NCBI GenBank assembly: GCA_016872595.1
Contig: VGZJ01000033.1
Coordinates: forward strand, 1-32,547
Direction of reading: 5' to 3'
Length of the DNA: 32,547 nucleotides
Origin: Planctomycetota bacterium
GTDB lineage: Bacteria > Planctomycetota > Planctomycetia > Gemmatales > Gemmataceae
Numbering within the stretch: the stretch's first letter is position 1; every line of letters starts with the position of its first letter. Position numbers and translations under genes: made by a program. The notes beneath the pieces were generated by a model. It was given only the letters and a program-made list of their open reading frames with translations. It was not told the DNA's origin and did no database searches. Positions 1 through 32,547 of the stretch are shown here, piece after piece.

Positions 1-83
1 ACCTTGTCGAACTCGTCGGCCGAGAGCCCCGTGAACATGCGGAACAACAACGGCTTCCGACGCAATTTCTCGTAATTCGTCAT
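1..83 (-). CDS. Transposase, N-terminal fragment (cut by window edge)
   Basis: The minus strand starts with ATG at 83 and stays open to the window edge, giving 27 residues. The segment from residue 13 (LLFRMFTGLSADEFDKV) resembles the helix-turn-helix start of DDE transposases of the IS5/DDE_Tnp_4 kind, where an F-R-x-x-T-G-L-S-x-x-E-F-D pattern is common. The catalytic domain lies outside the window. The sequence around the start (60-120) is visibly richer in A+T than the neighbouring genes, as expected near an IS end. Only 25 bases separate it from the next gene on the same strand. The family call rests on a short motif; a HTH-containing host protein is possible. Confidence 0.55.
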   Translation of the reverse strand, partial: MTNYEKLRRKPLLFRMFTGLSADEFDK

Positions 84-108
84 AACCCTATGAATAGGCC
101 ATCGATCG

Positions 109-438
109 CTATTGCGCAACGAGTCTGCTGTTCATCTGGAAACGGTACAGCTTGTCGGCCGTAATCGGGACCAACACTTCGGCGCAATAGCCGGTGAAGT
201 TGCGGTCGAGGCCTTGAGTGCCGAATTCACGCTGCGGCACCTCCCAGCGGAACACACCAGCCGTACAGACCGCTTCCTTGCCCTTCCACTTGTACTTGAA
301 CTGCTCCCTCGGTTCTAGCTTGGTGTAGAACACCTCGAGTTCCGGCTCCTGTGCCAAAGCACGGGGCTGGACCGCGAGCACGACGGACAGAGCCGCGACG
401 AGAGCCAACAGTCGGGCACGCAGGAAGTTGCGGGGCAT
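109..438 (-). CDS. Small secreted protein of unknown function
   Basis: 109 residues. The start has basic residues, a hydrophobic stretch (about residues 8-22) and a likely signal-peptidase site after Ala-Leu-Ala-Gln near residue 30, so the mature protein of about 80 residues is probably exported. The mature part has two cysteines (C58 and C85) that could form a disulfide outside the cytoplasm. A purine-rich GGAG lies about 14 bases before the ATG. I do not recognise the family. The 3' end lies close to the transposase fragment at 1-83, so the C-terminus could have been altered by an insertion. Confidence 0.6.
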   Translation of the reverse strand: MPRNFLRARLLALVAALSVVLAVQPRALAQEPELEVFYTKLEPREQFKYKWKGKEAVCTAGVFRWEVPQREFGTQGLDRNFTGYCAEVLVPITADKLYRFQMNSRLVAQ

Positions 439-755
439 GATAAGCGATCTCCAGCGGGGGCGCTAGGACCGGGCGCTTGCGGGCCGCGCGACGGAACGCG
501 ACCCTGTCATTCAGACACTACCCGGACAACGGGTGCTGTAAAAGGCCGATTTACCCGGAAAGTCCCGCGTTCCGTACGATTTGTCGGGTGGCGCGAACTG
601 TAACGGTTATTTCGGCTCTGCCAGAAGAGAAGTTTACTTCCGGCAACGTGTGTCGAGAACTTTACGCCCTTGCCCTGCAACATCTTATATACACCGCGCG
701 CGGCGCACGGCTGCTATAATCGCAGGGTTCCGGTGTTGTATAGCGGGCGGGTGGC
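439..755. other. Divergent intergenic region (317 bases)
   Basis: No gene is convincing here. The short open frames at 477-719 and 581-1282 lack any recognisable protein and the second one overlaps ygiQ out of frame. The region separates a minus-strand gene from a plus-strand operon, so it should hold promoters for both. The only promoter-like sequence I can point to is the TATAAT at 715-720. Confidence 0.5.
715..720 (+). promoter_or_regulatory. Possible -10 element for the ygiQ operon
   Basis: A perfect TATAAT lies 35 bases before the ATG at 756, in an otherwise GC-rich context. A start site about 7 bases downstream would leave a leader of about 29 bases. No clear TTGACA-like -35 element is present at 16-18 bases spacing, which lowers confidence. 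Confidence 0.35.
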
Positions 756-2768
756 ATGTCTACGGGCGAATCGAGTACACGTGCGCGGATTTCTCTCCCG
801 CTGTGGCAGGAGCGGTTCGCCGCGCCGTTTGCCCCAACCACTGGCGCGGAGATGCGCGCCCGCGGGTGGGACGCGGTCGATGTCGTGTTCGTGACTGGCG
901 ACGCGTACGTCGATCACCCGTCGTTCGCGATGGCGATCCTCCACCGCGTCCTCGAGCGCGCCGGGTTCCGCGTCGGCATCCTGAGCCAGCCGGCGTGGAA
1001 GTCGTGCGACCCGTGGCGCGAATTCGGCCGCCCGCGGCTGTTCTTCGCGATCAGTGCGGGGAACATGGACTCGCTCATCAACCACTACACCGCGAACAAG
1101 AAGGTCCGCAACGACGACGCCTATTCCCCCGGCGGGCGCATCGGCTTGCGCCCCGACCGCGCGACGCTCGCCTACTGCCAGCGGGCGCGCGAGGCGTTCC
1201 CCGGCGTCCCCGTCATCGCAGGGGGCGTCGAGGCCTCGCTTCGCCGCCTCGCGCACTACGACTACTGGTCCGACTCGGTTAAGCGGTCGATCCTGCTCGA
1301 CTCGAAGGCCGACCTCGTCGTGTACGGCATGGGCGAGCACAGCATCGTCGACATCGCCCAGAAGCTGCGCGCCGGCGGCACGCTCCGCGACCTGCGCGCG
1401 CTTCGCGGCATCACATACGCGCTCGGTGCGAAAGACTCCGACGCGCTTCTGGCACAAGGTCTCGATTCGCTCGGCGAGAAGGTCGAACAGGTTCCGAGTT
1501 ACGACCAGGTGCGCGACGACAAGTTCGCCTTTGCCGAGGCGACGCGCATCATCCACACGAACACGAACCCGTTCAACGCGGCCACGCTCGTGCAGTTCCA
1601 CGACCGGCAAGCGGTCGTGCAGAACCCACCAGCGCTGCCGCTCGATCAGCCGGAAATGGACGCGGTGTACGACCTGCCGTATAACCGCCGGCCGCACCCA
1701 TCGTACACGGAGCCGGTGCCCGCGCACGAGATGATCAAGGACTCGGTCACGATCCTCCGCGGGTGCTTCGGCGGCTGCACGTTCTGTTCGATCACGGCGC
1801 ATCAGGGCCGCATCATCCAGAGCCGCTCGTCGGACTCGGTTCTGAAAGAGGTGAACAAGCTCGCCGCGGACCCCGAGTTCAAGGGCATCATTTCGGACAT
1901 CGGCGGCGCGACCGCGAACATGTATACGATGCGCTGCACGCGCCCCGAAGTGGAGGCGAAGTGCAAGCGCCTCTCGTGCGTTCACCCGACCGTGTGCAAG
2001 CTGCTCGGCACCGACCACGGCCCGCTGATCCAACTGATGCGCGAGGTGCGCGGCGTGGACGGCGTGCGCAAGGTGTTGGTGTCGAGCGGCATCCGCATGG
2101 ACCTCGCGCAGCTCTCGCAGGAGTACGTGCGCGAACTGGCGGAACACCACACCGGCGGGCGGCTGAAAGTCGCGCCCGAACACACCAGCCCGAAAGTGCT
2201 GGAGCTGATGAAGAAGCCGAACATCGACAACTTCGGGACGTTCGCGGAGCAGTTCCGCGAGGCGAGCGCCGACGCCGGCAAGCCGAAGCAGCAGATCGTG
2301 CCGTACTTCATCGCCAGTCACCCCGGCACCGACCTCGCCGAAATGATCGACCTCGCGCTGTATCTGAAGCGCAACGGCTACCGACCGGACCAAGTGCAGG
2401 ACTTTATCCCCGCGCCGTTCGACATCGCGACGTGCATGTATTACACGGGCCTCGACCCGTTCACGAAGAAGCCGGTTCAGACCGCGAAGAACCTGAACGA
2501 CCGCAAGCTTCAGCGCGCGCTGATGCAGTTCTTCAAGCCGGAGAACTACTTCGCGGTGCGCGAGGCGCTGATCAAGGCCGACCGCGCGGACCTAATCGGC
2601 GGGTGCGACGGCCTGATCCCCGCAAACCCGCCAAAGGAAGCCCTCGACGCCCGCCGGAAGGACGCCAACGCCGATCACTACCACGCCGTCCCGAACCCGA
2701 CCGCGGGCTACCGCCCCGGTCGCAAGTCGCAGGCCCGCCGGAAGAAGCCCGGCCGCGGGCCGCGGTAA
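756..2768 (+). CDS. ygiQ: YgiQ family radical SAM protein
   Basis: 670 residues. It resembles E. coli YgiQ (UPF0313) from near the N-terminus onward: VTGDAYVDHPSF, the AGNMDS..N.YTA segment, GGIEASLRR-like GGVEASLRR, and HYDYWSD. The radical SAM cluster motif is CFGGCTFC, with C337, C341 and C344 (CX3CX2C), preceded by a B12-binding-like N-terminal region and followed by a C-terminal DUF3362-like part. The last 25 residues are strongly basic. The family binds a [4Fe-4S] cluster and S-adenosylmethionine in the cytoplasm; its substrate is not established. The ATG at 756 gives the expected family N-terminus. It leads an operon: the next gene starts 16 bases after its stop. Confidence 0.93.
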   Translation: MSTGESSTRARISLPLWQERFAAPFAPTTGAEMRARGWDAVDVVFVTGDAYVDHPSFAMAILHRVLERAGFRVGILSQPAWKSCDPWREFGRPRLFFAISAGNMDSLINHYTANKKVRNDDAYSPGGRIGLRPDRATLAYCQRAREAFPGVPVIAGGVEASLRRLAHYDYWSDSVKRSILLDSKADLVVYGMGEHSIVDIAQKLRAGGTLRDLRALRGITYALGAKDSDALLAQGLDSLGEKVEQVPSYDQVRDDKFAFAEATRIIHTNTNPFNAATLVQFHDRQAVVQNPPALPLDQPEMDAVYDLPYNRRPHPSYTEPVPAHEMIKDSVTILRGCFGGCTFCSITAHQGRIIQSRSSDSVLKEVNKLAADPEFKGIISDIGGATANMYTMRCTRPEVEAKCKRLSCVHPTVCKLLGTDHGPLIQLMREVRGVDGVRKVLVSSGIRMDLAQLSQEYVRELAEHHTGGRLKVAPEHTSPKVLELMKKPNIDNFGTFAEQFREASADAGKPKQQIVPYFIASHPGTDLAEMIDLALYLKRNGYRPDQVQDFIPAPFDIATCMYYTGLDPFTKKPVQTAKNLNDRKLQRALMQFFKPENYFAVREALIKADRADLIGGCDGLIPANPPKEALDARRKDANADHYHAVPNPTAGYRPGRKSQARRKKPGRGPR

Positions 2769-2784
2769 CACGGAGCCGTTTCCC

Positions 2785-3249
2785 ATGCCCGACCGCGACC
2801 CGCGAACCGTCTTCGTGGCCGACAACCCGCGCCTCGCCGAGGCCGTGATTCAATTGCTCGCAGCCAACGGCATTCCCGCCGAGATCGAACAGGTTCCGCC
2901 CGCGCCGGTGTCGGCCTTGACCGGCATGAGCGAGGAGCGCGCGGAAGAGTTCCCGATCCTCGTTACCGAGCCGAAGAAGGTCGACGAGGCGCGCGAGCTG
3001 CTCACGCTCGCGGAGAACAAGACCGCGGTATACGTGATGGCCGAGAAGCGCGCCGCGCGCACCGGGGACGTGACCGCGACGTGCGAGGAGTGTGGCAAGG
3101 AATCGACGTGGCCCGCGAAGGCAATGGGCACAACGGAAGTGTGCCCGCACTGCGGCGGCTACATGGACGTCCCCGACCCCGACGACGACTGGTCCGACGT
3201 GGACTTCGGGACGGAAGAAGGGGACGAGGAAACAGGGGCGAAGGAGTAG
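2785..3249 (+). CDS. DUF2007-like protein with zinc ribbon
   Basis: 154 residues. The N-terminal part (residues 8-80) looks like the DUF2007 'putative signal transducing protein' fold: a phosphate-free ferredoxin-like segment beginning TVFVADNPRLAEAVIQLL and a strand ending before an ARELL helix. A C-terminal zinc ribbon has C100, C103, C120 and C123 (CxxC...CxxC), followed by a very acidic tail with DPDDDW and EEGDEE. It probably binds zinc in the cytoplasm. Its role is unknown. It sits between ygiQ and an RNA pseudouridine synthase, 16 and 2 bases from them, so the three are most likely one transcript. Confidence 0.7.
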   Translation: MPDRDPRTVFVADNPRLAEAVIQLLAANGIPAEIEQVPPAPVSALTGMSEERAEEFPILVTEPKKVDEARELLTLAENKTAVYVMAEKRAARTGDVTATCEECGKESTWPAKAMGTTEVCPHCGGYMDVPDPDDDWSDVDFGTEEGDEETGAKE

Positions 3250-3251
3250 CG

Positions 3252-4217
3252 ATGGCGCTCGCACTCGAACCGTTTGCTGTTTCCCCGCAAGAGGCCGGGT
3301 TTACGCTCGCGAAGGTGCTGCGCTCGCGGCTCGGCGGGCCGTCGTGGGGCGAGGTCCGCGGGCTCATCGCGGCGCGGCGCGTCCAGATCGGCGACGCCGT
3401 CTGCTCCGACGAGGCGCGCCGGCTCAAGGAAGGCGAACTCGTCACGCTTTTCGAACACCCCAAGCCGCTGCCGCGGGCCGCGCACCCGGAACGGCTCGTC
3501 GTGCGCCACCTCGACGAACACGTCGTTGTGGTCGAAAAGCCCAGCGGTGTGAACACCGTGCGGCACCCGGCCGAACTCGAATGGTCCGAGGAGCGGCGCG
3601 AGCTCGATCCGACGCTCGAAGACCTGACGCAATGGGCCGTAGCGCACCAGCAGGGCCGCCCGGCGCGCGAGCTGCCGCGGTTGCGGATCGTCCACCGGCT
3701 CGACAAGGAAACGAGCGGCCTCGTCGTGTTCGCCCGGTCGGTACTGGCCGAGCGCGATTTGGGGTTGCAGTTCCGCAAGCACACGGTCGTTCGCCGCTAC
3801 CTCACGGTCGTCCCGGGCACGTTGACCGCGCGCACAATTCGCTCGAACTTGGTCGAAGACCGTGGCGACGGGCGGCGCGGCAGCACGAAGTTGCCCGACG
3901 TGGGCAAAGAAGCGGTGACGCACGTTTCCGTTGAGGAGAGGCTGAACGGGTACACGTTGCTCTCGTGCCGGCTCGAAACGGGCCGCACGCACCAGATTCG
4001 CATTCACCTCTCGGAAGCCGGGCACCCGGTGTGCGGCGACAAGGTGTACGTGAAGCGGTTCAACGCCCCGGTGTTCTACGACCGCAGCGCCGCGCCGCGG
4101 CTCGCGCTGCACGCGACGGAGTTGGGGTTCACGCACCCCGCGACCGGAGCGGCCCTACACTGGTCGATGCCGCTCCCGAGCGACCTCGTGCGGTTCGTCG
4201 AGCGGCTGCGCGGCTGA
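3252..4217 (+). CDS. RluA family RNA pseudouridine synthase
   Basis: 321 residues. An N-terminal S4-like RNA-binding segment (about residues 15-65) is followed by the RluA catalytic domain. The catalytic motif HRLDKETSGL places the nucleophilic aspartate at D151. The later RTHQIRIH motif (near residue 245) and the GHPVCGDKVY segment are also typical. It should convert uridine to pseudouridine in ribosomal or transfer RNA; the target site cannot be told from sequence. The start at 3252 is chosen because AAGGAG (3241-3246) lies just before it and because it begins two bases after the previous stop; an in-frame extension to 3081 would overlap the zinc-ribbon gene. The gene ends two bases before the convergent activator gene. 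Confidence 0.92.
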   Translation: MALALEPFAVSPQEAGFTLAKVLRSRLGGPSWGEVRGLIAARRVQIGDAVCSDEARRLKEGELVTLFEHPKPLPRAAHPERLVVRHLDEHVVVVEKPSGVNTVRHPAELEWSEERRELDPTLEDLTQWAVAHQQGRPARELPRLRIVHRLDKETSGLVVFARSVLAERDLGLQFRKHTVVRRYLTVVPGTLTARTIRSNLVEDRGDGRRGSTKLPDVGKEAVTHVSVEERLNGYTLLSCRLETGRTHQIRIHLSEAGHPVCGDKVYVKRFNAPVFYDRSAAPRLALHATELGFTHPATGAALHWSMPLPSDLVRFVERLRG

Positions 4218-4219
4218 CC

Positions 4220-6163
<1,944 letters not shown>

Positions 6164-6183
6164 GAACGCGAATCAACGGGAAC

Positions 6184-6217
6184 GGGCGGTCTCCTTCACC
6201 ATAGAAGGCGACCGCCC
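6184..6217 (-). terminator. Hairpin between sugar transferase and activator genes
   Basis: GGGCGGTC (6184-6191) pairs with GACCGCCC (6210-6217); after one T-C mismatch, CCTTC (6193-6197) pairs with GAAGG (6204-6208) around the loop ACCATA. That is 13 pairs with one mismatch. It lies about 65 bases past the sugar transferase stop and about 20 bases before the activator ATG on the minus strand. There is no T-run, so it may act as a terminator, a processing site or a leader element. Confidence 0.4.
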
Positions 6218-6280
6218 GCGCGTGCAAGCGGGAACCGCGGCCCGGCGCGAAACGGCCCGCGCGCCGCGCCGCATATTCCG

Positions 6281-7681
6281 TCAGTAGGCGTGCTTCTGCT
6301 TCGAGAACACCATCCGCCACACGGTCAGGAACATGATCCGCAGGTCGAACACCGGGTTCCAGTGGCTGATGTAGTAGAGGTCGAACAGGACGCGCTTGCG
6401 GAGCGACGAGTTGCCGCGCCAGCCGTTCACCTGCGCCCACCCGGTGATCCCGGCCTTCACCGCGTGCCGGGCGTTGTAGTTCGGAATCGACTTCGCGAAC
6501 TGGCTTACGAACACAGGGCGCTCCGGGCGCGGCCCGACGAGGCTCATGTCTCCCCACAACACATTGAAGAACTGGGGCAACTCGTCGAGGTTCGTCGCGC
6601 GCAGGATCGTGCCGAGCCACGTCCGCCGGTCGTCGTTGGCCTTCGCCATCTGTGCTCCGCCGGACTCCGCGTCCACCTTCATGCTGCGGAACTTGAGCAT
6701 CATGAACGAGCGCCCGTTCAGCCCGCAGCGCTCCTGTCGGTACAGCACCGGGCCGGGGCTGGTGAGCTTGATGAGCGCCGCGATCACCGCCATCACCGGC
6801 GCGAGCAGCACGATGGCGACGAGCGAAAGCACGATGTCCATCGCGCGCTTCACGACGACGTTCAGCCCGTGGTGCGGGTTCTCGCGCAGCCCGATCACGT
6901 TCATGCCGTGAATCTGCGTCGTCGTGAAGTTCATGCCGGAAATCGCCGGCAGGTCCGCGATCAGTTGCACATCGACGAGCGTTTGCGACAGTGCCGTGAA
7001 CACGCGCCGCGCGTCCGGGTAGCGGTTCAGCGGCAGCGCGACGAACACGTGTTCGATGTGGTGCCGCTGCACGAGTTCGGGCAGCTCAGCAATCGTGCCC
7101 AGAACCGGCAGGTCAGAGCCGGGGCCGCGGTTGGTCTCGTCTTCCACGAACCCGACCGGCTGGATGCCGGACCAGTTCACGGCGCGGAGCGTGCGCACGG
7201 TGCGCCGCGCGAGCCGCCCGGTGCCCACGATGAGGGCGTGGCTCTGGTTCACGCCGCGGGCGCGGAGCCGGCGCATCGCGGTCCAGCTCGCGCGCCGGGC
7301 CGCAGTGATCCCGACCAGCGCGAACCCGGCGAACATCAGCATCGCGCCGCGCGACTCGTGCTGCGCTTGCCGCGCGAAGCTCGTCGCCATCGCCAGCAGC
7401 GCCATCAGCGCGACGCCCTTCGCTACAGCCGCGAGTTCCTCGCGGAACCGGCGCAGGCGGTGGACCTCGTACATGCCGGCGATGCGGTACGCGATCATAC
7501 CCACGAGCAGCATCAGCGGGAGAGCGCGCACGTATAGCGCGAAGTCGGGCACGCCGCGCTTGACGGTGAACAGCCCGCTCTGGAACCGCACCGCGTACGC
7601 GAGCAGCCACGCCCCGGCGGTCAGGGCCAAGTCCCACAGCAGGAACCACGCGACCAGCGATTGACTGACTCGGCGCACCAT
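6281..7681 (-). CDS. Undecaprenyl-phosphate sugar phosphotransferase (WcaJ/WbaP type)
   Basis: 466 residues. N-terminal membrane helices (first beginning near residue 8, four in about 130 residues) are followed by a Rossmann-like CoA-binding domain (VGTGRLARRTVRTL, FVEDE), one more membrane helix (SLVAIVLLAPVMAVIAALI) and the bacterial sugar transferase domain with LTSPGPVLYRQ, FMMLKFRSM, VGPRPERP and the C-terminal YYISHW....DL. These enzymes sit in the inner membrane and move a sugar phosphate from a nucleotide sugar onto undecaprenyl phosphate, the first step of exopolysaccharide assembly. The ATG at 7681 is preferred over 7849: GGAG lies about 12 bases upstream, the protein starts at the first helix, and the longer form would invade the divergent gene at 7803. 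No other glycan genes are adjacent, so it may be an unlinked initiating enzyme. Confidence 0.9.
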   Translation of the reverse strand: MVRRVSQSLVAWFLLWDLALTAGAWLLAYAVRFQSGLFTVKRGVPDFALYVRALPLMLLVGMIAYRIAGMYEVHRLRRFREELAAVAKGVALMALLAMATSFARQAQHESRGAMLMFAGFALVGITAARRASWTAMRRLRARGVNQSHALIVGTGRLARRTVRTLRAVNWSGIQPVGFVEDETNRGPGSDLPVLGTIAELPELVQRHHIEHVFVALPLNRYPDARRVFTALSQTLVDVQLIADLPAISGMNFTTTQIHGMNVIGLRENPHHGLNVVVKRAMDIVLSLVAIVLLAPVMAVIAALIKLTSPGPVLYRQERCGLNGRSFMMLKFRSMKVDAESGGAQMAKANDDRRTWLGTILRATNLDELPQFFNVLWGDMSLVGPRPERPVFVSQFAKSIPNYNARHAVKAGITGWAQVNGWRGNSSLRKRVLFDLYYISHWNPVFDLRIMFLTVWRMVFSKQKHAY

Positions 7682-7802
7682 TCGAGGCGACTCCGGCCCG
7701 CGCGCCGAATCCGTGACGCGCGCGGCGGGACGGTAGCACCCGCGCCGCGCGGCGTCAAGACGGGTAGAATCGCGAAAGGCCCAACCCCCGGAGGAGTTAC
7801 CC

Positions 7803-7985
7803 GTGCCGAACGCCGACCAACTGCTGGCGAAGCTGTACGCGCTCCGCAAGGACTACGCCGACGACCCCGAAGACGAAACGTACATCGCCCTGCACCACGC
7901 CTTCCTGTTCATCAGCTACAACATGGGCGCGTTCAAGGACTACGTGAAGCACGAGGCCGAGAAGAAGGACAGGAGTGACCCGTAA
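7803..7985 (+). CDS. Small acidic/basic helical protein, unknown
   Basis: 60 residues starting with GTG at 7803, after a good ribosome binding site GAGGAG at 7791-7796. A TAGAAT at 7765-7770 could be a -10 element. The sequence is mostly helical, with an acidic DDPEDE centre, an aromatic FLFISYNMGAFKDYV segment and a charged KHEAEKKDRSD tail. It has no signal peptide or membrane helix, so it should be cytoplasmic. I do not recognise the family. The next gene begins 29 bases after its stop and also has a GAGGAG, so the two may be cotranscribed. Confidence 0.6.
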   Translation: MPNADQLLAKLYALRKDYADDPEDETYIALHHAFLFISYNMGAFKDYVKHEAEKKDRSDP

Positions 7986-8014
7986 CTGATCCGCAGGCGA
8001 GCGAGGAGTCGGTC

Positions 8015-9868
8015 ATGGGGTTGTACCGCTGGGCGCTGTTGAGGGTCGCGGGCATCATGGGCCTGCTGAAGCCGCGGCGCTACCGCGTCACGCTGTTCGG
8101 CGAGTCGCTGGGCACGTACCTGATGCCGCGCGGCCACCACTTGGCGAACCCCAACGGCGAGAACCGGCCCGTGCTGACACGGCCGTTCAAGTCGTCGCCG
8201 GTTCTCGAACAGTTCTACCTGTACTGGGTCGAACAGAAGGCCGACGGCGCGGCGATCATGGTTCATTGGGTTCCGGAGACGCCGGACGAGACCGAGAGCG
8301 CGCACAGATTCTTCAACGGCGCGCACGGGCTGCGCGCCGACGGCACCCCGGACCCCGCGAAACAGCAGCCGCTCCCGGCGCGCACCAGCGAAGAGCTGCG
8401 CCTGATCGCCGCCGTGCGCGCGGACCCGGACGCCGAGCAACCGTACCTCGACTACGCCAAGTTCCTCAGCGCGAAGAGGGACACCTACGGCGAGTACCTG
8501 CGGATGACCTGCGAAGTGGTCAAACTGCCGGAGGGCAGCCCACAGCGCGAGAAACTCGAAGAGAAGCGGTTCGAGTACGCCCAGAAGCACGGGGCGCGGT
8601 GGACCGTCGGCCTCACCGACCTCAACTTCTTCCCCGGATTCAGCTTCGCACAGCCGGAAAACGCCTTCTACGCGGAGAACTTCTTCAGCAAGAAGGGCGT
8701 GATCGAGGAGATCGACTTGCACTGTGAGGCCAACGTCTTCCCGCACAACACGGCGAGGTTCTTCCACGCCGCGCCGTTCCTGCGACGCCTCTCGATCAAC
8801 AACCTCGACATCACGGTCGCGGACGTGGGCGCGGTGCCGCAAATGGCCCAGATCGAATCCCTCAACCTGATGATCGGTGGCGGCACCGCGGACGATTTCC
8901 GCCGGTTCGCGGCGTCCGAGAACCTCGGCGGCCTGCGGACACTCGCAATTAGTTACTCCCCGGCCGAGCCGGACGGGATCGCGCACCTCGCCGACGCGAA
9001 GTGGCTGTTGCAACTGAACTCGCTCACCCTCCCCTGCGGTTCCCTGAGCGACGACGGCATCGAAGCGTTCGCGGACAGCCCGAACATCGCGAACCTGCGC
9101 GTACTGATCGGCGCGATGCGGAACCTGACCGACCGCGGCGCGGGCGCGCTGTGCCGCACGCCGCACGCCGCGAGGCTCACCACCTATTACCTCGACCGCT
9201 GCCCGATCACCAGCGCGGCACTGAGCGCGCTCGCCACCGCCACCTTCGCGCCGCGCCTCGAACGGATCGGTTTGTCTTCGTGCCCGTTCGACGTCGCCGG
9301 CGCGCGCGCCCTTGCCGGGGGCGCGTTCCCCGCGCTCCAGAGCCTGTCGGTTTCAGGGGGCGAGTGGTACGACCAATACGGAGAAGTCCATCGCGTTCCG
9401 CCCTACGGCGACGAGGTGCTTGCCCCACTTCTCGCCGCACCGTGGTTCCCCGCGCTCACGCACTTAGACCTTTCGAGCACCGGTGCGACCGATGTCACAG
9501 CCCGCGCCCTCGCGGCGCGCGGGTGCTGCGCCGTGCGGGGGCTGTCGCTGCATGGGAACCAACTCACCGACGCCGGCGTTTCGGCACTGATGGGGTCGAA
9601 GTACGTCACCAAGCTCACGCAACTGTCGCTCGCGAGCAACCCGTTCGGCACGGCCGGGGCGAAGGCTGTCGCCGACGCACCGATGACCGACCTCGAAGAC
9701 CTGAACCTGTCAGACGTGAAGATCGGCCCGGCCGGGGCGAAGGCGCTGGCCGCGTCCCCGCACCTGAAGAAGCTGAAAAAGCTCAGCGTCTCGGAGGAAC
9801 ACGTCGGCCTCGCCGGGCGCGAAGCGCTGATGAAGCGTTTCGGGAACGAAGTGGTCACGTGCTACTGA
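8015..9868 (+). CDS. TIGR02996 domain protein with leucine-rich repeats
   Basis: 617 residues. Residues about 123-170 (SEELRLIAAV..DP.....YLDYAKFLSA....GEYLRM) match the TIGR02996 'repeat-companion' domain, a module found mainly in Gemmata-like planctomycetes at the N-terminal side of repeat proteins. From about residue 250 to the end there are ribonuclease-inhibitor type leucine-rich repeats of about 24-28 residues, such as LSLHGNQLTDAGVSAL and LSLASNPFGTAGAKAV. The first 120 residues carry no recognised domain. Likely a cytoplasmic protein-protein interaction scaffold. GAGGAG at 8003-8008 supports the ATG at 8015. It lies directly upstream of the retron region; a functional link is possible but not shown. 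Confidence 0.85.
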   Translation: MGLYRWALLRVAGIMGLLKPRRYRVTLFGESLGTYLMPRGHHLANPNGENRPVLTRPFKSSPVLEQFYLYWVEQKADGAAIMVHWVPETPDETESAHRFFNGAHGLRADGTPDPAKQQPLPARTSEELRLIAAVRADPDAEQPYLDYAKFLSAKRDTYGEYLRMTCEVVKLPEGSPQREKLEEKRFEYAQKHGARWTVGLTDLNFFPGFSFAQPENAFYAENFFSKKGVIEEIDLHCEANVFPHNTARFFHAAPFLRRLSINNLDITVADVGAVPQMAQIESLNLMIGGGTADDFRRFAASENLGGLRTLAISYSPAEPDGIAHLADAKWLLQLNSLTLPCGSLSDDGIEAFADSPNIANLRVLIGAMRNLTDRGAGALCRTPHAARLTTYYLDRCPITSAALSALATATFAPRLERIGLSSCPFDVAGARALAGGAFPALQSLSVSGGEWYDQYGEVHRVPPYGDEVLAPLLAAPWFPALTHLDLSSTGATDVTARALAARGCCAVRGLSLHGNQLTDAGVSALMGSKYVTKLTQLSLASNPFGTAGAKAVADAPMTDLEDLNLSDVKIGPAGAKALAASPHLKKLKKLSVSEEHVGLAGREALMKRFGNEVVTCY

Positions 9869-9923
9869 CCCACAACGGAGGTTGACCGACCCGCGGGCGC
9901 GTGCGACGATTACCCCGCTGCGG

Positions 9924-10076
9924 CGGGCCGAGCACGGCGGGACGCGGGTTCGCTGAACCGGCCGAACGCCACTCCGGGGTTACCCCGGGGTGCGCCCAAC
10001 ACGTGACAGACGAGCGCGCGACGAACTGGGCGCTTCCACGCCCGCCCCGTCGCGCCGGCCGAGACTCGTCGGCCCG
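9924..10076 (+). ncRNA. Candidate retron msr-msd RNA
   Basis: This lies directly upstream of a retron reverse transcriptase, where the msr-msd RNA is normally encoded. CGGGCCGA (9924-9931) is complementary to TCGGCCCG (10069-10076), which could form the a1/a2 stem, and AGC (9931-9933) follows at once with G9932 as a possible branching guanosine. Inside are a small hairpin (9947-9951 with 9955-9959), a strong hairpin (9971-9979 with 9983-9991, loop TTA) and a longer stem GCGCCCA/TGGGCGC (9992-9998 with 10027-10033). GC-rich DNA makes such pairings common, and 10057-10062 can instead pair locally with 10069-10074. Boundaries are therefore tentative; the whole gap is 9869-10104. Confidence 0.35.
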
Positions 10077-10104
10077 TTCGCGGCTCTTTTCCACACAAAT
10101 CTTG

Positions 10105-11487
10105 ATGGACCCACAACAGCGATTCGTGCGGAACATCGCGGCAGGAATGCTCGCGGGAGAATGGTCGCGCGCCGGGTTGCGCGACGCGATCCGCCGCGCG
10201 ACCGGGCGCGAGTACCGCTGGGCGTCGCCCCTCGTCACGCGCCTCCTCGCGGCACACATTGAACCGCCGAGTTCTATCGCCCTGCTCGATGTGCTCGTGC
10301 GCGATACGACTTTCGCGGGCGTGTTGGCGCGGCTCGCAGGAGCGCGCACTGCCGGCGACCGCTACCCGCGTCGCACGTTGTTCGCCGTGCCGGGCGAGGC
10401 CATTCCCCCCGCGCCGACGTGGAACGCCGACCTGCCGCGCTGGGACACCGAACACGACTGCGCCGACGCGCTCGGCGTCGCGCTTCCCCAACTGCTTTGG
10501 CTCGCGGACCCGACCGGGCGAAACCCGTACCGGCGCGACGAGACCTTGCGCACGTACCGCGCGCGGTGGGTGCTGAAACCGCGCGGCGGCGCGCGGTTGC
10601 TCGAAGTGCCAAAGCCCCTGCTCCGCCGTACGCAGCGCCGACTCGTGGACCTGTTGTTGAATCGCGTCGCGCCGCACCCGGCCGCGCACGGCTTCCGCGC
10701 CGGGCGCTCGGCGGTCACGAACGCGGCCGAACACTGTGGGCGCGCCGCCGTACTGCGGTTCGACCTCACGGACTTCTTTTCCTCAATCGTCGCGGGCCGT
10801 ACGTTCGGGCTGTTCCGCAACCTCGGCTACCCGGAACCCGTCGTGCGGTTACTCGGCGCGCTCTGCACGACGCGATTGCCGCGCGCCGTGTGGGACGTGC
10901 GCCCGCACCCCACGGCCGACGGCTCCGATTACCCGGCGTGGGTTCGAGTCAACACCCGGCACTTGCCGCAAGGCGCGCCGACCTCGCCGGCCCTCGCGAA
11001 CCTGATCGCGTACCGCCTCGACCGCCGGCTCGCGCGCCTCGCCGCCGCGTGCGGCGCGACCTACACGCGATACGCGGACGACCTGACGTTTTCCGGCGGG
11101 CCGGGCCTGCTGCGCGCGGCCCGCGGATTGGCCCGGCGCGTCGCCTTGATTGCGGCCGAGGAAGGGTTCCGTGTGAACCGCGGCAAGTCGCGCGCGTACG
11201 GGCGCGGCACGCGCCAGACCGTGACCGGAATTGTCACGAACGTGCGTCCGAACGTCACGCGGGCCGAGTTCGACCTGCTGAAAGCGATCCTGACGAACTG
11301 CACGCGCCACGGCCCGGCGGGGCAGAACCGCGCGCAGGTACCGGACTTCCGCGCACACCTCGCGGGCCGCGTGGCTCACGTCGCCGGGGTGAACTCGGTT
11401 CGCGGGCGCAAGTTGTGGGAGCTCTTCGACCGCATCGTGTGGCCCGTCGACGAATCAAGTTCCATGATAGACCTGAAAGACTCCTAA
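10105..11487 (+). CDS. Retron-type reverse transcriptase
   Basis: 460 residues. The RT palm motifs appear in order: HGFRAGRS, DLTDFFSSI (from D220), LPQGAPTSPALANL (from 287), YTRYADDLTFSG with catalytic YADD at 323-326, and VNRGKSR. Two retron-specific signatures are present: NAAEH at 206-210 (the NAxxH motif of region X) and VTG at 373-375 (region Y). It should reverse-transcribe a partner RNA into a branched RNA-DNA hybrid. About 100-110 residues precede the usual start of retron RTs (W.TEHDCADALGV at about 113) and match nothing I know. No group II intron maturase or endonuclease domain is present. The ATG at 10105 is preferred because the upstream in-frame sequence (from a GTG at 10003 or from 9901) is Pro/Arg-rich and hairpin-rich; no strong ribosome binding site decides the start. 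Confidence 0.88.
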   Translation: MDPQQRFVRNIAAGMLAGEWSRAGLRDAIRRATGREYRWASPLVTRLLAAHIEPPSSIALLDVLVRDTTFAGVLARLAGARTAGDRYPRRTLFAVPGEAIPPAPTWNADLPRWDTEHDCADALGVALPQLLWLADPTGRNPYRRDETLRTYRARWVLKPRGGARLLEVPKPLLRRTQRRLVDLLLNRVAPHPAAHGFRAGRSAVTNAAEHCGRAAVLRFDLTDFFSSIVAGRTFGLFRNLGYPEPVVRLLGALCTTRLPRAVWDVRPHPTADGSDYPAWVRVNTRHLPQGAPTSPALANLIAYRLDRRLARLAAACGATYTRYADDLTFSGGPGLLRAARGLARRVALIAAEEGFRVNRGKSRAYGRGTRQTVTGIVTNVRPNVTRAEFDLLKAILTNCTRHGPAGQNRAQVPDFRAHLAGRVAHVAGVNSVRGRKLWELFDRIVWPVDESSSMIDLKDS

Positions 11488-11563
11488 GTCGTGGCGGTAT
11501 GGCACTCCGTTCGGTGCGCGAGCCTGCCTCCGTCGCGCGTGCGCGGGGTTTCTGAGGTCCGCG

Positions 11564-12820
11564 ATGCTCCCAGCCACGGCACTGCCGAACGACGCCCGGA
11601 CCGAGCAGCGCGCGCGCCTTCGCGTGCTCGTCGATGCGATTCGCGCGAGCAACGACTTCTATCGGCGCAAGTTCGCCGCCGTTGCGGCGGACAATCTCGA
11701 ATCGCTGCCGTTCACGACGAAAGCCGAGTTGGTCGCGGATCAGGCCGCGAACCCGCCTTACGGCACCAACCTCACGTTTCCACTCGAACGGTACTCGCGC
11801 CTGCACCAAACGTCGGGCACGAGCACGGGCACGCCGCTACGCTGGCTCGACACCGCGGACTCTTGGGAGTGGATTCTGGGGTGCTGGCGCGTGAACTTTG
11901 AGCTGATGGGCCTGAAGGCCGGCGACCGGCTGTTCTTCCCGTTCTCATTCGGGCCGTTTCTGGGGTTTTGGAGCGCGTTCGATTCCGCCACGCGCGCCGG
12001 GTTCCTCGGCATCTCCGGGGGCGGCATGACCAGCGTCGCGCGCCTGCGCTGTTTGCTCGAACACCGCTGCACGGTTCTGTTCGCCACACCGACGTACGCG
12101 CTGCATTTGAGCGAGGTGGCCGCGAAAGAGGGGCTAGACATCGCCGGTAGTCCCGTGCGGGCGGTTGTGGTCGCGGGCGAACCCGGCGGCACGATCCCGG
12201 CCACGCGCGCCCGCATCGAACAGCTTTGGGGCGCGCGCGTTTTCGACCACTACGGCATGACCGAAATCGGCCCGGTCGCGGTTGAGGCAGACGCGCGGCC
12301 CGGCCAGATGTACTTATTAGAGCGTGACTACCTCGCGGAGGTGATCGACCCCGCGACCGGGGCCGCGGTTCCGGACGGCACGGCCGGCGAGTTGGTGCTA
12401 ACGAACTTGGGGCGAATCGGAAGCCCGCTGATCCGCTACCGCACCGGCGACTTGGTTAGGATCGCGACGGACCCCGACCCGACCGGGCGCGCGTGGCGGC
12501 GGCTTGACGGTGGCATTCTGGGCCGCGCGGATGATATGATTCACGTTCGGGGGAACAACGTGTACCCGAGCGCCATCGAGGCCATTGTGCGCCGGTTCGC
12601 CGAGGTCGCCGAGTACCGCGTCCACGTGAACCGGGCGAACCCGCTCGCCGACCTGCGGTTGGAGATCGAGCCCGCGACCGGCGACGGGCAAGCGCTCGCA
12701 GATTCCATCGGCCGCGCGGTGCGCGACGAGTTGCTCTTTCGCGTCGACGTGACCCCCTGCCCGCCCGGATCGCTGCCCCGGTTCGAGATGAAAGCCCGCC
12801 GAGTCATACACCAAAGCTAA
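11564..12820 (+). CDS. PaaK-like adenylate-forming ligase
   Basis: 418 residues, the length of phenylacetate-CoA ligases. The ATP-binding loop is SGTSTGTP at 84-91, the YGMTEIGP motif and the RYRTGDL motif are present, and the C-terminal small domain is recognisable from RGNNVYPSAIE onward. The family activates a carboxylic acid as an acyl-adenylate and passes it to CoA or another thiol. The acid used here is unknown; there are no phenylacetate-degradation genes nearby. GAGG at 11554-11557 supports the start. It begins 76 bases after the retron RT stop on the same strand, so it could share its transcript, but PaaK-like enzymes are not a standard retron effector that I know of. Confidence 0.87.
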   Translation: MLPATALPNDARTEQRARLRVLVDAIRASNDFYRRKFAAVAADNLESLPFTTKAELVADQAANPPYGTNLTFPLERYSRLHQTSGTSTGTPLRWLDTADSWEWILGCWRVNFELMGLKAGDRLFFPFSFGPFLGFWSAFDSATRAGFLGISGGGMTSVARLRCLLEHRCTVLFATPTYALHLSEVAAKEGLDIAGSPVRAVVVAGEPGGTIPATRARIEQLWGARVFDHYGMTEIGPVAVEADARPGQMYLLERDYLAEVIDPATGAAVPDGTAGELVLTNLGRIGSPLIRYRTGDLVRIATDPDPTGRAWRRLDGGILGRADDMIHVRGNNVYPSAIEAIVRRFAEVAEYRVHVNRANPLADLRLEIEPATGDGQALADSIGRAVRDELLFRVDVTPCPPGSLPRFEMKARRVIHQS

Positions 12821-12825
12821 TTCAC

Positions 12826-12852
12826 CGCGGAGAACGCGGAGAACGCCGAGAC
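12826..12852. repeat. Three tandem 9-base repeats
   Basis: CGCGGAGAA occurs at 12826-12834 and 12835-12843, followed by the diverged copy CGCCGAGAC at 12844-12852. It fills the gap between the ligase and the first propeller gene. Short 'CGCGGAGAA' tandem runs of this kind recur between genes in several GC-rich bacterial genomes; function is unknown. Confidence 0.6.
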
Positions 12853-12885
12853 AAAACAACATCGAGATCAAATACGGAGCCTAAA

Positions 12886-15231
12886 ATGCTGCGACCGTTC
12901 CTCCTCACTTTCTTATCTGTGTTCGCCACGGCCGCTGCGGTGAACGCGGCCGATTGGCTGCACTGGCGCGGGCCGAACCAGAACGGCTTCTCGCAGGAGA
13001 AGGGCTTGCCGGACAGCTTCGACCCGGCGCTGAAGGCGAAGGGCAACGTGGCGTGGTCGGCCCCCTACGGCGGGCGCGCCGCCCCGCTCATCATGGACGG
13101 CCGCGTGTACGTGCTCCAAGGGTTCGGCGAAGGTCTGGGCGAGTCCGAGCGCGTCGTCTGCCTCGACGAAAAGACCGGCAAGAAACTGTGGGAGTTCGAG
13201 CAGCGCATCTACCACTCGGACATCGTGTCCAGCCGGTTGGGGTGGACGTCACTCGCGGGCGACCCGAATGCCGGGTACGTGTACGCCCACACCACCGCCG
13301 GCAACCTGATCTGCCTCGACAAGGACGGCAAGCTCGTCTGGGAGCGGCAACTGACCGAAGAGTTCGGCCGCGTCAGCGGCTATGGCGGGCGTATCATCGC
13401 CCCGACCTTCGACAGCGGCCTCGTCATCGTCGGGATGCTCAACTCCAGTTGGGGCGACCAAGCCCGCGGCGCGAACCGGTTCTACGCCTTCGACGGCAAG
13501 ACCGGCACCGTCGTCTGGATCGCGGAGACCGCGTTCCCGTTGAAGGTCACGTACCAATCGAACCCGACCGTGGCCGTAATCGGCGGGCAGCGGTTGCTCA
13601 TCGCCGGCGGCAGCGACGGCGCGCTCCACGCCTTCAAGGTCCGCACCGGCGAGCGCGTGTGGAGCTACCTGTTCAGCAAAGGCTCGATCAACCCCAGCCC
13701 CGTCGTTGACGGGAACCTCGTGTACTGCGCGCACGGGGAAGAGAACCTCGACAGCAACCGCGTCGGCCGCGTCATCTGCGTCGACGCGAGCCAAGTCGAT
13801 CCCGCCACCAAGAAGCCGAAGCTCGTGTGGGAGTATCAGCAGTCGCAGCGGTTCGGGCTATCGTCGCCGGCGCTCGCGGAAGGCATCCTGTACATGCCGG
13901 ACGACAGCGGTGAGCTTCACGCTTTCGACGCGAAGGGTGGCAAGCGCCTCTGGAGCTACCGTTACGCCACTGAGGTGCGCGGCGCGCCGCTCATCGCCGA
14001 CGGCAAGTGCTACATCTTCGACGTGAAGGGCCGGTTCTCAATCATCAAGCTGAACGACGACCGCAAGAAGAAGCCCGACGAGGACGATACATTCATTTAC
14101 ACATTCAAGGAGACCGTCAACGGCCGCCCGGTTCAAACCGAAACCAACGGTACGCCCGTCGCCGTGAACGGCCGCGTTTACTTCAACAGCCGCACCGACA
14201 TGCTCTGCCTCGCGTCGCCGGACGCGAAGCCGCAGTCTGTGAAGTACAAGCCGGACCCGGCCGAAGCGCCTTACAACGCTGCCGCAGTTGCCGCCCTGCG
14301 GCTGTACCCGGCGGAAGTTACCGCGAAGCCCGGCGACAAGGTGACGTTCACCGTCGTGTACATCGACGCCAACGGCCGCGAGGTGAAAGCGCCCGTGGAC
14401 GCGAAGGCCGAATGGAGCGTGATCTTGCCGGGCAAGACCCCGACCGGCGCGCAGCCGCCGAAGCTCGACGCGACCGTGACCGGCGACGCCGCGACCGGCA
14501 CCGCGCAACTCGGTAAGCTCCCGCAATCGCAGGGCTACGTTGAGGTGACGGTCAACGGCCTCGTGGCCCGCGGGCGCGTCCGCACCGCGCCGCTGCTGCC
14601 CTACGCCGCCAACTTCGACAAGGCCCCGCCCGGTTCGTCCCCGATGGGCTTCGTGAACACCAACGGGAAGTACCTCATCAAGGCGTTCGGCGACGGCAAC
14701 AACGTCCTTAGCAAGGTCAACGACAACGCCCGCCCGCCGCTCGCGAAGGCCATCTCCTATATGACCACCCCGAGCGCGGCCGATTACACGATCCAATCGG
14801 ACGTCTACGGCACGCTGGTGCGCGACAAGCTCCCCGACTGCGGGCTGATCAACTCGCGCTACTCGCTCGTGCTCGACGGCAAGCCCGACACCACGCTGAA
14901 CGCCCTCACGCTCCGCATCACCTCGTGGGAGGCGCGGCCGCGCATCAACCAGACGGTCGCGTTCGACTGGAAGCCGAACACGTGGTACACGATGAAGTTC
15001 GTCGTCGAGCAGAAGGACAAGAGCGCCGTGATTCGCGGCAAGGTGTGGCCGAAGGCCGACAAGGAGCCGGAGAAGTGGACCATCGAGTTCGAGGACCCGC
15101 ACCCGAACCGCAACGGCGCGGCCGGGGTGTACGGGTACATTCCGAACATTCAGGAGAACGCCGGCGGTAAGATCGACCCCGGCTCGGAGCTATACTTCGA
15201 CAACCTGAGCATCACGCCGAACAAGAAGTGA
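12886..15231 (+). CDS. Secreted PQQ-like beta-propeller protein with C-terminal LamG-like domain
   Basis: 781 residues. A signal peptide (residues 1-21, ending AVNA-AD) is followed by the planctomycete-typical WLHWRGPNQNGFS start of a PQQ-binding-like propeller. Blades carry repeats such as CLDEKTGKKLWEF, FDGKTGTVVW and FDAKGGKRLWSY to about residue 450. A bridging Ig-like segment (LYPAEVTAKPGDKVTFTV) leads to a C-terminal jelly-roll region (about 570-781) resembling the LamG/3-keto-disaccharide hydrolase-like fold. It probably acts in the periplasm. These proteins are usually not true quinoprotein dehydrogenases; they may bind ligands or assemble surface proteins. GGAG (12876-12879) supports the start. 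A second propeller gene follows after a short palindrome. Confidence 0.85.
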   Translation: MLRPFLLTFLSVFATAAAVNAADWLHWRGPNQNGFSQEKGLPDSFDPALKAKGNVAWSAPYGGRAAPLIMDGRVYVLQGFGEGLGESERVVCLDEKTGKKLWEFEQRIYHSDIVSSRLGWTSLAGDPNAGYVYAHTTAGNLICLDKDGKLVWERQLTEEFGRVSGYGGRIIAPTFDSGLVIVGMLNSSWGDQARGANRFYAFDGKTGTVVWIAETAFPLKVTYQSNPTVAVIGGQRLLIAGGSDGALHAFKVRTGERVWSYLFSKGSINPSPVVDGNLVYCAHGEENLDSNRVGRVICVDASQVDPATKKPKLVWEYQQSQRFGLSSPALAEGILYMPDDSGELHAFDAKGGKRLWSYRYATEVRGAPLIADGKCYIFDVKGRFSIIKLNDDRKKKPDEDDTFIYTFKETVNGRPVQTETNGTPVAVNGRVYFNSRTDMLCLASPDAKPQSVKYKPDPAEAPYNAAAVAALRLYPAEVTAKPGDKVTFTVVYIDANGREVKAPVDAKAEWSVILPGKTPTGAQPPKLDATVTGDAATGTAQLGKLPQSQGYVEVTVNGLVARGRVRTAPLLPYAANFDKAPPGSSPMGFVNTNGKYLIKAFGDGNNVLSKVNDNARPPLAKAISYMTTPSAADYTIQSDVYGTLVRDKLPDCGLINSRYSLVLDGKPDTTLNALTLRITSWEARPRINQTVAFDWKPNTWYTMKFVVEQKDKSAVIRGKVWPKADKEPEKWTIEFEDPHPNRNGAAGVYGYIPNIQENAGGKIDPGSELYFDNLSITPNKK

Positions 15232-15237
15232 CGTGTA

Positions 15238-15258
15238 GGACAGGCTTCCAGCCTGTCC
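15238..15258. repeat. Short palindromic intergenic element (REP-like)
   Basis: GGACAGGCT (15238-15246) and AGCCTGTCC (15250-15258) form a perfect 9-pair hairpin with loop TCC. Read through on the plus strand it encodes the tell-tale TGFQPV peptide. I believe near-identical copies are scattered through many planctomycete genomes; this should be tested. It lies between two propeller genes, 7 bases after the first stop. Confidence 0.65.
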
Positions 15259-15296
15259 CTGCCACAAGACAAAAACACCCTCAAGGGACGTTCATT

Positions 15297-17099
15297 ATGA
15301 CCTCTCGTTACGCGATTCTCGGGGCCGCGGTCCAGATCCTCGGCGGGGCCGGGTTGGTGGTCGCGCTCAGCGACTCGGCCCCGCCCGCGCCCGCGGCCCC
15401 CGCGCCGGAACAACCCCCGGTCGCGTCGCAGCCGCCGGCAAAGGCCGACGCCCCGGTCGCGGGGCCGACCGATCACACGATGTTCGGCGGCACCGTCGCC
15501 CGCAACATGGTGAACCTCAAGGACAAGGTCGAGAAGTACCCGAAGGAAGCGCCGAAGTGGGGCGACGATCCCGAAGCCGACAAGAAGTGGACCGCCGATT
15601 GGGTCCTCTGGAAGGCCGACCTCGGGTCGCGCTCCTACGGCGGGCCGATCGTTGCCAACGGCAAGATTTTCATCGGCACGAATAACCAGAAGGCCCGCAA
15701 CCCGCGCGACACCAAAAAGAACGCCGACGGCGAGGTCGAACCGCTCGACAAGGGCGTGCTGATGTGCTTCGACGAGAAGACCGGCAAGTTCCTGTGGCAG
15801 GCCGTTCACGACAAACTGCCCGGCGGCAACGTGGTGGACTGGCCCGAAATCGGCCTCTGCTCCACGCCCACAGTCGAGGGCGACCGCGTGTACTACGTGA
15901 CCAACCGCTGCACCGTCGTGTGCGCCGACATCAACGGCTTCGCCAACGGCAATCAGGGCTTCCAGAAGGAGCAGTACCAGACCGCGACCGACGTGGACAT
16001 CCTGTGGGAATACGACATGTTGGGCAAGCTGAACGTGTTCCCCCACAACGCGGCGACAGGGTGCCCGCTCATCATCGGCGACGTTCTCTACACCGTGACC
16101 GCCAACGGCGTGGACGAGAGCCACATTAACTTGCCCAGCCCGAAGGCCCCCAGCTTCGTGGCGCTCGACAAGAAGACCGGCGAGCTGAAGTGGAAGAGCG
16201 ACCTGCCGGGCAAGAACATCATGCACGGCCAGTGGTCGAACCCGGTGTACGCGGACATCGACGGCGTGAAGCAGGTCATCTTCCCCGGCGGCGACGGGTG
16301 GCTGTACTCGTTCGTCCCCGACTCCGGCGAGGTGATCTGGAAGTTCGACGCCAACCCGAAGGACACCGTGTACGAACTGGGCGGCACCGGCACCCGCAAC
16401 GACTTCATCGGCACCCCGGTCATCTACGACAACAAGGTTTACATCGGCGTCGGCCAAGACCCGGAGCACAGCACCGGCGTCGCCAACTTCTACTGCATCG
16501 CGCCCAAGAAGGACAAGAAGGGCGACATCTCGAAGTTCCTCGAGAAGCGCGAGAAGGGCAAGGGCGAGGACGGCAAGGACAAGATCAGCGAAGTGCCGAA
16601 CCCGAACTCGTGCGAGGCGTGGCGGTTCGGTTGGGACGAGAAGCGCAAGTGGGCCCCGCGCGACTTCAAGTTCGGCCGCACCATGTCCACCGCGGCCATC
16701 GTGGACGACATCGTGTACATCTCCGAACTGCACGGCTACATCCACTGCCTCGACGCCAAGACCGGCGAACCGTTCTGGCAGTACGACACGAAGTCCACGA
16801 TCTGGGGCTCGCCGTACTACGTGGACGGCAAAGTGTTCCTCGCCACCGACGCCGGAGACGTGTGGGTGTTCAAGCACGACAAGAAGCCGAAGACCATCGA
16901 CGGGGTGGCGAACGCGATGGGCGCGGCCGACATGAAGACCGCGCGCGCGATCCAGAAGTTGGCCCGGGGCGAGACCGAGAAGGAGTACCTGCTCGCCAAG
17001 ATCGAGATGCCGGCCGCCGTCCGTTCGACGGTCGTGGTCGCCAACGGCGTGATGTACGTGATGACGGAAAACGCGCTGTACGCGCTCAAGACGAAGTAG
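15297..17099 (+). CDS. PQQ-like beta-propeller protein with N-terminal signal anchor
   Basis: 600 residues. The N-terminus is a hydrophobic stretch (about residues 6-24) followed by an Ala/Pro-rich linker (about 28-58), so it is exported or anchored by one helix. The MFGGTVARNMVN segment starts the propeller; blades show CFDEKTGKFLWQ, ALDKKTGELKWKSDLPGK, SFVPDSGEVIWKFD and CLDAKTGEPFWQYD. Several cysteines (for instance C211 and C218 region VTNRCTVVCAD) could pair in the periplasm. The start at 15297 is chosen because AAGGGA (15283-15288) precedes it and because the longer frame from 15228 would translate the palindromic repeat. The function of the family is unknown; propeller proteins of this length are common in planctomycetes. 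Confidence 0.85.
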   Translation: MTSRYAILGAAVQILGGAGLVVALSDSAPPAPAAPAPEQPPVASQPPAKADAPVAGPTDHTMFGGTVARNMVNLKDKVEKYPKEAPKWGDDPEADKKWTADWVLWKADLGSRSYGGPIVANGKIFIGTNNQKARNPRDTKKNADGEVEPLDKGVLMCFDEKTGKFLWQAVHDKLPGGNVVDWPEIGLCSTPTVEGDRVYYVTNRCTVVCADINGFANGNQGFQKEQYQTATDVDILWEYDMLGKLNVFPHNAATGCPLIIGDVLYTVTANGVDESHINLPSPKAPSFVALDKKTGELKWKSDLPGKNIMHGQWSNPVYADIDGVKQVIFPGGDGWLYSFVPDSGEVIWKFDANPKDTVYELGGTGTRNDFIGTPVIYDNKVYIGVGQDPEHSTGVANFYCIAPKKDKKGDISKFLEKREKGKGEDGKDKISEVPNPNSCEAWRFGWDEKRKWAPRDFKFGRTMSTAAIVDDIVYISELHGYIHCLDAKTGEPFWQYDTKSTIWGSPYYVDGKVFLATDAGDVWVFKHDKKPKTIDGVANAMGAADMKTARAIQKLARGETEKEYLLAKIEMPAAVRSTVVVANGVMYVMTENALYALKTK

Positions 17100-17103
17100 T
17101 TCC

Positions 17104-17171
17104 GTCTGTTAGCCGCGAGCCGCAGGCGACCGCGGTCGACCGCGCTCGCCTGCGGCTCGCGGCTAACAGAC
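17104..17171. repeat. 68-base near-perfect palindrome
   Basis: A 26-base arm at 17104-17129 is an exact inverted copy of 17146-17171. The 16 bases between them contain a 14-base perfect palindrome at 17131-17144 (CGCGGTCGACCGCG). A single C-C mismatch (17130/17145) separates the two, so the whole unit is self-complementary. It sits between the propeller gene stop (17099) and the ligase start (17216). It could act as a bidirectional terminator, or be one copy of a dispersed palindromic repeat. Confidence 0.85.
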
Positions 17172-17215
17172 CGTATAGACTGACAATAATCGACTGACCA
17201 TCTTCTGGAGTTGCT

Positions 17216-18400
17216 GTGAAAGATACCCCCGGCAAGCCGGACCGAGTGACCGGCGCGACGCTCGACGAGAAGATCAAGAACGCCCGCGCGCAGCTCGACG
17301 CGCACGTCCGCGAGATCGTCCGCTGGCACTTCAGCCCGGACACCGGCACCCCGTTCTGGCTCGACAAGGCCAAGACGTTCAACTTCAACCCGCTCACCGA
17401 CGTGAACGGGTGGGACGACGTCAAGAAGTTCCCCATCTTCGAGGACGACTGGCTCCGCGGCGGCCCGGTGCGCAAGTGGGTGCCGAAGGCCTACGCCGAC
17501 CGCGGCGTGTACGTGTTCGAGACCGGCGGCACGACCGGCCTGCCCAAGTCGCGTATCGTTATCGACGACTTCAAGATCGACTATGAGATGATGTCGGACA
17601 CGCTGCCGGACGCCTCGTTCCCGCGCGGCTCGAACTGGCTCATGCTGGGGCCGAGCGGCCCGCGCCGGCTGCGGCTCGCCATCGAGCACCTCGCCCAGTA
17701 CCGCGGCGGCATCTGCTTCGCCATCGACCTCGACCCGCGCTACGTCGTCAAGTGCCTGAAGGAGCGGAAGATCGCCGAGGCGCAGGCCTACAAGGACCAC
17801 TGCATCGATCAGGCGCTGACCGTGCTGGCCGGCGGGCACGACATCAAGTGCATGTTCACGACGCCCAAGTTGCTCGCGGCGCTAGACGAGGCGCTGCGCG
17901 CCGGCAAACTCGAAGACAAGTTCCGGTCGCTCGGCAAGCCGATCCCGTCCGGCGGGTTGCGGTCCATTAAGAGTACCGGCATCACCGGGATTTTCAGCGG
18001 CGGCACCGAGTTCACGCCGCAGTTCACGCGCGAGGCCTACGAGGAGATGCTGGACAACGGCGACGTGTACATGACGCCGACCTACGGCAACACGCTCATG
18101 GGCCTCGCGTGCAGCAAGCCCATCGGCCCCGGGGACGGGTTCAAGATCAGCTATTACGCGCCGCAGCCGCGCGCGGTGATCGAAGTGGTGAACCCGGACA
18201 ATTATGACGAGGTCGTGCCCTATGGCGGCACCGGGCGCGTGCTGCTCAGCACCTTCACGCGCGAGTTCTTCGTGCCGCGGTTCCCGGAGCGCGACGAGGG
18301 CGAGCGCGAGAAGCCGTTCGACAAGTACCCGTGGGACGGGGTGAGCGGGGTGCGCCCGTTCGCGGCGCTCGCCGGCGGCACCGTCGTCGGCGTGTACTGA
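17216..18400 (+). CDS. Adenylate-forming (ANL) acyl-activating enzyme, LuxE-sized
   Basis: 394 residues, starting at GTG 17216 with GGAG at 17207-17210. The ATP-binding loop is FETGGTTGLPKS, from about residue 101. Other ANL-like parts are the GITGIFSGGTEFTPQ segment and MTPTYGNTLMGLA, which would take the place of the usual Y-G-x-T-E motif. The C-terminal small domain of most ANL enzymes is missing or very reduced, so the size is closer to LuxE acyl-protein synthetases than to full acyl-CoA ligases. It should activate a carboxylate with ATP. Downstream genes encode an aldehyde-dehydrogenase-fold enzyme and an alcohol dehydrogenase, so reduction of the activated acid is a reasonable inference. 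Confidence 0.8.
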   Translation: MKDTPGKPDRVTGATLDEKIKNARAQLDAHVREIVRWHFSPDTGTPFWLDKAKTFNFNPLTDVNGWDDVKKFPIFEDDWLRGGPVRKWVPKAYADRGVYVFETGGTTGLPKSRIVIDDFKIDYEMMSDTLPDASFPRGSNWLMLGPSGPRRLRLAIEHLAQYRGGICFAIDLDPRYVVKCLKERKIAEAQAYKDHCIDQALTVLAGGHDIKCMFTTPKLLAALDEALRAGKLEDKFRSLGKPIPSGGLRSIKSTGITGIFSGGTEFTPQFTREAYEEMLDNGDVYMTPTYGNTLMGLACSKPIGPGDGFKISYYAPQPRAVIEVVNPDNYDEVVPYGGTGRVLLSTFTREFFVPRFPERDEGEREKPFDKYPWDGVSGVRPFAALAGGTVVGVY

Positions 18401-18417
18401 GCGCGGAGGGCACCGCA

Positions 18418-19197
18418 ATGCCGTCGCCGTTCCCCGGAATGGACCCGTACCTCGAACACCCGGCCCACTGGTCGGGGTTCCACACGCGGTTCATTGTCGC
18501 CAGCTCCGCCGCGATCAGCCGCGTGCTCCCACGTGGCTACTATGCGGACGTCGAGCAACACGTCTGGCTCGAAGGCGACGACCCCGACGGGTGCGAGCCA
18601 TTCGCCAAACCTGACGGGTACGTCGCGAAGACCGAAGGCGGCGGCAGTGCGGCCGCCATGCCTCCCGCGACGATACCCAGCACCGAGGTAACGCTTCCCA
18701 ACCCGGAGAAGAAAGGGCACAAACTCGTCAAGATCGTGGACCAACCCGGCAACCGTGTCGTGACCGTGATAGAGGTGCTGAGTCCGTCGAACAAGGAACC
18801 GGGCAAGGATCGCGACGCCTACCTGTATAAGCGAAACGAGTACCTGCACACCGGCACCAACCTCGTCGAAATCGACCTGTGGTTTGACGGCGAGCGGGTG
18901 CCGATTGGTAAGCCGCGCCCGCCGCGGGCCGACTCCTACGCGCTCGTGTGCCGCGCGAACCGGTTCCCCAAGGCGTCAGTGTGGGCGTTCACCGTGCGCG
19001 ACGTGCTGCCCAACCTGCCGGTCCCGCTCAAGCCGTCCGACGGCGAGATCGTACTCGCGCTGCGCCCGTGTTTGGACCGCGCCTACGAGGACGCCGGCTA
19101 CCAGAACCGAATCGACTACGCGCACCGGCCCGCGGTCGCGCTTAGTACGGCCTACGCAAATTGGGCCGCCGAACTGTTGAAGGTCGCCACGAACTAA
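18418..19197 (+). CDS. DUF4058 family protein
   Basis: 259 residues. The N-terminus MPSPFPGMDPYLE is the hallmark start of DUF4058 proteins, found mostly in cyanobacteria and planctomycetes. The centre (about residues 118-160) has VVTVIEVLSPSNK...KRNEYL....NLVEIDLW, a layout that recalls PD-(D/E)xK nuclease-like folds such as Uma2, though activity has not been established for this family. GCGGAGGG at 18403-18410 precedes the ATG at 18418. It lies 17 bases after the ligase and 16 bases before the aldehyde dehydrogenase, which places it inside the reduction operon. No metabolic role is obvious, so it may be a regulator or a passenger. Confidence 0.85.
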   Translation: MPSPFPGMDPYLEHPAHWSGFHTRFIVASSAAISRVLPRGYYADVEQHVWLEGDDPDGCEPFAKPDGYVAKTEGGGSAAAMPPATIPSTEVTLPNPEKKGHKLVKIVDQPGNRVVTVIEVLSPSNKEPGKDRDAYLYKRNEYLHTGTNLVEIDLWFDGERVPIGKPRPPRADSYALVCRANRFPKASVWAFTVRDVLPNLPVPLKPSDGEIVLALRPCLDRAYEDAGYQNRIDYAHRPAVALSTAYANWAAELLKVATN

Positions 19198-19213
19198 CGG
19201 AACCTTACCACCC

Positions 19214-20662
19214 ATGATCCAGATTCCCGCGCTTCGGTTCGGTAAGAGCTACACTAGCCTCGAGAAGGCTACGCTCGTTCACCACGTCACCGGCGAGCCG
19301 GTCGCGGAGGTGAGCCAAGTCACCGGGTCCATGATCGCCCGCGACCTCGGCAACATGGAGCGCGCGCACAAGCAACTCGCCGCGATCCCGGTGCGCGACA
19401 TCCTCGCGATGTACAAGAAGGCGGCCGACTACTTCCTGAATGCCGCCCTGCCCTGCGGCGACACCGAACTGACCTTCGACCAGTACACGCGCAACCTGTC
19501 GGCCACCACCGGGAGCGCGCTGGTGTTCTGCGACCGCAACGCGCGCAAGGTTCAATACGTCCTCGCGAACATCGAAGAGGTAATTGCGGGCCTGACGCGC
19601 GGCCTGCCCGTCGAAGCGCTCGACACCGGGTACAGCACGGCCAACGGCCGGATGCAGGCGTTCTACCCCACGACCGACGTGTTCGGCGCGGTGCTGCCGT
19701 CGAACTCGCCCGGCGTTCACTCATTGTGGGTGCCGACGCTCGCGTTCAAGATTCCGTTGCTGCTGAAGCCGGGGCGCGAGGAGCCGTGGACCCCGTACCG
19801 CGTGCTTCAAGCGTTCATCAAGGCCGGGGTGCCGGAGAGCGTGCTGGGGTTCCTGCCGACCGACCACGCCGGCAGCGCCGACATCCTGCGCCTGTGCGGG
19901 CGCAGCATGGCCTTCGGCGACGACCGCAGCATGGCCCCGTACAAGAACGACCACCGCGTCGAGATTCACGGCACCGGCTACTCGAAGATCCTTTTCGGCG
20001 CGGACAAGGCCGACGAGTGGGAAAAGCACCTCGATCTGATGGTCGAAGCCGTGGCCGGCAACGGCGGGCGCGCGTGCGTGAACGCGAGCGCCATCTGGAC
20101 GCCGAAGAACGCCGACGCTCTCGCGCTCGGCCTCGCGAAGCGGCTGGCCGGTGCGAAGGCCCGCCCGTGGGACGACCCCGCTTGCGAGGTGAGCGCGTTC
20201 GCCAAGCCGGAAGTGGCCGAGGCGATCAACAACATGGTCGAAGAGGGGCTGAAGACGCCCGGCGCGCGCGACGTGACCCAAGAAGTGCGCGGCAGCCCGC
20301 GGCTGGTGAAGGACGGGCGCATCGCGTGGCTGCTCCCCACGATCATCCGCTGCGACACCCCGGAACACCCGCTGGCGAACAAGGAGTTCCTGTTCCCCTA
20401 CGCCAGCGTCATAGAATACCCCAACGCGGACGTGCTGAAGCGCATCGGCTACACGCTCGCGGCCACGGCGCTCACGGACTATCCGGGGTTCGTCGCCGAG
20501 TGCATGGCGTGCCCGAGCATCGAGCGGCTGAACATCGGCCCGCTGCCCACGAACCGACTGACTTGGGACCAGCCGCATGAGGGGAACCTCTTCACGCACC
20601 TCTACAAACAGCGCGCCCTCCAGCACGCCCCGCGAGCCGACCGTGCCCCAGCCACCGCTTGA
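19214..20662 (+). CDS. Aldehyde dehydrogenase-fold enzyme, probably acyl-reducing
   Basis: 482 residues. The NAD(P)-binding segment (FGAVLPSNSPG, then FKIPLLLKPGREEPWTPY) and the catalytic cysteine in NGGRACVNAS (C288) identify the family. The position that normally holds the general-base glutamate (ELGGK, about 34 residues before the cysteine) reads HGTGYSK, so that glutamate appears to be absent. This is a feature of acylating aldehyde dehydrogenases and LuxC-like reductases, which work on thioesters. With the upstream ligase and the downstream alcohol dehydrogenase it fits activated acid to aldehyde. It starts 16 bases after the DUF4058 gene. Its 3' end overlaps the next gene by 20 bases, suggesting translational coupling. 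Confidence 0.83.
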   Translation: MIQIPALRFGKSYTSLEKATLVHHVTGEPVAEVSQVTGSMIARDLGNMERAHKQLAAIPVRDILAMYKKAADYFLNAALPCGDTELTFDQYTRNLSATTGSALVFCDRNARKVQYVLANIEEVIAGLTRGLPVEALDTGYSTANGRMQAFYPTTDVFGAVLPSNSPGVHSLWVPTLAFKIPLLLKPGREEPWTPYRVLQAFIKAGVPESVLGFLPTDHAGSADILRLCGRSMAFGDDRSMAPYKNDHRVEIHGTGYSKILFGADKADEWEKHLDLMVEAVAGNGGRACVNASAIWTPKNADALALGLAKRLAGAKARPWDDPACEVSAFAKPEVAEAINNMVEEGLKTPGARDVTQEVRGSPRLVKDGRIAWLLPTIIRCDTPEHPLANKEFLFPYASVIEYPNADVLKRIGYTLAATALTDYPGFVAECMACPSIERLNIGPLPTNRLTWDQPHEGNLFTHLYKQRALQHAPRADRAPATA

Positions 20663-21791
20663 CGCGCCGCCGTTCGACTTCCAGCCCCTCGGGCGCGTGA
20701 TCTTCGCGCCCGGGGCACTCGCGCGCCTCGGCGAAGCCGTGCGCGCGGTCGGGGGCACGCGCGCGCTCCTCGTCACCGACCCCGGTCTCGAACACGTCGG
20801 CCACCCGCAGCGCGCCGCACAGGTCATGCGCGACGACGGCCTCGACGTGTTCCTGTTCGACGGGGTGAAGGAGAACCCGACCGAGCGCGAGGTCGACGCG
20901 GGCGTCGTGTTCGCGCGCACGCACCACGTCGACTGCATCGTCGCGGTCGGCGGCGGCAGCTCGATGGACTGCGCCAAGGGGGTGAACTTCATCCTCACCA
21001 ACGGCGGCCGGATGATCGACTACAAGGGTCACGGCAAGGCCACCAAGCCGATGCTCCCCTCGGTCGGCGTGCCCACCACCGCGGGCACCGGCAGCGAGGC
21101 CCAGAGTTACGCGCTCATCACCGACGAAAAGAGCCACCTGAAAATGGCCTGCGGCGACAAGAAGGCCGCGTTCCGCGTCTCGATCCTCGACCCGGAACTG
21201 ACGCTCTCGCAGCCGAAGGGCGTGACCGCCGTGACCGGCATTGACGCGGTCGCGCACGCTATCGAGTCGTTCGTCTGTACGAAGCGCAACGCGATCTCCT
21301 CGATGTGCGCCAAGGCCGCGTACCGACACCTTGAACCGAACTTCGAGCGCGTTCTGCGCGCCCCGTCCGACCTGAAAGCCCGCTCCGAAATGCAGATCGG
21401 CTCGCACCTCGCGGGCATGGCGATCGAGAACGCGATGCTCGGCGTGTGCCACAGTTGCGCGAACCCGCTGACGGCGCACTACGGCATCACGCACGGCGTC
21501 GCCATCGGGCTTATGCTGCCGCACGTGATTCGCTTCAACGGCCCCGCGGTCGGCGCGCTGTACGCCGAACTGACCGGCGCACCCGCGGCGACCGCGACGG
21601 ACGCGCTGGCCGCGCGGGTCGCGCAACTGACCGCCGCAGCCGGATTGCCACAATCGCTGAAAGAGTGCGGCGTCAGCGACACTATCCTCCACTTGCTTGC
21701 CGAAGAAGCGAACCAGCAGTGGACCGCCCGGTTCAACCCCCGCCCGGTCACGGAAGTCGAGATTCTGAGGCTGTATCAGGCCGCTTGGTAA
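20643..21791 (+). CDS. Iron-containing alcohol dehydrogenase
   Basis: 382 residues. The family's NAD-binding GGGSSMDCAKG (near residues 101-111) and PTTAGTGSE are present. Metal ligands by comparison with E. coli FucO are D201 and H205 (GIDAVAHA), H270 (CHSCANP) and H284 (ITHG). The histidine four residues after H270 in FucO-type enzymes is N274 here. It should interconvert an aldehyde and an alcohol with NAD(P)H. The GTG at 20643 is chosen because it gives the usual N-terminus and length; a frame from 20577 would add 22 odd residues inside the previous gene. It overlaps the aldehyde dehydrogenase gene by 20 bases, so the two enzymes are probably made together and may channel an aldehyde. Confidence 0.88.
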   Translation: MPQPPLDAPPFDFQPLGRVIFAPGALARLGEAVRAVGGTRALLVTDPGLEHVGHPQRAAQVMRDDGLDVFLFDGVKENPTEREVDAGVVFARTHHVDCIVAVGGGSSMDCAKGVNFILTNGGRMIDYKGHGKATKPMLPSVGVPTTAGTGSEAQSYALITDEKSHLKMACGDKKAAFRVSILDPELTLSQPKGVTAVTGIDAVAHAIESFVCTKRNAISSMCAKAAYRHLEPNFERVLRAPSDLKARSEMQIGSHLAGMAIENAMLGVCHSCANPLTAHYGITHGVAIGLMLPHVIRFNGPAVGALYAELTGAPAATATDALAARVAQLTAAAGLPQSLKECGVSDTILHLLAEEANQQWTARFNPRPVTEVEILRLYQAAW

Positions 21792-21795
21792 TCGT

Positions 21796-21813
21796 CGGGC
21801 CGCAAGCGGCCCG
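21796..21813 (+). terminator. Short GC hairpin after the alcohol dehydrogenase gene
   Basis: CGGGCCG (21796-21802) pairs with CGGCCCG (21807-21813) around CAAG, starting 5 bases after the stop. There is no T-run, and a ribosome binding site for the next gene (GGAGG, 21817-21821) follows immediately. It may weaken read-through or protect the upstream message. Confidence 0.35.
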
Positions 21814-21829
21814 TCTGGAGGTACGCACC

Positions 21830-22936
21830 ATGCCCCGCCTGCTCGTTGCCGCGCTCGTAGCGGTACTGATCATCCCCACACCGGGTTCTGCCGAGTGGCC
21901 GGTGTTCCGCGGCGACCCGCACATGACGGGGTCGGCCACCGCGAAGCTACCCGATCAACTCGAAGTGAAGTGGCAGTTCGCCGCCGGGAACCCCAAGACC
22001 GGGGGCGTCGAAGGCGCGCCCGCCATCGTCGGGGGCGTCGTGTACGTGGCCTCGCTCGACAAGCACCTGTACGCCATCGACCTCGCCACCGGCAAAGAAA
22101 AGTGGAAGGTGAAGCTCGGGGCGATGAAGGCGTCGCCCAGCGTCCGCGGGGACCGCATCTACGTAGGCGACCTCGACGGCAAGTTCTACTGCCGCAAGAT
22201 CAGCGACGGCTCGAAGGTGTGGGAGTACGAGACCGGCGGCGAGATCATGGCCGGGTGCAACTTCCACGGCAAGAACGTCCTCATCGGCTCGCACGACTCC
22301 ACGCTCTACTGCCTCGACGATGCGGGCAAGAAGGTCTGGGAAGTGAAGACCGACGGCCCGGTGAACGGCGCGCCCGCGGTCATCGGCGACGTCACGTTCG
22401 TCGCCGGCTGCGACAGCATCCTGCACATTCTCGATGCCAAGACCGGAAAGGAACTGGGCACGGTCGAACTGGAAGGCCAAGCGGCCGCGACCGCCGCGGT
22501 CGTGGGCGACTTCGCCTACGTCGGCACGATGGCGAACACGGTCGTCGCGGTCGATCTGAAACAGAAGAAGCGGGCGTGGGTGTTCACGCCGGCCGCGCGC
22601 CAGCAGCCGTTCTTCGCTTCGGCCGCGGCGGGCGAACTGGTCGTCGCCGGGAGCCGCGACAAGAAGGTGTACGGCCTCGACACCAAGACCGGCAAACGGG
22701 TGTGGAGCTTCGAGACGGAGGGCCAAGTGGACGCCTCGCCGGTCATCGTCGGAACTCGCGTGTACGTCGGGTGCCTCAACGACGACGGCAACTTCTACGT
22801 GCTCGACCTGAAGACCGGCAAGAAGATCCAAGAACTGGCGCTCAACTCGCCGGTCAGCGGCTCGGTCGCGGTCGGCCCGGATAGTCTGGTGGTGGGTACC
22901 GACAACGGCACGGTATACTGCTTGGGGAAGAAGTAA
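21830..22936 (+). CDS. Secreted PQQ-like beta-propeller protein
   Basis: 368 residues. A signal peptide (about 1-21, ending GSA-EW) leads into WPVFRGDPHMTGSA, the common start of this propeller type. About seven blades follow with repeated AIDLATGKEKWKVKLG, CLDDAGKKVWEVKTDG, ILDAKTGKELGTV and VDLKQKKRAWVF motifs, ending on a closing CLGKK strand. It is likely a periplasmic single-domain propeller resembling BamB in architecture. The ATG at 21830 is supported by GGAGG at 21817-21821 and the signal peptide. It is 38 bases after the alcohol dehydrogenase and 31 bases before the radical SAM gene, so it could belong to either transcript. Confidence 0.86.
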   Translation: MPRLLVAALVAVLIIPTPGSAEWPVFRGDPHMTGSATAKLPDQLEVKWQFAAGNPKTGGVEGAPAIVGGVVYVASLDKHLYAIDLATGKEKWKVKLGAMKASPSVRGDRIYVGDLDGKFYCRKISDGSKVWEYETGGEIMAGCNFHGKNVLIGSHDSTLYCLDDAGKKVWEVKTDGPVNGAPAVIGDVTFVAGCDSILHILDAKTGKELGTVELEGQAAATAAVVGDFAYVGTMANTVVAVDLKQKKRAWVFTPAARQQPFFASAAAGELVVAGSRDKKVYGLDTKTGKRVWSFETEGQVDASPVIVGTRVYVGCLNDDGNFYVLDLKTGKKIQELALNSPVSGSVAVGPDSLVVGTDNGTVYCLGKK

Positions 22937-22967
22937 TTGCCCGCCCTCGCGTGCTGTGAGTTCTGTC

Positions 22968-24293
22968 ATGACCGTGAGCGCCGCCGAACAAGAGAAAACG
23001 GGTCTCGGCAACTACTTCATCGCCAACTACCCGCCGTTCTCGTTTTGGAAGAACTCGTACTTGCCGGAGGCCCGCGCCGCCCTTGACACCGCGCCGCGCG
23101 CCGGCACCCCTCTGGGCCTGTACCTGCACATTCCGTTCTGCCGGAAGCGGTGCAAGTTCTGCTACTTCCGCGTCTACACCGATAAGAACGCGAACGACAT
23201 CTCGGTGTACCTCGACGCCATCACGAAGGAAGTCGAGCTGCTGAGCAAGACCGCGTGCGTCGGCGGGCGCGCGCTCGATTACGTCTACTTCGGCGGCGGT
23301 ACGCCGTCGTACCTGAGCGCCGCGCAGCTCGACGGGCTGATGACGCGCCTGCGCGAGATCATGCCGTGGGACGCGGCCCGCGAGGTCACGTTCGAGTGCG
23401 AACCGGGCACGCTCCAGAAGCACAAGCTCGAAACGCTCCGCAAGCACGGGGTCACCCGCATCAGCCTCGGCGTTGAGAACTTTAAGCCCGAAATCTTGCA
23501 GTATAACGGGCGCGCCCACCTCGAAGACGAAATCTATCGCGCGTTCGGCTGGGCGCGCGAGTTAGACTTCCCACAAATCAACCTCGACCTCATCGCGGGC
23601 ATGGTGGGCGAGGACTGGGACAATTGGAAGCGGTGCGTCGCGAAGACCATCGAACTCGGCCCGGACTGCGTGACCGTGTACCAGATGGAACTGCCGTACA
23701 ACACGGTGTTCTCGAAGGAACTGAAGGTGCTGGGCAACGACGAGCCGGCGCTCGCGGTCGCGGATTGGCCCACCAAGCGCGCGTGGACCAAGTACGCTTT
23801 CGACGAGTTCGTACGCGCCGGTTACGACATCTCCAGCGCCACGACCGTCGTGAAGGACAAAGCGAAGACCAAGTTCGTGTACCGTGAAGCGCTGTGGCGC
23901 GGGGCGGACATGTTCGGCACCGGGGTCGCGTCGTTCGGCCACGTCAACGGCGTCCACGTCCAGAACGCCGACACGTGGGAAGCGTACATCGAGAAGCTGA
24001 ACGCCGGCGAACTGCCGCTGGGCCGCGCGTTCCCCACCACCGCGCGCGACCGCCTGATCCGCGAAGTCGTGCTGCTGCTAAAAACCGGCCACCTCGACGT
24101 GGCCTACTTCCGCGCCAAGCACGGCGTCGATATACGCACCGAGTTTCGGGACGCGCTCGACAAACTCGCGGCCGAGGGCTGGCTGAGCGTAACCGGCGAG
24201 GGCATCGACTGCACCCCGGACGGCCTGATCCAGATCGACCGCCACCTGCCCGCGTTCTTCGATCCGGAGTACATTAGCTCGCGATACACCTGA
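22968..24293 (+). CDS. HemN/HemW-like radical SAM protein
   Basis: 441 residues from ATG 22968 (an in-frame GTG at 22956 would add four). The cluster motif is CRKRCKFCYF with C58, C62 and C65. VYFGGGTPSYLS, EVTFECEPGTL and RISLGVENF follow as in HemN-type proteins, and the C-terminal part (about 330-441) resembles the HemN_C domain with winged-helix features. Classical HemN enzymes decarboxylate coproporphyrinogen III; HemW-type relatives handle haem. The YF after the last cysteine and the GVEN in place of GVQS mark it as a divergent member, so the substrate is unknown. It is followed by a lipoyl-carrier-like gene after 41 bases. Confidence 0.85.
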   Translation: MTVSAAEQEKTGLGNYFIANYPPFSFWKNSYLPEARAALDTAPRAGTPLGLYLHIPFCRKRCKFCYFRVYTDKNANDISVYLDAITKEVELLSKTACVGGRALDYVYFGGGTPSYLSAAQLDGLMTRLREIMPWDAAREVTFECEPGTLQKHKLETLRKHGVTRISLGVENFKPEILQYNGRAHLEDEIYRAFGWARELDFPQINLDLIAGMVGEDWDNWKRCVAKTIELGPDCVTVYQMELPYNTVFSKELKVLGNDEPALAVADWPTKRAWTKYAFDEFVRAGYDISSATTVVKDKAKTKFVYREALWRGADMFGTGVASFGHVNGVHVQNADTWEAYIEKLNAGELPLGRAFPTTARDRLIREVVLLLKTGHLDVAYFRAKHGVDIRTEFRDALDKLAAEGWLSVTGEGIDCTPDGLIQIDRHLPAFFDPEYISSRYT

Positions 24294-24334
24294 CCCCGAC
24301 TTACCGGCGGGCTTACGCCGCGCCGCCCGCTGTA

Positions 24335-24799
24335 ATGCCCGACCCACTCACGTTCATGATGGGCAACCACCCGGCCCCGGTGCCGGGCGAGTTGCGCTAC
24401 TGCAAGAACCACATGTGGTGCCGGCCGGGGGCCGACGGCCTGCACACGTTCGGGTTCACCGCCTACGCCGTTCGGCTCATGCAGGACGTGTACTTCCTCG
24501 AATGGCGCATCGACCCCGGCCATGTCACCGCGAAGCAAGAGATCGGCTACATCGAGACGCAGAAGGCCACGAGTGGGCTGTACGCCCCGCTCGCCGGGCG
24601 CGTGGTTCGGTTCAACGCCGCGCTGCTGGAAGACCCCGGAACGATCAACGTGGACAGCTACGGCGCGGGGTGGCTATTCCTTTTCGAGGGCGACGTGTCC
24701 GAAACGCTGGACCCGCCCGCGTATTACCAGCATCTGGCCGCGGGTTGGGACGCGACGCAGCGGATGATCAAGGGACAGATCAACGCGGACGCCGAGTGA
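24335..24799 (+). CDS. GcvH-like lipoyl-carrier protein
   Basis: 154 residues, slightly longer than bacterial GcvH. It follows the H-protein pattern: RYCKNHMWC, FGFTAYAVRLMQDVYFLEW, IETQKATSGLYAPLAG and NVDSYGAGWLFLFEGD. The lipoylation lysine is K77 in the ETQKATSG turn. The canonical HEW is HMW, and two cysteines flank it. The rest of the glycine cleavage system is not in the window, so it may serve as a stand-alone lipoyl carrier, as LbpA does in sulfur oxidation. It lies between a radical SAM gene and an RNase-like gene. No ribosome binding site is obvious; starts at 24356 or 24359 are possible. Confidence 0.8.
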   Translation: MPDPLTFMMGNHPAPVPGELRYCKNHMWCRPGADGLHTFGFTAYAVRLMQDVYFLEWRIDPGHVTAKQEIGYIETQKATSGLYAPLAGRVVRFNAALLEDPGTINVDSYGAGWLFLFEGDVSETLDPPAYYQHLAAGWDATQRMIKGQINADAE

Positions 24800-24864
24800 C
24801 GTGTTGTTCGCGGCCCCGGCCGGTGGTACGATTGGCCCGTTCCCCCACAGCCGCCGGGGTGCCC

Positions 24865-27399
24865 ATGAAACCGTCCGCCGTTCTGCTCATCGATCTCGAA
24901 AACTTCTTCCTCAGCCGCGTCCAGTATTTCAACCAAAAGGGGATCGCGCCGACCAACCGGCCCTCGTTCGCCGACGACTTCGAGCGCCTGATCACGTTCG
25001 CGCAGCGTATGGCCGGCGGGCCGTTCGCGGTGCGCCGGGCCTACGCCGACTACGCCACCCTCCGCGCCGGCCCCCGCGACCTGATGCGCCAAGGCGTCGA
25101 GCCGGTGCAGGTGTTCCGCCTCAGCGGGTCCAAGAACGCGGCCGACATGCGCATGGCGATGGACGCCGCCGCCCTGCTCAACGGGGCCGGGCAGATCGAC
25201 CACTTCATCCTCGTCACCGGCGACGGCGACTTCATCCCGGTCATCCTCGAACTGAAGCGCCACGGCCACACGGTCTCGGTGATCGGCGTGACCGGGGCCA
25301 CGAACGAACTGCTCCAGCGGTTCGTGGACAACTTCGAACTGTACGAAGACCTACTCGCGGCCGAAGAGGTCGAGGCCCGCACCGGGGCCGTCGAGCAGAC
25401 CGCCGACAGCCTCGCGCACGTCGCCGCGTGCGTCCGCAAGCTGCTCGCGCAAAAAGGGTCGCTGCGGTTTGCGGCCGTCAAGCCGCTGCTGTCGAAGGAA
25501 CTCGGCCACCCGTTCGACCCCGGCGCGTTCGGGTGCGACACGACCGGCGAGTTCCTCCAGAAGTACCAGACCGAACTGGGCGTCGTCATCCGGCAGACGC
25601 AGCACGACAAGGAACTCGACCTGCCGAGCGCCGCGGTCGCGCCGCCGACGAACGGCACGAACGGTTCAAAGGTCGGGCCCAAGCCGCCCGCGCGCATCGC
25701 GGAGAAGGTTGCGGACAAACCCGCACCGAAGCCGAGCGGGCCCGAACACCACACGCCGATCCACTACATGCAGTTGCTGACCGGGCGCGGGCAGGCCGCG
25801 AGCGCGGTCGGCACGGTCCGCGTGCCGGCGGTGTCGTGGGCCGCCATCGCGTGGGCCGCGGACACACTCGCCGTGCTGCTCGCTCCGCCGCGCGGCGAGC
25901 CGACCCACACCACGAAGCTGCTGCCGAAGTTGGTGACCGCCAGCGACAAGAGCAACATCCCGGACCTCGTGAAGCAGCTCCGCGCGATCTACCCGATCTT
26001 GCGCGCGGGCCTCGGCGCGCAGCCGCCGGACGGCGTGTACGCCCTGCCCGAAGGCGCGACCGGCGAATCCGTCCGGCGCGACATCTTCCAGTACATCGGC
26101 TACGTGCTGAAGTGCCGGCTGGCCGATACCGGCGTGACGGGCGAGGCGCGCCCCGACGTGCTGGCCGCGGTCTTCGACCCCGGCGCGGACCTCGAGCGCG
26201 CGACCGCGGAAATCGCCGCGGCGCTCGCCGAACCGCCGCCCGTCGAAGCCGTGCCGGAACCCGCGCCCGTTGCACCGCCGAAGCCGCGCCCGGTGCCCAG
26301 CGCGGACGACCACCACACCGCGGCCACCTACGCGAAACTGCTCAAAGCCGGCGGCGCGAAGGGGAGCGACACCGAGTTGTACAAGGTGCTGCCGGTGCCG
26401 TGGCCCTCGGTGGAGCGCGTCTGCACCGACCTCGTGCCGCTCATGGCCGCGCTCGAAGCCCCGCTCGGGCGCGACCAACTGACCGCGCGCGTCATCGAGG
26501 CCGGGCGCGAGGCGTACATCGAGCGCTACGACCAGCACGTGCGCCGCGCGCTGGGGATCTTCCGCACCGCGGGCGACCTGACCGAAGTCGAGGGCGTCTG
26601 CGCCCTGAACCCCGACGTGACGTCCGGGCCAGAACTGCGGAACCGCGCGCTCGCCTTCTTGCTCCAACTGCTCCAACTGCGGTTGGAAGAACTGTCCGTG
26701 TTCGACCCCATCCGCCCGCGCGAGTTCGCGTCGGCCATCGAAGCCGGGCTGCTGACCGACGCGCTGGTGACCGAGATCGAGCCGGCGATTGGGTGGCTGT
26801 ACCGCCCCGCGGACGGCGCGCCCGCGGTAGGGGCAGACCCGGAACCAGTTGCCGCACCCGCGGACCCCGATTCGGGCGTGGTTTTGGTCGAAGCCGAAGT
26901 CGAAGAGCACGTCGTGCCCGCGCCTGCGCCGGACGAAGCGCCACTGGGAGCGGCACCGCAGGACGATGCCGACTACGAGTTCGACGGGGCGCTGCCTGGG
27001 GAGCCGGACCCAGTGCCGGGGCCGGAATCGGACGCCCTCCCTCCCGCCGCCGAGTCGCCGTCCGGCTCGATGGGCATCGTCAACGTCGCGCGCATCACCA
27101 GCGAGGCCGTCGCCGCGGCAGGCGAACCCGCGCCCGCGGTTCCGGTCCCGGTTCCCGATGCGGACCCGGCCCCCGCGCCCGACGACGAGTTCGCGCTCGC
27201 GGTCCCGGTCGGAGACTGGCTGACCGAGGGCGACCCGCTCGGCGCGGCGGTCGAAGCCCTGCCTGAGGAACCGGTCACGGCGGAGCGCCTCGTGGAGGCC
27301 GCGCCGCTGGCCGCGCGCGTCGGGCCGACGCCGCCCCCGTTGCCCGTTGCTAAGATAACGCCGCCGCCCCTTCCGCAGCCGCCGTCGGAGCCCGTATGA
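24865..27399 (+). CDS. NYN-domain RNase-like protein with LOTUS-like domain and disordered tail
   Basis: 844 residues. Residues 1-165 form a NYN (LabA/DUF88) domain with acidic residues D10 (LLIDLENF), D94 (KNAADMRMA) and D120 and D122 (VTGDGDF), the expected metal-binding set of PIN-like RNases. A segment at about 185-250 (VRKLLAQKGSLRFAAVKPLL) looks like an OST-HTH/LOTUS domain, a known partner of NYN domains. Then two related units start with HHTPIHYMQLL (about 295) and HHTAATYAKLL (about 483). The last 200 residues are acidic and Pro/Ala-rich, probably disordered. It likely binds or cuts RNA. The ATG at 24865 starts the conserved domain. Its stop overlaps the next start (ATGA). Confidence 0.82.
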   Translation: MKPSAVLLIDLENFFLSRVQYFNQKGIAPTNRPSFADDFERLITFAQRMAGGPFAVRRAYADYATLRAGPRDLMRQGVEPVQVFRLSGSKNAADMRMAMDAAALLNGAGQIDHFILVTGDGDFIPVILELKRHGHTVSVIGVTGATNELLQRFVDNFELYEDLLAAEEVEARTGAVEQTADSLAHVAACVRKLLAQKGSLRFAAVKPLLSKELGHPFDPGAFGCDTTGEFLQKYQTELGVVIRQTQHDKELDLPSAAVAPPTNGTNGSKVGPKPPARIAEKVADKPAPKPSGPEHHTPIHYMQLLTGRGQAASAVGTVRVPAVSWAAIAWAADTLAVLLAPPRGEPTHTTKLLPKLVTASDKSNIPDLVKQLRAIYPILRAGLGAQPPDGVYALPEGATGESVRRDIFQYIGYVLKCRLADTGVTGEARPDVLAAVFDPGADLERATAEIAAALAEPPPVEAVPEPAPVAPPKPRPVPSADDHHTAATYAKLLKAGGAKGSDTELYKVLPVPWPSVERVCTDLVPLMAALEAPLGRDQLTARVIEAGREAYIERYDQHVRRALGIFRTAGDLTEVEGVCALNPDVTSGPELRNRALAFLLQLLQLRLEELSVFDPIRPREFASAIEAGLLTDALVTEIEPAIGWLYRPADGAPAVGADPEPVAAPADPDSGVVLVEAEVEEHVVPAPAPDEAPLGAAPQDDADYEFDGALPGEPDPVPGPESDALPPAAESPSGSMGIVNVARITSEAVAAAGEPAPAVPVPVPDADPAPAPDDEFALAVPVGDWLTEGDPLGAAVEALPEEPVTAERLVEAAPLAARVGPTPPPLPVAKITPPPLPQPPSEPV

Positions 27400-28445
27400 G
27401 CCGCTCGCGCGTCACCGTCGTTCTGTCGCAAGCACCCGGCAAGCACCCGGCCAAGCGCGCGCTCGAGGAGAGCATCGTTGCCGCGCTGCTGCTGGAACCG
27501 GACGTCGAAGTGTCCGTCGTCCCGAACCTGTACGACCTCGGCCCGGACCACACGGGCCGGCTGTTCCTCGGCGCGGTCAAGGGCGACATGGTCGTGCTGT
27601 CGTGGCTGTACCCGCGGGCCGCGTTCTGGTTGCTCGACCGCTGCGACATCAAGGGGCATTTCGGCGAGACGCAACTGAAGCCGCCGGCCGACGACGACGA
27701 CGCGGACGGCGAGGCCGACACGCCCGTGGACAAGCCCGACGCCATCGGGCCGAGCGGGGCGATCCCGGACCGCCACATCTACGCGCTCGACCTGCGCGAC
27801 TCGAACAAGTACGAAGCGTTCGTCGCCGAGATCAAACGCATCGCCGCGGAGTGCCGCGACCGGCGCGAGGCGAAGGCCCGCGAGAGGGCCGCGAACAGCC
27901 CCGCGATCATCCAACTCGGTCTGTCGTTCGCGAAGGTCGAAGACCTCCCCGCGGCGCAGCAGGCGTTCGCGCCCGAAGCGCTGTTGGCCCCGGCAGGGCG
28001 GCGCTGGTACCCGGTCATCGACTACAGCCGCTGCACGAACTGTCTGGAGTGCCTCGACTTCTGTCTGTTCGGGGTGTACGGCGTCGATTCCATCGAGCGT
28101 ATCCTCGTCGAGAACCAAGACCAGTGCAAGAAGGGCTGCCCGGCGTGCAGCCGCGTGTGCCCGCAACAGGCGATCATCTTCCCAGAGTACAAGAGCGCGG
28201 CGATTGCCGGCGCGGACACGGGCGCGGTGGGCGGGCTGAAGATCGACCTGAGCCGCTTGTTCGGCGGCGACACCACCGACGCGCTGAGCGCCGCGGTTCA
28301 GGAGCGCGACCGCGAACTGGTGAACGACGGCCGCGCCGCAGTCGGCATGGCGGTGGGCATCCCGAAGCGCCAGAGCGACAAGCCCGCCGGCCCGAAGGAC
28401 GACCTCGATAAGCTGGTAGACGACCTCGACAACTTGGGGCTATAA
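27396..28445 (+). CDS. Ferredoxin family protein with two 4Fe-4S clusters
   Basis: 349 residues. The first 200 residues have no domain that I recognise; they include an acidic DDDDADGEAD linker. Two iron-sulfur motifs follow: C213, C216, C219, C223 (CTNCLECLDFC) and C244, C248, C251, C255P (CKKGCPACSRVCP). The second uses CX3C rather than CX2C at its start. It could pass electrons in the cytoplasm, for example to the radical SAM protein three genes upstream, which needs one-electron reduction of its cluster. The start overlaps the NYN gene stop by four bases, so the two are translationally coupled. Confidence 0.82.
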   Translation: MSRSRVTVVLSQAPGKHPAKRALEESIVAALLLEPDVEVSVVPNLYDLGPDHTGRLFLGAVKGDMVVLSWLYPRAAFWLLDRCDIKGHFGETQLKPPADDDDADGEADTPVDKPDAIGPSGAIPDRHIYALDLRDSNKYEAFVAEIKRIAAECRDRREAKARERAANSPAIIQLGLSFAKVEDLPAAQQAFAPEALLAPAGRRWYPVIDYSRCTNCLECLDFCLFGVYGVDSIERILVENQDQCKKGCPACSRVCPQQAIIFPEYKSAAIAGADTGAVGGLKIDLSRLFGGDTTDALSAAVQERDRELVNDGRAAVGMAVGIPKRQSDKPAGPKDDLDKLVDDLDNLGL

Positions 28446-28447
28446 AC

Positions 28448-28484
28448 CGTAGCCTCTTGCCGCTTCGCGAGCAGACCGGCTACG
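28448..28484. terminator. Stem between convergent ferredoxin and Kdo hydroxylase genes
   Basis: CGTAGCC (28448-28454) pairs with GGCTACG (28478-28484); the loop holds a small CGC-TTC-GCG hairpin (28461-28469). It begins three bases after the ferredoxin stop and covers the stop of the opposite gene, so it could serve both strands. It lacks a T-run. Confidence 0.4.
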
Positions 28485-29353
28485 CCAGCTTCCGACCGCC
28501 CAAGCTTTCCAGCACATGCAGCGGGGCGGAACGTTGGTCCCGCAGCGCGCTCACATTGACCCAGAAGGTTTGCTCCAATTGGTGCGCGCCGCTGACCGCG
28601 GCGTGCGACACCTGATCGGTGAAGCACACCCACGTGCTCCGGCGGGGAACGCCTGTGTCGCACCGGCGAACCGCTCCTGATACTGCGGGTCCAGCTTCAT
28701 CGCGTCGTGCAGCTTCAGCATGAACTGGTCGTAGCGGGTACGCACGCCCTTCGTGACGCGCACGGCCGCGAGCAGCCCGCGCTCGCTGGGCAGCGGGGCG
28801 CGAAGTTTGGGCCAGAACTGCCGGGCCACGCGCTCGAACGGCTCGCCCACCTTCCACACCCGCGCGCGGCCGTCGGGGTTCACATTGCTGAACACCCGTA
28901 GGATGCGCTTCCCGTTACTCGGCTGGCTGGGAAAGCTGTCGACGTGCAGCCGCGTGTCGTCCTTGCGCCACGACTGCACGCGCCCGGCGACCTCGACCGG
29001 GCGCAGGCTCGTCTTCGCTTGGTGCAGCCCGCCGGTGTAGCTCGGCAGTCGCGCCGTCAGTAGGGCGCGGCTTGAGAGCGCGAACCGGCCCATTAGCCTC
29101 GCAGTTCTTCAAGCCGAATCTCGGCGACGTTCGCGCCGCCGAGCTTGCCGTTCCGCGGGTCGAAGCTGACGTTCTTGGACTTGCCGACAATGGTGGGTGT
29201 GAGGAACGCCCGCTCCGCGTCGGACAATTCGAAGCGCAAGTTGGGCAGGAAGAGGACGTGCCCGCGTTCCAGCGCGTCGGTCGCGTTCTCTTGCTCGCTC
29301 GAGCCGACGCGTCCGCCCCACGTTGCCAACTCAACCGGGTTGATCATGGACAT
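28480..29353 (-). pseudogene. Kdo hydroxylase family gene broken by two frameshifts
   Basis: Three minus-strand frames join to give about 291 codons, the usual size of Kdo 3-hydroxylases. Frame one (29353-29096) has HVLFLPNLRFEL and KNVSFDP and ends at TAA 29095-29093. Frame two starts with the overlapping ATG at 29093 and carries SWRKDDTRLHVD with the HxD iron ligands. After FPAG (about 28639) it shifts again, and STWVCFTDQVSHAA with the distal histidine and LEQTFWV continue in the third frame to TAG at 28480-28482. Each break fits loss of one base. Intact members use Fe(II) and 2-oxoglutarate to hydroxylate Kdo of lipid A. The second shift would remove the distal iron ligand, so the gene is probably inactive unless these are sequencing errors. 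Confidence 0.82.
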
Positions 29354-29434
29354 GGTCTTGGCCTCCCTGCGGGAGTCACACAGTCCCTACAATCGACGCA
29401 AGCGCCCTGCCCGCTTCAATGATACGGAGCCGAT

Positions 29435-31300
29435 GTGATCCCCGCAGACCGCCTGCGCGCCGCGTACCTCGTCGCCCGCGACGCCCTCCTCGCCGAGCGC
29501 GTGCCCGAAGGCCACTGGGTGGGCGAACTGTCGACGTCCGCGCTCTCGACCGCGACCGCGATCATGGCGCTGCATCTGGTGAACCCGTTCGAGCACCGTG
29601 CGCGGATCGACGCCGGGGTGAAGTGGCTCGTGGACCACCAGAACGCCGACGGCGGTTGGGGCGACACGGTCAAGAGCTTCTCGAACATCTCCACGACGAT
29701 GCTCTGCCGGGCCGCGTTCTACATGATCGGCGAGAAGCAGTTCCCGGACACGATCGCGCGCGTCGAAGAGTACCTGAGCCTGAACGCAGGGAAGCTGCCC
29801 GAGCGCCGGGCCGCAGCGATCCGCGCGCGCTACGGCAAGGATCACACGTTCTCGGTGCCGATCCTGATGACGTGCGCCCTGGCGGGCCTCGTGAAGTGGG
29901 ACGAGGTGCCGCGCCTGCCCTTCGAGTTGGCCGTGCTGCCGCAGAGCTGGTACCGCTTCGCGAAGATGCCCGTGGTGAGCTACGCGCTACCGGCGCTCAT
30001 CGCCATCGGGCAGTGCGTCCACCACCACAAACGGTCGCGCAACCCGATCCGCAACGCGGTGCGCCGGCTCGCGCGCGGGCGCACGTTGAATGTGCTGCGC
30101 CGCATCCAGCCCACCAGCGGCGGCTACCTCGAAGCAACCCCGCTTACCAGCTTCGTGACGATGGCGCTCGCCAGCATCCGCCGCAAGCGCTCGGCGTCGG
30201 AGCAGCAGGTGATCGACGAAGGCGTGCGGTTCATCGCCAACTCAATGCGCCCCGACGGAAGCTGGCCCATCGACAGCAATCTCTCAATCTGGGTGACAAC
30301 GCTGAGTATCAACGCACTTTCGAACTCTCCAGATGAGGGATTCATCGGAGATGAGAAACTGTTCTTGGGTCGGTGGCTGCTGGAACAACAAACCAAAGAA
30401 CGCCACCCGTACACAGGCGCTGCGCCGTGGGCGTGGGGTTGGTCGCACCTTCCCGGAAGCGTTCCCGATTGTGATGACACACCCGGTGCGATCATCGCGT
30501 GCGCTTCACTGGGTTATGGCTACTATCCGATTCGCGCGACGAACTGGCTTCTTTCCTTGCAGAATCGCGACGGCGGTTGGCCGACGTTCTGCCGCGGTTG
30601 GGGGCTGCTTCCGTTCGACCGCAGCGGCTCTGATCTGACAGCACACGCGATTCGCGCACTAGCGGAGTGGGCATCACGACAGCAGAGCATCCCCGAATGG
30701 AAGGAAGGGGAGACTCGCTGGGTTGGTAAGTTCGAAGAAGAGTTTGGCACCCTCCAGTGCCACGGAGGGCAGTTAGCTTGGACAACCTTTGACAAGGTTA
30801 TGGCGCGCGGCCTCGCGTACCTCGCGAAGCAACAGCGCGCGGACGGGTCGTGGCTGCCGCTGTGGTTCGGGAACCAGCACGCGCCGGACGACATCAACCC
30901 CGTCTACGGCACCGCACGCGTGCTCGCCGCGTACCGTGACCTCGGCCTGAAAGATTCGCCGGAGTGTCAACGCGGTGTCGCTTACCTGCTGTCGGTGCAG
31001 AACGCCGATGGTGGTTGGGGCGGCGCGAAGGATTGCCCTTCGAGCGTCGAGGAAACGGCGCTCGCGGTGGAGGTGCTGCTCGATTTGACGAACGACGCAC
31101 CCACACAACGAGGAATCGCGTGGCTCATCGAAGCGGTCGAGTCGGGCCGGTTTCGTGAGGCCAGCCCGATCGGGTTCTACTTCGCCAAGCTTTGGTACTT
31201 CGAGAAGCTATACCCGCTGATCTTCACTGTTGCTGCGCTGGGGCGCGCGTGTACGCTCGCGACACCGCAATCGGCTGCTTTGGCGGAAGGATCGGCTTGA
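29435..31300 (+). CDS. Squalene-hopene cyclase family protein
   Basis: 621 residues, the size of squalene-hopene cyclases. The protonating DxDD motif is DCDD at 345-348. QW-type repeats are spread along the chain: QNADGGWGDT, RPDGSWPID, QNRDGGWPTFCRGWG, QRADGSWLPLWFGN and QNADGGWGG. It should cyclise squalene or a related polyprene at the membrane. The DxDD (not DCTAE) points to squalene rather than oxidosqualene as substrate. The start is GTG 29435 with GGAG at 29426-29429; the ATG at 29433 is out of frame and stops at once. No squalene synthase genes are nearby. G+C drops in the stretch 30270-30800, and the last 77 bases overlap the convergent ThuA gene. Confidence 0.9.
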   Translation: MIPADRLRAAYLVARDALLAERVPEGHWVGELSTSALSTATAIMALHLVNPFEHRARIDAGVKWLVDHQNADGGWGDTVKSFSNISTTMLCRAAFYMIGEKQFPDTIARVEEYLSLNAGKLPERRAAAIRARYGKDHTFSVPILMTCALAGLVKWDEVPRLPFELAVLPQSWYRFAKMPVVSYALPALIAIGQCVHHHKRSRNPIRNAVRRLARGRTLNVLRRIQPTSGGYLEATPLTSFVTMALASIRRKRSASEQQVIDEGVRFIANSMRPDGSWPIDSNLSIWVTTLSINALSNSPDEGFIGDEKLFLGRWLLEQQTKERHPYTGAAPWAWGWSHLPGSVPDCDDTPGAIIACASLGYGYYPIRATNWLLSLQNRDGGWPTFCRGWGLLPFDRSGSDLTAHAIRALAEWASRQQSIPEWKEGETRWVGKFEEEFGTLQCHGGQLAWTTFDKVMARGLAYLAKQQRADGSWLPLWFGNQHAPDDINPVYGTARVLAAYRDLGLKDSPECQRGVAYLLSVQNADGGWGGAKDCPSSVEETALAVEVLLDLTNDAPTQRGIAWLIEAVESGRFREASPIGFYFAKLWYFEKLYPLIFTVAALGRACTLATPQSAALAEGSA

Positions 31301-32231
31301 ACTCGCCCTTCCCCTTCTTGTCGAGGTTCTTGTTCAGGTCGGCGGGGTCGAACTTCACCGGCGCGCCGGCTCCGGGCACGTCCACCTTCGCGCACCAGAG
31401 GGTCGCGTTCACGACGGTGCGGCGGAAGTTCTCGTCGGCCCAGTTGCGGTGGAAGTGCCCACCGGTGAAGCCGAAGCTGCGACCCTTGTCCGGGCGCTCG
31501 AAGGCCCATGCCATCGTCTCGATCTCGCCCTTGCGGGTCTTGGTGTACGCGGTGCCGCGCGTGCCGTCCGGCGGGACCGCTTGCAGGATCGGCGTCACGT
31601 GCTTCATGTCGTCGATCCACCGCATCCCGTAGTACCACTCGTCGCGGAGCGTGAACGGCTTCACGCCGCGTGTGATCTCGTGCTTCGGCAGGCTGCGGAT
31701 GTTCGCGTCCCAGTGCGGGTTGATCGAGTAGCCGGTTTCGTAGTAGCCGCCGAGCCAGCCCTTCACCGGGCCGGCGATGTCGCGGTCGCCCTGCTTCACG
31801 GGGTACTCCACGGCATAGTGCAGGTTCACCCACCCACACCCGCGGTCGATCTGCTTCTGAATGATCTTCATGCGGTCGGGCTTGATCGCCGGGTGGCCGC
31901 CGCCGCCGTCCATGTACATCACCACGCAGTCGGCCGTGTCGAACAGCTTCTCGTTCTTGGGCCAGCCGTCGCGGGCCATGATCGGGAACACGCCGTCGGT
32001 CTGCTTGAGCAGGTACATCAGGATCGCGCTGCCGGCGAAGAACTCGTGGTCGCCGGCGCTGTGGCTGCGGCTCCCGGCCACGATCAGTACGCGCTTGCCC
32101 TTGAAGTCGGCGGGCGGTTCCTTTTCCAGCTCGACCTTCGACTGGTCGTAGGGGTCCACCTTCGGCGGGTCGTCGGCCCGAACCGCGGCGACTGGGGTTA
32201 GTAGGAGCAGAGTGGTGAGGATTCGGCGCAT
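31224..32231 (-). CDS. Secreted ThuA domain protein
   Basis: 335 residues. A signal peptide (about 1-20, ending VRA-DD) is followed by a ThuA-type domain: GKRVLIVAGSRSHSAGDHEF, TADCVVMYMDGGGGHPA, CGWVNLHYAVEYP and FGFTGGHFHRNWADENFR. The glutamine-amidotransferase-like fold is common in planctomycete secreted proteins linked to sugar use, but catalytic function is unproven. GGAG lies about 14 bases before the ATG. The final 17 residues (from about PKQPIAVSRAY) come from DNA that also codes for the cyclase C-terminus on the other strand, so the gene's original end may have been lost. Confidence 0.88.
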   Translation of the reverse strand: MRRILTTLLLLTPVAAVRADDPPKVDPYDQSKVELEKEPPADFKGKRVLIVAGSRSHSAGDHEFFAGSAILMYLLKQTDGVFPIMARDGWPKNEKLFDTADCVVMYMDGGGGHPAIKPDRMKIIQKQIDRGCGWVNLHYAVEYPVKQGDRDIAGPVKGWLGGYYETGYSINPHWDANIRSLPKHEITRGVKPFTLRDEWYYGMRWIDDMKHVTPILQAVPPDGTRGTAYTKTRKGEIETMAWAFERPDKGRSFGFTGGHFHRNWADENFRRTVVNATLWCAKVDVPGAGAPVKFDPADLNKNLDKKGKGEFKPILPPKQPIAVSRAYTRAPAQQQ

Positions 32232-32428
32232 GGTGTGAAAGGCTCCGGTTGGGGGGCGGTATGTGGCGGGTATCGGGCGCGTTCCACCAAACCGCGCCGC
32301 GGGCCGGAACGCAAGCGCCGTTTTTATTCAACGATCCGCGAGAGGGCTAGAAGGTAGCGTATTCTGTGTGTAAACTCTTGCGTGATCATCTTTTCGCTGG
32401 AGGCGGCTCAAACGTGGAGGTCGGCAGG

Positions 32429-32547
32429 ATGCCTTACCACTGGCCCAAGGATACCGATTTCGCCCTCCTGGAACTCGACGTTCTCGATCGGGATTGCCCC
32501 TTCTGCGGGCGTCTGATGCACATCTGTGACCACCGATACCGGCACTT
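32429..32547 (+). CDS. Zinc-finger N-terminus of a probable transposase (cut by window edge)
   Basis: The frame from ATG 32429 (or GTG 32414) stays open to the window edge and gives 39 full residues beginning MPYHWPKDTDFALLELDV. A CPFC pair, a third cysteine and histidines (CGRLMHICDHRY) look like a zinc-binding start. From memory this resembles a transposase-like family found in planctomycetes and Chloroflexi, but only a fragment is visible. The upstream 32320-32400 is richer in A+T than the rest of the window, which fits an IS end. Confidence 0.45.
   Translation, partial: MPYHWPKDTDFALLELDVLDRDCPFCGRLMHICDHRYRH

Follow-up and report, generated by a model that had tools for sequence, protein, structure and literature searches.

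Retrons and their msDNA were first discovered in Myxococcus xanthus and are today mostly explained as tripartite toxin systems in which a third gene does the killing; the known fusions of a retron reverse transcriptase (RT) to a further domain include those with toprim, TIR or protease domains. According to PMC6868368, a retron RNA is marked by a conserved, AGC-like priming G where its a1 arm ends, together with one to three msr hairpins and one long msd hairpin, and 'standard' cassettes comprise msr-msd and RT alone, lacking an accessory open reading frame (ORF). Type XIII, in which RT_XIII is paired with SWIM_XIII and with which Retron-Mxa2 (Mx65) and Retron-Mxa1 (Mx162) group in the tree described below, resembles the retron described here in forming a neighbouring clade and in its long N-terminal extension. 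The same source reports an AGC-type priming site for Mx65 and Mx162, a further likeness to the present class, and for Mx65 GAGC priming, an altered region X and an N-terminal extension (PMC6868368).

The locus lies in a 32,547-nucleotide stretch of planctomycete DNA (assembly GCA_016872595.1, contig VGZJ01000033.1), the whole of which is called the window below. It contains a structured RNA and, downstream of it, an RT gene, whose joint identity as a retron is close to certain. The reading favoured here, held as probable, is that the window holds a complete two-part retron, most likely a phage-triggered defence particle without a linked effector gene. The features are as follows.

8015 to 9868, forward strand: leucine-rich-repeat (LRR) protein, a bystander, present in genome G018 without the retron
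9912 to 10088, forward strand: retron non-coding RNA (msr-msd), 177 bases, 99.2 bits with covariance model R1, the window being one of its 26 training rows
9916 to 9931, forward strand: a1 arm of the long closing stem, pairing with 10069-10085, double changes in 14 of 14 modelled pairs
9932, forward strand: predicted priming (branch) guanosine, in the AGC at 9931-9933 at the a1 end, after the priming rule in PMC6868368
9935 to 9971, forward strand: msr hairpin 1, variable in sequence, from single-sequence folds and outside the modelled pairs
9972 to 9990, forward strand: msr hairpin 2, CTCCGGGGTTACCCCGGGG, the best-conserved part, 1.56 bits per column and 99.7% of cells paired
10016 to 10055, forward strand: msd hairpin, predicted template of the RT-DNA, two covarying helices with 93.0 and 91.0% of cells paired
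10069 to 10085, forward strand: a2 arm, pairing with a1
10105 to 11487, forward strand: retron RT, 460 aa, from profile, PDB sequence, AlphaFold2 and Foldseek matches
10105 to 10344, forward strand: N-terminal five-helix domain of the RT (residues 1-80, AlphaFold2), no recognised relative
11564 to 12820, forward strand: PaaK-like AMP-binding ligase, a bystander, present in G018 without the retron

The Reverse Transcriptase

The RT is encoded by an ORF of 460 residues that opens with an ATG at 10105 and closes with a stop ending at 11487, and it matches Pfam RVT_1 (E 6.8e-17). Its PADLOC scores are highest for two models of unassigned retron RTs, RT_other (480 bits) and RT_outgroup (450), followed by RT_XIII (305), and its top PDB matches by sequence are retron RTs; in another RT profile library the best retron model reaches 171 bits against 44 for group II and 31 for DRT2. 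An AlphaFold2 model, built from an alignment of the window RT with 48 loci from the genome scan described below, has a pLDDT of 91.1 and a pTM of 0.77, and Foldseek searches with it return retron RTs at ranks 1-18, a group II intron RT appearing at rank 19. Placement outside the retrons, an outcome that the original prediction had raised against itself, is countered by these profile and fold scores, while the trees described below held retron RTs only.

The motifs named in that prediction, NAAEH (residues 206-210), YADD (323-326) and VTG (373-375), are all present in the window RT. Its description of NAxxH and VTG as retron hallmarks suits this protein, which has both, but carries over poorly to the clade of its relatives, here called class A, in which VTG is kept in 13 of 49 aligned proteins, LAG stands instead in 20 of 49, and region X has F, H or Y where the Asn would be in 31 of 32 rows (the 12 commonest patterns, which cover 32 of the 49 rows). 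The region X His is invariant in the clade and YADD is found in 47 of the 49. Because VTG and NAxxH are so often altered within the clade, the motifs are weaker evidence for a retron than the RNA.

A Conserved Structured RNA Upstream of the RT

The RNA has the anatomy of a retron, with an a1/a2 inverted repeat, a priming G in AGC, two msr hairpins and one msd hairpin, and it agrees with the priming-G rule given in PMC6868368: a G stands at position 9932 in 70 of 73 aligned rows, and within AGC in 56. An alignment of the sequences preceding 13 planctomycete RTs, among them the window RT, revealed a block shared by 12, and single folds converged on one common shape. The block is absent at locus L047 (G050), where a class-A RNA lies at 6940-7094 on the opposite strand, about 0.9 kb past the 3' end of the RT, in what may be an inversion or a different pairing.

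In a MAFFT alignment of 26 rows (A4), from which the structure itself was taken, double changes occur in 28 of 35 pairs and 93.2% of cells are paired, compared with 38-49% in slid versions, and none of 500 shuffles was as good. In an alignment of 73 rows (A6), fitted to the structure of the covariance model, the corresponding values are 31 of 35 pairs and 93.8%, with 37-47% in slid versions and again none of 500 shuffles as good. Conservation is uneven along the molecule, the msd stem holding 1.16-1.24 bits per column vs 0.33 for msr hairpin 1. The RNA ends 17 bases before the RT start codon in the window; by the start rule used, the gap measures 7-15 bases at 35 of the 65 other loci.

No Rfam 15 family matched the window at its gathering threshold, and in 10 loci the one gathering match, in L116, was to a ureB sRNA, which is unrelated. 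Near the element Rfam gave two matches below threshold, the first at the LRR end and the second within the RT gene; both resemble chance matches and were set aside. The literature covered, consisting of titles, abstract openings and passages (those of PMC4244168, PMC12548924, PMC12887533 and PMC8867640 among them) and taking in neither Mestre et al. 2020 nor the 2024 retron census, contained no paper on the class-A RNA or on planctomycete retrons of class A.

Distribution of the RNA and RT Pair

A scan of GTDB genomes with class alignment A2 confirmed at least 583 relatives, the best 80 of which, many from MAGs, were kept. These best 80 come from at least six phyla, comprising Gemmataceae and other Planctomycetota; Burkholderia, Paraburkholderia, Oxalobacteraceae and other Pseudomonadota; and Acidobacteriota, Actinomycetota, Verrucomicrobiota and Myxococcota. 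The original prediction had staked its case on homologs having a conserved upstream RNA, and the RNA lies upstream of the RT on the same strand at 78 of the 80 loci (the best 80 of at least 583), including 57 of the 59 outside the R1 training set, many of these 59 being near relatives of the 26 training sequences, 21 of which fall within the 80. The two remaining loci are L119, which has no RNA match and where the RT match begins at locus base 36, and L135, with a match on the minus strand only. In a set of 99 relatives that included the window's genome, the RNA was matched in 21, and coordinates place it upstream of the RT on its strand in 19 of these.

Presence within taxa is patchy. The RNA was found in 6 of 19 genomes of the window's genus and in 9 of 59 genomes of the family of G104, and a full-length class-A RT match in 13 of the 27 genomes covered from the genus of G144, stricter filters being applied in searches spanning more than 40 genomes. 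Searches of IMG/VR found 71 loci with best-segment identities of at most 36% and no close viral carrier.

Variant loci were also encountered. Sub-class A' (L050-L054 and L057), from another planctomycete family, has a divergent RNA (40-49 bits) of the same anatomy upstream of its RT. At L056 (G013) a complete class-A RNA (100 bits) adjoins an RT broken across several frames. A partial class-A RNA (G021:C80:18533-18616; model positions 59-142, 54 bits), in a genome where no RT was matched at E 1e-20, may be a remnant or an RNA acting in trans.

Neighbouring Genes and the Empty Site

The boundaries of the cassette are set by G018, a close relative, in which the genes for a UndP-glucose phosphotransferase-like protein, the LRR protein and the PaaK-like ligase and a PQQ gene stand in the same order as in the window (identities to the window of 54% for LRR, 87% for PaaK and 84% for PQQ). 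From the LRR stop to the PaaK start there are 86 bases in G018, with no RNA or RT; in the window there are 1,695, filled by the RNA and the RT. The G018 assembly is 65% complete and its contig is unbroken across the empty site. Because G018 carries both flanking genes without the cassette, the LRR and PaaK-like genes are bystanders and are ruled out as effectors; the original prediction had called neither a usual retron partner. In G016, fragments of the RT remain between the LRR and PaaK genes (residues 413-446, E 1.8e-12; 276-295, E 6.4e-5). In G002, G008 and G014 the cassette adjoins the same phosphotransferase-like gene, followed by a gene that we take, from its sequence, to be phosphoglucomutase-like. 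The phosphoglucomutase-like, UndP-glucose phosphotransferase-like and LRR genes were rejected as companions on comparison of 21 planctomycete loci, being near the RT only in the window's genus.

A wider search for a partner, in which ORFs lying up to 5.5 kb from the RT at the best 80 of at least 583 loci were clustered with blastp, yielded no companion: an ABC ATPase, at varying positions in 12 loci with 6 taxon labels, makes up the largest cluster that crosses genera, and the others among the 16 listed clusters bring together 2-3 taxon labels each, nearly all from related genera, and reflect host synteny. Scans covered 133 neighbouring ORFs from 34 of these 80 loci, chosen by a rough ORF rule that left out frames above 700 aa; no Pfam family occurs at more than three loci and no PADLOC family at more than one. 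Single neighbours matched defence models such as RtcR, Fic, subtilase, DrmC, pAgo/SIR2 and ZorB, none of which recurs, and most neighbours are of housekeeping type. The linked effector gene by which a tripartite retron is recognised was not found in the loci examined, and no gene was seen to travel with the RNA and RT pair, in keeping with the earlier remark that the effector is not obvious. As a positive control, the C2 and C8 retrons of the window's own genome each have a SWIM_XIII gene upstream, at more than 600 bits. A fused effector might conceivably sit in the N-terminal domain of the RT.

The N-Terminal Domain

The five-helix domain that precedes the RT proper has a mean column identity of 30% over 45 rows. 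In the PDB no sequence or fold relative stands out (best Foldseek E 4.7, best VIA Z 4.4), which is not proof of a new fold. A profile of the domain, run against 30 genome entries (two of which, G085 and G115, give identical places and look like one genome), recovered the RT itself at E <1e-6 in 29, the best other match having an E of 1.3e-3.

The idea that such a domain could be an adaptor, or effector-associated domain (EAD), was taken from PMC7159879. Pfam searches of 45 members gave weak matches to EAD2 in one (E 0.0052) and to EAD1 in another (E 0.022). An hhalign comparison with nine EAD1 stretches gave a probability of 0.5%, next to 0.4% for the reversed profile and up to 0.4% for 30 shuffles, and EAD1 was not found in a genome search of G000, the window's genome. 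An EAD at the RT N-terminus thus has weak Pfam matches in its favour that gained no support from hhalign, the search for second copies or the genome search.

Relationship to Type XIII and the Myxococcus Retrons

Two trees were built, both with retron RTs only as rows. In the 85-row tree, class A and the divergent A' rows (five of L050-L057) occupy one side of a branch with support 100/99. In the 45-row tree with references, which has midpoint roots, Mx65 and Mx162 join type XIII-like rows (100/97) and class A stands apart at 96/85 (100/99 with A'), grouping with the type XIII side at 86/85. A type XIII retron is recognised by RT_XIII as best model and an adjoining SWIM_XIII gene, whereas the window RT scores 480 bits with RT_other vs 305 with RT_XIII, its N-terminal region extends beyond the coverage of RT_XIII, and no SWIM gene adjoins the class-A element. 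The RNAs differ in length as well, at 177 bases in the window vs a reported 241 for the Mx162 transcript. RT_other and RT_outgroup are the best and second-best models for all eight class-A or A' proteins scanned, but no RNA, partner or mechanism is attached to them in the tables examined. The 'standard' cassettes, as presented in PMC6868368, share with class A the composition of msr-msd and RT alone; class A differs in having its own RNA, its N-terminal domain and a spread over at least six phyla.

Mx65 itself, a candidate on account of its reported GAGC priming, region X and N-terminal extension, was considered as a member of class A and rejected, its RT grouping with type XIII and being 40% identical to the class-A query. 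Contig 27 of G177 holds an exact 427-residue ORF at the Mx65 RT coordinates given in a published table (PMC8934634), and on this ground G177 is taken as M. xanthus DSM 16526, the type strain. A 485-residue ORF of the same genome is presumably the Mx162 RT. Contig 5 of G177 carries a class-A RT with its RNA, and the inferred type strain thus apparently has a class-A retron besides Mx65 and Mx162. Next after this retron (L319, 7001-8521), the opposite strand encodes an Mrr-type restriction endonuclease and carries an RNase H-like gene; RNase H acts in msDNA maturation, according to PMC6868368.

The window's genome has further retron RTs on C2 (L058) and C8 (L059), with type XIII SWIM genes upstream, and the C8 RT and a C2-type ortholog (L065) have RT_XIII as their best model. 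Upstream of the RT at the C2 locus, a 16-bp inverted repeat that spans 206 bases and carries GAGAC at its inner end may belong to an RNA of its own. A fourth RVT_1 match in this genome, on C354 (L004), was missed by the class-A query. L071-L073, from the window's genus, make up another RT class, whose long N-terminus may be HEAT-like and which falls outside the A and B+C clades in the tree; the best model for L073 is RT_XIII, at 365 bits.

Possible Functions of the Two-Part Retron

By analogy with established retron biochemistry, the RNA at 9912-10088 would be transcribed upstream of the RT and bound by it, probably through the conserved GGGGUUACCCC hairpin. The 2'-OH of G9932, where the a1/a2 stem ends, would prime DNA synthesis, and the msd hairpin would be copied back toward the msr, giving some 60-70 bases of DNA that stay linked to the RNA and bound to the RT. 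The output of this putative ribonucleoprotein would most likely be supplied either by the RT itself, through its five-helix N-terminus, or by some host protein whose gene lies elsewhere. A role of the element in defence is likely, and patchy presence together with decayed copies fits an accessory gene for defence better than a housekeeping gene; an effector role for the N-terminal domain is proposed only tentatively. Speaking against defence are that no defence family recurs beside the element, that IMG/VR gave no close viral carrier, and that the searches with the N-terminal domain gave no relative of known function.

A domesticated retron whose msDNA serves the host in regulation or stress, and hence needs no effector, is a rather unlikely explanation, to which several observations nevertheless lend weight: the RNA occurs exactly once per genome in 23 of 23 hosts, the codon GC3 of the RT gene (0.863) is like that of its neighbours (0.842-0.912), and the msd stem is better conserved than msr hairpin 1. 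The housekeeping-type neighbours and the single copy also suit such a role. Against it, the element looks dispensable, with 6 of 19 genomes of the genus carrying it, a broken copy in G013, a remnant in G016 and the empty site of G018.

That the effector is encoded elsewhere and shared, for instance with type XIII systems that the genome also carries, is improbable, even with two SWIM_XIII genes in the window's genome and the grouping of class A with type XIII. SWIM_XIII was matched in just 17 of 36 class-A hosts (G116 marginally, E 6.4e-4), so that its action in trans would not be general; the 19 hosts with no match include all seven Burkholderia and Paraburkholderia entries. The 30 genome entries likewise gave no convincing second copy of the N-terminal domain.

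Retention as a selfish element of no benefit would fit a minimal RNA and RT cassette with a clean empty site, but is highly improbable when RNA structure and RT are conserved across phyla and the single copy per genome gives no sign of amplification. An RT of some other class (group II-like, DRT or DGR) with a cognate RNA, for which altered VTG and NAxxH motifs and trees of retron RTs only leave a little room, is barely credible beside an a1/a2 stem with its priming AGC, 18 retron RTs ranked ahead of any other RT by Foldseek, and the 171 bits of the best retron model.

Implications

Within the favoured reading, a two-part retron acting in phage defence, a bolder version is possible though doubtful, in which sensing and effector action both fall to the RT: its N-terminal domain would be released or reshaped when a phage disturbs the msDNA, one gene and one RNA would suffice for immunity, and a third msDNA, so far unreported, would be made by M. 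xanthus. If true, the retron mechanism would need a single gene, would differ from the known toprim, TIR and protease fusions, and would be present in at least six phyla. The class-A RNA forms a family matched by no Rfam 15 model in the searches made, and so compact an RNA with so wide a host range could interest genome-editing work. The analysis further predicts an additional msDNA in the M. xanthus type strain. For the retrons as a family, a clade of such breadth, whose two-part unit has its limits marked by an empty site, would make the role of effector-less retrons directly testable.
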